A stretch of DNA of 64,000 nt from Rhizobium sp. BK196 (lineage in GTDB: Bacteria; Pseudomonadota; Alphaproteobacteria; Rhizobiales; Rhizobiaceae), in the NCBI RefSeq assembly GCF_014193255.1, contig NZ_JACHZB010000001.1, positions 124,001-188,000 on the forward strand. The letters are read 5' to 3'. The notes beneath the pieces were generated by a model that did no database searches, was not told where the DNA came from, and saw only the letters and a list, made by a program, of their open reading frames with translations. A program made the translations under genes and the position numbers. Shown piece after piece: positions 1-64,000 of the stretch (positions are counted from its first letter, which is position 1; each line of letters opens with the position of its first letter).

Positions 1-1
1 C

Positions 2-2560
2 GTCGAGAACGCGCGCGCAAAGGTGCTGACGGTTGAAAATGTCGGCAAGGTGGACATTATCGGCGCGCAGGATGAGGCGATCTATCTCGAATTCTCGACG
101 CGGAAGATCGCCGCCCTCGGGCTCGACCAGCAAGCCGTCATCGACACGCTGCAGGCGCAGAATGCCGTGACCCAGTCGGGTTTCGTCGATGCCGGTCCCG
201 AGCGCATCGCCCTGCGCGTCAGCGGTCAGTTCACGTCGGAGGAAAGCCTCAAGGCGATCAATCTTCGCGTCAACGACCGCTTCTTCCCGCTGACCGATGT
301 CGCGACGATCAAGCGCGGCTATGTCGATCCACCCTCCGCGCTGTTCCGCTACAACGGCCAGCCGGCGATCGGGCTCGCGATCGGCATGAAGACGGGTGCA
401 AACCTGCTCGAATTCGGCGAAGCGCTCGACAAGGAGATCGAGCAGGTTAAGGCAGACCTTCCCATCGGCGTGGATGTCGAGCGCGTCTCCGATCAGCCCG
501 CCGTCGTGGACGAGGCCGTGTCCGGCTTCACGCGCGCCCTGTTCGAGGCGATCGTCATCGTGCTTGCGATCAGCTTCATCAGCCTCGGCGTGCGCGCAGG
601 TCTGGTGGTAGCCATCTCCATTCCGCTGGTGCTGGCGATCACCTTCCTCGTCATGGCCTATAGCGGCATTTCCATGCAGCGTATTTCGCTCGGCGCGCTG
701 ATCATCGCCCTTGGCCTTCTGGTCGACGACGCAATGATCGCCGTGGAAATGATGGTCGCCCGCCTGGAGGTCGGCGACGACCTCAGAAAGGCGGCGACCT
801 ATGTCTACACCTCGACCGCCTTCCCGATGCTGACGGGCACGCTGGTGACGGTCGCGGGCTTCATCCCCGTCGGTCTCAACTCCAGCGCCGCCGGCGAGTT
901 CACCTTCACCCTTTTCGTGGTCATTGCCGTCTCGCTCCTGGTGTCATGGGTCGTCGCGGTCCTGTTCACGCCGCTGCTCGGCGTGACCATCCTTCCGAAG
1001 ACCATGAAATCGCATCATCAGCAGAAAGGCCGCTTTGCGCGGGTCTTCGCCTGGCTGCTCAGCCTGGCGATGCGCTGGCGCTGGATCACGATTGCCGCCA
1101 CCGTCGCAGCCTTCGCTCTTTCCATCGGCGGCATGAGCCTGGTGCAGCAGCAGTTCTTCCCCTCCTCCGACCGGCCCGAGCTGATCGTCGACTGGAACCT
1201 GCCGCAGAACAGCTCCATCTCGGAGACGAACAGGCAGATCGCGAAGTTCGAACGCGAGATGCTGACGGGCAACAAGGATGTCGACCACTGGACGAGCTAT
1301 GTCGGCCAAGGGGCTCCCCGCTTCATCCTGTCCTTCGATGTGCAGACGCCCGACGTCTCGTTCGGCCAGACCGTGATCGTCACCAAGGGGCTCGACGTTC
1401 GCGACAAGCTCAAGGGCGAATTGCAGGATTATCTGACGAAAACCTTCCCCGGAACCGACGCTTTCGTGAAGCTTCTCGACATCGGCCCGCCGGTCGGCAA
1501 GCCCGTGCAATATCGCGTCAGTGGGCCTGACATCCAGAAGGTCCGTGATATCGCCCAGCAGCTTGCCGGCATCGTCGGTCCGCATCCGCTGCTGTCAAAC
1601 ATGACCTTCGACTGGAACGAGCCATCACGCGTGGTCAAGGTCGATGTCCTCCAGGACAAGGCACGCCAGCTCGGCGTCTCGTCGCAGGACATTGCAACGG
1701 CACTCAACAGCATCGTCGAGGGATCGGCGGCCACGCAGATCAGGGACGACATCTATCTCGTCAACGTGGTCGGCCGCGCCCAGACCTCGGAGCGAGGGTC
1801 TATCGAGACGCTGCAGAACCTTCAGCTTGCCGGCGCGAACGGCAATTCCGTGCCCTTGTCCGCGGTTGCGAATTTCCACTACGAACTGGAGCAGCCGACC
1901 ATATACCGGCGGACACGCACGCCGACCATCACCATCAAGGCCGCCGTCGTCGGACCGACCCAGCCGGCGACGATCGTCGCCGAACTGCAGCCGAAAGTCG
2001 ACGAATTCCGCAAGAGCCTTCCGAGTGGCTACCGTATCGTCGACGGCGGTTCGGTCGAGGAAAGCGCCAAAGCGCAGGGACCGATCGTGGCGGTCGCACC
2101 GCTGATGCTGTTCATCATGGCGACGATCCTGATGATCCAGCTGCAAAGTTTCAGCAGGCTCTTCCTGGTCTTCGCCGTCGCACCTCTGGCGCTGATCGGT
2201 GTCGTCACGGCCCTGTTGCTCAGCAATGCGCCGCTGGGCTTCGTCGCCATCCTCGGTGTCCTGGCGCTGATCGGCATCCTGATCCGCAACTCGGTGATCC
2301 TCATCGTCCAGATCGAGCACCTTCGAAGCGAGGGCATGCCACCCTGGCAGGCCGTCATCGAAGCGACTGAGCACAGAATGCGCCCGATCATGCTGACGGC
2401 GGCTGCGGCCACACTCGCGCTGATCCCGATCTCCAGGGAGATATTCTGGGGGCCGATGGCCTACGCGATGATGGGCGGCATTGTGGTCGGCACGCTCCTG
2501 ACGCTGCTCTTCCTGCCGGCTCTCTATGTTGCCTGGTTTCGAATACCCCGCGAAGCCTGA
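2..2560 (+). CDS. RND-family efflux permease, 5' end outside window
   Basis: Inner-membrane proton-driven resistance-nodulation-division pump subunit (AcrB/MdtB-like), which would work with a periplasmic adaptor and an outer-membrane channel. The reading frame is open to the left edge, so about 853 residues are visible of a family usually near 1030; the N-terminal TM1 and part of the first porter domain are missing. A TM4-like segment near residue 240 carries the paired acidic motif LLVDDAMIAVE used in proton relay, and a hydrophobic block near residues 690-845 gives the C-terminal helices. The adaptor gene is probably upstream, off the window. Substrate cannot be inferred. Confidence 0.93.
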   Translation, partial: VENARAKVLTVENVGKVDIIGAQDEAIYLEFSTRKIAALGLDQQAVIDTLQAQNAVTQSGFVDAGPERIALRVSGQFTSEESLKAINLRVNDRFFPLTDVATIKRGYVDPPSALFRYNGQPAIGLAIGMKTGANLLEFGEALDKEIEQVKADLPIGVDVERVSDQPAVVDEAVSGFTRALFEAIVIVLAISFISLGVRAGLVVAISIPLVLAITFLVMAYSGISMQRISLGALIIALGLLVDDAMIAVEMMVARLEVGDDLRKAATYVYTSTAFPMLTGTLVTVAGFIPVGLNSSAAGEFTFTLFVVIAVSLLVSWVVAVLFTPLLGVTILPKTMKSHHQQKGRFARVFAWLLSLAMRWRWITIAATVAAFALSIGGMSLVQQQFFPSSDRPELIVDWNLPQNSSISETNRQIAKFEREMLTGNKDVDHWTSYVGQGAPRFILSFDVQTPDVSFGQTVIVTKGLDVRDKLKGELQDYLTKTFPGTDAFVKLLDIGPPVGKPVQYRVSGPDIQKVRDIAQQLAGIVGPHPLLSNMTFDWNEPSRVVKVDVLQDKARQLGVSSQDIATALNSIVEGSAATQIRDDIYLVNVVGRAQTSERGSIETLQNLQLAGANGNSVPLSAVANFHYELEQPTIYRRTRTPTITIKAAVVGPTQPATIVAELQPKVDEFRKSLPSGYRIVDGGSVEESAKAQGPIVAVAPLMLFIMATILMIQLQSFSRLFLVFAVAPLALIGVVTALLLSNAPLGFVAILGVLALIGILIRNSVILIVQIEHLRSEGMPPWQAVIEATEHRMRPIMLTAAAATLALIPISREIFWGPMAYAMMGGIVVGTLLTLLFLPALYVAWFRIPREA

Positions 2561-2620
2561 CAACGTCGGGCCCGTCCGGATCATTCCGGGCGGGTCATGT
2601 CCCACTGACGAGATGAACGG

Positions 2621-3913
2621 ATGCCACAGGTTGGACGAACAGCCTTTGCCGGCAGCAGCTGTCTGGTTGCCAGCTTGCCGCGCGCATTGACCTCATTCGC
2701 TGTCAAGCGATCGTGCCTTTCAGCCCTGATGGCTCTCTCGGTATTGGGGGGGTGTGCAGGACGACTGGAGAATGTTCTCCAGCCGCTCGCAACCGCGGGG
2801 CCAGGCACGAGCACGGTGGACATGCTGGTGGCAACCACCCGCCAGCCGACCGACAAGCCGGGCGAACTTTACTCCGGCGAGCGGGGAACGGCGATTTCTC
2901 TCAACGACATCGTCGTTTCCATTCCTCCGGATCGAAACCGCAAAGTCGGCGAGGTACAATGGCCCTCGCATGTGCCGGCCGATCCCGAAAAGGAGTTCGC
3001 CGTCCTGAAGGTCGGCGAGATGCCGACAGAGCGCAAGATCTTTGAATGGTTCAACAAGAAGCGCAATGCGAAGCGGCAGGTCGTCATTTTCGTGCATGGC
3101 TTCAACAATACCTACGCCGATGCCGTCTTTCGCTTCGCGCAGATCACCCATGATTCCGGAACGGATGCTGCCCCGATCCTCTTCACCTGGCCCTCGCGCG
3201 CCAATGTCTTCGACTATCTCTACGACAAGGAGAGCACGAATTTCTCACGCCGCGCGCTGGAGGATCTGATCCTGCAGGCTGCCAGAAGCCCTGACGTCGG
3301 CGAAGTGACGATTCTTGCTCATTCCATGGGATCCTGGCTGACCGCCGAGGCACTACGCGGGGTTGCCATGCGCAACAAGACGATCCCGGCCAAAGTGAAG
3401 AACGTTATCCTGGCCTCGCCTGACATCGATATCGATGTCTTTCGCCGGCAGATGATCGAGATGGGGCCGCAACGCCCGCATTTCACGATCTTTTCGTCGA
3501 CGAGGGATAAGGCGCTGCAGGTTTCGCAATGGCTCTCCGGCGGCGTCACGCGCGTCGGCGGCTTCGATTCGACACCCTACGCCGCGGATCTGGATAAGCT
3601 CGGAGTGACCGTCATCGATACGAGCGCCGTCAAAGCGGACGACGCATTGGGCCATAATACCTTCGCCGATAACAGGGACATGGTCCAGTTGCTTGGACGG
3701 CGGCTGGCAGGACAGTCTCTGGATACCGGAAAGGCCTCGATCGCGGACCAGGTGGGCATGGCCGCCGTTCGAACGGCCGACCTAGCGGGATCAGCAGCAA
3801 AGATTGCGGTCGTCGCTCCGATGTCGATCATCAGCAATGATGCGAAACAGGTGTTGAAACACCAATTTTCCTCGGGGCCGCAGCCGATCGTCGATGGGAA
3901 AATTTCATATTAG
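2621..3913 (+). CDS. alpha/beta hydrolase of the DUF900 type, probable lipoprotein
   Basis: A 430-residue protein with a lipobox-like LGGC (Cys about residue 45) followed by a hydrolase domain. HGFNNTYADA near residue 158 supplies the oxyanion region and AHSMGSW near 234 the nucleophile elbow, both typical of DUF900 proteins. The first 22 or so residues fit poorly in front of a lipoprotein signal. A TTG at about 2687 would give MTSFAVKRSCLSALMALSVL, a cleaner type II signal, so the true start may lie there. Follows the RND gene by 60 bp on the same strand and could be cotranscribed. Substrate unknown. Confidence 0.85.
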   Translation: MPQVGRTAFAGSSCLVASLPRALTSFAVKRSCLSALMALSVLGGCAGRLENVLQPLATAGPGTSTVDMLVATTRQPTDKPGELYSGERGTAISLNDIVVSIPPDRNRKVGEVQWPSHVPADPEKEFAVLKVGEMPTERKIFEWFNKKRNAKRQVVIFVHGFNNTYADAVFRFAQITHDSGTDAAPILFTWPSRANVFDYLYDKESTNFSRRALEDLILQAARSPDVGEVTILAHSMGSWLTAEALRGVAMRNKTIPAKVKNVILASPDIDIDVFRRQMIEMGPQRPHFTIFSSTRDKALQVSQWLSGGVTRVGGFDSTPYAADLDKLGVTVIDTSAVKADDALGHNTFADNRDMVQLLGRRLAGQSLDTGKASIADQVGMAAVRTADLAGSAAKIAVVAPMSIISNDAKQVLKHQFSSGPQPIVDGKISY

Positions 3914-3936
3914 CCTTGGAGCACCATTTGGCTCCG

Positions 3937-4032
3937 CTAGCGGCCGACAGCCGCCCTCGGTTTCTCAAGCGCCTCCCGCACCCCGCCCGCGCACCTGCTC
4001 CGGAAGGCCGAGCACCGGGCGCGGCAGGCCTT
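3937..4032 (-). pseudogene. fragment of the 3' end of a DapA-like gene
   Basis: Read on the minus strand this stretch ends in TAG and spells RPVLGLPE, then after a one-base shift VREALEK and a close variant of the last residues of the intact DapA-like gene that ends at 6244. The DNA match includes a run of 22 identical bases, with roughly 80 percent identity overall by eye. An extra C in a run of Cs breaks the frame. It lies in the same orientation as the intact gene, so the LysR/SRPBCC/SDR block between them is bracketed by a direct repeat. Confidence 0.75.
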
Positions 4033-4043
4033 CGAGTGCGCGG

Positions 4044-4943
4044 TCAGGCGATATAGGCAGCCAGTTCGTCCGGCGTGCCCATCGGAAAAGCCGCTTTCAG
4101 ATAGTCGAGAAAGGCGGATACGCGCGTGCTCAGCAGCCGCCGCGAAGGATAAAGCGTCCAGAGCGCGATCTCCGGCACGTCGGCATCTCCCCAGTGAATC
4201 AGCGAGCCGGCAGCAAGATCGCCACTGACGAGCGAGATCGGAAGGCGGGCAGCCCCCAATCCCATGCGCACCGCGTCACGCACCATTGTCAGCGACGACA
4301 GCCTGAGCACTGTGTCCACGGCAATGTCCGACCGGCCGCCCGCTCGCCTGACATGCCAGACGGCGGTCTGATCGCCCGCTCCGCGCACGACGGCCGGAAC
4401 CACCGAACCATCTGTCGGCCGCACAACAGCCGGGCTCGCCACGACTACCAGACGGTCACGCAGGAAGATCCGCCCGACGAGGCTCTCATCCGGATCCGGA
4501 TTGACCCGGATCACCAGGTCGTAGCCTTCCTCCACCATGTCGACGGCCCGGTCTTCCGTCGTCACCTCGAGCCGCACGTCGGGATAGGCAAGCGCGAAAC
4601 CGGCGGCGAGCTTGCCCATTGCCGTCTGCGAAAACAGGAGCGGCGCACTGATCCGCAGCCTGCCGCGCGGCTTGTCCGCACCGGAGGCGATCGCAGCAGC
4701 CGTCTCGTCGAGCTCGGTCAGCAGAGCACCGGTGCGCTCGTAAAGCGCCCGCCCCTCCTCCGTCAGCTTCAGGACACGCGCCCCACGCTCGAAGAGACGC
4801 AGGTCGAGGCTTGCCTCCAGCTCCGCAACCCGGCGCGAGAGCGTCGCCTTCGGACGTCCGGCGGCACGGGCGGCGCGACCGAACCCGCCATGGCGGGCAA
4901 CGAGATTGAAATCGGCAAGCGCAAGCAGGTCCATATGTTCCAC
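4044..4943 (-). CDS. LysR-family transcriptional regulator
   Basis: A 299-residue protein with an N-terminal winged helix (residues about 5-63, FNLVARHGGFGRAARAAGRP then SRRVAELEASLDLRLFERG) and a substrate-binding domain of the usual length. It is divergent from the SRPBCC and SDR genes starting at 5041, with 97 bp between. By the usual LysR arrangement it probably controls these and itself. The effector is unknown. A small inverted repeat at 4955-4972 may be its site. Confidence 0.93.
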   Translation of the reverse strand: MEHMDLLALADFNLVARHGGFGRAARAAGRPKATLSRRVAELEASLDLRLFERGARVLKLTEEGRALYERTGALLTELDETAAAIASGADKPRGRLRISAPLLFSQTAMGKLAAGFALAYPDVRLEVTTEDRAVDMVEEGYDLVIRVNPDPDESLVGRIFLRDRLVVVASPAVVRPTDGSVVPAVVRGAGDQTAVWHVRRAGGRSDIAVDTVLRLSSLTMVRDAVRMGLGAARLPISLVSGDLAAGSLIHWGDADVPEIALWTLYPSRRLLSTRVSAFLDYLKAAFPMGTPDELAAYIA

Positions 4944-4954
4944 TCATGAGACGA

Positions 4955-4972
4955 ACTGTCCAGATTAACAGT
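4955..4972. promoter_or_regulatory. possible LysR operator
   Basis: ACTGT-N8-ACAGT inverted repeat in the 97-bp divergent region between the LysR gene and the SRPBCC gene. Position and symmetry suit a LysR box, but the arms are only 5 bp. Confidence 0.3.
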
Positions 4973-5040
4973 CTACCGGACCATTTCTGAACCACGCATC
5001 TTGAGGATGTCAAGCAACCCAATACGAGAAGGAAAAGACG

Positions 5041-5514
5041 ATGATCTATTCAACTGCGACTGTTCCGGTCAATCCGGAAGGCGAGATCCCGCTTACCCGC
5101 GCCGAGGCATGGCAGGGCCTTGTCCTCAAGGCCCGCGATGCCCGCCTGTTCCTGCCGCCCAACCTTTGCACGGCTTGCGACGTGGTGGAAGAAAGCGCCA
5201 CCCACATCGTGCGCGAGGCGACGATCGCCGGACAGGACCTGCGCGAAATCATAACTTTCGAGCCGGAAAGCAAAGTCACCTTCTTCCAGGCCACAGGGCC
5301 GCGCGAAGGCGCGATCGTCAACGAACTGTTCGAGGACGAGCAAGGCGCGCTGCAACTGCGCTTCTATTGCTACCTCGGCCTGCGCGGCAGGGAGCCGAAC
5401 GGGCCGGAGGAACAGGCCGAACAGGCCTGGACGGATGGCGAGAAGGGCTACAGGAGCGCCCTTCTTTCGACGCTGAAACGCACCCGCGAACTGCTCGCAG
5501 CGGGCAATCTCTGA
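5041..5514 (+). CDS. SRPBCC-fold protein, AtaL/DUF1857-like
   Basis: A 157-residue soluble protein beginning MIYSTATVPVNP, without signal peptide or membrane segment. The layout, a START-like fold beginning with a vinyl-type beta strand, a central ITFEPESKVTF strand and a long C-terminal helix ending LKRTRELLAAG, matches AtaL-like SRPBCC proteins, which bind small hydrophobic ligands and whose reaction is mostly unknown. The start is supported by AAGGAAAAG just upstream. The SDR gene follows 66 bp downstream, and the divergent LysR gene probably controls both. Confidence 0.75.
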   Translation: MIYSTATVPVNPEGEIPLTRAEAWQGLVLKARDARLFLPPNLCTACDVVEESATHIVREATIAGQDLREIITFEPESKVTFFQATGPREGAIVNELFEDEQGALQLRFYCYLGLRGREPNGPEEQAEQAWTDGEKGYRSALLSTLKRTRELLAAGNL

Positions 5515-5580
5515 TCATCAACCGGAAGCGACGGGACGGCCTGAAATCGGGCGTCCCGCTTTGTGAAAAGGAACGAAGCC

Positions 5581-6234
5581 ATGAGCACTATTGAAACCGA
5601 TCACCCGAAAATCCTGATCCTCGGCGCGACCGGGCCGACCGGCCGCCTGATCGTCTCTGAGGCGCTGGCGCGCGGCTACGACGTGACAGCGCTCGTGCGC
5701 TCGCCCGAAAAGGCCGCCGATGTCAGGGGCGCCAAACTCGTTGTCGGAGATGCGCGCGACGAAAAGGTCTTGCGCCAGGCGCTGGAAGGCCGCGACGCCG
5801 TCATCAGCGCGCTCGGCACGCCCGCAAGCCCCTTCCGCGAGGTCACGATGCTGTCGACCGCAACCCGCGCACTCGTCAATGCCATGGCGGCCGAGCACAT
5901 CTCCCGCCTCGTCTGCATCACCGGCATCGGCGCGGGCGACAGCGCCGGGCATGGCGGCTTCCTGTTCGACAAGCTGATTTTCCCGCTTCTCCTCAAGAAG
6001 GTCTATGCCGACAAGAACCGGCAGGAAGCGATCGTGAGAGACAGCGGCCTCGACTGGACCCTGGTGCGTCCCTCACTTTTGAACAACAAGGCCGGTGATG
6101 CACCGGTCCGTGCCCTCACCGACCTCTCGGGGTTTCATGGCGGCAGCATTGCGCGGGCGGCCGTCGCAGCCTTCGTTCTCGACCAGCTGCATCAGGACCG
6201 CTGGCTGCACCAGGCCCCGCTGATCACGCAGTGA
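5581..6234 (+). CDS. NAD(P)-binding SDR-like protein (NmrA/SDR a5 type)
   Basis: A 217-residue atypical short-chain dehydrogenase. The Rossmann dinucleotide motif is LILGATGPTGRLI near residues 11-23, and LVRSPEKA follows the second strand as in NADP-preferring members. No YxxxK catalytic pair is evident, as is common in the NmrA/BVR-B-like subgroup. The start at 5581 is chosen because AAAGGAACGAAG precedes it; an ATG 18 bases upstream lacks such a site. The stop lies 10 bp from the converging DapA-like gene. It probably reduces a quinone or flavin-type compound or acts as a redox sensor. Confidence 0.85.
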   Translation: MSTIETDHPKILILGATGPTGRLIVSEALARGYDVTALVRSPEKAADVRGAKLVVGDARDEKVLRQALEGRDAVISALGTPASPFREVTMLSTATRALVNAMAAEHISRLVCITGIGAGDSAGHGGFLFDKLIFPLLLKKVYADKNRQEAIVRDSGLDWTLVRPSLLNNKAGDAPVRALTDLSGFHGGSIARAAVAAFVLDQLHQDRWLHQAPLITQ

Positions 6235-6243
6235 GCAGCGGCT

Positions 6244-7146
6244 TTAGCGGCAGACAGCCGCTCCCAGTTTCTCAAGCGCCTCCCGCACCCGCCCACGCGC
6301 GGCTTCCGGAAGGCCAAGCACCGGCCGCGGCGGAGCAAACCTGCCGAGGCCGAGGAGATCGGCAAGGCTGTACATGACACGGAAACTGCCGAATTCCTTG
6401 AACAGCGCCCAGAGCGGCGCAAAGGCTTCGTCGATGCGCGCCGCCTCGGCTGCATCGCCTGCCTGCGCGGCCCGCGTCAGTTTCAACGCCTCGGCGGGCA
6501 GAAGGCCGGCAACCACGCTGTACCAGCCGTCGGCCCCTGCCGTGAGCGCATCGGCAGCACCCCAGTCGCCGCTATAGCCGACCGCGAAACCGTCAGGCGT
6601 CACTGCCCGGAGACTTGCGATTTCGGCGGCGAAATCGCCCTTGGCCGGCAGCGGCATCTTCATCGCCTTGACGGTGCCGAGCCTGGAAAGGCGGGCGATC
6701 AGCTCAATACTGAACGTGAATTTCGTCGTGCCCGGATTATTGTAGATGCAGAGCGGCAGCTGGCCGGCATCGGCGACGGCGGCAAAGTGCTCGTAGACTT
6801 CGTCATCGGTCAGCGGCGTATAGGAGACCGGCGCCAGCAGCAGGCCGTCCGCCCCGAGCTCCCGCGCATCGCTGGCAAGCGCCTGCGCCTCGTCCGTCCT
6901 GAGCGCCCCGACGCCGACTATGACGGGGATCTTGCCGCCGACCGTGGACATGGCCGTTTCCACCGCACGACGCCGCTCTTGGCGCGACAGGAAAGCATAG
7001 GCGCCGGTGCTGCCGAGCAGGCCGATGGAATCCGCGCCCGCGGCCTGGATGCGGTCAAGCAGCGTGGCGAGCGCGGCGGTATCGACGACACCCGAAGGAT
7101 CGGCCGGCGTGATCGGAAAGGCGGAAAGACCATGAAAAAGCGGCAT
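6244..7146 (-). CDS. dihydrodipicolinate synthase family aldolase/lyase
   Basis: A 300-residue class I aldolase-type TIM barrel. The Schiff-base lysine is likely in TVKAMKMP (about residue 160) and the substrate tyrosine in CIYNNPGTT (about 135). The N-terminal pyruvate-binding loop reads GSTGAY instead of the common GTTGE, so the substrate is probably not that of true DapA. It is the last gene of a probable three-gene run after two LysE/ArgO exporters (13 bp from the preceding stop), and is not the housekeeping lysine enzyme on context. A broken copy of its 3' end lies at 3937-4032. Confidence 0.88.
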   Translation of the reverse strand: MPLFHGLSAFPITPADPSGVVDTAALATLLDRIQAAGADSIGLLGSTGAYAFLSRQERRRAVETAMSTVGGKIPVIVGVGALRTDEAQALASDARELGADGLLLAPVSYTPLTDDEVYEHFAAVADAGQLPLCIYNNPGTTKFTFSIELIARLSRLGTVKAMKMPLPAKGDFAAEIASLRAVTPDGFAVGYSGDWGAADALTAGADGWYSVVAGLLPAEALKLTRAAQAGDAAEAARIDEAFAPLWALFKEFGSFRVMYSLADLLGLGRFAPPRPVLGLPEAARGRVREALEKLGAAVCR

Positions 7147-7159
7147 CTGGAATATCCTT

Positions 7160-7792
7160 TTATGCGCGTGACAGCAGGAGCTTCATGCCGGCCGCCCCGA
7201 AGACGAGCGCCAGCGTGCCCTCGATCCACCGGCGCGCATGGCGATACATGCGCACCATCGGCGCGGTGGAAAAGACCAGCGCATAACCGCAGAAGATCGT
7301 GACACTGAGAATGGCGCAGCCCGCAAGGATGATGGCGACCGTCGTCGGCGTCGCGCCGGGACCGAGACCGAGCGTCATGGTCGCGATCCAGCCGAGCAGC
7401 GCTTTCGGGTTGGTCAGATGCATCAAGAGCCCGCGGCGATAGAGGCTGAAGCCCGAAGCCCTGACGGCATCGAGCGTCCTGCCCTGCTTCTCGTCGGAGG
7501 TCATGGCCGATTTGCCGGCCTTGTAGGCGAGGAACATGAGGTAGAGACCGCCGAAGACCTTCAGGATGATGAGCGCCTGGGCATATTGCGCCAGAATGGC
7601 CGAGATTCCCGTCGCTGCCATCGAGCCCCAGAAGAGCGAGCCGCTGACGACACCGGCCGCGATCATCAGCGCCGGCTGGCGGCCCTGGTGCATTGCGACG
7701 CCCATGATGCGCATGTTGCTGGGACCGGGGCTGGCTGCGGCGATGATATAGGCGGTGAAGACGAGGGCAAGGTGATGCGGATCGAATGACAT
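7160..7792 (-). CDS. LysE/RhtB-family amino-acid exporter
   Basis: A 210-residue inner-membrane protein with about six hydrophobic segments. The N-terminal signature AAASPGPSNMRIMGVAM near residues 17-33 and NPKALLGWIA near 128 are typical of RhtB/LysE translocators. It lies 28 bp downstream of the ArgO-like gene and 13 bp before the DapA-like gene, so the three are probably one transcript divergent from the ArgP-like regulator. Expected to export an amino acid or related small metabolite. Confidence 0.9.
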   Translation of the reverse strand: MSFDPHHLALVFTAYIIAAASPGPSNMRIMGVAMHQGRQPALMIAAGVVSGSLFWGSMAATGISAILAQYAQALIILKVFGGLYLMFLAYKAGKSAMTSDEKQGRTLDAVRASGFSLYRRGLLMHLTNPKALLGWIATMTLGLGPGATPTTVAIILAGCAILSVTIFCGYALVFSTAPMVRMYRHARRWIEGTLALVFGAAGMKLLLSRA

Positions 7793-7820
7793 TCTGATTT
7801 TCCTGAAATGCGCGCAGCCG

Positions 7821-8429
7821 TCACATGCCGTTCAGGAGCTTGAACGCGATCAGCCACATCACGAAGGCGATGACGGTTTCGAGAATGCGCCAGGAAGCCG
7901 GCCGTGAAAAGATGGGGCGAAGCCAGGCGGCACCATATCCCAATGAAAAAAAGAACAGGAAGGAACCGGTTACGGCGCCTGCGGCAAAACCCGCCTGATG
8001 GCCGGCAAAGCGCGTCGAGACCGTGCCGAGCAGGATCACCGTATCGAGATAGACATGCGGATTGAGCCAGGTCAGCGCCAAGCACATGGCCATGGTCCTG
8101 CCGAAGCCCGCCCCCGCCCCGTTTGAAACCTGTAACGCACCCGAAGACCTGACCGCCGAATAGAGGCTTTTTGCCCCATACCAGATGAGGAATGCCGCCC
8201 CGCCATACCGCATGAGCGGATCGAGCCAGGGCATGAGATCCACCACCTGTTTCAGGCTGGTGACACCGATGACGATCAGAATTGCATCCGAGAGAGCACA
8301 GGCGAGGCACACCGCGAAAACATATTCGTTGCGCAGGCCCTGGCGCAGGATAAAGGCGTTCTGCGCGCCGATCGCCACGATCAGGCTGAGACCGACGGTC
8401 ATGCCGGTGAAATAGGTCGAGATGTCCAT
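7821..8429 (-). CDS. argO: LysE/ArgO-type basic amino-acid exporter
   Basis: A 202-residue multi-span protein. The segment IVAIGAQNAFILRQGL near residues 18-33 and LTWLNPHVYLDTVILLG near 120 are the hallmark regions of ArgO/LysE. In E. coli and Corynebacterium relatives export arginine and lysine under control of ArgP/LysG. Here a LysR protein closely resembling ArgP is divergent, 100 bp away, which strongly supports the assignment. First gene of the minus-strand run with a second exporter and a DapA-like enzyme. Confidence 0.9.
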   Translation of the reverse strand: MDISTYFTGMTVGLSLIVAIGAQNAFILRQGLRNEYVFAVCLACALSDAILIVIGVTSLKQVVDLMPWLDPLMRYGGAAFLIWYGAKSLYSAVRSSGALQVSNGAGAGFGRTMAMCLALTWLNPHVYLDTVILLGTVSTRFAGHQAGFAAGAVTGSFLFFFSLGYGAAWLRPIFSRPASWRILETVIAFVMWLIAFKLLNGM

Positions 8430-8493
8430 GATATCAGAGGTTTCCGTCGCGGTGTTGAGACGCTCCGTAGACGGATCGACTGGATTAGGCTAA

Positions 8494-8516
8494 TTAATCA
8501 TCCTTACGTGAATTAA
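8494..8516. promoter_or_regulatory. possible ArgP-like operator
   Basis: TTAAT-N13-ATTAA inverted repeat in the 100-bp AT-rich interval between argO and the divergent ArgP-like regulator. Symmetric, with a T-N11-A core as expected for LysR proteins. It ends 13 bases before the regulator's start codon, so it would also suit autoregulation. Confidence 0.4.
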
Positions 8517-8529
8517 GAGCAGCTTATCC

Positions 8530-9426
8530 ATGATCGATTACCCCGCCCTTCGCGTGCTGCTTGCCGTCGTCCAGACCGGAAGTTTCGAGAAGGCCGCCGC
8601 CGTGCTGAACGTCACGCCGTCGGCCGTCTCGCAGCGCATCAAGCAGCTGGAAGAGCGCCTCGGTGCCGCCCTTGTCGTGCGTGGTACGCCGTGCACGGCA
8701 ACGGAAAAGGGCGACTGGCTCTGCCGCCACATGGAAAATGTCGGCATGCTGGAAAGCGAATTGCTCGAACACCTGCCGGCGCTGAGCGACCGCGACAGCC
8801 CCGAACAGCGCGTCACGCTGCAGATCGCCACCAGCGCCGACAGCCTCGGCACCTGGTTTCTGGAAGCGATGGCGGATTTCTCGAAGGCTTCGAACTACCT
8901 CCTGAACATTTCCGTCGACGATCAGGATTACACGGCCGAGTGGCTGGAACGCGGCCGCGTTATCGCCGCCGTCACCAGCATGGAAAAGCCTGTTGCCGGC
9001 TGCCGCCGCTATTCACTCGGCGCGCTACGCTACCATGCGACCGCAAGCCCCGAATTCATCCGCCGCTATTTCCCTGACGGCGTCACCCCAGAGGCGCTCG
9101 CCCGCGCCCCGTCGCTGACCTTCAACCAGAAGGACCGCCTGCAGGCAGACTGGATCCGCCGCACGCTTTCGACCGACATCAACGTGCCGATCCACTGGCT
9201 GCCGGCCACCCAGGGCTTTATCGATGCGAGCCTGCTCGGCATGGGCTGGGGCATGAACCCGATCCACCTGACCGAAAACCATATCAAAGCCGGCCGCCTC
9301 GTCGAGCTGATCCCCGATACGCCTCTGGATGTTGTGCTTTACTGGCAAATCAGCCGCCTTGCCGCCGACCGGCTTGCGGGGCTGACGCAGAAGGTGACCG
9401 AGGTGGCGAGGCGGTTGCTGGTGTGA
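8530..9426 (+). CDS. argP: ArgP/LysG-type LysR regulator of amino-acid export
   Basis: A 298-residue LysR protein. The start MIDYPALRVLLAVVQTGSFE and the helix-turn-helix with VTPSAVSQRIKQLEERLGA are characteristic of ArgP (IciA)/LysG, which sense lysine and arginine and activate argO or lysE. The C-terminal domain is full length. It is divergent from the argO-lysE-dapA-like run, the same arrangement as lysG-lysE in Corynebacterium. Confidence 0.92.
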   Translation: MIDYPALRVLLAVVQTGSFEKAAAVLNVTPSAVSQRIKQLEERLGAALVVRGTPCTATEKGDWLCRHMENVGMLESELLEHLPALSDRDSPEQRVTLQIATSADSLGTWFLEAMADFSKASNYLLNISVDDQDYTAEWLERGRVIAAVTSMEKPVAGCRRYSLGALRYHATASPEFIRRYFPDGVTPEALARAPSLTFNQKDRLQADWIRRTLSTDINVPIHWLPATQGFIDASLLGMGWGMNPIHLTENHIKAGRLVELIPDTPLDVVLYWQISRLAADRLAGLTQKVTEVARRLLV

Positions 9427-9492
9427 GGGTGACGTCGGGGATATAAGCGGCGTCTGCTTTGCGCCACAAGCGACTGCGAAAGGGCTGCCGAC

Positions 9493-9912
9493 TTGAAGCT
9501 GGTAAAGGTATCACGTCAAGCTGAATGGGAAGCCTATCATCGGATTCGACGGCATGTGCTGTTTGATCTGCGCGGATTGTCTGGGTACGACGATCGACAT
9601 CCTGATGACCGAAAGCCCGAGCATCTTCCTTTGATTTTTGTCGATGGAAGCGAGCCCGTCGGTGCCGTCCGTCTTGATTTCATGGGGGACGGGAATGGCG
9701 TGGTTCGCACGGTCGCAATTGTCGCGGAGCGACAGCGGCAAGGTATCGGCCGAGCCATGATGACCGCCGTGGAGACGCTCGCCATGGCACGGGAGGTAAT
9801 TAGATTAGAAGCCCACGCAGCACCCGATGCAGTGGGTTTTTACTATAAAATTGGCTGGGAAATGGTCGATGCCCATCGGCCTGATCCTCTTATGGCAAAG
9901 TTTTTGAGATGA
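9493..9912 (+). CDS. GNAT-family N-acetyltransferase
   Basis: A 139-residue acetyl-CoA-dependent acyltransferase. The acetyl-CoA loop is VAERQRQGIGRAMM near residues 77-90, preceded by the beta-bulge strand VVRTVAIV and followed by HAAPDAVGFYYKIGWEM, the usual motif B. The start is a TTG with GAAAGGG about 8 bases upstream; no ATG fits. Its TGA overlaps the ATG at 9909 of the phosphoesterase frame, so the two are probably coexpressed. The substrate is unknown. Confidence 0.85.
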   Translation: MKLVKVSRQAEWEAYHRIRRHVLFDLRGLSGYDDRHPDDRKPEHLPLIFVDGSEPVGAVRLDFMGDGNGVVRTVAIVAERQRQGIGRAMMTAVETLAMAREVIRLEAHAAPDAVGFYYKIGWEMVDAHRPDPLMAKFLR

Positions 9913-9944
9913 CCGCAAAACCGAGAGCCAGAACGGAGCCATCG

Positions 9945-10739
9945 ATGACCGCGAACGCTTGTCTGCACACATTCGCAATCGGCGATGTCCATGGGCGTGC
10001 CGACCTGCTGGAGGTGATGCTGTCAGGCATTGCAGGCAAGGCGGGCGACGAGAGGATCGATTACCGGATCGTCTTCCTCGGCGACATCATGGACCGTGGG
10101 CCGGAGAGCCGCAAAGCGATGGATCTCGTGATCCGGACGCTGCGCGAAAAACCGGGCTCGAAGCTGATACGCGGCAACCACGACGCCCTCCCCCTTCATA
10201 TCCTCGACGAGACGGACCCGGCCGTTCAGGCAGATCTCGTCAACCACTGGCGGGACCTCGGAGGCAGCGAGACAATGCTCTCCTACGGCCTGCCCTTTGG
10301 GGCAGCCATCACCGCAGACGAGATCCGCAGCAGGTTTGGAGACGAGCGCCTGCAATGCCTGCGCGCGGCCGAGCGCTATGTCGAACTCGACCACCACATC
10401 CTCGTCCATGCCGGCCTGAAACCAGGCATCCCCTTGGCCGAGCAGGATGCGCATACGCTGATGTGGATTCGCGGCGAGTTCCTGAACGCCAGCGCCTCAT
10501 TCGGCAAGATCGTCGTCCATGGGCACACGATCACCGCAAGCGAACGCGTCGAAATCTTCCCGAACCGGATTGCCATCGATACCGGCGCCTTCGCGACGAA
10601 TATCCTGTCTGCGCTTCACATCAGCCCATCCGGCGATGTCGCGGTGCTGCAGGCAACGCAAATCCTCCCCGGCCCCTGCCGTTTTCAGCAAGGCAGGCCC
10701 CTCAGCCGGTCTCATAACGATGCTGACATGCTTTTCTAG
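9945..10739 (+). CDS. PPP-type metallophosphoesterase
   Basis: A 264-residue protein (276 if the ATG at 9909 is used) with all metal-binding blocks of the serine/threonine phosphatase/ApaH-type fold: GDVHGR, GDIMDRGPES, RGNHD, LVHAGL and VHGHT. Members act on phosphoproteins or on dinucleoside polyphosphates. The 9945 start has GGAG 6 bases upstream and places GDVHGR near residue 12 as usual. The earlier ATG overlaps the acetyltransferase stop and would give translational coupling. Confidence 0.88.
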   Translation: MTANACLHTFAIGDVHGRADLLEVMLSGIAGKAGDERIDYRIVFLGDIMDRGPESRKAMDLVIRTLREKPGSKLIRGNHDALPLHILDETDPAVQADLVNHWRDLGGSETMLSYGLPFGAAITADEIRSRFGDERLQCLRAAERYVELDHHILVHAGLKPGIPLAEQDAHTLMWIRGEFLNASASFGKIVVHGHTITASERVEIFPNRIAIDTGAFATNILSALHISPSGDVAVLQATQILPGPCRFQQGRPLSRSHNDADMLF

Positions 10740-10774
10740 GATTGGGCAGAGCGACGAAGACGGGCGGAACGGGA

Positions 10775-11674
10775 TCAATTCGGCTCTCGCCTGAACGGCA
10801 CCAGATTGGACGGCGAGCCCGTCCCGCGATCCGGACCGCTATGCTCGCCCGGTTCCGCGCGCCAATCCGCCAGCCTGTGCGGGCTCGCCGACATCTGGTC
10901 ACTGAAATAGCGCGTCGGCGTCGTTCCGAGCATGCGGCGGAACATGGCGATGAAGGCGCTGACGCTTTCATAGCCGAGATCGCCGGCAATGACGGTCACG
11001 AGCTGCCCCGCAGCCAGGCGCTGCAGGGCGACGCCAATATGCAGCTGCTGGCGCCAGCGCACGAAGGACATGCCCGTTTCCCGCTGGAACAGGCGGCTGA
11101 GCGTCCGGTTGCTTGCGCCGACCCGCGCACCCCATTCGTCTATGGTGAACCGCAGGCCCGGCTCGGCGACCATCGCCTCAGTCAGCCGCTGCAGCCTGCG
11201 ATCGGCGGGCATCGGCAAATGGATCGGTTCGAGCGGTGCTGCGCGCAGCTCATCGAGGAGAACGCCCACGAGACGATGCAGCCGTTCGGGCTCCATCTCG
11301 GGGCTATCCGGCCGCGGCTCCAGGCGAAAAATCAGCTCGCGCAGGAAAGGCTGGACGAAGAGAATGCCGCATTCGTCCTTCAGGCCACCGGTCAGTTTCG
11401 CGTCGACATAGAGATTGCCGATCTTGATATGGCCGGCCATCCGACCGCTATGGGGGACGCCGCCCGGTATCCACAGGGCGCAATTCGGCGGCACCGTCCA
11501 GACACCGCCGGCTGCCCTCATCGTCAGCACGCCGCCCATCACATAAAGCAACTGGGCCTTGCGGTGCCGATGCGGTTCGGATTCGCCGACGAAATTCGCC
11601 TCGGTGATGAAACTGAAGGCTGGGCGCGAGACCTCGTCGATCGCAGACGGATCAAATGTCCCTGGAATATCCAT
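10775..11674 (-). CDS. AraC-family transcriptional regulator with cupin sensor
   Basis: A 299-residue regulator. The N-terminal half holds a cupin-like sensor (HRHRKAQLLYVMGGVLTM near residues 34-51), and the C-terminal half holds two helix-turn-helix units (WGARVGASNRTLSRLFQRET and VIAGDLGYESVSAFIAMFRR, residues about 180-270). It resembles the group that often regulates MFS efflux or isoprenoid-type genes. No clear target lies next to it: the phosphoesterase converges on it, and the next genes are on the same strand. Confidence 0.9.
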   Translation of the reverse strand: MDIPGTFDPSAIDEVSRPAFSFITEANFVGESEPHRHRKAQLLYVMGGVLTMRAAGGVWTVPPNCALWIPGGVPHSGRMAGHIKIGNLYVDAKLTGGLKDECGILFVQPFLRELIFRLEPRPDSPEMEPERLHRLVGVLLDELRAAPLEPIHLPMPADRRLQRLTEAMVAEPGLRFTIDEWGARVGASNRTLSRLFQRETGMSFVRWRQQLHIGVALQRLAAGQLVTVIAGDLGYESVSAFIAMFRRMLGTTPTRYFSDQMSASPHRLADWRAEPGEHSGPDRGTGSPSNLVPFRREPN

Positions 11675-11719
11675 TGCCGGTCCTCACGGGTAAGTCTCAT
11701 CTATCACTGAAGCCGGAGA

Positions 11720-12115
11720 TCAGAGCAACCACGCGTCATCCCTGCTGCCGAGCAGGCTCCGCCCCTTGCGCTCCGCCTCTTCCTCGTTTGCCGCAAAGAC
11801 GATTGCAAAACCGAAGGCCTTTCCGGCCGTGACAGCCGCAATCTTGATCGCGGCCGATATCGGCCTGCCGCCGTCGATGACGATCATGCCCCGGCAATAG
11901 GCCCTCATCCGGTCCTTGATCTTCTTGAAAAACAGCGCCCGCTCCTTGCGCTCCTCCTGCGTCTCGTCCTCGTGATCGTCAGGCGCGTGATCCGTGACCA
12001 GCACGAAAGGCCGCCTCTCCTCCAAAAGGGCCTCGATCTGGTCGTTGATGGAGGTTTCTGCATCGGCATCGGTGCGGATGAAGACGACAGGCAGGCGGGA
12101 ACGATCGAGAAGCAT
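11720..12115 (-). CDS. conserved hypothetical protein, 131 aa
   Basis: Not recognised. A soluble acidic protein, start chosen at MLLDRSRLPVVFIRTDAD, although the frame opens further upstream to 12217. It has a Rossmann-like alternation (VVFIRTD, FVLVTD, GMIVIDGG, FGFAIVFA) and a charged helix rich in Glu and Lys near residues 50-70 (DDHEDETQEERKERALFFKK). No signal peptide or metal motif is seen. It lies between the AraC and LysR genes on the same strand, 110 bp below the LysR stop, with weak ribosome-site support. Confidence 0.6.
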   Translation of the reverse strand: MLLDRSRLPVVFIRTDADAETSINDQIEALLEERRPFVLVTDHAPDDHEDETQEERKERALFFKKIKDRMRAYCRGMIVIDGGRPISAAIKIAAVTAGKAFGFAIVFAANEEEAERKGRSLLGSRDDAWLL

Positions 12116-12225
12116 GGGGCAGCGGCCTTTCGAAATGGAAGCAAGTGAGGAGAGACTAGCATTCCGCGCAGGCGCCGGATTTCGCGAAGCTGCCAACAAA
12201 TGCCTGATATCGGCCAAGTTTTGCG

Positions 12226-13125
12226 TCAGTTCATTGACTTGAAGGTCTCAAAGATCAGCGCTCTCAGCCAGCGATGAACGGGATCAACATCCATCCGCGG
12301 ATGCCACGCCTGGACGATGTCGAAACCCGACACGGCGACCGGCAGCTCGAAGGTCCTGATCTGGCTTGTTGCGGCGGATTGGCGATAGGAATTCGGGATC
12401 GCGCCGATCAGATCGGATGCCGCCGCAACCGCGATGACAGCTGGAAAGCTTGGCACGATCAGTCTGACATCGCGGCAGACGCCGAGTTCGGCGAGCGCCC
12501 TGTCGACCGGACCGGTAAAATCCGCGTGCGGTGAGAAGAGCACATGGCCCCAGGCGGTATAGTTCTCGACGGTGATCTCATCCGCATCGAAAATAGGGTG
12601 TCCTGCCCTTGCGAGACCCACATACCGGTCTGCGAAAAGCGTCTGGCAACGCAGTTCCCCGCTTTCAGTCGGCAGGACGCCGATATCCAGATCCACGGCC
12701 GCGTCTCTCAAGGATTGAACGTCCTTGTCCGATCGCGGCGCAAACCGAAGCCTTATCCCTGGCGCGGCGTTCGCCACGGCAGCGCTCAGGCCCGCGGCAA
12801 AGATAAGCACAAACGCCTCATTGGCACGGATGGTGAAATCGCGGCGCACCTCACGGATTTCCACTGATGACGGCGGACTGAGCACCGTTTCCACAGCGTC
12901 TTTCAACGAATGCACGTCTTCGGCAATCGCCAGGGCATGGGGCGTTGCCACCATGCCGCGCCCGGCCGGCACGAGGATCGGATCGCCGAGCGCAGCCCTC
13001 AACCGTGACAGCGTCCGGCTCATGGCTGATGTACTGAGGCCAAGCCGGCGCGCCGCAACCGACACGCTTCTCTCGCGCAGCAGCGCATCCAGGGCCACCA
13101 GGAGATTGAGGTCGAGGTCGGACAT
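12226..13125 (-). CDS. LysR-family regulator, NodD/LinR-like
   Basis: A 299-residue LysR protein opening MSDLDLNLLVALDALLRERS with an RRLGLSTSAMSRTLSRLR recognition helix, the form typical of the NodD/NahR/LinR branch. The substrate-binding domain is complete. It is divergent from the DHA2-type exporter at 13245, 119 bp apart, and is therefore the likely regulator of that pump. A 10-bp perfect palindrome and a wider inverted repeat lie between them. Confidence 0.92.
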   Translation of the reverse strand: MSDLDLNLLVALDALLRERSVSVAARRLGLSTSAMSRTLSRLRAALGDPILVPAGRGMVATPHALAIAEDVHSLKDAVETVLSPPSSVEIREVRRDFTIRANEAFVLIFAAGLSAAVANAAPGIRLRFAPRSDKDVQSLRDAAVDLDIGVLPTESGELRCQTLFADRYVGLARAGHPIFDADEITVENYTAWGHVLFSPHADFTGPVDRALAELGVCRDVRLIVPSFPAVIAVAAASDLIGAIPNSYRQSAATSQIRTFELPVAVSGFDIVQAWHPRMDVDPVHRWLRALIFETFKSMN

Positions 13126-13155
13126 CGCTCCATTTATTCAGGTATGGCGTTTCAT

Positions 13156-13179
13156 GCAACAGCTGTTTGATTTTGTTGC
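13156..13179. promoter_or_regulatory. possible LysR operator upstream of the MFS exporter
   Basis: GCAACA-N12-TGTTGC inverted repeat which also contains the perfect palindrome AACAGCTGTT at 13158-13167. It is centred in the divergent interval between the LysR gene and the exporter, where such a regulator normally binds. Confidence 0.4.
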
Positions 13180-13244
13180 GTCTGGCGCTCGCAGTCATCA
13201 AGGCCTAACTAGTCGGCCATCCGATAACGATTGGGAGTCTCTCA

Positions 13245-14639
13245 ATGTCCCTCGCCTCAACCGCACCGATTTCTCAGGATGGCCCAGCATCGCCTCGGCA
13301 GTACATGGCCATCGCACTTATACTTCTCTCAGCTGTTCTCGTCGTTCTTGATGGAGCCATTGCCAACGTCGCCTTGCCGTCGATCGCGCTCTCGCTGCAC
13401 GTGGAAGCGGGCAGCACCGTGTGGGTCGTGTCAGCCTATCAGCTGGCCGTGCTGGTTGCCCTTCTTCCCTGCGGCGCGCTCGGGGAAATCTATGGCGCGC
13501 GCCGGGTCTTCCTGATCGGTGTCGCGCTGTTTACCGCCGCTTCGGCTGCCTGCGCCTTCGCGGGCGACCTCTCCCTACTGATCCTTGCCCGTTTCGCGCA
13601 GGGCCTCGGCGCGGGCGCGATCATGGCGCTCGCCATGATGAACCTGCGCTCGGCCCTGCCGCAGCACATGCTGGGTCCGATCATCGGCGTCAACGCCATG
13701 GTCATCGCGATTTCTTCCGCTGCCGGTCCGGGCATTGCCGGCGCCATCCTGTCCGTCACGACCTGGCCCTGGCTCTTTGCGGTCAATATACCGCTCGGCA
13801 TCGTCGTGCTGCTCAGCGGAGGTCTTTTGGAGAAGATGCGGGGCACGAAGCGAAAGCTGAACGCCAAGGCTTTGCTCGCCAACACGTCGATGTTCATCCT
13901 CTTCTTCTGCGGCACCGACCGGATAGCGACTGCGCCGGCAAGCGGCGCGGTGCTCATTGCCGCCTCGATCGCCTGCCTTGTCCTCCTGCTTCGCCTGGAG
14001 CGCAACAGCGACGCCCCGATCATTCCGACGGATCTCCTGGCGGCACCTGCATTCCGCGTGGCGGTCATCGCCTCGGTATCCTGCTTCTGCGGCCAGATGC
14101 TGAGCTACATCGCGCTCCCCTTTTATCTCCAGCGGACGTTGCACATGGCTCCGGTTCTGGCCGGTCTCTACATGATGCCCTGGCCGGTTGCGACCGCGAT
14201 CATCGCGCCATTTTCGGGACGTCTGGCAAACCGCGTCAAGACCGCATGGCTTTGCGCGGCAGGCGGCGCGCTGCTTTCTGTCGGCCTGCTTGTGGCAGTT
14301 CTCGGCCCGCCCGATCCGAGAGGCATCGCGTTTCTGGTCGGCACTGTCATCGCCGGCCTGGGTTTCGGCCTGTTCCAGACGCCGAACAACCGCATTCTGC
14401 TTCTCTCGGCGCCGAAAGCCAGAAGCGGCGCGGCAGGTGCCATGCAGGGCACCGCACGGCTTCTCGGCCAGACGCTCGGCGGAATCTCCATGTCGCTCAT
14501 CTTCGCGACATTGCCGCAATCTGCCGCGCTGGAATTTGCGGTCGTCCTGTCGGCCGGCTGTGCGGCAATTGCGAGCCTGGTCAGCCTGAGCCGCGCCCGC
14601 TACGAACTGGCAGGACAACAGGGAGAGAGAGGACGATGA
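13245..14639 (+). CDS. DHA2-type MFS drug exporter (EmrB/QacA-like)
   Basis: A 464-residue inner-membrane proton antiporter with 12 to 14 predicted spans. LDGAIANVALPSIALSL near residues 33-50 is the family's TM1 motif, and GALGEIYGARRVFLIG near 78-93 is the loop 2-3 motif A equivalent. QTPNNRILLLSAP near 375 matches the later conserved block. GGGAG lies before the start. It probably exports a toxic organic compound under control of the divergent LysR gene. An ATG overlapping its stop opens what may be a truncated second gene. Confidence 0.92.
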   Translation: MSLASTAPISQDGPASPRQYMAIALILLSAVLVVLDGAIANVALPSIALSLHVEAGSTVWVVSAYQLAVLVALLPCGALGEIYGARRVFLIGVALFTAASAACAFAGDLSLLILARFAQGLGAGAIMALAMMNLRSALPQHMLGPIIGVNAMVIAISSAAGPGIAGAILSVTTWPWLFAVNIPLGIVVLLSGGLLEKMRGTKRKLNAKALLANTSMFILFFCGTDRIATAPASGAVLIAASIACLVLLLRLERNSDAPIIPTDLLAAPAFRVAVIASVSCFCGQMLSYIALPFYLQRTLHMAPVLAGLYMMPWPVATAIIAPFSGRLANRVKTAWLCAAGGALLSVGLLVAVLGPPDPRGIAFLVGTVIAGLGFGLFQTPNNRILLLSAPKARSGAAGAMQGTARLLGQTLGGISMSLIFATLPQSAALEFAVVLSAGCAAIASLVSLSRARYELAGQQGERGR

Positions 14640-14677
14640 GTATCCTGTCCCGGCGCCAAAGCATCCGTTCGTTCCCT
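14636..14677 (+). pseudogene. possible 5' remnant of a nitroreductase-like gene
   Basis: The ATGA overlapping the exporter's stop codon opens a frame reading MSILSRRQSIRSFPVR, which resembles the FMN-binding N terminus of nitroreductases (SRRSIRxF). After about 14 codons the frame runs into the converging LysR gene and loses any resemblance. The overlap arrangement suggests an original exporter-nitroreductase operon cut short. The match is short and could be chance. Confidence 0.3.
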
Positions 14678-14678
14678 G

Positions 14679-15644
14679 TTAGAACGACCCCGCAGGACCC
14701 TCAACCTCACACGCCGACAGCAGCATTCCGAACAACCAGCTCAGCCCGGCATCCAGCATTGCGGCCCGCGGGGCGACGGCGCTCAGCCGGAAACGCGGCA
14801 ACGGCAGAGGAGCATCGACCGTCACCAGGCCAAAGCGCGGCGCGTAGAGTGCGGCGAAGCGCCGGGGAACGGCAACCAGCAAGTCGCTCTCGCCGGCGAT
14901 GGCGAGCGCGAACATGAAGTTCGGCACCGTCAGCGCCATCCGCCTGTTTAAGCCCCGCTGTTCAAGCGCCGTGTCGACGAAACCGTGCGGATCACCCCCA
15001 AGTGACACGACCAGATGCCGCATTCCGATATAGCGATCGAGCGTCGGTTCCTGCGCGAAGGCATGGCCGGCGCGCATGGCGATGACGAAATCCTCTTCGT
15101 AGAGCGTCAAACTATGAAAGCGCGCCGGGATGTCACCGGAAGGCACAATCGCAATATCCATGGCGCGGGCTTCGAGATCGGCAAAGGCGTTGCGCCACGC
15201 CCGCGCCAGCGCGCTTTCGCCCTGCTCCGGCAGCAGCTGGCGTATGCTGATATCGATCCCAGGCGCCGACTTTTCCAATCCGGAGAGCAGCGCGGACAGG
15301 AAGACCGCGGAAACGCCGTCCGGCGCACCGAGCGTGAAACGGCGGCTCGACCGTGCCGGATCGAAGGGCTCGGCCGTCGAAATCACGCTTCGCACCCTGG
15401 CAAGGATTTCGGCAACCGGCGCTGACAGTTCCATCGCCCGGGCCGTCGCCACCACGCCCCTCGGTGTCCTCACGAACAGCGGATCGTTGAGCATGCGCCG
15501 CAGGCGGCCGAGCCCGTGGCTGACGGCAGATGGCGAGATATTCAGCCGGTCGGCGGCGCGGCCGACATGGCCCTCCTCGATGACGGCTTCGAAAAGCACG
15601 AGGAGATTGAGATCGGCGCGTGAAAGATCAGTTTCATTCAGCAT
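14679..15644 (-). CDS. LysR-family regulator
   Basis: A 321-residue LysR protein (LSRADLNLLVLFEAVIEEGH then DRLNISPSAVSHGLGRLRRM), again of the NodD/LinR-like branch. Its stop lies 40 bp from the end of the converging exporter gene. It is divergent from the NTF2-like gene at 15751. A 17-bp inverted repeat covers its own start codon, which would fit autorepression. C-terminal sensing domain complete; effector unknown. Confidence 0.9.
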   Translation of the reverse strand: MLNETDLSRADLNLLVLFEAVIEEGHVGRAADRLNISPSAVSHGLGRLRRMLNDPLFVRTPRGVVATARAMELSAPVAEILARVRSVISTAEPFDPARSSRRFTLGAPDGVSAVFLSALLSGLEKSAPGIDISIRQLLPEQGESALARAWRNAFADLEARAMDIAIVPSGDIPARFHSLTLYEEDFVIAMRAGHAFAQEPTLDRYIGMRHLVVSLGGDPHGFVDTALEQRGLNRRMALTVPNFMFALAIAGESDLLVAVPRRFAALYAPRFGLVTVDAPLPLPRFRLSAVAPRAAMLDAGLSWLFGMLLSACEVEGPAGSF

Positions 15645-15653
15645 ATCGCTGAA
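15637..15653. promoter_or_regulatory. inverted repeat over the LysR start codon
   Basis: TTCAGC-ATATC-GCTGAA, perfect 6-bp arms, spanning the ATG of the LysR gene. A second repeat with 7-bp arms (GCCTCAG/CTGAGGC, 15666-15698) lies in the leader of the divergent NTF2-like gene. Both are candidates for autoregulation or for control of the divergent promoter. Confidence 0.4.
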
Positions 15654-15750
15654 ATCATATCATTAGCCTCAGCATCAGCAAACTGGCATGTCTGAGGCAC
15701 GGGGCGTCGCAGCCGCGTTTTCGAACTCCAGCCTTGCAGAGGAGCATGCC

Positions 15751-16269
15751 ATGTCACCGTCTCGCCGATCCCTTCTCGTCGCCGGCCCGGCCGGTCTTGC
15801 CTCCCTCGCCGCCGGCGCAGCCAGCAGCCGGGCATCTATGCAGGCGGCCGATCTCGCCCTGATCTCGGAGGAAGCCAATGCCGCGCTGATGCGGGGCGAG
15901 GTCGCCACCTACCGGGCGCTGGTGCCGCGCACCGAGAATTTCACCCTGATGTCACCTTTCGGTGGCCCGCCCTCGCGCGAGGCAGACATTACCGAGAAGA
16001 CCTGGGATGGCATGAGCCGCTTCTTCAGGAACGGGACGCTGAAACAGGAGCTTATCCAGACCTATGCCGGCACCGACATGATCGTGCTCGTCACCGTCGA
16101 GCGCGCCAATGTCGAAGTCGGCGGGCTGCCGGCACAGGATTGGGCGCTGCGTGTCACGCTCGTCTACCAGCGCGAGGGCGGAGAGTGGCGGCTTGCGCAC
16201 CGCCACGCCGATCCACTGCGCCATGCCATTACGTTGCAGCAGGCGGCGGCATTGGGCCGCGGGGCATAG
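15751..16269 (+). CDS. exported NTF2-like / DUF4440-type protein
   Basis: A 172-residue protein starting MSPSRRSLLVAGPAGLASLA, a twin-arginine-like signal followed by an Ala-rich hydrophobic core. The body has an N-terminal helix pair, then strands ending WALRVTLVYQREGGEWRLAHRHADP, which is the signature end of SnoaL/DUF4440 NTF2-like folds. GAGGA lies before 15751, favouring this start over an upstream ATG at 15688. The divergent LysR gene is the probable regulator. Function unknown; such folds bind or isomerise small molecules. Confidence 0.75.
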   Translation: MSPSRRSLLVAGPAGLASLAAGAASSRASMQAADLALISEEANAALMRGEVATYRALVPRTENFTLMSPFGGPPSREADITEKTWDGMSRFFRNGTLKQELIQTYAGTDMIVLVTVERANVEVGGLPAQDWALRVTLVYQREGGEWRLAHRHADPLRHAITLQQAAALGRGA

Positions 16270-16279
16270 GAGAGCGATC

Positions 16280-16328
16280 CCCCAACCTCCTCATTCCTGT
16301 GCTTGTCACAGGAATGAGGAGGTTGGGG
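16280..16328. repeat. perfect 22-bp palindromic element between converging genes
   Basis: Two perfectly complementary 22-base arms separated by the 5-base loop CTTGT, lying between the converging NTF2-like and hydrolase genes. The inner sequence TTCCTGTGCTTGTCACAGGAA is reminiscent of palindromes scattered in rhizobial intergenic DNA. There is no U-tract, but the hairpin could stop transcription from both sides. Confidence 0.75.
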
Positions 16329-16369
16329 CGGGCCGCGCCACCAGCCCTGCCTGCCCGCCGCCTCCAGAA

Positions 16370-17263
16370 TTATTTGCCCGATACCGCGTCTCTGAACTCC
16401 GCCAGATCACTGTTGAAGCGCGGCGCTTCCTCCAAAAATGGCGCATGCCCCGACTTCGCATAGATCTTGGTTTCGACCGCCGGATTGAGCGACCGGGCAC
16501 GCGCGATGCTCGGCTCGACTTTGACGAGATCGTCCTTACCGCCATAGAGCAGCAGGACCGGCACGCGCGCCTTGGGCAGACCCTCTGCGGCGGAAACGGT
16601 CATCGAGGGGACGGTCCGCGTCATGATCCACGAGGCCATCGCGGCATTGGACAGCAAGCGCTCGAAGGTTGTCGTGTCGGGCTTCGTGGCAAAACACAGA
16701 GCCAGGAAGGTGTTCACCGCATCGAGGTGCTCTTTCAGCTCATCCGAAGCCATGCCTGCATAGACTTCGGGGTGCGCGGTGATCAGCGCGGCATTGAGCT
16801 CGATGACGCCGTCGACATAGACGATCCCGCCAAGGCTGTCGTCTCCGTAGCCGGCAAGATAGTTGGAGATAACCACGCCGCCGAGCGACCAGCCGACGAG
16901 GACAGGCTTTTTCGCACCCGTCGCCTTCAGGACCGCCGAGAGATCGTCCGCCCAGCGGCGCCCGTCGCGATAGGCTTCGGCATCGTCGGGCTTGCCTGAC
17001 AGGCCGTGGCCGCGCATGTCGTAGCTGATCAGCCGATAGTGCTGCAGTTTGGGGCTGGCGACCTGCATGTCCCAGTTGAGATGGCTGCCGAGCAGGCCAT
17101 GGATGAAAACGATCGCCGGCCCGGCGGGATCGCCCGACTCCTGCACCGCGATCTCGACGCCGTCAGGCGCCCTCACCGTATAGTCCTTCTCCACCGCCAT
17201 CGCCACGGAAGACAGGCCTATCATCAGGACGACAACCCAAATTGCGCGCATTATTCTTATCAT
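16370..17263 (-). CDS. exported alpha/beta hydrolase
   Basis: A 297-residue hydrolase with an N-terminal hydrophobic signal (MRAIWVVVLMIGLSSVAMAV). The oxyanion motif IVFIHGLLGS is near residue 50, the nucleophile elbow VGWSLGGVV near 128, the acid in LLYGGKDDLVK and the His in KSGHAPFLE near 280. The preferred start at 17263 has AAGGA 8 bases upstream; the frame opens further up into the TetR operator. It is divergent from the TetR gene, and two identical palindromes lie in the interval, so it is probably repressed by it. Substrate unknown, esterase or haloperoxidase-like. Confidence 0.88.
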   Translation of the reverse strand: MIRIMRAIWVVVLMIGLSSVAMAVEKDYTVRAPDGVEIAVQESGDPAGPAIVFIHGLLGSHLNWDMQVASPKLQHYRLISYDMRGHGLSGKPDDAEAYRDGRRWADDLSAVLKATGAKKPVLVGWSLGGVVISNYLAGYGDDSLGGIVYVDGVIELNAALITAHPEVYAGMASDELKEHLDAVNTFLALCFATKPDTTTFERLLSNAAMASWIMTRTVPSMTVSAAEGLPKARVPVLLLYGGKDDLVKVEPSIARARSLNPAVETKIYAKSGHAPFLEEAPRFNSDLAEFRDAVSGK

Positions 17264-17280
17264 GCCAAAATCCTTATATT

Positions 17281-17341
17281 TAGTGATCACTACAAACTAA
17301 CGGCTTGCTTTTTGCTGTCAAGACGTCTTTAGTGATCACTA
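17281..17341. promoter_or_regulatory. tandem TetR operators (two copies of TAGTGATCACTA)
   Basis: Two exact copies of the 12-bp perfect palindrome TAGTGATCACTA at 17281-17292 and 17330-17341, 49 bp apart, in both cases preceded by TT. One lies beside the hydrolase start region, the other touches the start codon of the TetR gene. This is the arrangement expected for a TetR repressor that shuts off both divergent genes. Confidence 0.8.
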
Positions 17342-17937
17342 TGAATAAGGTTGTGAAAACACGGCGCGGCGGTCCGCGAACCTTCGACCGGGACGAGGCG
17401 ATCGACATCGCCATGCGCCTCTTCTGGAGGCACGGATATGAAGGTGTTTCGCTGAACGACCTGACGGCCGCAATCGGTGTCGCGCCCCCAAGTCTCTATT
17501 CGGCTTTCGGCAGCAAGGCGGGGCTCTACCGCGAGACGCTCGATCGCTATCTCGGCCTGCCCCGGGCGTTACAGAACATCAAATCCACCACAACCCTTCA
17601 GGAGACGGTCGAAGCCATGCTCCACAAGGCAATCGATGCCGTTACCGACCCCGCGGCGGAGCGCGGCTGCATGATCTCGAACGGCATGATCCAGTGCGGG
17701 CCGGATCATGCGGAACTGGCCCGCGAACTGGCGGAGCGCCGAAACCAAATGCGTGACATGATCGCGGAAACGCTCGGGCGCTGGCTCGATCCGGACCGCG
17801 CCGTCTCCCTCGCCCGCTATCTCGTCGCCGTCCTCCAGGGACTGTCCATCCAGGCACGCGACGGCGCCTCGCGGCAGGAATTGCGGCAGGTCTCGGACGA
17901 GGTGATCGCGGGCGTGAAGGCGAGAGGCTTCGGCTGA
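17341..17937 (+). CDS. TetR/AcrR-family repressor
   Basis: A 198-residue repressor with the N-terminal HTH (FDRDEAIDIAMRLFWRHGYE, then IGVAPPSLYSAFGSKAGLYR, residues about 12-58). The C-terminal domain ends RQVSDEVIAGVKARG as in the family often next to oxidoreductases or hydrolases. Start taken at ATG 17341, which abuts the downstream operator; no clear ribosome site precedes it, and a GTG at 17353 is a possible alternative. Divergent from the exported hydrolase. Confidence 0.9.
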   Translation: MNKVVKTRRGGPRTFDRDEAIDIAMRLFWRHGYEGVSLNDLTAAIGVAPPSLYSAFGSKAGLYRETLDRYLGLPRALQNIKSTTTLQETVEAMLHKAIDAVTDPAAERGCMISNGMIQCGPDHAELARELAERRNQMRDMIAETLGRWLDPDRAVSLARYLVAVLQGLSIQARDGASRQELRQVSDEVIAGVKARGFG

Positions 17938-17970
17938 AACGGCGCAATTGCCGCAGCGCTGTCAGCAGCC

Positions 17971-18138
17971 TCACTCCTCTTTCGCATCCTCGTCGTCGTC
18001 AGCCGCTTTCGGCTTGCGGGACGAGCGCAGGTTATCAAAGCCCATATAGTGGTCTGCGTCGGACGTGTTCCATTTGCCGGCCAGATAGATGATCGTTATG
18101 GCCACAGCGAAGATGAGCAGGACATAGAGCGCTTCCAT
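17971..18138 (-). CDS. small single-span membrane protein, 55 aa
   Basis: MEALYVLLIFAVAITIIYLA gives one N-terminal membrane segment, followed by a short polar tail ending in an acidic run (DDDEDAKEE). The length and layout look like a small conserved inner-membrane protein. It lies between the converging TetR gene and the PhnM-like gene, 37 bp from the latter's stop on the same strand. The ATG is not preceded by a strong ribosome site. Function unknown. Confidence 0.55.
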   Translation of the reverse strand: MEALYVLLIFAVAITIIYLAGKWNTSDADHYMGFDNLRSSRKPKAADDDEDAKEE

Positions 18139-18175
18139 ATTTTGGATGTAGCGCGGATAGCCGATCTGAATAGGA

Positions 18176-19423
18176 TCAGGCGATCGCCAGTTCCCCGGCG
18201 GGTGCCGCGCGATAGGCTTCCCGGCCTGCGACCCAGGTGCGGCGAACGGCGGGTGCGGCACCATCGGGCCAATCAACCAGCACGAGATCCGCCCGCTTGC
18301 CGACTTCGATGACGCCGCGATCGGTGAGTCCCGAGGCGCGCGCCGGATTATCAGAGACGAGCGGCCAGAGCGCATGGAGCGGCGCCACGCCATCGGCCTT
18401 CAGCCTTGCAAGCCCGAGCAGCATCGCCGGATAGTAATAGTCCGAGGCGAGAATATCGCAGAGCCCTTCGCGGATCATGTCGGCCGCGCCGATCGAGGCA
18501 AGATGGCTGCCGCCGCGCGTGGCGTTCGGTGCGCCGAAGACGATGAAGTCGCCGGCATCGCGCGCAGCCCGCGCCACCCGCCGGTTCATCGGGAATTCGC
18601 AGATCCGCGCGCCGCGCTGGCGGAAGAAATCGCGCGTTTCGATCTGGCTGTCGTCATGCGACAGCATCGGCGCGCCCGCGGCCTTTCCGAGTGCTGCAAC
18701 GTCCTCGATTGCCTCAGGCACCTGCGGCCGGCGCTCCCACATGTTGCGCACGAGCGCCACCATGTCCGGCACCGGGATTTTCGCCCGCTTGGCGCGTTCC
18801 GCCATCTTCTCGGCGAAGGCAGGCGTTTCGGGATCGACTGTCGGGAAGGCCGGATCGAGGTCGAACGGCCGCTCCTGCAACGGGATCGACGGATGCAGCA
18901 TCACCATCGACGTGTGATCATTGAAGGCAATCGACGGCAGGCGCGGGCCGGCAAGCGCCTCGCGGATGAGCTCGACCGCCTCGAAGCAGAAGGTTTCCCA
19001 GCGCAGCTGCACGCGATTGTCCACCGTCAGCCGCGGGGTCAGCGCATCGAGGGCGCGCACGATGGCATAACCGGTTTCGACCGAGCGAAGCCCGGGCTCC
19101 CAGCTCAGCGTCAGCGCATGATAGGCCGTCGCGATGCCGTTGGCGGCAAGCTGGCGGTCGGTTTCGAGCAGCGCGGCAGGAACCGGCAGCATGGTGCCGG
19201 GCCGCGGCATGACCTGCCGCTCGAAGGCATCGCCATGAATGTCCAGGAAAGCCGGCCCAAGCAGATGGCCGCGCCCATCGATGACATCGGCCCCGTCGCG
19301 CGCGCCGTCTATATTGGTGATCCGGCCGTCTTCGATCCGCACGGAAGCGGTCTCCAGACGGTCGCCGAATACAACGGTTGCGCCCTCGATGATCACGGCC
19401 GGATTGTTCTGCATGGTTCTCAT
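18176..19423 (-). CDS. PhnM-like amidohydrolase (alpha-D-ribose 1-methylphosphonate 5-triphosphate diphosphatase family)
   Basis: A 415-residue metal-dependent hydrolase. GPAFLDIHGDAFERQVMPRPG near residues 55-75 is the PhnM form of the first metal-binding site, HDDSQ near 257 and ILASDYYYPAMLLG near 340 are further PhnM signatures. In the C-P lyase pathway PhnM removes pyrophosphate from ribose 1-methylphosphonate 5-triphosphate. No other phn gene is present here, so this may be a stand-alone paralog with a different substrate. A start at 19414 with GGGATGAG upstream is equally possible. Confidence 0.82.
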   Translation of the reverse strand: MRTMQNNPAVIIEGATVVFGDRLETASVRIEDGRITNIDGARDGADVIDGRGHLLGPAFLDIHGDAFERQVMPRPGTMLPVPAALLETDRQLAANGIATAYHALTLSWEPGLRSVETGYAIVRALDALTPRLTVDNRVQLRWETFCFEAVELIREALAGPRLPSIAFNDHTSMVMLHPSIPLQERPFDLDPAFPTVDPETPAFAEKMAERAKRAKIPVPDMVALVRNMWERRPQVPEAIEDVAALGKAAGAPMLSHDDSQIETRDFFRQRGARICEFPMNRRVARAARDAGDFIVFGAPNATRGGSHLASIGAADMIREGLCDILASDYYYPAMLLGLARLKADGVAPLHALWPLVSDNPARASGLTDRGVIEVGKRADLVLVDWPDGAAPAVRRTWVAGREAYRAAPAGELAIA

Positions 19424-19601
19424 CCCAGGAAAAAGAAGAGGCGCGGCAGCCGAGTCACCGGCTGCGCGCCATCAGCCGCTTCTAACCAGCCGACATGACA
19501 GATTTGCGACCGTCGCGGAACACCTCCGATCAAATATTTGAATGACAGACATCGACGGGACGCAATTGGTCGCGACCTCTTGCTCTGCTACCAGAGAGCC
19601 G

Positions 19602-20768
19602 ATGACCACACGCTCGAAAACCCCACTCCTGTTCGTCCTGATCGCCAGCGGAACCGTTCTCGGCATTGCCGGGACCGACCTGGTGCTTCCGGCCGTCCCG
19701 AGCCTGCCGGGGCAGCTTGGCGGAAGCATCGAGGTTGCGCAGCTCGTGCTTGCGGCTTACGCGTTCGGCACGCTGGTCGGGCTGCTTGCCTTCGGCGAAC
19801 TGGGCGCGCGGTTCGATCCGCGCAAGCTGCTGATCTGGTCGCTTGTTTTTTTCGGGCTTGCCTCGCTTGCAGCAGCGGAATCTCCTTCGATCGAATGGCT
19901 GATTGCCCTGCGTTTTGCCCAGGGCGCCTTCGGCTCCGGCCCTGCCGTCTTCGCGCCCGGCTTCATCCAGGGCCTCTATCCGCACGACAAGGCGGCGGCC
20001 GCCATGGGACGGCTCGGTTCCGTTGAGTCCCTGGCGCCGGCGCTGGCCCCGATTGCCGGAGCCTGGCTCTTGGAATTTGGAGGCTGGGAGATTTCCTTCG
20101 TGCTGCTGGCGGCGCTTTCGGCGCTGATAACAGCGGCCGTTTTCCGGCAGCGCGCCCATTTCCCGCGGCCGCGCCAGATGGAAGATCACCACAGCTATCT
20201 CTTCATTCTGAAGAATCTCGAATTTCTCTTCTACGCGCTGAGCCAGGCCCTGTCGCTGGGCGCGCTGCTCGTCTTCGTCTTCGGCCTGCCGGCCGTGCTC
20301 ACCGGCCCGCTCGACAGGGGGATCGAGGATTTCGTCATCCTGCAGGTCTGCGGCATCGCCATGTTCATCCTGGCCGCGAATTCCTCCGCACGGCTGGCCG
20401 CGAAATTCGGCACGCTCGAGATAATCCGCACCGGCACGGCGATCATGCCCTGCGCCTTTTTGGCGATCTTCGCCTACGCGCTCACGGGCTCAGGCAGCCT
20501 TTACGTCCTCGTGCCGCTCTGGGCGATGTTGAATTTCGGCTTCGGCATCCGCGGGCCGATCGGCTTCCATCGGGCCATATCGGCTGCCCGCGGCGATCAT
20601 TCGCGCGCAGCCGCGATCGTCATCGCCGCGATCCTCGGCATAGCGGCACTGGGAACGACCGCCGTCGCCCCATACATCTCCGTCGGTCTCTGGCCGCTTG
20701 CGATCGCCGGTGCCGTGATCTCGGCTCTCGCAATGCTGTCACTGGTACCGCTCAAGAGCCTTGATTGA
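19602..20768 (+). CDS. MFS multidrug exporter, Bcr/CflA-like
   Basis: A 388-residue, 12-span transporter. TDLVLPAVPSLPGQL near residues 23-38 and AYAFGTLVGLLAFGELGARFDPRKLL (52-78) are the TM1 and motif A regions of the DHA1 Bcr/CflA group. The frame is open to an ATG at 19542, but ATG 19602 with AGAG upstream places the first helix correctly. It is divergent from the PhnM-like gene. Probably expels a drug or metabolite. Confidence 0.88.
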   Translation: MTTRSKTPLLFVLIASGTVLGIAGTDLVLPAVPSLPGQLGGSIEVAQLVLAAYAFGTLVGLLAFGELGARFDPRKLLIWSLVFFGLASLAAAESPSIEWLIALRFAQGAFGSGPAVFAPGFIQGLYPHDKAAAAMGRLGSVESLAPALAPIAGAWLLEFGGWEISFVLLAALSALITAAVFRQRAHFPRPRQMEDHHSYLFILKNLEFLFYALSQALSLGALLVFVFGLPAVLTGPLDRGIEDFVILQVCGIAMFILAANSSARLAAKFGTLEIIRTGTAIMPCAFLAIFAYALTGSGSLYVLVPLWAMLNFGFGIRGPIGFHRAISAARGDHSRAAAIVIAAILGIAALGTTAVAPYISVGLWPLAIAGAVISALAMLSLVPLKSLD

Positions 20769-20809
20769 AGGCCGCTCGCGGGAACATCGTGATGTCGTAA
20801 ACTTTCGCC

Positions 20810-21586
20810 ATGTCTTACGTCATTCAGTCGTTACCGTCAGGGATATCGCCAATGGGATGGGAAGCACTCCGGCAATGGGGTGAAGACGCGGTTCGCATCG
20901 AACCGCTTAGGGGTGGAGTTGCCAACGACGTGTGGAGTGTCCGCATCCGCGGGCAGATCGCGGTCGGCCGTCTCGGCTCCAGGACCGACGCCGATCTCGC
21001 ATGGGAAGCCGCTCTGCTCCAGCATCTCGACCGGGAAGGCATGACCGTTCCAGTGCCGATCCCGACGACTGACGGCCGGCTGTTCGCGGACGGTCTGGTG
21101 GTGATGAAATACATGGAGGGCGGACCGCCCGAGACACAGTCAGACTGGCGCCGCGTGGCCGGCACGCTCCGCGAACTGCATCGGTTGACGCAGGGCTGGC
21201 CGCAGCGTCCAGGCTGGAGGTCGTCGACCGATCTCCTGCATGCCGAAACCGGAACGAGGATCAACCTTTCCGCAATGCCGTCCGAGGGCGTTGTCCGGTG
21301 CCGGGCAGCGTGGGCGCGGCTGGAAGGGCGTCGGACCTGCGTCGTCCACGGCAATCCAAATAGTCCTGGCAACGTCCGCATGACCGCAGATCGGGTCGCG
21401 CTGATCGACTGGGACGAGTCGCACGTCGATGTGCCCGACCTCGACCTGGTGCTGCCCGGCAACGCTGCCGGTCTCGACGACGGCGCGCATGATATCGCCG
21501 CGCAAGCATCAGCCGCATGGGAAGCCGCCGTCTGCTGGCAGGACGAGTACGCGGTCAGGCGGCTCGCCGAGGTCCGCGCAGTCTGA
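20810..21586 (+). CDS. aminoglycoside-phosphotransferase-fold protein with altered catalytic motif
   Basis: A 258-residue APH/choline-kinase-like protein. An N-terminal nucleotide lobe contains LRGGVANDVWSVRI and MKYMEGGPP (hinge), and the C-terminal lobe ends with VALIDWDESHVDVPDLDLV, the metal-binding DFG equivalent. The catalytic loop, normally HGDxxxxN, reads VHGNPNSPGN, so the catalytic Asp is Asn. It may be inactive, bind only, or use a changed mechanism. It lies 41 bp after the MFS gene and could be transcribed with it. Confidence 0.8.
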   Translation: MSYVIQSLPSGISPMGWEALRQWGEDAVRIEPLRGGVANDVWSVRIRGQIAVGRLGSRTDADLAWEAALLQHLDREGMTVPVPIPTTDGRLFADGLVVMKYMEGGPPETQSDWRRVAGTLRELHRLTQGWPQRPGWRSSTDLLHAETGTRINLSAMPSEGVVRCRAAWARLEGRRTCVVHGNPNSPGNVRMTADRVALIDWDESHVDVPDLDLVLPGNAAGLDDGAHDIAAQASAAWEAAVCWQDEYAVRRLAEVRAV

Positions 21587-21599
21587 GCAGCTTCGGCGG

Positions 21600-21728
21600 A
21601 TCAACGGGGAGACAGCCCCCCACGGCGGCAGCTTTACCGAGGCACAGATCCAGGTATTGCTGCTGACCAACACCGTGACGAATGGCTGCGAGTGGGCGGT
21701 CGGCTTTCATTCGTTCCTGGCCATTTAG
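21600..21728 (+). pseudogene. remnant of a carboxymuconolactone decarboxylase/AhpD-like gene
   Basis: The frame ending at TAG 21728 reads GGSFTEAQIQVLLLTNTVTN then GCEWAVGFHSFLAI, which closely resembles the core helix-turn of CMD/AhpD-like proteins (NxCxWAVAFHxxLAL). It lacks the N-terminal part and everything after the core. No start or ribosome site fits. It seems to be a piece left by deletion between the phosphotransferase gene and the converging Lrp gene. Confidence 0.55.
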
Positions 21729-21773
21729 TTGCCGGATGAGAAATCGGCATAGGCCCAGCCTCGTTGCCCCTTC

Positions 21774-22253
21774 TTACAAAGGCGGCAAGCGCCGTTTGAC
21801 CGAGGTTCCCTTGATGACCGCCGTGCTCGTGACGGCGTGCTCGGAAAGCGCTTCCAGAACGTCGTCCATTTGTTCGATCGTATGGACCACCAGGCGGGCA
21901 AGAAACGGGTCATCGCCTGTGATCTTGTCGCATTCGATAAATTCCGGCCGCTCCTGAATGAGCCGCTCGACAAGGTGCAGCTTGCCGGGGAGCGGTCTGA
22001 TCCTGACCATCGCCCTTATTTGATACCCAATCGGGCGCGTATCCACATCGATGGTGAAGCCCTTTATGACGCCGGCAGCTTCCAATCGCCGAACGCGCTC
22101 GGATACGCTCGGCGCGGACATGCCCACGAGCCGCGCGAGCTCGCTCATCGACAAGCGGGAATCGGAATCGAGCGCGGAAAGGATGCGCGCGTCCGTCGCA
22201 TCGAGCGTCGACTTTCCAGTTTGAAGGTTATGAGGTGCTTTTGCCTTCGCCAT
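21774..22253 (-). CDS. Lrp/AsnC-family transcriptional regulator
   Basis: A 159-residue regulator. The HTH is LDATDARILSALDSDSRLS then LARLVGMSAPSVSERVRRLE, residues about 16-60, followed by an alpha-beta RAM ligand-binding domain (RAMVRIRPLPGKLHLVERLI...). The start MAKAKAPH at 22253 is chosen; the frame extends upstream to 22310 without a ribosome site. Divergent from an EamA transporter, a common pairing in which the Lrp protein senses an amino acid that the transporter exports. Confidence 0.92.
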   Translation of the reverse strand: MAKAKAPHNLQTGKSTLDATDARILSALDSDSRLSMSELARLVGMSAPSVSERVRRLEAAGVIKGFTIDVDTRPIGYQIRAMVRIRPLPGKLHLVERLIQERPEFIECDKITGDDPFLARLVVHTIEQMDDVLEALSEHAVTSTAVIKGTSVKRRLPPL

Positions 22254-22338
22254 GGCAGGCAATCTAGCCAAGTTGCCCCGGCACTTCCATGGAAATCGCT
22301 CCGGTCGCACTGCATGATAGTTTCAACAGGAGACAATC

Positions 22339-23313
22339 ATGCTGCTTGGGATCATCGCAGGCCTTACCACGTGCGCCCTATGGGGGCTGACCTTCGTCGC
22401 TCCGCGTGCCGTTGCCCCTTTTACGCCGTGGGATTTGACCATCGCCCGCTATTGCATCTTCGGTTCGGCCTGCCTGTTCCTCATGGTTGACCGACGATTC
22501 CGGCCCGCGGGCTTCGCCCCCTCGCGGCTCCTGACCGGGCTGCTGCTCGGCGGAGCGGGATATGTCGGGTATTTCGTCAGCGCCGCCTTCGCCGTTCAGC
22601 TCTCAGGTGCAGCGGTGCCGCCTGTTATCGCAGGCACAATGCCGATTTTTCTGGCGATCATCGCGAATTTTCGGCATCGTTCGGCGCCGTGGCATTCCCT
22701 GACCGTGCCGCTGTGCCTGATTGCCTGCGGCGTGGCGATCGTGAACGTCGCGGCGATAGGCGCGGCCGACCTCGCAGATATGACGTCGGTTCTGCTCGGC
22801 ATTGTCGCCAGCCTGGCCGCATTGGCGATCTGGATTGCCTACGGGCTTGCAAATGCCGCAGTCATGCGATCGGCAGATCCGCCCGATGGCCTGCAGTGGA
22901 CAGGCATCCAGGGCATTGGCGCGGCGATCGGCAGCCTGCTGCTGCTGCCGCTGGCTTCTTTCGAGCCGGCCGATGCCGCATCCACTTATCGTTTCGTTGC
23001 ATGGGCATTGGTCATGGGGCTTGCCGGTTCGTGGTTTGCGACCTGGTGCTGGGTCGTCGCTTCCCGTCGCCTGCCGTTGGCGCTCTCGGCCCAACTCATC
23101 GTCGCAGAAACGGTTTTCGGCCTTGCCTATGGCTTCGTGTTCGAGGGGCGGCTTCCACATCCGGCAGAAGCAATCGGGGCGCTTTTGCAGGTCTGCGGCG
23201 TCTCTTCCGCCATCGCAGCTTTCAGCAGGAATCGACCAACGCCAAGGAGTCAGCAGAGCCAGGCACTGCCCGTCACGCAGCGGCGGCGGAACCAGACGTT
23301 ACCAAAACCCTAA
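22339..23313 (+). CDS. EamA/DMT-family transporter
   Basis: A 324-residue membrane protein with ten predicted helices in two EamA repeats (GLTTCALWGLTFVAPRAV at the start; VMGLAGSWFATWCWVVASRR and AETVFGLAYGFVFEGRLPH in the second half). AGGAG lies 7 bases before the start. Related proteins export amino acids or metabolites. The divergent Lrp gene is the likely regulator. The C-terminal 25 residues are polar and proline/glutamine-rich. Confidence 0.9.
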   Translation: MLLGIIAGLTTCALWGLTFVAPRAVAPFTPWDLTIARYCIFGSACLFLMVDRRFRPAGFAPSRLLTGLLLGGAGYVGYFVSAAFAVQLSGAAVPPVIAGTMPIFLAIIANFRHRSAPWHSLTVPLCLIACGVAIVNVAAIGAADLADMTSVLLGIVASLAALAIWIAYGLANAAVMRSADPPDGLQWTGIQGIGAAIGSLLLLPLASFEPADAASTYRFVAWALVMGLAGSWFATWCWVVASRRLPLALSAQLIVAETVFGLAYGFVFEGRLPHPAEAIGALLQVCGVSSAIAAFSRNRPTPRSQQSQALPVTQRRRNQTLPKP

Positions 23314-23348
23314 CATATTGATTTGTAAGGCTGTCACATTTGAATATT

Positions 23349-23368
23349 TTGTTGCTGCCCGGCAACAA
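23349..23368 (+). promoter_or_regulatory. short perfect hairpin between DMT and autotransporter genes
   Basis: TTGTTGC-TGCCCG-GCAACAA, perfect 7-bp stem, 36 bases after the transporter stop, without a following U-tract. It may end the transporter transcript or be a binding site ahead of the autotransporter. The interval 23314-23495 is AT-rich and has no other gene. Confidence 0.35.
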
Positions 23369-23495
23369 CCCGTCGCCCTGGACACAATCAGGGTCGCTTT
23401 TGTGATAAGCTGATCTTGCGGGACAGGCCGAACCCGCGCACAAAAGCACATCCTTTAATCGTATTTATATTAGCAACAACTTCATGAGAGGCAGC

Positions 23496-26114
23496 ATGAG
23501 CTTCGGCGTTGTCGGGAATTTTGATAAGGCAAGACTTTTCACGGGCGTCAGCCTTGTGGCGCTGATGCTGGGCTGTTGCATCTCCCCCCCGGCATGGGCC
23601 GGCACGTATCCCGTAAACAGTGACGCCGCCCTACGGGCCGCCATTCAGACCGCCAACGCCGATGGCGACGCCAATGCGACGATCGTCTTGACCGGAAGTT
23701 TTTCTGTGTCGACGACGGCACTGCCGAACCCGACGAAACCGATCACGATCGATACCAACGGCTTTGTCCTGACGAATAACTACGATGCGACAGCCGGCAC
23801 GACCAGAGGCACGCTCACGATCCAGCAATTGGTCGGCGCGAATGTCCCCGTCACGTTCTCGGGCACTCTGGTGGCAGCAAGCGCCGGTGCCGCTGCCACG
23901 ACGGCAGGGCAAGTCGGTGCCGTCGTTACTGCAACCAAATTCACCAATAATGGATCGGTCCGCGGCGGAAATGGCGGCGGCGGCGGCGGTGCCGCAGCCT
24001 CTGGCGGCATTGGCGTGCGGGTGGTGGGAGGCTCGTCTCTCACCAATAACGGCACCATCGTGGGTGGCGACAGCACGTCGGCGGGCGGTGGAGCGGGCGT
24101 CGCCTACGGCAATTCGGTGGGAGGTCCGAATACAATCCTCAATATGGGGACGATCCGCGGAGGAAACGGGCCAAGCAACGGAACTAGTGCAGGTGTCGGT
24201 ATTCTCGCGCAAGGCGGAACAGCGGGCCAGATCGTCAATTCCGGCACGATCGAGGGCGGAACGGGTGCTGCTGCCATCGTGGCGTCGAACGGAATAATAA
24301 ACCTCGATATCGTCAACAGCGGTACGATCCGGGCAGGCGCCGGCCAGACGAACGCGATCAACCGGTCACTGGCGGCAACAACGGGCACGCTGACGCTGGA
24401 GCTGCAACCGGGTTCTGTGATCGAAGGCAACATCATCGCGGGCGTGACGCCGACGACAGACGTGCTCCGCCTCGGCGGCACCGGCAGCGACAGCTTCGAT
24501 GTCTCGGCAATCGGTGCTGCCCAGCAATACCGGAACTTCGACACATTCGAGAAAACCGGCAGCAGTACCTGGCTGCTGACGGGCGTCGGCACCGCGACGA
24601 CCGACTGGACGATCTATGACGGCACGCTGCTGATCGGCGATCACAGCGCCGCTTCGAGCGTCATCGGCGACATCACCAATTTCGGCACGCTCGGCGGCAG
24701 CGGCACGATCTTTGGCGATGTGACGAGTTCCGGCACAGTCGCCCCCGGCAATTCCATCGGTACGCTGACGATAGCAGGCAACTATACCGGCAACGGCGGC
24801 ACGCTTGCGATCGAAAGCGTGCTCGGCGGCGATGCCTCGCCGACCGACCGCCTTGTCGTCACCGGCAACACTGCGGGCATGACCAACGTCAAGGTCACCA
24901 ATCTCGGCGGCGGCGGAGCGCAGACCGTCGAGGGCATCAAGATCGTCGATGTCGGCGGCACCTCGGCCGGGAGCTTTTCGCTGCTCGGCGACTATGTCTT
25001 CCAGGGCGATCAGGCCGTTGTCGGCGGTGCCTACGCTTACCGGCTCTATCAGAACGGTGTGTCCACCCCGGCCGATGGCGACTGGTATCTGCGCTCGGCA
25101 CTGACCAATCCGGCCACATCAGGCGCACCCGCGGCACCGCTCTATCAACCCGGCGTTCCGCTTTACGAAGCCTATCCGCAACTCCTGCTTGCCCTGAACG
25201 GACTGTCGACGCTGCAACAGCGCCTCGGCGACCGCTATTGGCATGGAGATAGCGCGGCGGCATTGGCCAAAGGACCAGACAATGTCTGGCTGCGCACCGA
25301 GGGCACGCATGCGAGCATAGAGCCCGACAGCAGCACCACCGTCGACAGCTACGATTACAACCTGTTCAAGCTGGAGGGCGGTCTCGACGGCGAGCTCTAT
25401 CAGGACAAGGCCGGCCGGCTGATCGGCGGCCTGACCGTCCATTACGGCACGATATCAGGCGACATCGACTCCCTCTACGGCAATGGCGATGTCGACACGA
25501 CAGGCTTCGGGCTTGGCGCCACGCTCACCTGGTATGGCGACAACGGCCTCTATGTCGATGCCCAGAGCCAGACCAACTGGTATGACACCGACCTCAAATC
25601 CGATCTCGTCGACGGCGCCATGGAAAGCGGCAACAATGGCTTCGGCTATGCGCTGAGCCTGGAGACCGGCAGGCGTTTTGCGGCCTCCGGCCCGTGGTCG
25701 ATCAGGCCGCAGGCCCAGCTCGTCTATTCCTCCGTCGACTTCGACACGTTCAACGACCGCTACGGCGCACGCGTGTCGCTCGATGACGGCGACAGCCTGC
25801 TCGGCCGGCTTGGCGTGGCGCTCGACCGCGAGGAGACAATGCAGCGGGCCGATGGCCAAACGGCACTGGCGAAAATCTACGGCATCGCCAATCTCTACGG
25901 CGAGTTCCTGGATAACACGGCGGTCGATGTCTCCGGCACCGGTTTCGAAACGAAGAACGATCCGGTCTGGGCGGGACTGACCCTCGGCGGTTCCTACATC
26001 TGGAACGACGATCGCTACTCGCTCTACGGCGAAGTCGCCGCGAAATCCTCGCTGAAAGATTTCGGCGACAGCTATGCGGTTAGTGGAACTGCAGGCTTGC
26101 GCGTGAAGTGGTAA
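23496..26114 (+). CDS. classical autotransporter, outer-membrane beta-barrel with beta-helix passenger
   Basis: About 872 residues. A signal peptide ends near ISPPAWA. The passenger (residues about 40-540) is rich in Gly, Thr and Asn with recurring NNGTI/NSGTI units, typical of a parallel beta-helix. A passenger-associated transport repeat (FGTLGGSGTIFGDV then SSGTVAPGNSIGTLTIAGNY) lies near residues 390-430, a linker DGDWYLRS near 530, and the C-terminal 280 residues form the autotransporter barrel ending GTAGLRVKW with an aromatic last residue. The start at 23496 has AGAGG upstream; 23484 is possible. No protease or adhesin domain is evident. Probably a surface adhesion protein. Confidence 0.92.
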   Translation: MSFGVVGNFDKARLFTGVSLVALMLGCCISPPAWAGTYPVNSDAALRAAIQTANADGDANATIVLTGSFSVSTTALPNPTKPITIDTNGFVLTNNYDATAGTTRGTLTIQQLVGANVPVTFSGTLVAASAGAAATTAGQVGAVVTATKFTNNGSVRGGNGGGGGGAAASGGIGVRVVGGSSLTNNGTIVGGDSTSAGGGAGVAYGNSVGGPNTILNMGTIRGGNGPSNGTSAGVGILAQGGTAGQIVNSGTIEGGTGAAAIVASNGIINLDIVNSGTIRAGAGQTNAINRSLAATTGTLTLELQPGSVIEGNIIAGVTPTTDVLRLGGTGSDSFDVSAIGAAQQYRNFDTFEKTGSSTWLLTGVGTATTDWTIYDGTLLIGDHSAASSVIGDITNFGTLGGSGTIFGDVTSSGTVAPGNSIGTLTIAGNYTGNGGTLAIESVLGGDASPTDRLVVTGNTAGMTNVKVTNLGGGGAQTVEGIKIVDVGGTSAGSFSLLGDYVFQGDQAVVGGAYAYRLYQNGVSTPADGDWYLRSALTNPATSGAPAAPLYQPGVPLYEAYPQLLLALNGLSTLQQRLGDRYWHGDSAAALAKGPDNVWLRTEGTHASIEPDSSTTVDSYDYNLFKLEGGLDGELYQDKAGRLIGGLTVHYGTISGDIDSLYGNGDVDTTGFGLGATLTWYGDNGLYVDAQSQTNWYDTDLKSDLVDGAMESGNNGFGYALSLETGRRFAASGPWSIRPQAQLVYSSVDFDTFNDRYGARVSLDDGDSLLGRLGVALDREETMQRADGQTALAKIYGIANLYGEFLDNTAVDVSGTGFETKNDPVWAGLTLGGSYIWNDDRYSLYGEVAAKSSLKDFGDSYAVSGTAGLRVKW

Positions 26115-26255
26115 CCGTGGCGTCGTCCAGGGGATGGGTTCTTCCTGCCTATCTGGTTTTACTTGCTGGTGGCGCTGGGATGTAGCGGCGGAGGCAGGCT
26201 CCTGTTTTCGATGCGGCTTCCTGGACGGGGCATTGAGGGCATCGCTCCTCCGTCA

Positions 26256-26480
26256 CCAAGTCAGAAACGAGCAAGGTAGTGCGCCCGCGGTCCCTCATCC
26301 GGCCCTTTGGGCCACCTCTCCCCGTTGGGTAGAAGGGGGAACTCGCGGCGTAGCTTGCAACGAGAGACGCTTTGAGACAAGCGAGCCGTTGCAACGACAC
26401 CCCTTCTCCCCTTGGGGAGAAGGTGCCCGAAGGGCGGATGAGGGGGCCGCGCGCACCGCCTTGCTCGTTTTCTGACTTGG
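26256..26480. repeat. RIME-type composite repeat with terminal inverted repeats
   Basis: A 225-bp block bounded by inverted arms of about 22 bp (CCAAGTCAGAAA then CGAGCAAGG, one base different between ends). Inside are two oppositely oriented copies of the rhizobial mosaic core: CCCTCATCCGGCCCTTTGGG on the left and CCCCTTCTCCCC, TGCCCGAAGGGCGGATGAGG on the right. Matching cores occur at 44.3 and 57.6 kb. It fills the gap between the autotransporter and the converging MocR gene; no protein gene is supported here. Confidence 0.8.
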
Positions 26481-26521
26481 CAAGGAAGATTGGGGTTTCT
26501 GCAGTCACCCTCACCCTCCCG

Positions 26522-28030
26522 TCAAAACACCCCGCCCCCAAACACCTCCGCAAGCACCCGCGTCCCCATATCCGCCTCCTCCTCGGAAAGCCCGGAGAAC
26601 CCGAAGAGCAGCCGCAACCGATCCGTCGAGACCACATTCATGCGCGACAGCGGCATCACCACCACGCCCCTCTTCAGCGCCGCAGCGGAGACGGCGGTAT
26701 CATCGTCCCAGCTGCCCGTGCTCCTGACCGTGAGATTGATCCCCTGATCCGGCAGCAGCACCGCCATATGCTCCGCCAACCGCTCCCCCAGAAACCCGGC
26801 CAGCATATCGCGCGAGGCCCTGAGCCGTTCCCGCAGTCGCCGCAGATGCGCCGGAAAATACCCCTCCTCCAGAAAATCGGCGATCACCCGCTGCTGGAAG
26901 CTCGGCGGGCAGCGGTCGACGGCGGGGCGCACGGCGCGGAAGGCGGGCACGAGATCGGCGGGGACGACGAGGTAGCCGATGCGCAAGCTCGGCAGCAGCG
27001 CCTTGCTGAAGGTGCCGGTGTAGAGAACGCGGTTTGCCTTATCGAGGCCGTGCAGCGAGGCGATCGGGTGGCCGTGGTAGCGGAATTCGCTATCGTAATC
27101 GTCCTCGATGATCCAGCAGTCGTTTTCCTCGGCATAGGAAAGCAGCCCGAGCCGGCGCGAGAGCGAGAGGACGGAGCCGACCGGATATTGGTTGGAGGGC
27201 GTCACGTAGAAGGCGGCGGGCGGCGCGATCATGCCGTCGAGCAGGCGGGCAATATCGATGCCATCGGCGTCGACCGGCAGCCCGACGACCTCGATGCCGT
27301 TCAGGACAAGGCATTGCCGGGCCGGCGGATAACACGGGTCTTCGACGACGGCCGTATCGCCAGGCGTCATCAGCACGCGGAAGGCAAGGTCGAGCGCCTG
27401 CTGCGTTCCAGCCGTGATGAAGATCTGCTCCGGGCTGCAGCGCACGCCGCGCGAGACGGCGAGATGGGCGCTGATCGCCGCCCTCAGCCGCAAGTCGCCC
27501 TGGATGTCGCCATAGCCTTCGAAAGCGTAGTTCATATGCCTGACGGCGATGCGGTTCAAAAGCCGCGCCGTGCGCTCGTCATGGGCGATGCGGCCGGTGA
27601 CGAATGGCAGCGCCTTCTGCGGCTCGAGGCTCGGCCCGCGCGTGAGGATCGCGGTCGCGGCCGCCGACACGCCGCGGCGGGCGGGTGGCTCACCCTTCCC
27701 GTCAATGTCACCGATGCGAGACACGCCCTCCGGTATCGTCGACGCGATATAGGTCCCGGAGCCATGGCGGGCGACCGCAAAACCCTCCGACATCAGGATC
27801 TCATAGGCTTCCGCGATGACGCCGCGCGAAATGCCCCATTCCGTTGCGGCAATCCGCGTCGAGAGCAGCCGCTGCCCGGCAGCCAGCCGCCCTTGCGTAA
27901 CGGCATTCCGTAACGAGAGGTAAAGCTGCCGCGGCAAGGGTGCCGATGACGAGGGATCGATATCAGGCTGGAATGTCGCTGATGGTCCTTCGCGTCTTCT
28001 CACAATAGTCACCGGCTCTCTCGCAGCCAT
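26522..28030 (-). CDS. MocR-family regulator (GntR HTH fused to aminotransferase fold)
   Basis: A 502-residue fusion. Residues about 30-100 are a GntR winged helix (LPRQLYLSLRNAVTQGRLAA, SRGVIAEAYEILMSEGF), and about 130-500 a fold-type I PLP aminotransferase-like domain with the PLP-lysine segment YTGTFSKALLPSLRIGYLV and IIEDDYDSEFRY. MocR proteins sense PLP or amino-acid derivatives. Divergent from a C39-like peptidase gene and ddl, as in DdlR-type regulators of D-Ala-D-Ala ligase in other bacteria. Three copies of AAGTGGC lie between. Confidence 0.93.
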   Translation of the reverse strand: MAAREPVTIVRRREGPSATFQPDIDPSSSAPLPRQLYLSLRNAVTQGRLAAGQRLLSTRIAATEWGISRGVIAEAYEILMSEGFAVARHGSGTYIASTIPEGVSRIGDIDGKGEPPARRGVSAAATAILTRGPSLEPQKALPFVTGRIAHDERTARLLNRIAVRHMNYAFEGYGDIQGDLRLRAAISAHLAVSRGVRCSPEQIFITAGTQQALDLAFRVLMTPGDTAVVEDPCYPPARQCLVLNGIEVVGLPVDADGIDIARLLDGMIAPPAAFYVTPSNQYPVGSVLSLSRRLGLLSYAEENDCWIIEDDYDSEFRYHGHPIASLHGLDKANRVLYTGTFSKALLPSLRIGYLVVPADLVPAFRAVRPAVDRCPPSFQQRVIADFLEEGYFPAHLRRLRERLRASRDMLAGFLGERLAEHMAVLLPDQGINLTVRSTGSWDDDTAVSAAALKRGVVVMPLSRMNVVSTDRLRLLFGFSGLSEEEADMGTRVLAEVFGGGVF

Positions 28031-28073
28031 TCAAGCGGCTCATTCCTGTGGTTCATCGCACTTCACGCAATCC

Positions 28074-28144
28074 AAGTGGCCCACAGGATCACGGCAAAGT
28101 GGCTCTGTAAAATAGAGAAAAATTGCATTTAATGTAAGCCACTT
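28074..28144. promoter_or_regulatory. putative MocR/DdlR operator array
   Basis: Three exact AAGTGGC elements: direct copies at 28074-28080 and 28097-28103 (23 bp apart, about two helical turns) and an inverted copy at 28138-28144. MocR proteins such as PdxR and GabR bind direct repeats at this kind of spacing. The array sits between the MocR gene and the C39-ddl pair. Confidence 0.55.
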
Positions 28145-28183
28145 TCTAGCGGGATTCGCCTTGCATTGCCTGACGGAGACGAC

Positions 28184-28804
28184 ATGAACCAACCGAGCCT
28201 CGACGTGCCCTGTTTCAGCCAGTGGGAGACGCCCGAGATGACCCTGCCGGTGCTGGCCGAAGGTGCTGATGCCCTGCACCGCGACCCGCTCTGGAGGAAT
28301 TCCGGCGCCGATACGATCGAGGAATATGCGCGCTGGGCGGTCAATGTCTGCGGCATGGCCTGCCTGAAAATGATTCTGGCCGCTCGCGGCGAGGCCCATC
28401 CGATCCTCTCGCTCGCAAGGGCCTGCACCAGCTATGGCGGCTATGTGGTCAACGACGCGGACGCCTCCATCAGGGGGCTGATCTATGCGCCCTTCGTAAC
28501 CTTCGTGCGCGAGCGCTTCGGGCTTGCGGCCGACGTGAGGACAGAGGTGCAAGCGGAAACCATTCCCGAGATCCTTGCGGGTAACAGCTTCTTCATCGCC
28601 TCCGTCAGCAGCACCATCCGCTGGCCGGAGCGCGAGCCGCCGGGCAAGGGCGGCCATCTGGTACTGGTGACGGCGGCCGATGACGAGAGCGTGCGCTTCC
28701 ACAATCCTTCAGGCCATGACCGCGCCAGCCAGGCCAATGTCACCCTGCCCCTTGCCACGTTCGACCGCTTCTTCGCCAACAGAGGCATCGCCGTCGGCTT
28801 CTAG
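28184..28804 (+). CDS. C39-like papain-fold peptidase/transglutaminase-like protein
   Basis: A 206-residue protein. VPCFSQW near the start, NVCGMACLKMILAA with the presumed nucleophile Cys near residue 58, and GKGGHLVLVTAADDE with the His near 160, then NPSG, follow the C39-like/papain catalytic order. No signal peptide is seen, so it probably acts in the cytoplasm. The start at 28184 has CGGAGA upstream. It lies 23 bp before ddl and shares its promoter, so it may process a peptidoglycan-related or peptide substrate. Confidence 0.75.
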   Translation: MNQPSLDVPCFSQWETPEMTLPVLAEGADALHRDPLWRNSGADTIEEYARWAVNVCGMACLKMILAARGEAHPILSLARACTSYGGYVVNDADASIRGLIYAPFVTFVRERFGLAADVRTEVQAETIPEILAGNSFFIASVSSTIRWPEREPPGKGGHLVLVTAADDESVRFHNPSGHDRASQANVTLPLATFDRFFANRGIAVGF

Positions 28805-28827
28805 TTTTTGTTTTCAGGAGAATTTCA

Positions 28828-29895
28828 ATGAGCCCTTCCCCATCCAGGCTGCGCATCGCCGTGCTCTTCGGCGGCCGCTCCAGCGAGCACGATGTTTCCG
28901 TCATGTCGGCGACCAATGTGATGCGCGCCCTCGATCCGGAAAAATACGACGCCCTGCCGGTCTTCGTCACCCGCGAAGGCCGCTGGCTGCAGAGCCGCCT
29001 GACCGGCGGCGAACTTGAGAAGCCGGAGGCCGGCACCGAGCTTTGCCCCGTGCCCGGCGGGCGTGGCCGCCTGCTGGCGATCGCACCGGATGGAAAGACC
29101 ACTGAGGCCGGCAAGGTCGACATCGTCTTCCCGGTGCTGCACGGCCTGCATGGGGAAGACGGCGCGGTTCAGGGCCTCTGCCAGGTGGCGCGCGTGCCGC
29201 TTGCCGGCTGCGGCATCCTGGGCTCGGCAACGGCGCTCGACAAGGATATCGCCAAGCAGCTTTTGAAGGCCGCCGGCCTGCCAGTCGCGCGCTCGGTAAC
29301 GCTCGATCAGGCAACGCCGCCGGCACTCGAAACCCTCGAAACCGAACTCGGCCTGCCGCTCTTCATCAAGCCGGCCCGCCAGGGCTCCTCGGTCGGCGTG
29401 CGCAAGGTCTCCGGCAGCCAGGAATTCGCCCCGGCTCTGTCAGAGGCTTTCAGCCACGACCGCAAGCTCATCGCCGAAGAATTCATCGCCGGGCGCGAGA
29501 TCGAATGCAGCGTGCTGGAAGACGCAAACGGCGGCCTCTTCGTCTCCCGCCCCGGCGAGATCGCGCCCGCCGAAAGCCACGGCTTCTACAGCTACAACGC
29601 CAAATATATCGACGAAAATGGCGCGGCCCTGAAAGTGCCCGCCGACCTGCCCGCCGCCGTAGAGGAGAAGATCCGCGCCATGGCCGCCCGCGCCTTCCGC
29701 GCACTCGGCTGCGACGGCATGGCCCGCGTCGATTTCTTCCTGATGGAAGACATGCGCTTCGTCGTCAACGAGGTGAACACCATTCCGGGTTTTACCGATA
29801 TCAGCATGTATTCCAAGGCGATGGCGGCGAGCGGTGTGGCCTATGCCGAGGTGATCGACCGGTTGGTGGAGCATGGGCTGGCGCGAGGGGCGTGA
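28828..29895 (+). CDS. ddl: D-alanine--D-alanine ligase
   Basis: A 355-residue ATP-grasp enzyme that joins two D-alanines for peptidoglycan precursors in the cytoplasm. AVLFGGRSSEHDVSVMSA near residue 11, FPVLHGLHGEDGAVQG near 97, KPARQGSSVGVRKV near 180, EEFIAGREIECSVLE near 215 and FVVNEVNTIPGFTDIS near 311 are the diagnostic Ddl blocks. It resembles the longer DdlA-type. It is not in the murein gene cluster and sits under a MocR regulator, so it may be a second, inducible ligase. Confidence 0.95.
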   Translation: MSPSPSRLRIAVLFGGRSSEHDVSVMSATNVMRALDPEKYDALPVFVTREGRWLQSRLTGGELEKPEAGTELCPVPGGRGRLLAIAPDGKTTEAGKVDIVFPVLHGLHGEDGAVQGLCQVARVPLAGCGILGSATALDKDIAKQLLKAAGLPVARSVTLDQATPPALETLETELGLPLFIKPARQGSSVGVRKVSGSQEFAPALSEAFSHDRKLIAEEFIAGREIECSVLEDANGGLFVSRPGEIAPAESHGFYSYNAKYIDENGAALKVPADLPAAVEEKIRAMAARAFRALGCDGMARVDFFLMEDMRFVVNEVNTIPGFTDISMYSKAMAASGVAYAEVIDRLVEHGLARGA

Positions 29896-29916
29896 GTTCT
29901 GCCTTTTAGAAAAATA

Positions 29917-29950
29917 CCCCTCCCCACAGGTGGGAGGGGCTAACCTGTGG
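29917..29950 (+). terminator. overlapping GC-rich hairpins after ddl
   Basis: CCCCTCCC-N7-GGGAGGGG (29917-29939) overlaps a second perfect 8-bp pair, CCACAGGT with ACCTGTGG (29924-29950). The two stems exclude each other. There is no U-tract. Likely the end of the C39-ddl transcript, or a rhizobial palindromic repeat. Confidence 0.45.
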
Positions 29951-30197
29951 CACCGCCTCGTTCCTCGCGGGTGTAGCCGGACGCGAGAAATCGGAATTTT
30001 GACACCAGGTTCCGGAATTTTCAAATCGCGTTGAAAGGCCTTCGAAGTGCTTTAAAACCTTTTGCGTCCCCTCAGAATCTCCCGCTCATCTCCGATGACC
30101 TTTCACCGGCACCGTTGTGCAATGAGGAATGCGGCAGCACGGAGACGGCTGCACAGTTGCTATGTACGCCATCGCACCAACGGCGATCTCCTAGCAC

Positions 30198-30215
30198 ATC
30201 GGACCTTAGTCCGAT
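30198..30215. repeat. short palindrome, also found at 31678-31691
   Basis: ATCGGAC-CTTA-GTCCGAT with perfect 7-bp arms. A variant, CGGAC-TTTG-GTCCG, followed by the same ATTG, lies at 31678-31691 on the other side of the Hint gene. It looks like a dispersed small repeat or protein-binding site. Confidence 0.45.
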
Positions 30216-30269
30216 TGATGAGCGGATGCCGCCCGCTAAGTCCAATATTTCGGGTTTTAGCGGGACACT

Positions 30270-30539
30270 ATGCCAATTACCGAGTCAGATCGAATTCTAT
30301 TCAACCGTGTCTGGGCTCTCGGTGCCCAAGCGGTCAAAGACAATCGTATGTCTACGCTGCGGGATGTTACTCTTCATACTCCTACGCTGGAACAATACCA
30401 GGATGGCCACGGCCAGCGGATGACTGATATGATCAAGGTCGTTCAGCTAGGAATTTCAAAGCTTCGCAACAGCGGCGCACTCGTCGAATGCGCTGAGCCC
30501 AGCATGCCTCCATCCGCGCGTCGCGCCAGCACCAGGTAA
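30270..30539 (+). CDS. hypothetical small protein, 89 aa, weak
   Basis: MPITESDRILFNRVWALGAQ opens a soluble, mixed-charge frame of 89 residues with GGGA 5 bases before the ATG. Codon third positions are much less GC-rich than in neighbouring genes, so it is either a transferred gene or a chance frame. The last 20 residues look non-native. No family is recognised. Confidence 0.3.
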   Translation: MPITESDRILFNRVWALGAQAVKDNRMSTLRDVTLHTPTLEQYQDGHGQRMTDMIKVVQLGISKLRNSGALVECAEPSMPPSARRASTR

Positions 30540-30677
30540 TCATGATGAGAGCGCGTTACATCCTATTGCTGACTGGTCCGACGAACCGAAAATCAGTCAA
30601 AATCCCCTGTCGCTTGTAATTCGCCAAGATCACCTGCCGCTGAAGAGGCAGGGTAAGACGCTCAGCCACTCAGCTTG

Positions 30678-31565
30678 TCAGAATGACAGCTCTTTCGCTT
30701 GCGCATTGATCTTCTCACAGGCATCCCCCAGCGGATCGCGCATCGGCACGAGCGGCGAAACAGCAAGCAGTAGAAGCGCCTTTAAGTGCTTCCAGCCGCC
30801 TTCCTCGCCCAGCACCGGGGCATAGGATGTCATCGCGGTGGGTTTCTCGCCATAGAGGCGCTTGTACTCCGCGAAATTGGAGAAGGCTTCGTCGCTGTTG
30901 TCCAGGAGACGGAAGCTTTCGGCCGCGGCACCTTCGGCGAGGATGGCTTCATGCGTATCAAGCAGGACGGCGTAATATTCGAGCGGCGCGTCGTCGGCCG
31001 GAATGACCGGTGCGATGGTCGTGCCGTTCACGAGATGCTTCACGCGGATCAGAACGCCGTTCAGAAGCAGAGCGTGATCCGGCGACAGGTAGAGATCGGA
31101 ATGTGGCGTGCGGCTATCCAGCGCATGGCGGGAGATCCGGACCGGCACAACGCCTTCAAGCCAGCGCGCGCTGCTCTTCTTAAACGTCTGGCGGCCAACC
31201 CATCTGATCGAGCGGACGCTCCCGTCCGGCAGGGCAACGCAATCGCCGATGCGCAGATCCTCGACGGGCTTTTCACCGCAATCCGTAAGGATCGCCGTTC
31301 CCCGCAGGAAGCAATTCGCACCGCCGCTACCAGAGGCTCCATCGGGACGACTGCCATGGGTGCCTCCATGTCCGCCCCACCAGCCTCCGTGTCCACCAGA
31401 TCCGCCCCTCCCCCAACGATGCCCCATCGCGCTCGCAGGCGACGAGGAAATTGCCGCTGCCAGAGCTGCCAAGCCGGCAATCCTAGCCCCCGCGGCGGCG
31501 GTAACACCTAGAAAATGTCTGCGCGCGACATCGCGTGGCAGCTTCGGATCTTCCGTCGATGACAT
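30678..31565 (-). CDS. Tat-exported protein with Hint (Hedgehog/intein) domain
   Basis: A 295-residue protein. A twin-arginine signal (ARRHFLGVTAAAGARIAGLA) leads into a Gly/His/Trp-rich linker of about 40 residues (GHRWGRGGSGGHGGWWGGHG), then a Hint_2-type domain from CFLRGTAILTDCGEKPVEDL (nucleophile Cys near residue 85) through SPDHALLLNGVLIRVKHLVNGTTI. Hint domains cleave or splice the chain through a thioester at this Cys. No classic C-terminal His-Asn is seen. The chosen start at 31565 has AAGGA upstream. Substrate partner unknown. Confidence 0.85.
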   Translation of the reverse strand: MSSTEDPKLPRDVARRHFLGVTAAAGARIAGLAALAAAISSSPASAMGHRWGRGGSGGHGGWWGGHGGTHGSRPDGASGSGGANCFLRGTAILTDCGEKPVEDLRIGDCVALPDGSVRSIRWVGRQTFKKSSARWLEGVVPVRISRHALDSRTPHSDLYLSPDHALLLNGVLIRVKHLVNGTTIAPVIPADDAPLEYYAVLLDTHEAILAEGAAAESFRLLDNSDEAFSNFAEYKRLYGEKPTAMTSYAPVLGEEGGWKHLKALLLLAVSPLVPMRDPLGDACEKINAQAKELSF

Positions 31566-31791
31566 AGCGGGTGTCCTTTTTGAAAACAGTAACACCGACA
31601 AATTTTACAATAGGTTCAACGACGGGCAATTTGGCAGAACAGCGGTGGTGTCTACCGAAAAGGAAGGGTGCATTCACCGGACTTTGGTCCGATTGCAGAC
31701 TTCGGTGCGTGCCCCGTTGCGGCCCGGCCGGCGCCATAAAGTCGGTAGGAATAGGGTGGCTCTCCCCGTCCGGGAGTCGCCTTTTCGACTC

Positions 31792-31986
31792 TTATTGAGC
31801 GTCGGCGATCCGCTTTCTGCGCCGATCACGGCGTTCACGCAGGACCATATGAAGGGCATCAAAAAAAGCACGCGCCTCTACTTTTGTTTTAAAATATTGT
31901 TCGGCAGCGTCGAAAAGCTCTCCGAGATCGACATCGGTACGGTCGGCCATCCGCCTTCGGATGAAGACAATAAGCAATTGGTCCAT
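31792..31986 (-). CDS. small hypothetical protein, 64 aa, with EcfG-type promoter
   Basis: A helical, charged protein starting MDQLLIVFIRRRMADRTDVD and ending in a basic tail (RERRDRRRKRIADAQ). The ATG is preceded by GGGGGA 6 bases upstream, and a perfect GGAAC-N16-CGTT element lies 55-79 bases before the start on the same strand. Those two signals make it a likely real gene of the general stress response. No family is recognised. Confidence 0.55.
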   Translation of the reverse strand: MDQLLIVFIRRRMADRTDVDLGELFDAAEQYFKTKVEARAFFDALHMVLRERRDRRRKRIADAQ

Positions 31987-32021
31987 CACACGTCCCCCAG
32001 GCCAGCCAAAGCAGAATTGGG

Positions 32022-32438
32022 TTGCCGCGGCCCGGACCCAAACGAATGTGCCGATTTTTTGTTCCTGCTAGCACGCGCTGGGAACAAAGGGATCGCCCGG
32101 CGCCGGCACCACAGGATGAATTCGAGCTGCGGCTTGCCGGTGACGGTGAGCTGTTGCGGGTGGCCCTGCACGATCCGCTGGTCGAGGTGAAACAAAATCC
32201 CGACCGCTTTCGCGTTCCACCCGCTGAGAAAGACGACCTGGTCGCCAAACGCCGCCAACAGGCAGCCATTGCGTGGTATCGCCAGGCTACATTGTCCTTC
32301 GCAATGCCGGTGACGCTTGTTTCGATCGACGACGACACGTTTATCGAAACTTCGAAGAATCCATGGAGCCAAGTGCCCAGCGATGGCAGCGGGCCTGCGG
32401 CTATCAAACGCTATTGGATGAGATGCCCTGAAAACTGA
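32022..32438. other. interval 31987-32534, ambiguous open frames
   Basis: Frames are open on both strands across this stretch (plus strand 138 aa beginning MPRPGPKRMCRFF). None has a convincing ribosome site or known motif. It carries two outward-facing EcfG-type promoters at its ends, so the middle may be spacer or a decayed gene. Confidence 0.3.
32041..32065 (-). promoter_or_regulatory. EcfG/RpoE2-type general-stress promoter, perfect consensus
   Basis: On the minus strand: GGAAC at 32065-32061, 16 bases, then CGTT at 32044-32041. It matches the alphaproteobacterial general-stress sigma consensus exactly. It points at the 64-aa gene starting at 31986, leaving a leader of about 45 bases. 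Confidence 0.65.
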
Positions 32439-32534
32439 CCTGCCGCAATCATTGCCATTCCAGTCGGAGATCCTGCAGCGGGAACGCAGGATGGGCGGGT
32501 CTGCCGTCATCTCCTTGTGCCTGGAAACTGCCTG

Positions 32535-32559
32535 GGAACTAATGACGTACGAGGCTGTT
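32535..32559 (+). promoter_or_regulatory. EcfG/RpoE2-type general-stress promoter
   Basis: GGAAC at 32535-32539, 16 bases, then TGTT at 32556-32559. It matches the sigma EcfG pattern with one departure at the first base of the -10. It is 90 bases before the periplasmic protein gene at 32649. The leader contains a GGGC-AAGCG-GCCC stem followed by seven T (32614-32633), directly before the ribosome site. Confidence 0.6.
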
Positions 32560-32648
32560 CGAGCTATGACGTTGAGACGACGCTGAGTCCCCGGCTGTCT
32601 GGCCCGGCTGACTGGGCAAGCGGCCCTTTTTTTGAGGAGCCTCTCATC

Positions 32649-33089
32649 ATGAAGATTTCGTCCGGATTTCGTTCTCTCGCCGTTGCCGCCACTGCTGCCG
32701 CGGGAGTTAGCTTTGCCAGCGCCGCGCATGCGGACAGCGGTACGATCCGCTTCGCCGTCTACAAGGCCGCCTTCTTCGTCGGCGGCTCCGGAGGCGACGG
32801 CACGCTGACCTTCCATGGTCGCCGATACCCAATTTCGATTGGCGGCATCTCGGGCGGTCTCGCCTTCGGTGCTTCCAAGACCTATTTCAAAGGTACCGTG
32901 CGCCACATACGCCGCGCTCAGGATGTGACGGGCGTGTACGGTGCAGCGGGCGGTGGCGGCGCGCTCGGCAAAGGAGCCCAGGTGATCGTCATGACCAATG
33001 ACAAGGGCGCCCAACTCGAACTGACAGGCAAGCAGGTAGGCCTGCAAATCAACGCCGATATCAGCGGTATGAGCATCACGGTCAAGTAA
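32649..33089 (+). CDS. conserved periplasmic protein, 146 aa
   Basis: An N-terminal signal peptide (MKISSGFRSLAVAATAAAG, cut near AAHA-DS) precedes about 118 residues of Gly-rich beta sequence (FFVGGSGGDGTLTFHGRRYP, VYGAAGGGGALGKGAQVIVM, LQINADISGMSITVK). The pattern recalls small secreted EipA-like/DUF1134-type folds, but the similarity is too loose to name. GAGGAG precedes the ATG. The EcfG-type promoter upstream suggests an envelope stress role. A 7-bp stem follows the stop. Confidence 0.75.
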   Translation: MKISSGFRSLAVAATAAAGVSFASAAHADSGTIRFAVYKAAFFVGGSGGDGTLTFHGRRYPISIGGISGGLAFGASKTYFKGTVRHIRRAQDVTGVYGAAGGGGALGKGAQVIVMTNDKGAQLELTGKQVGLQINADISGMSITVK

Positions 33090-33117
33090 GACCGTCAGGC
33101 TTGCACCAGGGACGGTC
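33090..33117 (+). terminator. hairpin after the periplasmic protein gene
   Basis: GACCGTC-N14-GACGGTC, perfect 7-bp arms, starting at the first base after the stop. An alternative stem, ACGGTC-AAGTAA-GACCGT, overlaps the stop codon. No U-tract. Confidence 0.4.
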
Positions 33118-33347
33118 GTTGCCGAAGTGACATCCCTGGCGCGCCCGTTCACGCGGAAGCATCTGCTGCCGAAGTCCGTGTCATGTTCGCGGCCACCGCC
33201 GGCTTGATCACTCAACCGGGCTCACAGTCGGGATTGGATAATGCCTGACTTCATACTCTTCGATCAGCAGGAGAAGCGCTGCGCATTGCCGACGAGATGA
33301 TCGTTTAAATCACAGCTCGATCCGAAATGCGGATCGGCGGCACGACC

Positions 33348-33557
33348 CTATTTCCACGCCGGTTCGTTCTTCTTCTCGTAGTCGCCAAACGCCTTCTTCA
33401 ACCCGCCCAGCACTTCGGCGGCGGTTTCGAACATGGCCTTCAGCTGCGGTTCGTCGACCTTCTCGATGTCTGCCCGCAAATGATCCATGATTTCCTGAAG
33501 GCGCACCTGCATTTTCTGGGTGTGGTGACGCGGATCGCGATCGGCTTCGCTGACCAT
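33348..33557 (-). CDS. small hypothetical protein, 69 aa, stress-type promoter
   Basis: MVSEADRDPRHHTQKMQVRL opens a soluble, strongly helical protein (two charged helices, HLRADIEKVDEPQLKAMFET and VLGGLKKAFGDYEKKNE). TGGGAGAA lies before the chosen ATG; the frame is open 13 codons further up. A GGAAC-N17-GGTT element lies at 33619-33644 in the right orientation. No family named; similar small helical proteins are often seen in rhizobial stress regulons. Confidence 0.65.
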   Translation of the reverse strand: MVSEADRDPRHHTQKMQVRLQEIMDHLRADIEKVDEPQLKAMFETAAEVLGGLKKAFGDYEKKNEPAWK

Positions 33558-33618
33558 TGGTATTCTCCCATGGTTCGTGTTTCGATGAACCGCCAATCCG
33601 TTTGACGGTTGCAGGTCA

Positions 33619-33644
33619 AACCCTTTGCCTCTAGTCTCGGTTCC
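33619..33644 (-). promoter_or_regulatory. EcfG/RpoE2-type promoter for the 69-aa gene
   Basis: On the minus strand: GGAAC at 33644-33640, 17 bases, then GGTT at 33622-33619. It fits the GGAAC-N18/19-TT form reported for RpoE2. The gene start is about 60 bases downstream. Confidence 0.5.
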
Positions 33645-33685
33645 CGATATCGCTTTTCGAGAGTGAGGGTTATTTGTGGTGATCG

Positions 33686-33997
33686 ATGGAACATCAGGAT
33701 CTTCTTTCCGGCTTTATCCGCCTCCACGTCCTGCATCATGCGGCCGAAGGCGATCTTCATGGTCTGTGGATGATCGAGGAGCTCGCTCACCACGGCTACA
33801 AGGTCTCGGCCGGGACGCTCTATCCGATGCTGCACGCCATGGAGAAGAAGGGATATCTCACCTCGCGAATGGAACGGGTGGGCCGGACGCGCCGGCGGAT
33901 ATACAATGCCACGCCCTATGGCGTGGCAGCCTTGAAGATCGCCAGGGAAAGAGCCAGGGAGCTGTTCCGTGAGGTCGTCGGCACAGGCAATTCATGA
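33686..33997 (+). CDS. PadR-family transcriptional regulator
   Basis: A 103-residue winged-helix protein. HGLWMIEELAHHGYKVSAGT then LYPMLHAMEKKGYLTSRMER is the PadR DNA-binding core, and GRTRRRIYNATPYGVAALK the wing and following helix. It overlaps the start of the chromate transporter gene by 29 bp, so the two are translated together. The short length is usual for the type that sits in chrA operons. Confidence 0.92.
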   Translation: MEHQDLLSGFIRLHVLHHAAEGDLHGLWMIEELAHHGYKVSAGTLYPMLHAMEKKGYLTSRMERVGRTRRRIYNATPYGVAALKIARERARELFREVVGTGNS

Positions 33998-35198
33998 AGA
34001 GGCGGTCAGCCAGCCGCATGGCACGCCCGGCGAAGTGTTTTTCGCATTCCTGAAGCTGGGGCTCACCTCGTTCGGAGGCCCGATCGCGCATCTCGGCTAC
34101 TTCCGCGACGAACTGGTCGTTCGCCGCAAATGGATCGACGAGACGGGCTATGGCGATCTCGTGGCGCTCTGTCAGTTCCTTCCCGGTCCCGCCTCGAGCC
34201 AGGTCGGCTTTTCCCTCGGCCTTTTGCGCGCAGGCCCCCTCGGCGCATTGGCCGCCTGGGCAGCCTTCACGTTGCCATCCGCAATCCTGCTGGTGATCTT
34301 CGCAATGGCGGCGACAGCTTTCGACGGGCCGACGGGAGCCGGCCTGTTGCACGGGCTGAAAATCGTGGCTGTCGCAGTCGTGGCGCAGGCGGTCTGGGGA
34401 ATGGCCAAAAGCCTGACGCCCGACCGGGAGCGTGCGGGCATCGCGCTCGCAGCCGTCCTCATCGTCACCTTCTCGGCAGGGGCGATCGGGCAGATCGCCG
34501 CGATCACCGCCGGCGCGCTCGCCGGCCTCGCGCTTTGCCGCAACGGCCCGGTCACGGGCGAGACGCACCTGTCTTTCCGGGTGTCCCGCTCCTTCGGCAT
34601 TGCCAGCCTTCTCGCCTTTTTCGCCCTGCTCGGCACCTTGCCGGTCATCGCCTCGGCATTGGGTTCGCAAGGCCTGTCGCTTTTCGATGCCTTCTACCGC
34701 TCGGGCGCACTGGTCTTCGGCGGCGGTCACGTCGTGCTGCCTCTGCTGCAGGCGGAAGTGGTCAATCCCGGCTGGATGTCGAACGATACGTTCCTGGCAG
34801 GCTATGGTGCCGCCCAGGCGGTTCCGGGGCCGCTGTTCACCTTCGCCGCCTATCTCGGCGCCGCCATGGGGCCTGCTCCGAACGGTCTTCTCGGCGCAGC
34901 CATTGGCCTGATCGCGATCTTTCTGCCCGGCTTCCTGCTGCTGCTCGGCGCCCTGCCCTTCTGGGACAGCTTTCGCAAGCGCCCGACGGCGCAGGCTGCG
35001 ATGCGCGGCGCCAACGCCGCCGTCGTCGGCATTCTCGGGGCGGCTCTCTATAGCCCCGTATGGACGAGCGCCGTTCTTGCGCCGCGCGACTTTTCGCTCG
35101 CACTTGCCGGCTTTCTGCTGCTCACCGTCTGGAAAGCCCCGCCATGGATCGTGGTCGTGCTCCTGGCTGCCGCCGCCACGATCCTCGATCTTGTCTGA
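33969..35198 (+). CDS. chrA: chromate transporter ChrA
   Basis: A 409-residue, long-chain (two-repeat) CHR transporter that exports chromate and confers resistance. The first repeat contains FGGPIAHLGYFRDELVVRRK near residues 37-56 and the hallmark QFLPGPASSQVGFSLG near 74-90; the second has FGGGHVVLPLLQAEVVNPGW near 255 and YGAAQAVPGPLFTFAAYLG near 280. The start is a GTG lying inside the PadR gene; no later start suits. Cotranscribed with padR and probably the VOC gene 13 bp on. Confidence 0.95.
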   Translation: MRSSAQAIHEEAVSQPHGTPGEVFFAFLKLGLTSFGGPIAHLGYFRDELVVRRKWIDETGYGDLVALCQFLPGPASSQVGFSLGLLRAGPLGALAAWAAFTLPSAILLVIFAMAATAFDGPTGAGLLHGLKIVAVAVVAQAVWGMAKSLTPDRERAGIALAAVLIVTFSAGAIGQIAAITAGALAGLALCRNGPVTGETHLSFRVSRSFGIASLLAFFALLGTLPVIASALGSQGLSLFDAFYRSGALVFGGGHVVLPLLQAEVVNPGWMSNDTFLAGYGAAQAVPGPLFTFAAYLGAAMGPAPNGLLGAAIGLIAIFLPGFLLLLGALPFWDSFRKRPTAQAAMRGANAAVVGILGAALYSPVWTSAVLAPRDFSLALAGFLLLTVWKAPPWIVVVLLAAAATILDLV

Positions 35199-35211
35199 AG
35201 GAGGAATTGCT

Positions 35212-35595
35212 ATGGCCACTGTCAGCGTTCGTTATATCGTCGACGATGTCGACGCCGCGATTGCATTCTACACGCAGTCGCTCGGCTTCGCGCTCACCAT
35301 GCATCCAGCTCCGAGCTTCGCCATGCTGACCAGAGGCGATCTTCGCCTGCTGGTGAACGGCACGACCGGGCCAGGCGGCGCATCCCAGCCCATGCCGGAT
35401 GGACGCCGCCCCGAACCCGGCGGCTGGAACCGCATCCAGCTGGAGGTCGACAATATCGAGGACGAGGTCGCACGTCTGAAGGCTTCAGGCGCGAAATTTC
35501 GCAACGACATCGTGGCTGGCATGGGCGGCAAGCAGATCCTCGTCGACGACCCCGCGGGCAATCCCGTCGAATTGTTCGAGCCGCCCAAGAAATAA
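35212..35595 (+). CDS. VOC-fold glyoxalase/bleomycin-resistance protein
   Basis: A 127-residue protein with two beta-alpha-beta-beta-beta units (VRYIVDDVDAAIAFYTQSLG and NRIQLEVDNIEDEVARLKAS) and the terminal VDDPAGNPVELFEPPKK, where Glu could be a metal ligand. A strong AAGGAGG precedes the ATG, and only 13 bp separate it from chrA, so it is the third gene of the chromate operon. Its reaction is unknown. Confidence 0.9.
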   Translation: MATVSVRYIVDDVDAAIAFYTQSLGFALTMHPAPSFAMLTRGDLRLLVNGTTGPGGASQPMPDGRRPEPGGWNRIQLEVDNIEDEVARLKASGAKFRNDIVAGMGGKQILVDDPAGNPVELFEPPKK

Positions 35596-35610
35596 CCGAA
35601 GCAATTCGGC

Positions 35611-37428
35611 TCAGGCGGCGCGGTTTGCCGTAACGGCAGGTCCTGCGGCGGCGATCTGGAAGCGCGAAACGATCTCTTCCAGCGCCAGGACCTGCTCGTT
35701 GAGCCCCTTGCAGGCCGAGTTGGTTTCCGCCGCCATGGCGGAATTGCGCTGGGTCACTTCGTCCATTGCATGAACGGAGCCGTTGATTTCGCGGATCGCC
35801 GAGGACTGCTCGTTCAACGAAGTGACCACCGCCTGGATCAGTTGCCCGACATGCTGCACCTTGGTTTCGATATGGGAGAGCGCTTCGCCGGTGCGGTTGA
35901 CGAGCGCGACACCCGAGCCGACCTGGTCCGACGATGTCGAGACCAGAACCTTGATCTCCTTGGCGGCATTGGCCGAGCGGGAGGCAAGTTCGCGCACTTC
36001 CTGCGCCACGACGGCAAAACCCTTGCCAGCTTCGCCCGCGCGGGCTGCTTCGACACCGGCATTGAGCGCCAGAAGGTTGGTCTGGAAGGCGATGTCGTCG
36101 ATGACGTTGATGATCGAGCCGATCTGGTCAGACGAACCCTCGATCCGCTGCATTGCCGCGATTGCCTCACGCATCAGTTCGGTGCATTGCAGCGCGGCCT
36201 TGCTGGTCTCGTCAGTCACCTGGCTTGCTTCGGCCGATTGGGACGAGGAATTGCCGATGGCCGAGGTGATCTCGGTGAGTGCGGCCGATGTCTCTTCGAT
36301 GGTCGTTGCCTGCTGCTCGGTACGCTTCGACAGCGCCTCCATGGCGCCGGCGATATCATGTGAAGAATGGCGCAGCGTGCTGGTCGCGCCGGAGACGGCG
36401 TCGATCGAGCCGGACAGCGTGTCGACACTGGCATTGAAGGCGGCACGGAGCTCTTCGTAGGCGGATGAGAACCTGGCATCGATGTGGAAGCCGAGATTGC
36501 CGCGCGACAGTTCATCGAGTGCGCGGGTGAGCGAATGGATCACCTCGTCACGCGCGGCTTCCTCGCCGGCGCGCTCGGCGGCCAACTGGCGTTGGCGGGC
36601 AACTTCGGCTTCCTTGGCCTCCGCCTCACGCAGGTGACCTTCGCGGCGCTCGAGCGAATTGGTGCGGAAGACGACGACGGCTTGCGCCATTTGGCCGATC
36701 TCATCGCTGCGCTCGGCAAAGGGCACGTCTTCCGAGAAGTCGCCATTGGCAAGGCCGCTCATATAGCGTCTCATGCCATCGATCGGCAGGATGGCGCGGC
36801 GGCGGAAGAAATAGAGCCCGGCGAGCAGCAGCAGGAAGGACGCGAGCGAAGCCGCGGCCGCCGCCGAGGTCCATGTCATGATCTCGTCGGCAGCATTCTT
36901 CTCCTGCCCCTTGAGAAAGGTATCGGAATTGACCACGAGCTTCTCGACCGCGTCCTGATGTTCGTGGAACGCGGTCCTGAGCTTCACCATCGGCCCGGTT
37001 CCGGCGCCATTCTGCCTCGCCTTGAGTGCCGGGATGACGTCCTCTTCCATCACCTTCCAGAAGATGTCGCCCTTGGCCACTACTTCCTTGTTGAGCTCGT
37101 CCTTGAGCGGCTGCGGCAGGCCGGTCGTCTGCCAATAGGCGCGGCGATCCTCATAGGCTGCCTTCAGCGTCGCGATCTTGGCGAGGTTGGCATCGACAAG
37201 ATCGGGAAAGTCGTTGGCCTCATGCGACAGCATGTAGGATTCGACCACGAAGAGCGGCGGCGGCAGGATGTCGGCAATCAGGTCTTTGCCATAGACGATC
37301 TGCTCGTAGATCGGTCCGTTGACCTTGAGCCGCCCAAGGGCTGTCTGCTGCAGCCCGAAGGACGCGAACATGCCGATGGAGACGGCGATGCCCACGATGG
37401 CGAGATTTCTTGCAATGGTGAGCTTCAT
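35611..37428 (-). CDS. methyl-accepting chemotaxis protein
   Basis: A 605-residue transducer. TM1 lies near residues 5-28, a periplasmic four-helix-type sensor to about 185, TM2 near 190-210 ([20 protein letters not shown]), HAMP from [20 protein letters not shown], then a signalling domain with the conserved tip [20 protein letters not shown] and [20 protein letters not shown]. The start at 37428 is chosen with CAGGGA upstream. No CheR pentapeptide at the end. Ligand unknown. It converges on the chromate operon. Confidence 0.94.
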
Positions 37429-37791
37429 GATGAATCCCTGAAGATGCGGCACCCGGCGTTACGCGCTCCACCCACCTCCTGAGCGAGCACATCTTCGGAC
37501 TTTAATATTGCATGGTAAATAAATAGTCTCGAATGCAGATTTATATTTGACGCAAACAAGGCCGAAAATGATATTTGTCAATACCAACAGATCTCGCACC
37601 AAAAACAAAATGCATCCGACGCCTTAACGGGAGAAGATCCCACGACTCTATTGTCCCCTTCCAATTTCCAATAGCATACTTCGATGATGACCATTTGGGC
37701 CTGCTTTCAATTTGCTTTCGAGGCCGCAACTTCGAAGGCGGAGGCCACGGGCTCAGGAACTGGCAGGCATAGTCAAGGTCGAAGCCGGCTC
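37429..37791. other. 363-bp AT-rich intergenic region
   Basis: Lies between the start of the MCP gene and the end of the MFS gene, both on the minus strand. Contains the MCP promoter region (TTTAATATTGCATGGTAAATAAATAG near 37500-37530, AT-rich). No gene is supported. Confidence 0.5.
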
Positions 37792-39021
37792 TCACGCAGC
37801 AGCAAGTTGAGGGGCGCGCGGCAGCGTGATCGCAAAGACGACCAGGCCAAGAAGCGTCAAGAGGAACCCGGCCCAGACTGCCGAGAGAAGACCGAACCCT
37901 GCCGCGATTGCCGCTCCGCCGGCCCAGGCGCCGATGGCGTTGGCAACGTTGAGGGCTGCCAGGTTCATGGCGCCCATCAAGGTCGGTGCTTCCGGCGCAA
38001 AGCTTGTCAGCCGCACCTGGATCGTGGGGATAGCAATCATCATCGTAGCGCCGACACCGAAGAGGCCGATCATCAGCAGCGCGACATTCCCTCCTGATGA
38101 TGCGAGGACTGCCAGTACGATCAGCGCACTGCCGAAGCCGACGACGAGCCCCAACGAAGGGTGGCTGTCGGCGATCCGTCCGCCGATAAGGTTCCCCGCC
38201 GTCATGCCGATGCCGAAGAGGGCCAGCGCCAGCGGGATCCATGCTCTGTCGATGATCGCGACATCGGTCACGAACGGTCCGATGAACGTGTATACGGCGA
38301 AGATGCTCGCGACGCCGAGGGCAGCGACAAGCATCATGATCCAGACGGAGCCTCGGCGGAGCGAACTCAGTTCCTGTGCGATCGGCCCGCCGTCCAGCGC
38401 CTCGGTCCGCGGCACCCATGCCCAAAGGGCCAGAAGCGCCAGCACACCGACACCGGCAACGGCGAAATAGGTGTTCCGCCAGCCGAGGTTCTGGCCAAGA
38501 AAGGTGGCGAGCGGCGAACCGATAATTGTGGCAACGGTCAGTCCGGTCATGACGAGGGCAAAGGCCTTGCCGCCATGTCCAGGTCCCACGATATAGGAGG
38601 CGACGACGGCACCGGCACCGAAATAGGCGCCCTGCGGCATGCCGCTGACGAAGCGGGCGAGCGCGAACATGCCGAGATTGGCTGCAAGCGCGGAGAGCAC
38701 ATTGCCGACGATGAAAAGGCCGAGCAATGCCAGAAGCAGGCTTTTCCGGTTCAGCCGGGCGGCAGCGAGCGTGACAAGCGGGGCACCGATCACCACCCCG
38801 AATGCGTAGGCCGTGATGGCATTCGTTGCCGCCGGTATGCTGATTTCAAGGCTCTCGGCAAAGAGCTGCAGGACGCCCATGCTGGCGAATTCGGACGTCC
38901 CGATGCAGAAGCTTCCAAGCGCCAGCGCAAACAGCGTCAAACCCCGGCGCCGGTGTTGCGCCGCATCTGTGCAATGGATCGCTACCGCCTTGCATTGCGG
39001 TTCGAAGGCCTTTTGGAACAT
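37792..39021 (-). CDS. MFS transporter (AraJ/NepI-like DHA1 exporter)
   Basis: A 409-residue, 12-span transporter. LALGSFCIGTSEFASMGVLQ near residues 35-54 is the TM1 signature of the AraJ/Ydh-type sugar or drug exporters, and ARFVSGMPQGAYFGAGAVVA near 125 the TM4-5 motif. AGGAG lies 8 bases before the start at 39021. It is the last of four minus-strand genes (DJ-1, monooxygenase, hydrolase, exporter), with 34 bp to the hydrolase gene, and may export the product of that set. Confidence 0.9.
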   Translation of the reverse strand: MFQKAFEPQCKAVAIHCTDAAQHRRRGLTLFALALGSFCIGTSEFASMGVLQLFAESLEISIPAATNAITAYAFGVVIGAPLVTLAAARLNRKSLLLALLGLFIVGNVLSALAANLGMFALARFVSGMPQGAYFGAGAVVASYIVGPGHGGKAFALVMTGLTVATIIGSPLATFLGQNLGWRNTYFAVAGVGVLALLALWAWVPRTEALDGGPIAQELSSLRRGSVWIMMLVAALGVASIFAVYTFIGPFVTDVAIIDRAWIPLALALFGIGMTAGNLIGGRIADSHPSLGLVVGFGSALIVLAVLASSGGNVALLMIGLFGVGATMMIAIPTIQVRLTSFAPEAPTLMGAMNLAALNVANAIGAWAGGAAIAAGFGLLSAVWAGFLLTLLGLVVFAITLPRAPQLAAA

Positions 39022-39055
39022 GTCCAAACTCCTGTAGGCTGCGGGCCGCAGTGTC

Positions 39056-39814
39056 CTAGTTCGACGGCGCGGCCGCACTGGTGATGAAGTCCGCCACGTC
39101 CTGCGGATGCGAAAGCATCACGGCATGGCTGGACTCGATCTCGACGGTCTTGGCGCCGGCCCGCGCTGCCATGGAGCGCTGCTGGCTGGGCGGGATCATG
39201 TGATCGTTCTTCGTCACCATGAAGTAGGTGGGCTTTTCCTTCCACGCCGGCGCGGTGATTTTGGTCTGCACGGCGCCGAGCCCCCAGGGAACCTGGGATT
39301 CGGCCATGAACTTCGTCTTGGCGGGATCGACATCGGCTGCGAAGGATGTGGGGAATTTCGCAAAGTCTACCAGCAGGAACCCGTCGCTTGGCGGAAGCAG
39401 CGGCGCCTTGTCTTCGCCCGGCGTCGGCGCCGTGCCGATGTCGTAGACCGACTCGCCGGCTTGAAGCGCGTACGCGGCAAGGTAAACCAGGCTCTTGACC
39501 TTTGGCACGCTGCCGGCCTCGGTGATCACCGCCCCGCCATAGGAATGGCCGACAAGGACGACCGGTTTTTTGGCCCGAGCGATGACCTGCCTTGTGGCAT
39601 CGACGTCACCTTGCAGTGTAATCGTGGGATTCTGGACAGCCAGAACCTCGTAGCCCTCGGCGGAAAGGATGTCATAGACCTGCTGCCAGCCCGAAGCATC
39701 GACGAAGGCACCGTGCACGAGCACGATCGACACAGGCTTGTCGGCTGCGTGGCCGGCGACGGCGGAAGCGGCTGTGATCATGACAGTGAGCAATCCTGTT
39801 ATTGCGCTTTTCAT
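39056..39814 (-). CDS. exported alpha/beta hydrolase (EstC-like)
   Basis: A 252-residue protein with a signal peptide (MKSAITGLLTVMITAASAVA, cut near GHA-AD). The oxyanion motif VLVHGAFVDASGW is near residue 35, the nucleophile elbow LVGHSYGGAVI near 92, and the His in IESSHAVMLSHPQ near 232. It belongs to the salicylate-esterase/EstC-like group. Probably periplasmic. Third gene of the four-gene minus-strand run. Confidence 0.9.
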   Translation of the reverse strand: MKSAITGLLTVMITAASAVAGHAADKPVSIVLVHGAFVDASGWQQVYDILSAEGYEVLAVQNPTITLQGDVDATRQVIARAKKPVVLVGHSYGGAVITEAGSVPKVKSLVYLAAYALQAGESVYDIGTAPTPGEDKAPLLPPSDGFLLVDFAKFPTSFAADVDPAKTKFMAESQVPWGLGAVQTKITAPAWKEKPTYFMVTKNDHMIPPSQQRSMAARAGAKTVEIESSHAVMLSHPQDVADFITSAAAPSN

Positions 39815-39832
39815 CGCATTCCCTCCAGCGGG

Positions 39833-40129
39833 TTAATCGACCTCGATCGGGTCAAGGGTAATCGGTGTCCGGTCGGCGAGATCGCCGATCCTGGCGGCAT
39901 AGTCCTTGAAGTGCGGCGTATCGCGATGCGCGGCGACCGCCGCCTCGTCGACGTAAAGCTCATCGAGCACGAAGCGGTCGGGATTGGCCTTGTCTCGCCA
40001 GATATCCCACCGCAGATTTCCGGGCTCGGCCCGGCTGTGCACCCGCATTGCGGAAAGAAGCGCTCCGAGTTCGGATGCCTTACCGGGACGCCCGGTCAGA
40101 ATCCCCACGGTCTTCACGCGCGGGGACAT
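39833..40129 (-). CDS. ABM-fold putative quinol monooxygenase
   Basis: A 98-residue ferredoxin-like alpha/beta dimeric protein of the antibiotic-biosynthesis-monooxygenase family (YgiN-like). VKTVGILTGRPGKASELGAL at the start, PGNLRWDIWRDKANPDRFVLDELY in the middle and HRDTPHFKDYAARIGDL at the end are the conserved strands. YgiN-like enzymes act on menadiol-type quinols. 19 bp before the hydrolase and 28 bp after the DJ-1 gene. Confidence 0.88.
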   Translation of the reverse strand: MSPRVKTVGILTGRPGKASELGALLSAMRVHSRAEPGNLRWDIWRDKANPDRFVLDELYVDEAAVAAHRDTPHFKDYAARIGDLADRTPITLDPIEVD

Positions 40130-40157
40130 GGTTCATTCCCCTCTTGGATGTGACCCA

Positions 40158-40832
40158 TCACGCCCGATCCTTCAGAGCAGCGAGCAACTCTTTTGCCAGC
40201 GGTCCTGCCGAGGCGGGATTCTGGCCGGTGATGAGGCGGCCATCGACGACAACGTGAGGTTCCCAGTTGGACGCAGAGGAATACTCGGCGCCCTCCGCCC
40301 TCAATGCGTCCTCGAGTTCGTAGGGCACGTCATCTCGGGCATAGTCATATTCCTCCTTCTTCGAGAAGGAGGTGAGCTTCTTGCCACGCACGAATGGCGT
40401 GCCATCACCGAGGTTCACGCCGAGCAACGAGCACGGACCGTGACAAACAGCGCTCACCAGCTTGTCCGTGCTCCAGGCGCGCACGACAGCCCTCTGGACA
40501 TCAGCGTTGCGCTGGATATCGACCATCGGCCCGAGACCGCCGGGGATCAGGATGGCGTCGTAGTCGGCGGCGTCCACCTCGGCGAGCTTGCGACTGTGAT
40601 TGAGGCGACGGAAGGCCTTGCTCTCGAGAAATCCCTTCTGAGCAGGGTCCTTCTCGTCATACGCGTCATACGGCGTCCATCCGCCTGCGGGAGAGGCAAA
40701 CTCGATTGCGATCCCGGCCTTGTCGAGCACGTCGAAAGGATGAGCGACCTCGGCGAAAAAGAAGCCGGTCTTGCGACTGTGCGGGCCGATCACGGCTGCG
40801 TTGGTCACGATGAAAAGGACATGTTTTGTCAT
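40158..40832 (-). CDS. DJ-1/PfpI-family protein (Hsp31-like)
   Basis: A 224-residue class I glutamine-amidotransferase-like protein. The nucleophile Cys is in SAVCHGPCSLLGV near residues 129-141, and the acidic helper probably in the FAEVAHPFDVL segment. Relatives of this length (Hsp31, glyoxalase III) remove methylglyoxal or act as holdases. First gene of the four-gene run. Its upstream interval of 500 bp is shared with the divergent winged-helix-NTPase regulator. Confidence 0.88.
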   Translation of the reverse strand: MTKHVLFIVTNAAVIGPHSRKTGFFFAEVAHPFDVLDKAGIAIEFASPAGGWTPYDAYDEKDPAQKGFLESKAFRRLNHSRKLAEVDAADYDAILIPGGLGPMVDIQRNADVQRAVVRAWSTDKLVSAVCHGPCSLLGVNLGDGTPFVRGKKLTSFSKKEEYDYARDDVPYELEDALRAEGAEYSSASNWEPHVVVDGRLITGQNPASAGPLAKELLAALKDRA

Positions 40833-41404
40833 GACTTCCCCCTAATTGAATGACGATGCGTTCAGGATTCGGGCTGCGGTCGTTCCGCAATCCCGTCGCA
40901 GTCCCCATGAAGGCGACCTCGCTCGTTTTGAGGTCATGTGCTTTCCTGCGCCTCTGGGCAGCGACGCGTGAAACGGCCTGGCGACAACCCTGTCCCGTTC
41001 CGCCCCGCGTCACCGCAACTGGGCCTTGCCGGACACTTGGTCCCTGCCCCTCACTCGTGCTTGAATGCCAAGTTCACAGCCTGCCCGAGCCCGAGTATCT
41101 TCGAGCGCGACAAAGACATCGGCGCCGCCGAATTCTATTACTGGCATCTTAAATACTTGGCCGCCTGGGCAGCCACTGCGTTTCTTCCGAGCCAATCAAG
41201 GCCACGCCCAGTACGCAGGACTATCAATGCTGGGGGGACCGGGATCTTTACTTACGCAGCCAGTCTACATGCGATTGCAATCTGCCGTCGGTTAATTATG
41301 GTAAAATCGTGTTGGGAGCCGCTCCGAGCCACGCCAGCTCTTCGATGACGAGGACGGCGAGACTTTCTCTTTGGTTCGGCCGCCTTCGTCGAAGGAAAAA
41401 GATC
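40833..41404. other. 572-bp divergent intergenic region
   Basis: Lies between the DJ-1 gene (leftward) and the large regulator (rightward). An AT-rich segment near 41281-41312 (GGTTAATTATGGTAAAATCG) may hold the regulator's promoter. No frame here has a plausible product, although the frame of the regulator is open back to 41309. Confidence 0.5.
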
Positions 41405-44284
41405 GTGACGAGCGACCTTGCCGAGCAGCTTTCCCGGTCCTTCTCCTTTGGGCCTTTCGTGCTCATTCCCGAGCGCCAGCTGCTTTTGCAAGGTGACGCC
41501 CCCGTCCGGATCGGAGGCCGCGCGCTGGACATCCTGACAACCCTCGTCGAGCGCCCGGGCGAACTCGTGAACAAGCGCGAATTGATCGCGCGGGTTTGGC
41601 CGGACGTTGTCGTCGATGATGGCAACCTCAAGGTCAACATGGCTGCCTTGAGGCGAGCCCTCGGCGATGGCGTTGGGACCGCGCAATACATAGCGACTGT
41701 CACAGGGCGGGGCTATCGGTTCATTGCGCCGGTTCAGGTCGATGAATCGCCCGTCCTCGCGCCGTCCTCGACGGCGGCGGCGATGCGCAGCCACAATTTG
41801 CCGATCGCGACAACGAGGGTCTTCGGGAGAACTGATGCGATTGAGGCCATCAGGCGCGATTTGGATGCCTCCCGGCTGGTGTCCATCGTCGGTGCCGGCG
41901 GCGTCGGAAAAACGACGGTTGCGCTGGCCGCCGCCGAGCAGGCGCTCGGGTCTTTCAGGGACGGCGTCTGGCTGATCGATCTGGCGCTGTTGAAAGATTC
42001 TTCGCTCGTGCCCAATGCTGTCGCGGCTGCGATAGGTCTGGCAACGCACTCCGCCAACCTGCTCGCGGCATTGGGCAGCTATCTCCGCGATTGTGAAATG
42101 CTCCTCGTGTTCGATAATTGCGAACACATCGTCGAGGCGGCAGCCTTCTGTGCGGACCGGATCCTGGCCGAAGCGCCGTGCGTCAGGATCCTCGCTACCA
42201 GCCGGGAGCCGCTTGGCGTGAGGGGCGAACGCGTCCGCAGGCTGCCGGGGCTTGGCGCGCCGCCTCCTTCGTCTGATCTGAACGCAGCGGAAGCGCTCAG
42301 GTATCCTGCCATTCAACTCTTCGTAGACCGCGCGACCGACAGGCTTGAGTCGTTCGAACTGAGCGACGCCAACGCGCTGACGGTCGCGGAAATCTGCCGG
42401 CGGCTCGATGGTCTCGCGCTGGCGATCGAGCTTGCGGCGACGCGTGTCGATTCTTTCGGATTGGACGGACTTTTCGCCCATCTGGACGATCGATTTCGCC
42501 TGCTGAGCGGGCATCGCGCCGGCCCCGAGCGCCATCGCACACTGACGGCGGTGATCGAGTGGAGTTACGATCTTCTCTCGCAGAGCGAATGCACAGTCAT
42601 TCGCCGGCTATCGGTCTTTTCCGGTTCGTTTAGTCTCGATGCGGCCTGCGCCGTCGCCGATGAGGGTCTCGAGCGGGTACGGATAATCGATGACGTGGCC
42701 AGCCTCGTCGCAAAGTCTCTGCTTTCGATGGACGTGGCTGCCGACAAGCTTGCTTATCGCCTCCTGGAGACGACGCGTGCATACTGTCTCGAACGACTGC
42801 AATTGAGCGGCGAGGAAGAGCCAGTCCGCCGTCGGCATGCGGAGCATATTTGTGCGGTTCTGGAGCGCGCTGCGAGCGAGTGGGCCTCACGTCCGGCCCC
42901 CGATTGGGCACATGCTTATGGAGGCGTCCTCGACGACCTGCGCTCGGCGCTGGACTGGGCCGGAGGCATTGCCGCGGACGGATCGCTGTATGCCCGCCTC
43001 TCCGTCGCGGGATGCCTGCTCTGGAACCACTTTTCTCTTACTGAGGAATGCCGCGTTCACGTCTCGCGGGCGCTTGAGGAACTGGACGCAGCCGGGCTTG
43101 CCGGGACGGCCGCCGAGATGCAGCTTCAGGTGTCGCTCGCAGGCGTGACAATGTTCATGCGCGGCGCCATACCCTCCGCCATGGACGCTATGCAACGAGC
43201 GTTGGAAATTGCAGTTCGGATCGGCGATATCGACCATCAACTCCGCTGCCTGCGGCTGATCGGCACATACCAGCTGTTCGGCGGCGAACACGATGCCGGG
43301 ATCGCGACGCTTGAGACCTTCGTTTCGGTCGCCGCCGGGGCCGACCCTTCCGCGTTGCCGGCGGGCGAAACGCATTTGGCCGTGGCCGACCTGTTCATCG
43401 CCCGGTTTGACGGCGCCCGGCAACGCATTGAACGCTTTTATGGAAACTATCTGAAAGACTCCAACGACCCGCGCTTCGCGCGTTTCCTGTACGACAGGAA
43501 TGTCGATGTCGGCAATATCCTGTCGCATATACAGTGGCTTACGGGGTTACCCGACACAGCCGCGCGCACTGCGGAGGTGACGATCGCACTCGCGCGAAAG
43601 ACCGGGCACGAGCTTTCCCTGAGCAATGCGCTCGCATGGGCGAGCCTCACCTTCCTTCTGAGCAGGCGCTATCAGGAATGTGGCCGCGTTGCCGCGATGC
43701 TCGACGATCAAATCGTCCGGCATGGCATCGTCATCTGGCGGCCGGTCGCCATCTTCTGCCGCGGTGCGGCGGCATGCGCTCAGGACGACACGACGGCAGA
43801 AGGACTGGGGCTGCTCGAGCAAGCTGTCGGGGAGTTTCGCGCCATCAGGCATCTGGCGCGGTTCCCCTTCTATCTCGGCGGCTTTGCGGAGGCATTGGCG
43901 AAGTATGGCCGCCTGGCGGACGCCGCCGCCACCATCCGGGAAGCGCTCGATTGCGCCTATACGCAGAACGAGCAATGGTGCGTTCCAGAGCTTTTGCGCA
44001 TCCGGGCCTCCATTCTGAAGGCCGAGGTCCGGCCATACGAGGAGGAGACGCTCCTCATCGAGTCGATGGCGGTGGCCCGGGAAATCGGTGCATTGTCATG
44101 GCGATTGCGATCAGCCTGCGATCTCGCAATGCTCTGGCGCGTCCGGTCGCGGGAACATGATGCACGCAAGATGTTGCAACCTGTTTATAACGAATTCACC
44201 GAAGGTTTCGAAACGCCCGACCTTGCCGTCGCAGCCGGCCTGCTCGCCTCGTTCGCACAGCTTGGAGATGGCGAGGCGGTCTGA
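41405..44284 (+). CDS. winged-helix/NTPase/TPR-type transcriptional regulator
   Basis: About 959 residues. The N-terminal 100 form an OmpR/ToxR-type winged helix (FGPFVLIPERQLLLQGDAPV, NKRELIARVWPDVVVDDGNL, IATVTGRGYRFIAPV). An NB-ARC/STAND-like ATPase follows, with Walker A VGAGGVGKTT near residue 165, Walker B LLVFDNCEH near 235, and the sensor TSREPLGVRGE near 260. The rest (about 480-959) is helical, TPR-like. Such proteins couple ligand binding to ATP-dependent DNA binding. The GTG start with AAGGA 8 bases upstream is preferred; ATGs lie at 41309 and 41345. Probably controls the divergent four-gene run. Confidence 0.9.
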   Translation: MTSDLAEQLSRSFSFGPFVLIPERQLLLQGDAPVRIGGRALDILTTLVERPGELVNKRELIARVWPDVVVDDGNLKVNMAALRRALGDGVGTAQYIATVTGRGYRFIAPVQVDESPVLAPSSTAAAMRSHNLPIATTRVFGRTDAIEAIRRDLDASRLVSIVGAGGVGKTTVALAAAEQALGSFRDGVWLIDLALLKDSSLVPNAVAAAIGLATHSANLLAALGSYLRDCEMLLVFDNCEHIVEAAAFCADRILAEAPCVRILATSREPLGVRGERVRRLPGLGAPPPSSDLNAAEALRYPAIQLFVDRATDRLESFELSDANALTVAEICRRLDGLALAIELAATRVDSFGLDGLFAHLDDRFRLLSGHRAGPERHRTLTAVIEWSYDLLSQSECTVIRRLSVFSGSFSLDAACAVADEGLERVRIIDDVASLVAKSLLSMDVAADKLAYRLLETTRAYCLERLQLSGEEEPVRRRHAEHICAVLERAASEWASRPAPDWAHAYGGVLDDLRSALDWAGGIAADGSLYARLSVAGCLLWNHFSLTEECRVHVSRALEELDAAGLAGTAAEMQLQVSLAGVTMFMRGAIPSAMDAMQRALEIAVRIGDIDHQLRCLRLIGTYQLFGGEHDAGIATLETFVSVAAGADPSALPAGETHLAVADLFIARFDGARQRIERFYGNYLKDSNDPRFARFLYDRNVDVGNILSHIQWLTGLPDTAARTAEVTIALARKTGHELSLSNALAWASLTFLLSRRYQECGRVAAMLDDQIVRHGIVIWRPVAIFCRGAAACAQDDTTAEGLGLLEQAVGEFRAIRHLARFPFYLGGFAEALAKYGRLADAAATIREALDCAYTQNEQWCVPELLRIRASILKAEVRPYEEETLLIESMAVAREIGALSWRLRSACDLAMLWRVRSREHDARKMLQPVYNEFTEGFETPDLAVAAGLLASFAQLGDGEAV

Positions 44285-44315
44285 CCCTCAACCTCACCCG
44301 CGACGGCTCCCCGAT

Positions 44316-44373
44316 CCCCTTCTCCCCCGGGGGAGACGGTGCCCGAAGGGCGGATGAGGGGGCTCCGGGCGCC
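44316..44373. repeat. RIME-type mosaic core
   Basis: CCCCTTCTCCCCCGGGGGAG followed by GGTGCCCGAAGGGCGGATGAG and GGGGCTCCGGGCGC, the same core as at 26.40-26.45 and 57.60-57.66 kb. It contains two palindromes, CTCCCCCGGGGGAG and GCCC-GAA-GGGC. It lies 30 bp after the regulator gene, between converging genes. The interval 44285-44450 has no gene. Confidence 0.75.
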
Positions 44374-44450
44374 ACGGCCTTCTCAAAACCCTCCTCACCT
44401 GAGGTAGTCCGCAGGGCGGGTCGAGCCCAGCGGCGCGACCTTGGACGACG

Positions 44451-44948
44451 TCAGGCCCCTCCCGCGCCGAGCGCGACGAGAAGCTCGTCCAGTTGCTCGA
44501 ACTGCTCGGGCAGCCCGCCCTCTGCCCCGGAATTGGCGTCGAACGCCTCCTTCGAGGGATAGAGTTCGTGCAGCACCAGCAGCGTCTTGCCGCCTTTTTC
44601 CTCGAAGGTAACCGTGGTGATGGCAGCGTCATCACTTTCTTCATTCGTCCAGACCAGGCGCGCGTTCGGTATCACTTCGAGATACTTGCCGAAGAATTCC
44701 ATGGCGCTCGAGGCATCATGGCCAAACGCAATACGGTAGCCACCTCCGACGCGAACATCCATGCTGCAGGAAAGCATGGGCACGCCGATCGACCTCGGCG
44801 CCCACCACCGCATGAAAAGCTCGGGCTTGGTCCACGCCTCGAACACGATATGTACCGGGCCGTTGAAGGTTCGCCTGACGACGAGCTCACGCTCGGACGT
44901 TCGTTCCACCGTCGTGGGGTTCTTCATAGGGGCAGGCTTACTCTCCAT
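44451..44948 (-). CDS. SRPBCC/AHSA1-like protein
   Basis: A 165-residue Aha1/START-like fold. RELVVRRTFNGPVHIVFEAW then TKPELFMRWWAPRS is the diagnostic first strand-helix pair, and ITTVTFEEKGGKTLLVLHEL and the C-terminal helix follow. It overlaps the ArsR gene upstream by 11 bp, the usual ArsR-AHSA1 pair in which the regulator controls the partner. Binds a hydrophobic ligand of unknown identity. Confidence 0.9.
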   Translation of the reverse strand: MESKPAPMKNPTTVERTSERELVVRRTFNGPVHIVFEAWTKPELFMRWWAPRSIGVPMLSCSMDVRVGGGYRIAFGHDASSAMEFFGKYLEVIPNARLVWTNEESDDAAITTVTFEEKGGKTLLVLHELYPSKEAFDANSGAEGGLPEQFEQLDELLVALGAGGA

Positions 44949-45291
44949 CGTCCTTCTCCTTCTGTTTCAATTCCTCGATAACCTTGTCCAATTCGTCGAA
45001 GCGCGCGTCCCAGAGCTGGCGATAGCTCTCGATCCAAGCCGCCTCCTCCTCCAGCCGGCGCGCACCGAGCCTGCAGGTGCGCACGCGCCCGACCTTCTCC
45101 GTGGTCACGAGCCCCGCCTGCTCCAGGACGCCGACATGCTTCTTCATGCCCGTCAGCGTCATGTGGAACTTCTCGGCAAGGTCCGTGATCGAAGCGTCCC
45201 CACGCCCGAGCCGCACGAGAATGCCGCGCCGGGTGGCGTCCGAGAGCGCGGCGAACGAGGCATCGAGACGAGCTTTTGAATACTGAACCAT
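44938..45291 (-). CDS. ArsR-family transcriptional regulator
   Basis: A 117-residue winged-helix repressor (ARLDASFAALSDATRRGILV, then ITDLAEKFHMTLTGMKKHVG and LEQAGLVTTEKVGRVRTCRL). It lacks the Cys pairs used for metal sensing and belongs to the group paired with SRPBCC proteins. The start at 45291 lies within a perfect palindrome, so it can bind its own start region. Translationally coupled to the following AHSA1 gene. Confidence 0.93.
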   Translation of the reverse strand: MVQYSKARLDASFAALSDATRRGILVRLGRGDASITDLAEKFHMTLTGMKKHVGVLEQAGLVTTEKVGRVRTCRLGARRLEEEAAWIESYRQLWDARFDELDKVIEELKQKEKDDGE

Positions 45292-45300
45292 GTGGTTCAG
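45283..45300. promoter_or_regulatory. ArsR autoregulatory palindrome
   Basis: CTGAACCA-TG-TGGTTCAG, perfect 8-bp arms, covering the ATG of the ArsR gene. This type of dyad, often at ArsR gene starts, would block both transcription and start-site access. Confidence 0.65.
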
Positions 45301-45578
45301 TTTATAGCGCAAGGATGAGCGACACGCAAGGGGACCGAGCGCTGCAGCGATCTTGCTCGATCGAGCGCCTCTGCACCTGGCCAATTATGGTTGCCCCCGA
45401 TCTCATATGGGAACAATATACCCCCGCGATGCGAGCCCCCCTCGGCCGAAGCCGAGCGTGGCGACGACAGTCGATGTGTTTCACTTGATCCAAGCATGGA
45501 ATTTCTCGCGGCTGTGTCGGCATTCGCGATCGTAATCTGGAACTCCGGCCCAAGAGGGCCGCGGGAGGAGAACCCATT

Positions 45579-46334
45579 ATGAAAATCGTCCTTATCGGAG
45601 GCACCGGCCTCATCGGATCGAAGACTGCAGCGCGTCTGCGCGACAAGGGCCACGAGGTGCTGGCCGCATCCCCGAAAACCGGCGTCAACACCATCACCGG
45701 GGAAGGATTGGCGAGCGCGCTGGCCGGGGCCGACGTGGTCGTCGATCTCTCAAACTCGCCGTCCTGGGAAGACCAGGCGGTCCTGGACTTTTTCGAGACA
45801 TCGGGCCGCAACCTGCTCGCCGCAGAACGCGACGCCGGCGTAAAACACCATATCGCCCTCTCCATCGTGGGATCGGAACGGCTGCCGCAGAACGGCTATT
45901 TCAGGGCCAAGCTTGCCCAGGAGAGGCTCATCAAGGGATCGTCCATCCCATACACGATCATCCATTCGACCCAGTTCATGGAGTTCCTGAAAGGCATCGC
46001 CGACGAAGCCACCGTCGGGACTGTCGCGCGGCTGTCTCCCGCCGCCTTCCAGCCGATAGCCTCTGACGACGTTGCCGACATCGTGGCGGACGTTGCCCTT
46101 GCAAGGCCGATCAATGGGATGATCGAAATTGCAGGTCCGGAGCGCTTCCGCATGAATGAGATCATCGGCCGTTATCTGAGGGCGATCAACGATCCGCGCA
46201 CGGTCGAGGCGGATGTTCACGCACGCTATTTCGGGTCGGAGCTCGACGATCGCTCGCTCGTACCCGACACGGGTGCGAGGCTCGGCAAGATCGGCTTTGC
46301 AGATTGGTTTCGCCTGTCCCAGCAGCCCGGCTAG
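45579..46334 (+). CDS. NmrA/SDR a5-type NAD(P)-binding protein
   Basis: A 251-residue atypical SDR. The nucleotide motif is MKIVLIGGTGLIGSKTAARL at the start, and HHIALSIVGSERLPQNGYFR and PYTIIHSTQFMEFLKGIADE are family blocks. It is clearly related to the protein at 46906, with which it brackets the cupin gene. GGGAGGAG lies 7-8 bases before the start. Probably a quinone- or flavin-type reductase or a redox sensor. Confidence 0.9.
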   Translation: MKIVLIGGTGLIGSKTAARLRDKGHEVLAASPKTGVNTITGEGLASALAGADVVVDLSNSPSWEDQAVLDFFETSGRNLLAAERDAGVKHHIALSIVGSERLPQNGYFRAKLAQERLIKGSSIPYTIIHSTQFMEFLKGIADEATVGTVARLSPAAFQPIASDDVADIVADVALARPINGMIEIAGPERFRMNEIIGRYLRAINDPRTVEADVHARYFGSELDDRSLVPDTGARLGKIGFADWFRLSQQPG

Positions 46335-46391
46335 CCTAAGGCTTGCTACCCCGAAACATATTTCGCAACTGCAACCAAGAGGGTTACGACA

Positions 46392-46796
46392 ATGAATTTT
46401 GCGCTGTCAGCATTGCTGGTCTCAGCCAGCATCTGTCTCTCCGGCACTTTGGCTGTGGCCGCCGACGAGGCTGCAAAAGTAACATCGCTCATGAGCAAAG
46501 ACCTTCCAGACTATCCGGGCAAGGAGGGGCTTGTGCTTTCGGTCGAATACGGACCGGGAGGCTCCTCGCCGATTCACAAACATGAGGCGGACGTGTTCGC
46601 CTACGTTCTCGAGGGCTCGGTTGTGATGCAGGTCAAAGGAGGAAAGGAGGTTACCTTGTCTCCGGGCGACACGTTCTACGAAGGTCCTTCCGACATTCAC
46701 CTGATCAGCCGTAACGCGAGCAAGACGAAACCGGCGAAGTTCATCGTCGTGCTGGTCAAGAAAAAGGACGTTCCGGCAGTGATGCCGGTAAAATGA
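46392..46796 (+). CDS. exported cupin-domain protein
   Basis: A 134-residue protein with a signal peptide (MNFALSALLVSASICLSGTL, cut near AVAA-DE). The cupin metal site is SSPIHKHEADVFAYVLEGSV near residues 56-75 (His, His, Glu), and DTFYEGPSDIHLISRNAS gives the second motif His. AAGAGGG precedes the start. It lies 57 bp after one NmrA-like gene and before the other, and is thus probably in the same transcript. Confidence 0.88.
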   Translation: MNFALSALLVSASICLSGTLAVAADEAAKVTSLMSKDLPDYPGKEGLVLSVEYGPGGSSPIHKHEADVFAYVLEGSVVMQVKGGKEVTLSPGDTFYEGPSDIHLISRNASKTKPAKFIVVLVKKKDVPAVMPVK

Positions 46797-46864
46797 CATC
46801 AGGCCTCCAGGCGCCGAATTTCGCGGTGTCGGCCGAAGTGCCGGCATCGTCCCGACTTTTTGAT

Positions 46865-46887
46865 CGTTGCGATTGAGGATCGCAACG
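46865..46887 (+). promoter_or_regulatory. 9-bp perfect inverted repeat upstream of the second NmrA gene
   Basis: CGTTGCGAT-TGAGG-ATCGCAACG, perfect arms with a 5-base loop, ending 18 bases before the ATG at 46906. It may be a regulator site or an mRNA hairpin between the cupin gene and the NmrA-like gene. Confidence 0.5.
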
Positions 46888-46905
46888 AAGACACGGAGCG
46901 GATCG

Positions 46906-47658
46906 ATGAAAGTGACGGTCATGGGAGCAAGCGGGCGCATCGGAACGCGTCTCGTTGAAAGCCTCGGACAGGCGGGGACCGAAGTCGTCCTTGCATCCCC
47001 CACTTTCGGGGTCAACAGCGTGACGAGGGAAGGCCTGAGAACCTCGCTTGCGGGAGCGGACGCCGTCATCGACGTCACGAACGCGGCATCGTTCGGAGAC
47101 GACTCCGCATTGGAGTTCTTCAGGACATCCACCCGAAACCTGCTGGCCGCCGCCGCAGATGCCGAGGTCGGCCACTATCTCGCCCTGTCGGTCGTCGGGA
47201 CCCCTCGCCTTGTCGAGAGCGACTATTTCCGCGCCAAGATGGTGCAGGAGAACCTCATCAGGGCGGCCCGTCGGCCCTATACGATCGTCCACTCGACGCA
47301 ATTCTTCGAGTTCCTCAGCGGCGTGATGGAGATGGCGGCAGGTGATGACGGTATCCGGCTTCCTTCCGCCTCCGTGCGGCCCATCGCTGCCGACGATGTT
47401 GCCGATGTGCTCACCCTTCTGGCTCTGGCCGCCCCGGTGAACGACACGGTGGAAATAGCCGGGCCAGAGCAGTTCGCCCTCGATGAAATCGCCCGCATGC
47501 TCGTCGCCGCCAACGAAGACATGCGCCCGGTGATCACCGACGAGACCGCGCGCTATTACGGCGTCGAACTGAACGACGACACATTGCTGCCGCGTCACCC
47601 CGCCCATGTCGGTCCTATCAGGTTCGCCGACTGGCTGAACCGGTCCATGGCCGATTAG
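46906..47658 (+). CDS. NmrA/SDR a5-type NAD(P)-binding protein (paralog)
   Basis: A 250-residue atypical SDR with MKVTVMGASGRIGTRLVESL at the start, GHYLALSVVGTPRLVESDYF and PYTIVHSTQFFEFLSGVMEM in the middle, and the shared C-terminal end RPVITDETARYYGVELNDDT then IRFADWLNRS. It is a paralog of the protein at 45579, with the same blocks in the same order. The ATG at 46906 has CGGAGCGG upstream; the frame is open earlier. Substrate unknown. Confidence 0.9.
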   Translation: MKVTVMGASGRIGTRLVESLGQAGTEVVLASPTFGVNSVTREGLRTSLAGADAVIDVTNAASFGDDSALEFFRTSTRNLLAAAADAEVGHYLALSVVGTPRLVESDYFRAKMVQENLIRAARRPYTIVHSTQFFEFLSGVMEMAAGDDGIRLPSASVRPIAADDVADVLTLLALAAPVNDTVEIAGPEQFALDEIARMLVAANEDMRPVITDETARYYGVELNDDTLLPRHPAHVGPIRFADWLNRSMAD

Positions 47659-47693
47659 GGCTCCAAACCACAGGTTCAGCTGCCGGCACGGCC

Positions 47694-47807
47694 GGCAACT
47701 GGCTGAAGCGCAGTCCCGTCTATCTCAAGGCTGAACGCTGGGTTAGGGGCTTCGTCTACATCGGCCTTGGCTTGACGGCCGCTTTTGCAGGCAATCACAA
47801 GAAATAG
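47694..47807 (+). pseudogene. remnant of a LysE-family exporter gene
   Basis: The frame ending at TAG 47807 reads GNWLKRSPVYLKAERWVRGF then VYIGLGLTAAFAGNHKK, the C-terminal loop and last helix of LysE/RhtB transporters. The upstream five helices are absent and the frame is cut right after the NmrA gene. It ends 60 bp from the converging ArsR gene, whose original partner may have been this transporter. Confidence 0.6.
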
Positions 47808-47866
47808 ACCGTCTGGCTTGCCTTGAAAGTCGCTTGCGACCGCCAGACCGCGATGTCATCAGGTGA

Positions 47867-48211
47867 TCAGCCTGCGCTTGTTGCTGCCGGTGGCCGTCCG
47901 TAGGCGCTCAGAATGGCCGCGATCAGACCGGGAAAGCGTTGATCCACTTCCTGGCAGCGCGAATGATTGCGCATCTCCACGCCCTGACGCTCGCCACGGA
48001 TGAGGCCCGCCTCGCGCAGCACCTTCATATGCTGAGACAGCGATGATTTGGGAATGACGCGCCCGCCGAGATTGGCAAGCGCAGTACACGTGCCGCTGGA
48101 GCCGACGCCGGCGATCTGTGCGAAGATCGCCACACGCTCGGGATCAGAGAGCGCATACAGGATCGCCTCCGGCTTCAAATCCTCGAGGGCTGGGTGAAAG
48201 AGCGGTCTCAT
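47867..48211 (-). CDS. ArsR-family transcriptional regulator
   Basis: A 114-residue winged-helix protein (EAILYALSDPERVAIFAQIA, then IPKSSLSQHMKVLREAGLIR and GERQGVEMRNHSRCQEVDQR). No metal-binding Cys cluster is obvious. It is divergent from the SDR gene at 48319, about 107 bp apart. A GTTCCG/CGGAAC pair lies between, and the SDR gene is the probable target. Confidence 0.9.
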   Translation of the reverse strand: MRPLFHPALEDLKPEAILYALSDPERVAIFAQIAGVGSSGTCTALANLGGRVIPKSSLSQHMKVLREAGLIRGERQGVEMRNHSRCQEVDQRFPGLIAAILSAYGRPPAATSAG

Positions 48212-48249
48212 GAAATTTTATATAGGGCTACTTGATATCTCGATCAACA

Positions 48250-48274
48250 GTTCCGAATTTCTGAACTACGGAAC
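48250..48274. promoter_or_regulatory. possible ArsR operator
   Basis: GTTCCG-N13-CGGAAC inverted repeat in the ArsR-SDR divergent interval, 45 bases before the SDR start. Confidence 0.35.
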
Positions 48275-48318
48275 GAAGCCGTCACTCCCGGCGGCACTCC
48301 GGGTTGAAAGGAACTGAT

Positions 48319-49065
48319 ATGTCTAAGCTTGCTGGAAAGGTCGCCGTGGTGACAGGGGCCTCCAAGGGGATCGGCGCTGCGATTGCCAAGGCGCTCGCCG
48401 CTGAAGGCGCAAAAGTGGTGGTCAACTACGCCTCGAGCAAGGCTGGCGCGGACGCCGTCGTCGAGGCGATCGCTGCCGCCGGCGGCAAGGCTGTCGCGGT
48501 CCAGGGAGATGTTTCGAAGGCGGAACAGGCACAGGGGCTGGTCGACGCCGCGATCAGGGAATTCGGCCGCCTCGACGTGCTGGTCAACAATTCCGGCGTC
48601 TACGAATTCGCAACAATCGAAGAGATCACCGAGGAACATTATCACCGCCAGTTTAACGTGAACGTGCTCGGCCTGCTGCTGACCACTCAGGCCGCCGTCA
48701 AGCACATTGGCGAGGGCGGCAGCGTGATCAACATTTCCTCCGTGGTCACCAGCCTCGCCCCGCCCGCCACCGCCGTCTATACCGGCACCAAGGGAGCGGT
48801 GGACGCCATCACCGGCGTGCTTGCCAAGGAGCTCGGCCCGCGCAAGATCCGCGTCAACGCCATCCTCCCCGGCATGGTCGAGACCGAAGGCGCGCATACG
48901 GCAGGCATCATCGGATCGGATTTCGAGCACACCGCCGTAGCCCAGACGCCGCTTGGGCGCATCGGCCAGCCCGATGACATCGCCAGGATCGCAGTTTTCC
49001 TCGCCTCGGAAGATGCCGGCTGGCTGACCGGCGAGCGAGTGACGGCCGCCGGCGGTTTTCACTGA
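48319..49065 (+). CDS. classical SDR oxidoreductase (FabG-like)
   Basis: A 248-residue classical short-chain dehydrogenase. VVTGASKGIGAAIAKAL is the cofactor loop, VNNSGVYEF the NNAG variant, SVINISS the catalytic Ser region and YTGTKGAVDAITGVLAKELG the YxxxK pair, followed by RVNAILPGMVETEG. AAAGGAA precedes the ATG. Such proteins reduce or oxidise a ketone/alcohol with NADP(H). Divergent from an ArsR gene, which probably regulates it. Confidence 0.92.
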   Translation: MSKLAGKVAVVTGASKGIGAAIAKALAAEGAKVVVNYASSKAGADAVVEAIAAAGGKAVAVQGDVSKAEQAQGLVDAAIREFGRLDVLVNNSGVYEFATIEEITEEHYHRQFNVNVLGLLLTTQAAVKHIGEGGSVINISSVVTSLAPPATAVYTGTKGAVDAITGVLAKELGPRKIRVNAILPGMVETEGAHTAGIIGSDFEHTAVAQTPLGRIGQPDDIARIAVFLASEDAGWLTGERVTAAGGFH

Positions 49066-49392
49066 TCGTCGATTGATCCTGTGCGTGCTCTTCAAGGGCA
49101 CGCACCCTGCCCCGATGACCGCTGCCTGCAATGGCCTGCGGCCGGGGTCAGTCCGGAAAGTCTTCCCAGACTTCGGCATAGCCTTGAAGCCGATGCGCTC
49201 ATCGGTGGCCTTGGCTTTGGGATGATCCCAGGTGTCCGTATGGAGCCACACGCGGTCAGGCCGATGGTTCCATATCGCTCGCAGCGATCAATCCAATAGA
49301 CAGGGTCCGAGACAACGGCCCTGGATCTCGGGAACGAGGCCCTTCCAGCCGCGATCGTCAGGGTCACATCATCTGTGTGGACACGGCTTCTG
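49066..49392. other. 327-bp interval between converging genes with a hairpin
   Basis: Contains GTGCGTGC-N9-GCACGCAC (49081-49105), a perfect 8-bp stem 16 bases after the SDR stop that may stop transcription though without a U-tract. The rest has no supported gene; small frames on both strands lack motifs. Confidence 0.5.
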
Positions 49393-49764
49393 TTACCTTG
49401 TCGGGACGGTATGGGCAGTGATCGTATAGCCGAATGGATCGACGAAGGCGAAATAGCGTCCGAACGGACCGTCCTTTGGCGGGAAAGCTATCCGCACGTC
49501 GCGCTCGCACAGATGAGCGTGCAATTCGTCAGCGTCGTCGCAGCCGAACCAGATCGCGATGCCAACCCCGAGCTTCTCCGTCTCGTCAAACTCCGCGATC
49601 GGTGTGCGGACGGCAAATGGGATGGGGTGCGTTTCGAAAACAACCGCGCCCGGAGGAGCTTTTGCAGATGGCGTAAGCCCGACAATCTCTTGATAGAAGC
49701 TCCGTGCGGCCTCCAGATCCTTTGTCTGTATTCCGATGAAATCCGGTCCAATGAGGCGAGGCAT
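49393..49764 (-). CDS. VOC-family protein (glyoxalase-like)
   Basis: A 123-residue vicinal-oxygen-chelate fold protein. DFIGIQTKDLEAARSFYQEI opens the first half, and GIAIWFGCDDADELHAHLCE then RYFAFVDPFGYTITAHTVPT the second. The usual terminal Glu metal ligand is replaced by Thr/Ala, as in some binding-only members. It is divergent from a MarR gene, with palindromes between, and is the likely target of it. Confidence 0.88.
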   Translation of the reverse strand: MPRLIGPDFIGIQTKDLEAARSFYQEIVGLTPSAKAPPGAVVFETHPIPFAVRTPIAEFDETEKLGVGIAIWFGCDDADELHAHLCERDVRIAFPPKDGPFGRYFAFVDPFGYTITAHTVPTR

Positions 49765-49785
49765 GAGCGATCTTTCCTTTTTACA

Positions 49786-49805
49786 CCTGACGCAGTATCG
49801 TCAGG
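49786..49805. promoter_or_regulatory. possible MarR operator
   Basis: CCTGACG-CAGTAT-CGTCAGG, a perfect 7-bp dyad, in the 68-bp interval between the VOC gene and the MarR gene. A second motif, CCTGATAT, occurs twice just downstream (49808 and 49827 regions), the later copy touching the MarR start codon. Confidence 0.5.
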
Positions 49806-49832
49806 GGCCTGATATAATATAAGGACCCTGAT

Positions 49833-50279
49833 ATGTCCAGCCTGATTGACCCGCCTGTTGATGATACCTATCGCTCGCTCGGATATGCGCTGAAGCGGGC
49901 GCAACAGGCGCTGCGGGGCCATCTCGACACCGAACTTCGAAACATCGGATTGACGACCCCGCAATATTCGGTCCTGGCGGGGCTTGAGGTCAGCGCGGGC
50001 CTGTCAAGTGCGGAGCTTGCCCGGCGGGCCTTCGTAACGCCGCAGACCATGCAGTCCATCATAGCGACACTCGAACGCGACGGCCTCATCAAGCGAACGG
50101 CCCACCCGGTCCACGGCAGGGTCCTGACGACCGAACTCACGCCGGATGGACGCTCGGCATTGCGTGCGGCTCATGAGATCGTCGCCAGCGCCGAAGGCCT
50201 GGTCCGAGACGCCGTTGCACCCGATGATCCCGGGATCATATATTCGGCCCTGTTGCGGATTGCGGAGGCCATGCCGTGA
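49833..50279 (+). CDS. MarR-family transcriptional regulator
   Basis: A 148-residue winged-helix protein. TPQYSVLAGLEVSAGLSSAE, then LARRAFVTPQTMQSIIATLE and RDGLIKRTAHPVHGRVLTTE are the DNA-binding core and wing, residues about 35-95. Divergent from the VOC gene, its probable target. MarR proteins of this type respond to phenolic compounds. Confidence 0.93.
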   Translation: MSSLIDPPVDDTYRSLGYALKRAQQALRGHLDTELRNIGLTTPQYSVLAGLEVSAGLSSAELARRAFVTPQTMQSIIATLERDGLIKRTAHPVHGRVLTTELTPDGRSALRAAHEIVASAEGLVRDAVAPDDPGIIYSALLRIAEAMP

Positions 50280-50403
50280 GCTAAGCAGACGAGTGATTTC
50301 GGCCGGATCGTCATGATGACCAAAGGCGCAAAGCGCGATACTCAAGCGGCGATCGAGGGAGCCGGGCCAGGATCGCGCTGCCCCTGACCCGGTGATCGCT
50401 GTG

Positions 50404-50425
50404 TAATCCTCTCCGATTTGAGGAT
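50404..50425. terminator. 7-bp hairpin between converging genes
   Basis: AATCCTC-TCCGATTT-GAGGATT, perfect arms, between the MarR gene (50279) and the stop of the DUF4168 gene (50445). No long U-tract. Likely bidirectional terminator. Confidence 0.45.
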
Positions 50426-50444
50426 TATGCAGAAGTGAGCAGCC

Positions 50445-50900
50445 CTATTGCTGCTGCTGCGCCGGCGGCGGGGTGCCGATCTTTTCCAGAACCTTCTTGG
50501 CGAGAGCCGGGTCGCTCTGTGCGGCCGTCAGGATCGACGAGTATTCCTCGACAGAGATGTCGTTGGAGGCTTCGACGGTGTCGACCATCTGCTTCTTGGC
50601 TTCCTCCTGCAGCTTCTGCTTCGCAGCCTCGTCCTTCGTCGCGCCGATCTTGGCCGAATATTCCTTCCTGACCTTGTCGACCTGCAGATAGGCAACGGCA
50701 AAGGCCTCGATCTTCTGATCGCTGACGGGCGCGGCTGCACCATCGCCGCCCGCCTGCCCCTGCATCGGCGCCTGGCCCTGTGCCGGTGGCTGCTGTTGCG
50801 CCTGGGCCGTATCCTCGGCGGATGCCGGGCTGAGAGCAAGCAGGCTGAAGACCGCAGCGGTCATCGTTGCGACAGGTGTGTAGCGAGTGATCATAGTCAT
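50445..50900 (-). CDS. exported DUF4168-domain protein
   Basis: A 151-residue secreted protein. The signal peptide ends near LSPASA-ED, a Gln/Ala/Gly/Pro-rich linker of about 35 residues follows (QAQQQPPAQGQAPMQGQAGG), then the DUF4168 helical domain (DQKIEAFAVAYLQVDKVRKE, YSAKIGATKDEAAKQKLQEE, MVDTVEASNDISVEEYSSIL). The C terminus is PPPAQQQQ. Periplasmic or surface protein of unknown role. Confidence 0.88.
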   Translation of the reverse strand: MTMITRYTPVATMTAAVFSLLALSPASAEDTAQAQQQPPAQGQAPMQGQAGGDGAAAPVSDQKIEAFAVAYLQVDKVRKEYSAKIGATKDEAAKQKLQEEAKKQMVDTVEASNDISVEEYSSILTAAQSDPALAKKVLEKIGTPPPAQQQQ

Positions 50901-51081
50901 TCCTTTTTACGTGCATGATGTGATCGGCAGCAGGACCGCCTCGGTCGATCGCTCAGCCGCTGGAGGCCGGCGAGGTCGCAACGATGGACTGTCAAGAGGG
51001 CACGATGCGGCGATGGCGGGGCAATTTGCTGACGATTGAGCGGCAGCTTTGTGACCACCGGCATCTCGCCCGGCGCGGATA

Positions 51082-52230
51082 TCAGCCCCCAAGCGTCAGC
51101 CAGTCGCCGATCGTTGTGCCATGATGCCGGGTGGAACGCTGAGCCGGAACAGCCGGGCGCTCGGTTGCCACGGTTTTTCGGATTTCACGCGGGCTCAATC
51201 CGAATTCGTGGCTGAAAGCGCGGGTAAAATTGGCGGCGACGGCGAAACCGGCCGCCTCCGCAATCTCGGAGATCGGCCTGTTGTCGGCCGGGTTGCTAAG
51301 GTCAGCATAGGCCTGCAGCAGTCGCTGTTTGCGGATATAATTCAGCACTCCCCCACTCGCTTCGAACAGCTGATAGAGCCGCGTGCGCGAGATGCCCAAC
51401 GCGCGGCAGATGGCGTCCGGCGTCAGATTCTCTGATTGCAGGTTGAGGTGAATGTAACGATGCGCCCGCTCCATCATTCCCACGCCCGCTTGGACTTGAC
51501 CCGGATCCGCCCTTGTGGATGAGGCAGCACAGGCAACGACCATATCGGCGATCGTTTGTATGATCCGCGGCACTTCGCCAGCCGTCAGGTTGCTCAGCTT
51601 CGTTTCCAGACCGGCGATATAGCTGACGAGCAATTCCGCCAGGCTGCCGGACAGAAGCGTATTGTTGGCACCCTGGAGGATGCTTGCATCCATGGCCAGC
51701 AGTTCATAGGGAAGGAAGACCAGCACGGAGACGCAATCGGTCATCCGCCCCCGATAGGGATACCCGAGAGATCTGAAAAACACCTCGCCGGCACCTGTTT
51801 CCGTGACGTGACGGCTGACCTCGGTCCAGATCCGGCCGCTGCGAAGCAGGCCGACGTTCCAATGGTCTATCGGGCTCGAACGGAGCATGGATTGATCGCG
51901 GATGTAGCTATGGGCCTCAGTGTGCTGCTGGACGAGGAGCATGTTGCCGAGATGCCAGCCGGTCTGTTCGGCAAGAAACCCGTCGTCGAGGGATTTTCCG
52001 TCCGGCAGATGCACATCCACGAGCGGCGCCATATGGGCACGCCAAGCCTGGAACTGGTCTTTCGGCGGCAGATCTTTCGTCGAGAAACGCACCGGCTGCA
52101 GCGCAGGCGCAACATCCTGGCGCCGCTCCTTCTCCATGCCCGGCTCGCGCGGCCAGCGCCGCCGCTCCAGGTGGGCCGGCCACCCCTGCCCTGAAGCGGG
52201 GTCATCTCCAGATCCGGAATCCGCAGCCAT
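51082..52230 (-). CDS. AraC-family regulator with AraC_binding_2-type sensor
   Basis: About 382 residues. A long N-terminal sensor (VRFSTKDLPPKDQFQAWRAH onward) resembles the AraC_binding_2 type; the HTH is C-terminal (DAICRALGISRTRLYQLFEA, then ISEIAEAAGFAVAANFTRAF). The start at 52230 (MAADSGSGDD) is chosen with GGAGGG 5 bases upstream; the frame opens up to 52260. No obvious target: it is followed by the exported DUF4168 gene 180 bp downstream on the same strand. Confidence 0.88.
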   Translation of the reverse strand: MAADSGSGDDPASGQGWPAHLERRRWPREPGMEKERRQDVAPALQPVRFSTKDLPPKDQFQAWRAHMAPLVDVHLPDGKSLDDGFLAEQTGWHLGNMLLVQQHTEAHSYIRDQSMLRSSPIDHWNVGLLRSGRIWTEVSRHVTETGAGEVFFRSLGYPYRGRMTDCVSVLVFLPYELLAMDASILQGANNTLLSGSLAELLVSYIAGLETKLSNLTAGEVPRIIQTIADMVVACAASSTRADPGQVQAGVGMMERAHRYIHLNLQSENLTPDAICRALGISRTRLYQLFEASGGVLNYIRKQRLLQAYADLSNPADNRPISEIAEAAGFAVAANFTRAFSHEFGLSPREIRKTVATERPAVPAQRSTRHHGTTIGDWLTLGG

Positions 52231-52875
52231 CCAGTCCCTCCAGCGTATCAGACGACCCAACCGAGCCGTCGAACTTGAGAGTGAACAATCGTCTTTATGG
52301 CAAATGGCCGCCCGGAATCCGCTTCAGCCCGGAATCGGCAGGCAGCCACGCCCATAAGTTGTTTATCATATTCTCATTCCAGCAGAAATGTACGGAACGA
52401 TAATTTTCAGGACGCGCGGATAACGACAATTGCGTCCTATGCCTGTATCTAAATAGGCACGGTTAACTCCTGAACGAAGACGGAAGAAACCGGAATATCT
52501 CACCTGCCAGCGCTCCGCAAAGACGGCAGCAATCCCAGGTGAAGCGGCAAAAATTCAAAAAAAACATGAGAATACCGGGAGGTAGTCGTGAACTATCCGA
52601 GCAATATTCGTGTGTGTTGGACATAGGCTTCGGCCTGTTACGAAGACTCTTCGTCCCACATCGGCCGCCGCCGAAAAAGACTTTTTACAACTGGCGGCTT
52701 AGGCCTTCTCGTCTCCCAGCTGGGGACGGAGGCGATCGTTGGCGAGGCCAAGTGAGACGAAGCCAGGGGTTGCGCGCAAGTTGAGGCGCCACTGTCGATG
52801 CGTATGAGCCCGATGCTTACGCGCAACCCCGTCCTACCGATTTAGAGAACTCTCAGGTGGCAAACGGAGGCTACG
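52231..52875. other. 645-bp intergenic region with a long stem-loop
   Basis: Contains AT-rich promoter-like DNA (52350-52460) and, at 52766-52780 with 52816-52830, a 15-bp inverted repeat GGGGTTGCGCGCAAG / CTTACGCGCAACCCC with a single mismatch, 35-base loop. It ends 45 bases before the small gene at 52876. It could be an mRNA leader element or a small RNA. No protein gene is supported. Confidence 0.6.
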
Positions 52876-53076
52876 ATGATCACTACCGACAACCAGAACC
52901 ACATCGAATTGAAGCCGACTTCGAACTGCAGAAGGGAAGTCGAAATCGCAATGATGGGAATGCTCAGCAATTTGCAGGACCGCGGATGGTCGGCAGCGGA
53001 ATTGGCGCTGGCGCTCGCGGATGCCTCGGAAGAACTCGTGATGCTGATCGCCAGCAAAACGGTGAGATCGAATTGA
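52876..53076 (+). CDS. small hypothetical protein, 66 aa
   Basis: MITTDNQNHIELKPTSNCRR then a helical stretch NLQDRGWSAAELALALADAS. GGAGG lies 6 bases before the ATG. The hydrophilic start and the amphipathic helix look like a real small protein of the kind conserved in rhizobia. A long stem-loop lies upstream. The interval from 53077 to 53309 has no other gene. Confidence 0.6.
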   Translation: MITTDNQNHIELKPTSNCRREVEIAMMGMLSNLQDRGWSAAELALALADASEELVMLIASKTVRSN

Positions 53077-53309
53077 TCATTGAAGCGGATCATCATGCTT
53101 GCGAGCGTGATGAAGCCAAGGAAGCAGACAGCGGGTATGTCGTATCGCGTTGCGATACGACACCGCTGTTCGAGCCGGGCAAAGACGCACTGCCGGATTT
53201 CCTGCAACAGGTTCTTCGCCAATGCCCAAAGCGGCGCTGCCGCCGCCCTGCCGCTACGAGGCGGCCTGACGGGCGGCCACGGAGTCACCGCGTTATTTGT
53301 TCACAGGGA

Positions 53310-55184
53310 TCACCGCTGCGTGACGCGGCGGGCCGCCGCCAAATCGACGATTCCGGTTTCAACTGATCGAGCGTTGCGCCTGTGAACGTCTCCCCTCGAA
53401 TTTCCCTCCAGCTGAAACTGGTTGACCAGGTCGCGCAGACGGCCGGCTTCCGACGATAGAGAGGCGACGGCAGCGGTCGATTGTTCGACCATCGCCGCAT
53501 TCTGCTGTGTCGACTGATCCATCTGGTTGACGGCGGTGTTGATCTCCGCAAGTCCGGTCGACTGTTCACGTGCCGCGGTCGCGATGGCGTCCATGACCTG
53601 GTTGATCTGCGCGACATATTCGCCGATCGATTTGAGCGACGTTCCGGTCTGGAGAACGAGTTTCACGCCATTTTCCACTTCGGCTGACGACTGCTGGATG
53701 AGGACCTTGATTTCCTTCGCCGCTTGCGCGGCACGCTGCGCAAGCTCCCGGACCTCCTGCGCCACGACGGCGAAACCCTTGCCTGCCTCGCCGGCGCGGG
53801 CCGCCTCGACGCCCGCGTTCAATGCGAGAAGGTTCGTCTGGAAAGCGATTTCGTCGATCACGCCGATAATGTTCGAAATCTGCTGCGAACTGCCTTCGAT
53901 GCGGCGCATCGCCTGCTCGGCTTCCGACACCACGCTCGCCGAATGCTGAGCGCTGGCATTGGCTTCCCTTACCACGTGACGGGCTTCCTCGGTCCGCTTG
54001 GTCGCGGTCGAGACGGTCGAGGTAATCTCGTCCAGCGCCGCCGCCGTCTCTTCGAGAGAGGCTGCCTGCTGTTCGGTCCGCTTCGACAGATCCTGGGCAC
54101 CCGATGCGATCTCGCTGGTGCCATTGTCTATGCTGTGCACGGTCTGAAGCACGGCGCCGATCGTTGTTCCCAACTGGCGCAGCGACGCGTTGAAGTCCTC
54201 GCGCAACGCTTCGTATTCCGCCGCAAATTGCTCGGAAAGCTGAAAGGATATGTCGCCTGCCGCCAGACGCCGCAGCCCCTCACCCAGCGTCGTCGTTGCG
54301 AAACGCAACTGCTCCGCCTCGCGCTCGGCCCGCTGCTGGGCCGCCGCGCGCGCCGCTTCGGCTTCGCTCCGCGTTGCGGCAGCTTCCCTTTCGAGCTTGA
54401 CGACATTGAGAGCGTTCTGCCGGAAGACTTCGACGGCACCTGCCATGTCACCGACTTCGTCGGCACGACCGGCATAGGGGATATCGCTGTCGAGATCTCC
54501 GGCAGACAAACGGCCCATCGCGGATGCGATCCTGCGGATCGGAGTGGCAATGCCGAGGATTGCGAACACGATACCGGCCACGGCAATCGTCACCGCAAGC
54601 GCCGCGATCACCGCTGTCAGCGTGAAGGCCGAATTCGCCGAGGCACCGCTAGCGTCCACGAAGCCTTCCGCCTGATTGAGGATGAACGCAACGAGATCGG
54701 CCACGCGGGCATTCACGACATCGGCCTGCGGCTCCATCGTTTCCTTGAAGAGGCGCGCGGCATCCGACGCCTTGCCGCTGGTCTGCAAGGCGACCATCTC
54801 GTCCGCCATGTCGCGGAATTTGGAAATTTCCGGCTTGATCTGATTGATCAGTTCACGCCCCCGCTCGGTGCGAACGCCTTTTTCATAGTCGAGAACGAAC
54901 TGGTCGACGGAGGTGGCTGCAGCGGCGATCCCTTGCTTGCCGGCGCTCTGGTCTTCGGCTGTCGTATCCAGGAGGAAATCGGCATAAGCCAGCTGTAGTT
55001 CGAGGAAACTGCCCTTGATCTCGCGCGCCGTCACGAGCCGCTGCATCCAGAAGTGACCGATCTGCTCCGCATGCGAGCTGATCGTGGAGATCGTGCTCAG
55101 CGAAATATAGGATAGGCCGATAACGAAAATGCTGATGATCGACAGCTTCAGAATGAGGGCCTGCTTGATGCTTGGACGTTTCAT
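53310..55184 (-). CDS. methyl-accepting chemotaxis protein
   Basis: A 624-residue transducer: TM1 near residues 10-30, a periplasmic four-helix sensor (to about 190) of the 4HB type, TM2 near 190-212, HAMP (TPIRRIASAMGRLSAGDLDS), and the signalling domain with [20 protein letters not shown] and [20 protein letters not shown]. It is a paralog of the MCP at 35611. The C terminus has no CheR pentapeptide. Ligand unknown. The 262-bp region upstream is AT-rich and promoter-like. Confidence 0.94.
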   Translation of the reverse strand: MKRPSIKQALILKLSIISIFVIGLSYISLSTISTISSHAEQIGHFWMQRLVTAREIKGSFLELQLAYADFLLDTTAEDQSAGKQGIAAAATSVDQFVLDYEKGVRTERGRELINQIKPEISKFRDMADEMVALQTSGKASDAARLFKETMEPQADVVNARVADLVAFILNQAEGFVDASGASANSAFTLTAVIAALAVTIAVAGIVFAILGIATPIRRIASAMGRLSAGDLDSDIPYAGRADEVGDMAGAVEVFRQNALNVVKLEREAAATRSEAEAARAAAQQRAEREAEQLRFATTTLGEGLRRLAAGDISFQLSEQFAAEYEALREDFNASLRQLGTTIGAVLQTVHSIDNGTSEIASGAQDLSKRTEQQAASLEETAAALDEITSTVSTATKRTEEARHVVREANASAQHSASVVSEAEQAMRRIEGSSQQISNIIGVIDEIAFQTNLLALNAGVEAARAGEAGKGFAVVAQEVRELAQRAAQAAKEIKVLIQQSSAEVENGVKLVLQTGTSLKSIGEYVAQINQVMDAIATAAREQSTGLAEINTAVNQMDQSTQQNAAMVEQSTAAVASLSSEAGRLRDLVNQFQLEGNSRGDVHRRNARSVETGIVDLAAARRVTQR

Positions 55185-55446
55185 GCGAGTCTCCTATCGA
55201 AGTGACCTGAAATGACCAGCTCGCCGGCCGATATAAAATCTCACATCGCATCGATAATTTAGTATTAACTAAACATCTAATCTGCTCCATTTTCGGATAA
55301 GTCGGGGCTGGTTGAAACTTCTGCGATCATTCGATCGCACAGCAATTTCCGGCTCCACAAATGCCGGTATAAGCGGCCCTCCAGGATGCAGCGGCCGGTA
55401 GAAAACCGGCGATGCGCGAATCATCGCATGGGGCACGGTTCACCGA

Positions 55447-56418
55447 TCATGGCAGCAGCAATATGCTCCCGGCCGACCGTCCCGTTTCCATTTCCTCATG
55501 CGCCTTGGCAACATCCGCCAACCCGTATTCCGCAGCGATCTCGCAGACGATGCCGCGCTCCATCGCGGCGATCGCAGCCTCCGCGGCCTCGCGGTATCGG
55601 CCGGCATCGGCGCACCAGGCCATGATGCTCGGATGCGAGAGCGACTTGCCGGGCCGAAGCTCTTCCACGGCAACGGGCGGAATGGGACCGGCGGCCTGGC
55701 CGATGGTGATCGCCGTGCCGAAGGCGCGGACGGAACGGATGCTCTTCAGCAGCATGTCGCCGCCGATGCCGTCATAGGCGATGTCGACGCCGTTGCCGCC
55801 GGTCAGCCGCTTCACTTCGGCGACGATATCGGCCCCTCGCCCGATGATCAGGTGATCGGCGCCATAGGAGGTGGCAAGGGCCGCCTTTTCCGGCGAACTG
55901 ACCGTGCCGATGACGGTGGCGCCAAGCGATTTCGCCCATCGCACCAGGATGCTGCCGAGCCCGCCGGCGGCGGCATGGATCAGCACGGTGCTGCCCTGCC
56001 CGACATTAGTGACTTCCCTCAGCAGCATATAGGCCGTCATGCCTTTGAGCAGCGAGCTTGCGGCCACCTTGGCGGAGACCGCATCGGGAAGCGCAATCAC
56101 CCTTTCCGCCGCGATGACACGGGTAGATGAATAGGCCCCGGCAGGCGGGCCGCCATAGGCGACGCGATCGCCCGGTTTGAAGCCCACGACATCGGGGCCG
56201 ACCTCTTCGACCACGCCTGCGGCCTCCACGCCGATGACGGCGGGATAGGAGGGCAGCGCGTAGAGCCCTTTGCGGTGATAGACATCGAGGAAATTGGTGC
56301 CGACGGCCTGATGGCGGATCTTGATCTCGCCGGCAGCGGGGAATTCCGGCGGCTGATCCTGCAGCCGGAACTGGGTAACATCGCCGGGGGCGTTCAAGAG
56401 GACGATCTGGTCGGGCAT
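55447..56418 (-). CDS. NADPH:quinone reductase, MDR/zeta-crystallin type
   Basis: A 323-residue zinc-free medium-chain reductase. IRHQAVGTNFLDVYHRKGLY near residues 34-53 and YPAVIGVEAAGVVEEVGPDV then FKPGDRVAYG are the N-terminal hallmarks, and IHAAAGGLGSILVRWAKSLG near 147 the NADPH-binding loop. No zinc-ligand Cys cluster. Reduces quinones or enones. Divergent from the LysR gene at 56502, its likely regulator. Confidence 0.94.
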   Translation of the reverse strand: MPDQIVLLNAPGDVTQFRLQDQPPEFPAAGEIKIRHQAVGTNFLDVYHRKGLYALPSYPAVIGVEAAGVVEEVGPDVVGFKPGDRVAYGGPPAGAYSSTRVIAAERVIALPDAVSAKVAASSLLKGMTAYMLLREVTNVGQGSTVLIHAAAGGLGSILVRWAKSLGATVIGTVSSPEKAALATSYGADHLIIGRGADIVAEVKRLTGGNGVDIAYDGIGGDMLLKSIRSVRAFGTAITIGQAAGPIPPVAVEELRPGKSLSHPSIMAWCADAGRYREAAEAAIAAMERGIVCEIAAEYGLADVAKAHEEMETGRSAGSILLLP

Positions 56419-56501
56419 CGGTCGTTTTCCATCATCAGAGCTGCACTATGGGAAGAACCTAACCGGTAGCCTTGTGGGTGAAAATTCCCTATTGTCGCAC
56501 A

Positions 56502-57380
56502 ATGATTGGGAAGGAATTCACACAAATAGCCAAACCCACACAGATAGATTGGGACGACCTGAGGCATTTCCTGGCGCTGGCGCAGGCGGGCACCTTCCTC
56601 GGCGCGGCAAGGCAGATCGGCGTCGAGCACGCCACGATCAGCCGGCGCGTCACCGCGCTGGAGAAAAATCTCGGCCGCAAGCTCGTCGACCGCCGCGGAC
56701 GGCGCATGGTGCTGACCGCGGACGGCGAGCAGGTTGCAAGACACGCAGCCCTCGTCGCAGAGCAGACGGCGGTGATCGAGCAGCTCGGCCGCGCAAGCGC
56801 CACGGAGACGCGCGGCCATGTGAGGATCAGCGCCCCGCCGGCGCTGTCGAGCGTGCTTCTTGCAAAACCCGTCACCGCCATCCGGCGGGCGCATCCGGGC
56901 GTCGAGATCACGCTGGTGGGCGAAAAGCGCCTCGCCTCGCTGAACCGCCGGGAGGCGGATATCGCGGTGCGGCTGTCGCGCCCGGAAGCCGGCGATTATG
57001 CCATCACCAAGCTCGGAGAAATCGCCTTCCATCTCTATGCGTCGAGGGACTATCTGGAAACCGTGCCGGAGGCGCAGTGGACCTTCATCGGCTATGACGA
57101 GGGCATGAACGCCTCGCCGCAGCAACTGCGCCTCTTCGAACGCGCCGCCGGCCGGCCGATCACCATTCGCTCTTCCGTTCTGGAGTTCCAGGCAGCCGCC
57201 GCAAGGCTTGGCGGCGGTGTGGTGCTGCTGCCGGATTTCGCGGTGTCGGATGGCGACGGGCTTCAGCGTATCGAGGATGAAGCCTCTCTAAGGCGGGAAG
57301 TATGGCTGGTGGTCCACGCCGAGATCAGCGATGTGCCGGCTGTGAGAGTGGTTATGGAGGCGTTGAAGGGGGCGTTTTGA
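56502..57380 (+). CDS. LysR-family regulator
   Basis: A 292-residue LysR protein (DWDDLRHFLALAQAGTFLGA, then RQIGVEHATISRRVTALEKN). The start at ATG 56502 (MIGKEFTQIA) is chosen; a GTG at 56472 is possible. Divergent from the quinone reductase, about 83 bp apart, so it probably responds to a quinone or an electrophile. Sensing domain complete. Confidence 0.92.
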   Translation: MIGKEFTQIAKPTQIDWDDLRHFLALAQAGTFLGAARQIGVEHATISRRVTALEKNLGRKLVDRRGRRMVLTADGEQVARHAALVAEQTAVIEQLGRASATETRGHVRISAPPALSSVLLAKPVTAIRRAHPGVEITLVGEKRLASLNRREADIAVRLSRPEAGDYAITKLGEIAFHLYASRDYLETVPEAQWTFIGYDEGMNASPQQLRLFERAAGRPITIRSSVLEFQAAAARLGGGVVLLPDFAVSDGDGLQRIEDEASLRREVWLVVHAEISDVPAVRVVMEALKGAF

Positions 57381-57469
57381 GATATGATGATGGATAGCCC
57401 GCATCCATGAATCGCTACAGGCCGATTGCCGGAATTGTGCTACGGTAGAACGGCGAAAAGCCTGCGGCA

Positions 57470-57659
57470 GCGCCCGGAGCCCCCTCACCCTAGCCCTGAC
57501 CGGGGTCGAGCCACGGGTTTCGGCCCGTCCTCCGGCCCCCCGCTGAGTAGAGGGGACTCGCCACACGACACTGTCGAGAGTGCGCAAACGGTCGCGGCAT
57601 GCCCCTTCTCCCCAGTGGGGAGAAGGTGCCCGAAGGGCGGATGAGGGGGCTCCGGGCGC
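57470..57659. repeat. RIME-type composite repeat with perfect 18-bp terminal inverted repeats
   Basis: GCGCCCGGAGCCCCCTCA at 57470-57487 is the exact reverse complement of 57642-57659, so a 190-bp block is bounded by perfect inverted repeats. It contains the core CCCCTTCTCCCC..GGGGAGAAGG and TGCCCGAAGGGCGG near the right end, and a degenerate opposite copy on the left. It fills most of the gap between the LysR and MliC-like genes (57381-57717); no other gene there. Confidence 0.8.
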
Positions 57660-57717
57660 AACAACAAGCCGTCAATAATTGATTTCAGACCAGAAGCCGC
57701 TTTCGGAACGCGCCGGA

Positions 57718-58026
57718 CTACTGCACGTGGCAGTTGGTCGAGCGCCCCGGCGCTTTCAGCTGCGCGTCGTTACCCTTGATCCAGAACAGCACGGTCCCAT
57801 CGGTGTAACGCGCGCCCGAACCGGAAAGACCCTGCGGCAGGCGGAAGCTCTGCCCGTCCGTGGTGATGAGCGCCTCATTGGTCGCGGTCAGGAAGCTCGC
57901 GGTGACACCTTTGCCGTCGTCGCAGCGATAGATCACCGCCGCCTTGTCCCCGGCAAATGCCGGCGCAACGTTCATCCAAAGCACCGCACCTGCGAATGCA
58001 AATATATCGCCATTCATCCTGCTCAT
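57718..58026 (-). CDS. MliC-like (c-type lysozyme inhibitor fold) secreted protein
   Basis: A 102-residue exported protein. The signal ends near VAPAFA-GD and the mature part begins VIYRCDDGKGVTASFLTATN, with LPQGLSGSGARYTDGTVLFW in the middle and NC near the end, giving the two-Cys MliC pattern. MliC proteins bind host lysozyme in the periplasm or at the membrane. No lipobox is seen, so this one is probably soluble periplasmic. Start at 58026 with GGGGA upstream; 58017 is possible. Confidence 0.75.
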   Translation of the reverse strand: MSRMNGDIFAFAGAVLWMNVAPAFAGDKAAVIYRCDDGKGVTASFLTATNEALITTDGQSFRLPQGLSGSGARYTDGTVLFWIKGNDAQLKAPGRSTNCHVQ

Positions 58027-58285
58027 GCCCGTCTTCCCCGGTTGGAATGTGCGCAAGGACAGCAGCAGACGAGGCCGCAGCATGACCGATTGAAAAAGAT
58101 GGCACCGGCTGTCGAATTCGCGCCCGCTCGCACGTCATCTTGCCAGAGAGGTCAAGGATAACAGCCATGACGATAACCACGGCGGCCTTCGAATGCCCCT
58201 CGCACTTGCCTTGTTTTCGCCACTACCTTGACATGTGTTATTTACAAAGGCAACCTACTATAGGTAAAGATATGGAGGACAGCCC

Positions 58286-58486
58286 ATGCATGAGATGACC
58301 GCATCGGACATGCTGAGAGATCCGCTGATCCGCCAGCTGCTGCGGGCCGACAGGATCAGCCTTGCCTCTTTCGCCGCGCTGCTCGATGCCGCCAGCCAGC
58401 GGCATGCCCGCCGCGCCGCCGAAAGCGCTCCCCCGCGGCCTGCAACTCCGGAGGCCTGGAACGGCGAGGTCCTTTCCACCGTTTGA
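58286..58486 (+). CDS. small hypothetical protein, 66 aa
   Basis: MHEMTASDMLRDPLIRQLLR then an Ala-rich helix (ADRISLASFAALLDAASQRH) and a polar end. GGAGG precedes the ATG by 8 bases. A TTGACA at 58228 and an ACCTACTATAGGT palindrome at 58253 lie upstream, and a strong terminator follows. Those signals support a real monocistronic small gene. Function unknown. Confidence 0.6.
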   Translation: MHEMTASDMLRDPLIRQLLRADRISLASFAALLDAASQRHARRAAESAPPRPATPEAWNGEVLSTV

Positions 58487-58495
58487 CGTTCCCCT

Positions 58496-58545
58496 GCCCG
58501 ATCAGGGCTACCTTCGGCTCGCCCTAGCCAGGCGGGCTTTTTTTT
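58496..58545 (+). terminator. Rho-independent terminator
   Basis: GCCCG (58496-58500) pairs with CGGGC (58533-58537), and AGGGC pairs with GCCCT inside, followed by eight T (58538-58545). The clearest intrinsic terminator in the window, 10 bases after the 66-aa gene. Confidence 0.75.
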
Positions 58546-58626
58546 GCGCCGTGCGCGGCCGCGCCAGGCCACTCGGCGCGATGCAGGTCACAAGCGACAG
58601 CGCGTCAATGCATGAATTTGCCACGG

Positions 58627-59529
58627 TCACGACTGAATCTTCACGCGACTTTGCAAAAGATCCATGATCGCCGCGGCCAGAAAATCAGCAACACGACGAA
58701 TGCGAGCACTTGTGCGCACCTCCTCGTGCATGACCAGCCAGACCGGCATCGGTGGCATGAGATCGATTGGCACGCGCTCCAGCGTCGGAACTTTGTCGGC
58801 CAGCATGACCTGAGCGAACCCGACGCCGAGACCCGCGATCGTCAAGTTCCAATAGACCATTTGATCGTCGCATCTGATTGGAAACATCTCTCTCTGGACA
58901 GGTGTGCCATTGGCCGCGAATACCTTCAGAATGACTTCGCTTCGATCGAAGCCGATGATGTCGTGCTCCAGAAGATCCCGCATCGTGGCGATGCGCCCAC
59001 GCATGTCGAAATATGACCGGGTTCCATAGAGGCCAAGGGGCGCGTCCCCCAGCTTGCGCGCGATCAAGTCGCCATGGGTCGGATCGGCCATGCGAATAGC
59101 GATGTCGGCGTCTCGTCGGAGAAGATTTTGATTTGTGTCCGAAGCGACCAGTTCGATCTGAATGCTCGGCTCAGCCTGTCGAAGTTCGGCCAGGATCGAC
59201 GGTAACCACATATTCGCGACCATGACGGAACTCGTCACGCGTACGGTGCCCGTCAGCTGCTGCGAGCGGCCGAATGCCTTGAGAGCCAAGGCTTGAGCAG
59301 CTTCCCCCATGTTCCTGGCGTCGCTGATGAGCCCGAGTGCGGCTTCCGTCGGCTCGAGCCCACGTGCCGTACGGACGAACAGTGTCACACCGAGGACACC
59401 CTCCAACTCTCGAACATGGCGGCTGAGCGTCGGCTGAGCCACCTTCAAGCGCGACGCCGCCGACGAGAGCGATCCGGATTCTACGACCGCCAGAAATGTT
59501 CGCAGCAAGGTCCAGTCCAGTCGCTCCAT
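58627..59529 (-). CDS. LysR-family regulator of the degradation cluster
   Basis: A 300-residue LysR protein (MERLDWTLLRTFLAVVESGS, then SRLKVAQPTLSRHVRELEGV). The ATG at 59529 is preceded by GGGGAGAG; the frame opens further up to 59628. It is divergent from the hydrolase/CMD/MBL/tautomerase genes starting at 59811, and with the inverted repeat CTATGCAAAACTGTATAG between them it is their likely regulator. Confidence 0.93.
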   Translation of the reverse strand: MERLDWTLLRTFLAVVESGSLSSAASRLKVAQPTLSRHVRELEGVLGVTLFVRTARGLEPTEAALGLISDARNMGEAAQALALKAFGRSQQLTGTVRVTSSVMVANMWLPSILAELRQAEPSIQIELVASDTNQNLLRRDADIAIRMADPTHGDLIARKLGDAPLGLYGTRSYFDMRGRIATMRDLLEHDIIGFDRSEVILKVFAANGTPVQREMFPIRCDDQMVYWNLTIAGLGVGFAQVMLADKVPTLERVPIDLMPPMPVWLVMHEEVRTSARIRRVADFLAAAIMDLLQSRVKIQS

Positions 59530-59584
59530 CGCTCTCCCCAAAACCAATGCTGCGCTGTGATTTCCCGACCTGTCGGCGCACGGG

Positions 59585-59602
59585 CTATGCAAAACTGTAT
59601 AG
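59585..59602. promoter_or_regulatory. possible LysR operator
   Basis: CTATGCAAAACTGTATAG: CTAT-N10-ATAG dyad with a T-N11-A core, 56 bases upstream of the LysR start and 209 bases upstream of the hydrolase gene. The interval 59603-59810 is AT-rich and holds the promoters. Confidence 0.45.
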
Positions 59603-59810
59603 ACCGCATCCATTTTTAGCCAGTCCAAATTGTTCCAGTCCTGTCTAAATTTACGTTAGCTCCATTGATGATCCGTTGAAAATGTTAAGTATTCATCGGG
59701 ATTTCGTGCGCATAGCGGGATTGCAAGAATATACGACAGAGCGGATTCACGATCGATGCTTGCATAAAGATAGTAATTCTGCGCTCCGGCGCGTTGAAAA
59801 GGATGTGAAG

Positions 59811-61007
59811 ATGAAAGTTGTATTCAAAGACGACCATTTCGCATTTGAACTCGTCAGAAACCTCGGCTTTATGTACTATGGAGGATCTGACCTCGGGGAG
59901 ATCGTAGCCACCGGCAGCAAGATCAAGGAAGGAGACTTCGAGAACTGGTTTGACGAATGGGACAAACGCGCCCGGCGCACATTATCCCGTGCCGACGACA
60001 GTTTCTCTAGGGGGCACCTGGTGAGCGCTCGCGAGGCCTATCTGCGCGCATCGACGTATTTCCGGATGGCTGAATTCTACCTCCACGGCAATCCGGATGA
60101 TCCGCGGATCGTTTCGGAATCGCGGGCCTCCCAGAAGGCGTACAGCAGGGCCGCGGATCTCACCGGTCCCACATGGGAACGAGTTGAAATCCCCTATGAG
60201 AACAAGACGCTCCCTGGCTACTTCTACAAGGTGGACAACAGCGGCGAACCGCGGCCCACCATCATTTTTCACGGTGGCTTCGACTCCAGTCTCGAGGAGC
60301 TGTTCTATTATGGCGGTGCGCCCGCCAACAGACGCGGGTTCAACTGCCTCACCTTTGACGGCCCGGGTCAGGGCGCCCCGATGCGTGAACAGAAGCTGCC
60401 GTTCCGGTATGATTGGGAGAAAGTCGTCACTCCAGCCGTTGACTATGCGTTGTCGCGATCTGATGTCGATGGTTCCAAACTCGTCCTTATCGGCATGAGC
60501 CTCGGCGGCTATCTCGCAGCTCGTGCGGCGGCATTTGAACATCGTTTCCGCGCCTGCGTCTTTTTCGACGGGGTCTACGATTTTCATGAGAGCCTGCACA
60601 AGCTATTCCCGGCTGATGCAATCGCGGCTTTCGAAGCGGGCGACGCCGACCGTTGTCAGGAAATCGTGGAAGCAGCCATACCGCACAGCACTCCGCTCCG
60701 TTGGGTTGTTACCCAGGGGACCTGGTCACTTGGCGTAAAGACGGTTGCGGACCTTCTGGAGATCACGAAGCCCTACACCGTCAAGGACGTGATCAAGCAA
60801 ATCAGATCTCCGTGCCTGGTTCTGGAAGCGACGGGGGACATCTTTTTTGTGGGCCAGCCGCAGCGCGTTTTCGACGAGCTCACGGCTCCGAAGAAATTCG
60901 TGGCGTTCACGGAAGAAGATGGAGCGGAAAACCACTGCCAATCCGGCGCCCTTGCGTTCAAGGATCAGGTGGTCTTCGACTGGATCGACGAGACGTTGAA
61001 GTCGTAA
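59811..61007 (+). CDS. alpha/beta hydrolase, pseudooxynicotine-hydrolase/FrsA-like
   Basis: A 398-residue protein with an N-terminal helical part (to about 150) and a hydrolase domain: oxyanion IIFHGGFDSSLEE near residue 158, nucleophile elbow LIGMSLGGYLAA near 227, and catalytic His in ENHCQSGAL near 377. The layout, a helical N-domain then a lipase-like fold, resembles 2,6-dihydroxypseudooxynicotine hydrolase and other C-C bond hydrolases. The start at 59811 has AAAAGGA upstream; the frame opens earlier. Heads the probable degradation operon. Confidence 0.85.
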   Translation: MKVVFKDDHFAFELVRNLGFMYYGGSDLGEIVATGSKIKEGDFENWFDEWDKRARRTLSRADDSFSRGHLVSAREAYLRASTYFRMAEFYLHGNPDDPRIVSESRASQKAYSRAADLTGPTWERVEIPYENKTLPGYFYKVDNSGEPRPTIIFHGGFDSSLEELFYYGGAPANRRGFNCLTFDGPGQGAPMREQKLPFRYDWEKVVTPAVDYALSRSDVDGSKLVLIGMSLGGYLAARAAAFEHRFRACVFFDGVYDFHESLHKLFPADAIAAFEAGDADRCQEIVEAAIPHSTPLRWVVTQGTWSLGVKTVADLLEITKPYTVKDVIKQIRSPCLVLEATGDIFFVGQPQRVFDELTAPKKFVAFTEEDGAENHCQSGALAFKDQVVFDWIDETLKS

Positions 61008-61095
61008 GCCCGTTCAGGTCAGAAGGCGGGCGAAGGGTTTGATGAACCTCTTGCCCGTCCGACGCGGTGAATCAATCAAAAATCAGGAGACACCA

Positions 61096-61689
61096 ATGGA
61101 GCACGTCAACAGCGGGCTGGGCGGACGCTTGCCGCTCCTCGACCCGAAGAACCTCGTCGGCGAGCAGGCAGATCTCTACCAGACCCTGAAATCAAAACTC
61201 GTCACCTGGGCAGAAGAAAGCGGTTTCAAGGGCCAGACACCGAACGGTGAATTGATCGGCCCGTTCAATCCTTACCTCTACAGCACCGGGATCACCCCGG
61301 GTTTCCTGGCCTGGATGGCTGCCGACAAGACCGGCACGACCCTCGACAAGAGGGTTCATGAGGTCGTGATCCTGAGCGTCGGCGCGGTGTGGCAGTCGCC
61401 TTACGAACTCTATGCGCATTCAGCAGTGGCCCGGAAGGCCGGTGTCCCGGAGGCAGCCATCCAAGCCCTGGTTCGTGGGGAGCATTCCGATGAACTCACG
61501 CCCGCAGAACAGGTGGCTCGACGGTTTGCGACCCAACTTGCGAGCGATCGTCGCGTGGACGACGAGCTTTACAAGGAAGCGGAAGATATCTTCGGCACCC
61601 GCGGGTTGGTCGACATGGTGTACCTCGTCGGTCTGTATCTTCTTACCTGCGCCCTGTTGAATACATTCGAAATCCCTGCCCCGGAATAA
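61096..61689 (+). CDS. carboxymuconolactone decarboxylase (CMD)-family protein
   Basis: A 197-residue all-helical protein of the CMD/AhpD superfamily. KRVHEVVILSVGAVWQSPYE then LYAHSAVARKAGVPEAAIQA is the conserved core, with Glu and His in place of the CxxC of AhpD peroxidases, so a lyase-type or carbon-acid role is more likely than peroxidase. CAGGAG precedes the ATG at 61096. 88 bp after the hydrolase gene in the same direction. Confidence 0.85.
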   Translation: MEHVNSGLGGRLPLLDPKNLVGEQADLYQTLKSKLVTWAEESGFKGQTPNGELIGPFNPYLYSTGITPGFLAWMAADKTGTTLDKRVHEVVILSVGAVWQSPYELYAHSAVARKAGVPEAAIQALVRGEHSDELTPAEQVARRFATQLASDRRVDDELYKEAEDIFGTRGLVDMVYLVGLYLLTCALLNTFEIPAPE

Positions 61690-61753
61690 ATCCTCTTCAG
61701 ACAGGCTGCTCAGGTTTTGGCAGCCGCGTGTGTTTCAAGCAACGGAGGCAAGA

Positions 61754-62578
61754 ATGTCAGATACGGTATCAATCTCCCACGCGACCTTCGGCCTGATGGG
61801 CCCGCTAACGCATACATCGACGCGCTCAATGACGATCCATTGCGTGATTTTCCAGGTCGGCGAACGGGTCATCCTGCTCGATACGGGTTTCGGCACGCGC
61901 GAGATGCTCGATCCGAACGGCCTCCTTGGTCAAGATGCGCTTTTCAAGCTGGGCATTGTCATTGACATCAGGCTCACTGCATTGGAGCGCCTCAAGGCAA
62001 GGGGGATCAGACCCCAGCAGGTGAGCGATATCATCCTCACACATCTCGATAATGATCATGCCGGCGGCCTCTACGACTTCCCCGATGCGACAGTGCATCT
62101 CGCAAGCGAAGAGCTCGACGCTTTCGACGGACTGAAGCCAAGAGGACCTTATAAGCCTTACCAGATCTCGCATCGAACGAAATTTCAGACATATGAACCG
62201 TCCGACGAGACGTGGTTCGGGCTGGCTGCCCGCAGCCTCAAACTACCGGGCGTTCTCGACGCGAAGCTCATCCCCCTTCCCGGCCATACCGAGGGCCATT
62301 GCGGCGTCGCTTTCCGCGACGGTCAAAAATGGTGTCTCCACGCAGGCGATGCCTATTTCGACAGGACCATCAACTTCCTCACACCTCCGCCGGGATTGCC
62401 GCTTGAGATCGCTTTTCAGACGGACGCCGGCGACCGCGAGGCGAGCATCGCGAAGCTTAAAACGCTGAGGGAGGAGAATGGGCAGCAGGTCGATATCTTC
62501 TGCACCCATGATCAAAGCGAATATCTGAGCCACACCGCCGGTCGCGGATCTCCCGACGCCCTGTCCATCCTTGGATAG
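61754..62578 (+). CDS. metallo-beta-lactamase-fold hydrolase, lactonase-like
   Basis: A 274-residue MBL protein. The metal motif is ILTHLDNDHAGGLYDFPDAT near residues 93-112, i.e. HxDxDH rather than the usual HxHxDH; a group of lactonase-like proteins has this form. LPGHTEGHCGVAF near 175 and LHAGDAYFDRTI near 195 give the later His and Asp ligands. Probably opens a lactone or ester ring. GGAGG lies before the ATG. 64 bp after the CMD gene. Confidence 0.88.
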   Translation: MSDTVSISHATFGLMGPLTHTSTRSMTIHCVIFQVGERVILLDTGFGTREMLDPNGLLGQDALFKLGIVIDIRLTALERLKARGIRPQQVSDIILTHLDNDHAGGLYDFPDATVHLASEELDAFDGLKPRGPYKPYQISHRTKFQTYEPSDETWFGLAARSLKLPGVLDAKLIPLPGHTEGHCGVAFRDGQKWCLHAGDAYFDRTINFLTPPPGLPLEIAFQTDAGDREASIAKLKTLREENGQQVDIFCTHDQSEYLSHTAGRGSPDALSILG

Positions 62579-62723
62579 GTATAGCCGGCCCCGGCACGGC
62601 GGACCGTTGCGGCAATCTCCCGAGGGGCCCGTTTCTAAACACGATATCTCAGCACAGCCTCGACAGCCGGCATTGCGAGCGCTGTCTCATTATCAATGAC
62701 CGAGCAACAGGAGTAACATCATC

Positions 62724-62936
62724 ATGCCATTCGCAAATTTCAAGGTCCCGGAAGCCGCTCTGACACGCGCTCAAAAGGAGGAGATCGTCCACCGTACCAC
62801 GGCAATGCTTGTGGAATATTTCTCTGAGGCAGCGCGTCCCCACACAATGGTCTTGATCGAGGAAATCAAGGATGGCGGCTACGCCCGCGCTGACGAAGTT
62901 TTCGTGATTCCGGAAGGCTACCGCGCGAAAGATTGA
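62724..62936 (+). CDS. 4-oxalocrotonate tautomerase family protein
   Basis: A 70-residue protein with the catalytic Pro directly after the initiator Met (MPFANFKVPEAALTRAQKEE). The later part, ARPHTMVLIEEIKDGGYARA, is the usual beta-alpha-beta end. Tautomerases of this size interconvert enol and keto acids in aromatic ring-cleavage pathways. Last gene of the probable degradation run, 145 bp after the MBL gene, and possibly under its own signal. Confidence 0.9.
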   Translation: MPFANFKVPEAALTRAQKEEIVHRTTAMLVEYFSEAARPHTMVLIEEIKDGGYARADEVFVIPEGYRAKD

Positions 62937-62992
62937 TCTTAATTTTAAGACTTCGTCGCCGTTAGTTTCATGGACGAGCGCTCCTATTTGGC

Positions 62993-63014
62993 CGCCTCCC
63001 ACACTTTGGAGGCG
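62993..63014 (+). terminator. 7-bp hairpin after the tautomerase gene
   Basis: CGCCTCC-CACACTTT-GGAGGCG, perfect arms, 57 bases after the tautomerase stop, without a U-tract. The 300-bp interval to 63236 otherwise holds only the stress-type promoter at 63183. Confidence 0.4.
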
Positions 63015-63182
63015 CGCGGCGAAGCCCTCTGCGGTGGCTGTATCGTTCGAGGTGGTGGCTCTCCAGGGATAATTTAGGATGAAAGCTACGTGGCGGCTGG
63101 TACGCGACAGCTTCTGTTGCCGCATGGACCTGGCGACGACATCAAACATTGCGGCTACAGATAGTGCGGTCTGCCAAGGCTA

Positions 63183-63207
63183 GGAACAAATGCGAACCGC
63201 CGGGGTT
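63183..63207 (+). promoter_or_regulatory. EcfG/RpoE2-type general-stress promoter
   Basis: GGAAC at 63183-63187, 16 bases, GGTT at 63204-63207. It fits GGAAC-N18-TT and precedes the DUF2171/PRC-barrel gene (63237) by 30 bases. Proteins of that type are common stress-regulon members. Confidence 0.6.
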
Positions 63208-63236
63208 CATGCCTCACATGACAAAGGAGGAATCTC

Positions 63237-63524
63237 ATGGACCATAGCAATCATGTTCGGTTGGCAGCGGATGAACTCACGCCCGGAGTCCTTGAGGGCG
63301 CGACCGTCTACGGAGCCAATGACGAGAAGGTTGGAACGGTGGATCACATTCACGGAACCAGTCTCGCAGTCATAGACGTCGGCGGCTTCCTCGGGATTGG
63401 AGCCAAACCCGTCGCCGTCCCATTCAAAGATTTCGACTGGATGAGAGATGAGGACGGCGTCGTGCACGCCGTGACGGGCTGGACCAAGGACCAGCTCGAA
63501 GGCATGCCCGAACACCGGGATTGA
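63237..63524 (+). CDS. DUF2171/PRC-barrel domain protein
   Basis: A 95-residue cytoplasmic protein. EGATVYGANDEKVGTVDHIH then LAVIDVGGFLGIGAKPVAVP and FKDFDWMRDEDGVVHAVTGW form the PRC-barrel strands seen in DUF2171 proteins. AAAGGAGG lies 6 bases before the ATG. An EcfG-type promoter lies directly upstream, in keeping with the known stress induction of such proteins. Role unknown. Confidence 0.88.
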   Translation: MDHSNHVRLAADELTPGVLEGATVYGANDEKVGTVDHIHGTSLAVIDVGGFLGIGAKPVAVPFKDFDWMRDEDGVVHAVTGWTKDQLEGMPEHRD

Positions 63525-63603
63525 AGCGTTGCTCGGCCCAGGTGCCGGGCTTTCCGCTCCGCCGGATTATTATTCTGCATTTGTTCTTGTGGTGGAGGAA
63601 GGA

Positions 63604-64000
63604 ATGGAAGCGCAAAAGATGTTTTTTGACAAAAGCGACTGGGTGCCTAACAACCAGGCGCTTCCGGTTATCGTCTATCGTGAAATCTTCATCTGCGATG
63701 ACGGGTGTGAGGAGTTTGCACGCCTATTCACATCGCACGGATGGGAAGGTGTATGGCGCGATGGTGTTTTCGATTATCAGCACTATCACGCAGGCGCTCA
63801 CGAAGTGCTTGGGATCGGAAGAGGAACGGCCAAGCTGCTGATTGGCGGCCCTACCGGTAAGGTGCTCGAGTTGCACGCGGGAGATTGTCTTGCGCTTCCA
63901 GCCGGGACGGGACATCAAAACCTTGGCGCGAGCAGCGACTTTCAAGTGGTCGGTGCCTACCCTCCAAGCCAACACCCCGATATTCAGACAAGCGCTGCGA
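63604..64000 (+). CDS. YjlB-like cupin protein, 3' end outside window
   Basis: A frame open to the right edge with 132 residues visible. The cupin motif is WRDGVFDYQHYHAGAHEVLG near residues 41-60 (two or three His, Glu), followed by AKLLIGGPTGKVLELHAGDC, then ALPAGTGHQNLGASSDFQVV. This is the YjlB-like group of small cupins. The ATG has GGAGG 6 bases upstream. 79 bp after the PRC-barrel gene on the same strand. The C terminus is cut off. Confidence 0.88.
   Translation, partial: MEAQKMFFDKSDWVPNNQALPVIVYREIFICDDGCEEFARLFTSHGWEGVWRDGVFDYQHYHAGAHEVLGIGRGTAKLLIGGPTGKVLELHAGDCLALPAGTGHQNLGASSDFQVVGAYPPSQHPDIQTSAA

Follow-up and report, generated by a model that had tools for sequence, protein, structure and literature searches.

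The AHL lactonases AidB, AiiA, and AttM carry an HxHxDH motif. 	Among alpha/beta hydrolases, the DHPON hydrolase of the Arthrobacter nicotine pathway cuts a C-C bond (PMC11069340), and AntI and the Yg1 proteins trim polyketides, in the case of AntI via a retro-Claisen step (PMC11165489). A literature search naming carboxymuconolactone decarboxylase, tautomerase, and LysR gave no article that treats a cluster of these three by its title.

In the window, the 64,000-nucleotide stretch of Rhizobium sp. BK196 DNA analysed here, a LysR gene is divergent from four co-directional genes for an alpha/beta hydrolase (HYD), a CMD-family protein, an MBL-fold protein, and a tautomerase (positions 58627-62936). 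An earlier note on this DNA described the five genes and their orientations correctly, and their products match Pfam families above the cut-offs.

Gene layout and predicted products

The features of the cluster are as follows.

58627..59529, minus strand: LysR-type regulator, 300 aa, ATG at 59529 (Pfam, comparison with Rhizobium mesosinicum)
59530..59810, no strand: divergent intergenic region between LysR and HYD
59811..61007, plus strand: HYD, FrsA-like/2,6-dihydroxypseudooxynicotine-hydrolase-like alpha/beta hydrolase, 398 aa
61096..61689, plus strand: CMD-family protein, AhpD-like fold without CxxC, 197 aa
61754..62578, plus strand: MBL-fold hydrolase with HxDxDH, 274 aa
62724..62936, plus strand: small protein of the tautomerase family with Pro following Met, 70 aa

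The comparison with R. mesosinicum places the likely starts of four of the five genes inside their longest open reading frames (LysR 59529, HYD 59811, CMD 61096, and MBL 61754), with the tautomerase start at 62724 unmoved. The LysR start, in a longest frame running from 59628, is set by the ATG and an indel relative to R. mesosinicum, and the long form of HYD is excluded in that species because of a stop there. The gaps are 88 bp (HYD-CMD), 64 bp (CMD-MBL), and 145 bp (MBL-tautomerase); a Shine-Dalgarno-like CAGGAGAC precedes the ATG of the CMD gene, and the ribosome-binding-like sites GGAGGC and AGGAG precede those of the MBL and tautomerase genes, respectively. The four genes might be arranged as one transcript. 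All five are under purifying selection relative to R. mesosinicum (dN/dS 0.02-0.16, with 0.06 for LysR), and HYD has a divergent block, its dS being 0.99 versus 0.24-0.37 in the other four. The four-gene run has no transporter, CoA ligase, or oxygenase, and the ORF from 63529, just 3' of the cluster, has a sub-threshold Cupin_2 match (25.1 versus 27.2 bits).

The LysR gene product matches the Pfam families LysR_substrate and HTH_1 with 94.5 and 73.6 bits, and the layout suggests that it controls the four-gene run. Bases 59530-59649 are identical to R. mesosinicum at 112 of 120 positions. The search of 59530..59810 for a LysR box found no T-N11-A dyad with at least 5 of 6 pairs, and no sigma-70-like promoter match lies in this region. 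The scans for promoter-like sites (4 versus 1.8 in shuffles) and terminator-like sites (7 versus 5.6) were near chance, with none clearly placed.

HYD belongs to the FrsA-like family (PF06500, 44.4 bits, cut-off 22). Its profile matches are SMU_737 (9.5e-65), the DHPON hydrolase (5.9e-50), and the fungal Yg1 (1e-33), followed by the weaker AntI (1.9e-25) and FrsA (5.4e-24), and the fold comparison gives Z scores of 48.2 for SMU_737, 40.9 for the DHPON hydrolase, 40.8 for AntI, 36.6 for FrsA, and 34.9 for Ayg1p. The matches to the DHPON hydrolase, AntI, and Ayg1p, all three of which cut C-C bonds, bear out the earlier description as a C-C-hydrolase-like protein. All 24 alignment rows have S230, and 90% or more of them have H375; at position 343, judged by eye, most rows have Asp or Glu, and D343 is the likely acid of the triad. 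Going by its title, the structure nearest to HYD, SMU_737, is that of an uncharacterised protein, and both Pfam and NCBIfam class FrsA as an esterase, so C-C cleavage by HYD is not forced; the score against the FrsA esterase equivalog NF003460 is 48 versus 477 bits.

The CMD protein (PF02627, 34.1 bits, cut-off 23) has S101, E104, and H108 aligned with the C/C/H of an AhpD-type relative, as the earlier note had it with Glu and His in place of Cys. Among 29 rows including the window, and leaving out L109, whose range contains stops, position 104 is Glu in 25 and Ala in 4, and H108 is His in all. The CxxC redox pair of an AhpD peroxidase is therefore absent (S101, E104), and the fold is AhpD-like (Z 19.3) versus the 2af7 type (Z 4.8). 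The Glu and His share columns with the E and H of two PcaC proteins, which we take to be the PcaC catalytic residues. As they are usual for PcaC, they are no oddity of the window CMD within the superfamily. The protein has no match to the PcaC model TIGR02425 at E 1e-3.

The MBL protein is a superfamily member (PF00753, 66.4 bits, cut-off 22.7) with a real HxDxDH motif (THLDNDH), which all 11 aligned members of its subfamily share (the window, L080, and nine relatives); the twelfth sequence in the alignment, an MBL of a different kind from Hymenobacter, departs from it. The description as lactonase-like fits the best five NCBIfam matches, all AHL- or quorum-quenching-lactonase models, but the equivalogs themselves are missed: the scores are 55.7 of 360 bits for AidB, 38.5 of 375 for AiiA, 37.9 of 390 for AttM, and 26.1 of 325 for the 4-pyridoxolactonase NF047925.

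The tautomerase likewise belongs to its superfamily (PF01361, 37.9 bits, cut-off 22), but the name 4-OT used earlier is too specific, the 2-hydroxymuconate (4-oxalocrotonate) tautomerase model TIGR00013 being missed with 27.1 versus 56.9 bits. It is 97% identical to a protein on another Rhizobium plasmid, which adjoins LysR and an SDR-like gene, not CMD, and on Sinorhizobium plasmids an SDR is next to a tautomerase homologue. In view of this context, the tautomerase may be a late addition to the cluster.

Distribution and recurrent neighbourhoods

MBL, and hence the full five-gene set, is found in 2 of 148 Rhizobium genomes, the other being R. mesosinicum, where synteny is retained in the cluster and in its flanks. 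The earlier note had named a lack of joint conservation as refuting its reading; among the genomes surveyed the whole set is limited to these two species of one genus, and in this respect the reading is not supported. The survey of 397 genomes of the order counted HYD in at least 28, CMD in at least 21, and MBL in at least 10, own genome included, at E-value cut-offs of 1e-40, 1e-20, and 1e-30; scoring was limited to the top 4, 7, or 6 preliminary candidates of each genome, making the counts lower bounds. With these cut-offs and candidates, no further genome pairs two of the three on one contig, and at least four others (G304, G374, G385, and G279) hold two of them, always on separate contigs. 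A DNA search with the whole set, in both near and distant mode, gave no plasmid record with 80% query coverage; the matches listed are confined to the tautomerase, part of HYD (in two Streptomyces records), and either genes of the flanks or a repeat.

The CMD scan confirmed 87 loci, of which the best 80 were analysed, with partners called near within 2 kb of CMD. With profiles seeded outside these loci, a tautomerase is near CMD in 10 of the 80 and further out in none, and LysR is near in 13 and further out in 2, three of the near matches being weak (L091, L094, and L098, domain E near 1e-3); LysR profiles seeded from the loci themselves give 15 near and 1 far. Profiles seeded from the same loci in which they were counted place an SMP-30-like beta-propeller near CMD in 25, a short CMD in 18, and a 262-aa alpha/beta hydrolase in 12. 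The label short CMD stands for tblastn similarity to CMD and the label SMP-30-like for Pfam plus profile search: Pfam assigns neither the short CMDs of L123 and L092 nor the propellers of L123 and L102 to a family, the propeller of L092 has only a sub-threshold SGL match, and the propeller profile also matches PycR1 and EupfF, names not of lactonases.

HYD homologues share a locus with CMD in L092 (about 0.8 kb), L123 (about 2.7 kb), and L102 and L103 (about 2.8 kb), MBL homologues lie within 2 kb in L089 and L106, and on a Hymenobacter plasmid an MBL of another kind adjoins CMD. Partial HYD profile matches in L101, L110, L111, L112, and L149 were dropped from the count; Pfam places the L101 protein with the Hydrolase_4 and DLH types, its FrsA-like score staying below the cut-off, and the other four were excluded on grounds of likeness. 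The earlier proposal that the genes act together thus finds support in recurrent CMD neighbourhoods, but none of the partner families is within 2 kb at 43 of the best 80 loci (of 87), 8 of which have a second full-length CMD.

Possible function of the cluster

We read the cluster as an accessory, probably LysR-activated operon that breaks down or detoxifies a small compound of the lactone or beta-dicarbonyl type, with a probability of roughly 45%. MBL would open a lactone, the tautomerase-family protein would catalyse keto-enol interconversion, the cysteine-free CMD would perform Glu/His acid-base chemistry (decarboxylation or isomerisation) and not redox chemistry, and HYD, with its Ser-His-acid triad, would hydrolyse a C-C bond beside a carbonyl (retro-Claisen) or an ester. 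It does not follow that the pathway has to begin with a compound that is ring-opened or imported, since the substrate need not be aromatic-derived and enzymes encoded elsewhere in the genome could act first. The genome has no match to PcaC (TIGR02425) or to intradiol (PF00775) or LigB-type (PF02900) dioxygenases, which agrees with an absence of these kinds of ring cleavage.

It is rather unlikely that the locus is a chance neighbourhood of unrelated accessory genes, each with its own purpose. The lack of a second pairing in the order survey, the other usual context of the tautomerase, the deviating dS of HYD, and the partnerless CMD loci all speak for it, but tautomerase, LysR, hydrolase, and lactonase-like neighbours recur by CMD in distant bacteria, the genes have small gaps and a single direction, and their synteny is retained in R. 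mesosinicum, though the flanks share it. A side pathway for plant phenolics, in which HYD would cleave a C-C bond of a ring-opened isoflavone or flavonoid in the manner of the Variovorax ifc alpha/beta hydrolase and the others would trim the fragments, seems improbable. The host is a Rhizobium, the downstream ORF has the sub-threshold cupin match, and Variovorax paradoxus has the best plasmid homologue of HYD (44.7%); in Variovorax, the daidzein-induced ifc cluster includes cupin genes and, as locus 59470, an alpha/beta hydrolase resembling the DHPON hydrolase, with ifc homologues reported in bacteria including Bradyrhizobium (PMC11069340). However, the V. paradoxus homologue is surrounded by SDR, GntR, and tripartite tricarboxylate transporter genes and not by the ifc set, an FAD monooxygenase and a VOC dioxygenase are absent from the four-gene run, and the main text of PMC11069340 does not mention CMD, tautomerase, LysR, or lactamase. 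A quorum-quenching set around MBL that inactivates lactone signals is very improbable: its closest models point that way, but we rejected it on the NCBIfam scores, the motif is HxDxDH instead of HxHxDH, and no part in such a set is apparent for the other three enzymes.

The operon reading can be widened, tentatively, to a widespread degradation module centred on the cysteine-free CMD subfamily and not described before, whose parts may be swapped across many bacterial groups: the lactonase-like step (MBL or propeller), the hydrolase, the tautomerase (two non-orthologous kinds), and the divergent LysR. The Rhizobium cluster would then be the version carrying HYD, MBL, and the small tautomerase at once, and, being small and by its layout inducible, a convenient place for a substrate search. 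If so, the CMD subfamily, often annotated as carboxymuconolactone decarboxylase, has another job in many bacteria, in operons with other parts pointing to lactone or beta-dicarbonyl chemistry; if not, this is an ordinary accessory gene group.

Comparison with known systems

The PcaC/PcaD protocatechuate branch (beta-ketoadipate) has the same Glu/His columns as CMD, here found beside lactone-type hydrolases and LysR, whereas the window CMD misses TIGR02425, has the AhpD-like fold, and lies in a genome without a PcaC or intradiol dioxygenase match. The DHPON hydrolase, AntI, and Ayg1p/Wdyg1p share the fold along nearly all of HYD (Z 33.8-40.9) and the conserved Ser and His, with structural alignments that show about 17-25% identity; the 25% identity and Z of 40.9 to the DHPON hydrolase do not decide the substrate, and nicotine or polyketide genes are absent from the four-gene run. 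A nicotine pathway, which the DHPON hydrolase brought into consideration, is not claimed for this locus.

At seven actinomycete loci (L134, L135, L142, L143, L146, L158, and L159), a tight unit consists of a divergent LysR, a CMD 42-51% identical to that of the window, and then a tautomerase. These units have no HYD or MBL match, their tautomerase is longer (143 aa in L135, matching Tautomerase_2 too), and their LysR is not orthologous, those of L134, L142, L143, and L146 being unmatched by the window LysR (blastp, E 1). The CMD-CMD-beta-propeller-alpha/beta hydrolase operons, among them those of L123 (Mycobacterium helveticum), L099, L105, and L107, have a propeller in place of the window's MBL, an extra short CMD, and no tautomerase match, but as in the window they combine CMD with hydrolases, and L123 also has a 42% HYD homologue.

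Gene layout and protein families

The cluster at 58627-62936 combines a minus-strand LysR gene with four plus-strand genes, which encode an alpha/beta hydrolase (HYD), a cysteine-free CMD-family protein (CMD), an MBL-fold protein (MBL), and a tautomerase. The corresponding Pfam families, namely LysR, FrsA-like alpha/beta hydrolase, CMD, Lactamase_B, and Tautomerase, are all matched above their curated cut-offs. Comparison with Rhizobium mesosinicum indicates the following likely gene starts:

59529, minus strand, LysR gene
59811, plus strand, HYD gene
61096, plus strand, CMD gene
61754, plus strand, MBL gene

The plus-strand intergenic gaps are 88, 64, and 145 bp long, and Shine-Dalgarno-like sites are found ahead of the CMD, MBL, and tautomerase genes. 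Upstream of the cluster lie a lysozyme-inhibitor-like gene, another LysR gene, and a quinone-oxidoreductase-like gene. Downstream, a gene for a PRC-barrel protein and an ORF whose cupin match stays below threshold precede genes for an alpha/beta hydrolase, a NapC/NirT-type cytochrome, and a molybdopterin oxidoreductase. The start of a further ORF (49393-49764, minus strand), some 9 kb away, resembles, by eye, a VOC/glyoxalase-type protein.

By sequence, HYD is nearest to SMU_737 (2.9e-26) and 2,6-dihydroxypseudooxynicotine (DHPON) hydrolase (3.7e-23), and its 24-row profile also matches fungal Yg1 (1e-33), AntI (1.9e-25), and FrsA (5.4e-24). The AlphaFold model (pLDDT 94.2) resembles SMU_737 (Z 48.2), DHPON hydrolase (40.9), AntI (40.8), FrsA (36.6), and Ayg1p (34.9). 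DHPON hydrolase is described in PMC11069340 as cleaving a C-C bond, and PMC11165489 describes AntI as trimming polyketides through retro-Claisen chemistry and the Yg1 proteins as trimming hydrolases. Because these relatives act in this way, a C-C hydrolase is the favoured but unproven function for HYD.

The CMD model (pLDDT 95.9) is most similar to AhpD-like proteins, with Z scores of up to 19.3 versus 4.8 for the small gamma-CMD 2af7. Residues S101 and E104 stand where an AhpD-type relative has its CxxC motif, and E104 and H108 share alignment columns with the Glu and His of two PcaC proteins. An alignment of 29 rows has His at position 108 in every row, and Glu (25 rows) or Ala (4 rows) at position 104. 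Among solved structures, MBL comes closest to an organophosphorus hydrolase (8.6e-10) and a putative hydrolase (6.3e-9). Its HxDxDH motif is typical of the subfamily to which it belongs (11/11 rows). The tautomerase is a member of its Pfam family and scores below the cut-off of the 2-hydroxymuconate tautomerase model.

Distribution and CMD neighbourhoods

We scanned the CMD alignment against one genome per species for 84,980 species, confirming 87 loci, the best 80 of which were kept. Among these 80, only R. mesosinicum HU56 carries the full five-gene set, with identities of 93% for LysR, 83% for HYD (86% once its start is corrected), 91% for CMD, 96% for MBL, and 99% for the tautomerase. MBL occurs in 2 of 148 genomes of the genus, the window's own and G465, which can be equated with R. 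mesosinicum because it is identical to the HU56 locus over 11,499 bases. In a survey of 397 genomes of the order, including the window's own, HYD passes the cut-off used in at least 28, CMD in at least 21, and MBL in at least 10, all being lower bounds. At the cut-offs used, no other genome of the 397 has any two of these three on one contig; G304, G374, G385, and G279 each carry two of them on separate contigs.

Profiles were run over the 80 loci, separating sequence within 2 kb of CMD (near, about 309 kb) from that beyond (far, 536 kb). In the near sequence, 25 loci have an SMP-30-like beta-propeller, 18 a short second CMD, 12 a 262-residue alpha/beta hydrolase, and 10 a tautomerase; the first three counts are descriptive, as these very loci supplied the seeds for their profiles. 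For profiles seeded outside the 80 loci, the tautomerase is found 10 times near and never far, and LysR 13 times near (3 weak) and twice far. Seven loci (L134, L135, L142, L143, L146, L158, and L159), which we take to be actinomycete from their organism names (as with like group names here), share one tight unit of a divergent LysR gene, CMD, and a tautomerase, in which the spacing between profile hits is 93-120 bp on the LysR side and 22-121 bp on the tautomerase side.

A HYD homologue lies inside 5 of the 80 loci, representing four genomes: HU56, L092 (44%, split over several frames), L123 (42%), and L102/L103 (29%), the latter two being counted as one genome because identical hits fall at identical places. 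The L123 row reads short CMD, CMD, beta-propeller, alpha/beta hydrolase, third CMD, and HYD. MBL homologues are found within 2 kb of CMD at L089 (26%) and L106 (25%), the latter additionally with a divergent LysR gene, and on a Hymenobacter plasmid CMD is adjoined by an MBL of a different kind. None of the partner families occurs within 2 kb in 43 of the 80 loci, 8 of which carry a second full-length CMD instead, and these partnerless loci therefore speak against a fixed pathway.

Two further contexts were observed. The short CMD, CMD, SMP-30-like beta-propeller, and 262-residue hydrolase recur together in unrelated bacteria (L099, L102, L104, L105, L107, L116, L119, L123, and L130); the propeller profile matches 2p4o (5.3e-26), PycR1, and EupfF. 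Nine Hymenobacter-type loci (L087, L097, L120, L122, L124, L125, L127, L131, and L154) have a GNAT-type gene near CMD (cluster 6, Pfam for L087 only), and six have a catalase-like gene, by eye (cluster 11).

Origin of the cluster

The window is collinear with R. mesosinicum over 58075-67687 at 88% identity, with 79% over 56463-58081. The GC content is 0.62-0.66 in the three upstream genes versus 0.55-0.59 in the stretch that starts with the cluster's LysR gene and includes the PRC and cupin genes. This identity step and GC drop point to probable acquisition of the block, for which no right-hand boundary was located. Going downstream, identity rises and GC falls at 58075-58081, where an exchanged or acquired block likely begins. 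Between two genes, 57591-57660 is probably a dispersed rhizobial intergenic repeat, matching at least 16 Rhizobium/Shinella plasmid records over 46-70 bp (88.7-98%) among the matches listed.

Relative to R. mesosinicum, purifying selection acts on each of the five genes (dN/dS 0.02-0.16). The dS of HYD is unusually high (0.99 versus 0.24-0.37 for the other four), and 59951-61300, in HYD and the start of CMD, shows 67-85% identity in the 150-bp bins from 59951 to 61151, with flanks mostly at 88-97%, which together suggest that the HYD allele was exchanged with an unseen carrier.

The window tautomerase shares 97% identity with a copy in Rhizobium sp. SSA_523; its identity to Sinorhizobium plasmid copies is about 80%. 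In all three records examined the homologue is adjoined by an SDR gene and in two by a divergent LysR gene (for SSA_523, both neighbours are judged from sequence starts alone), with no CMD annotated or seen beside it. The window LysR is not close to the regulators of these SDR-tautomerase neighbourhoods (23.8 and 27.1% identity). Compared with CMD-side regulators, it shows 30.9% identity over 152 residues to that of L106 and 31.6% over 57 to that of L094, with no match to those of L134, L142, L143, and L146. Because the tautomerase sits elsewhere without CMD and the LysR genes are not close, the five-gene set looks, from sequence comparison, to have been assembled from repeatedly meeting parts rather than inherited whole.

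Proposed pathway and known systems

The earlier note had proposed that no ring cleavage feeds the cluster. The searches made, for particular kinds of enzymes, fit this: PcaC was not found in the window's own genome, and neither intradiol (PF00775) nor LigB-type (PF02900) dioxygenases have a match there. The substrate, however, need not be aromatic. PcaC is also below cut-off in R. mesosinicum (best 52.5 versus 155.7 bits) and above it in 15/15 other genomes of the genus searched.

We propose that the LysR-type regulator would sense a small molecule and open the four-gene operon, whereupon MBL might open a lactone, the tautomerase-family protein shift a double bond, CMD perform acid-base chemistry through its Glu/His pair, and HYD hydrolyse a C-C or ester bond; we infer both the order of steps and the substrate. 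The families are known, and in the open-licence literature searched we found no description of the five-gene combination or of the recurrent CMD-centred neighbourhoods. A link of the cluster to plant phenolics is possible, since an ifc cluster for isoflavones, as described in PMC11069340, includes a DHPON-hydrolase-like enzyme, but in the four-gene run neither a monooxygenase nor any other enzyme for the early steps of that pathway was seen.
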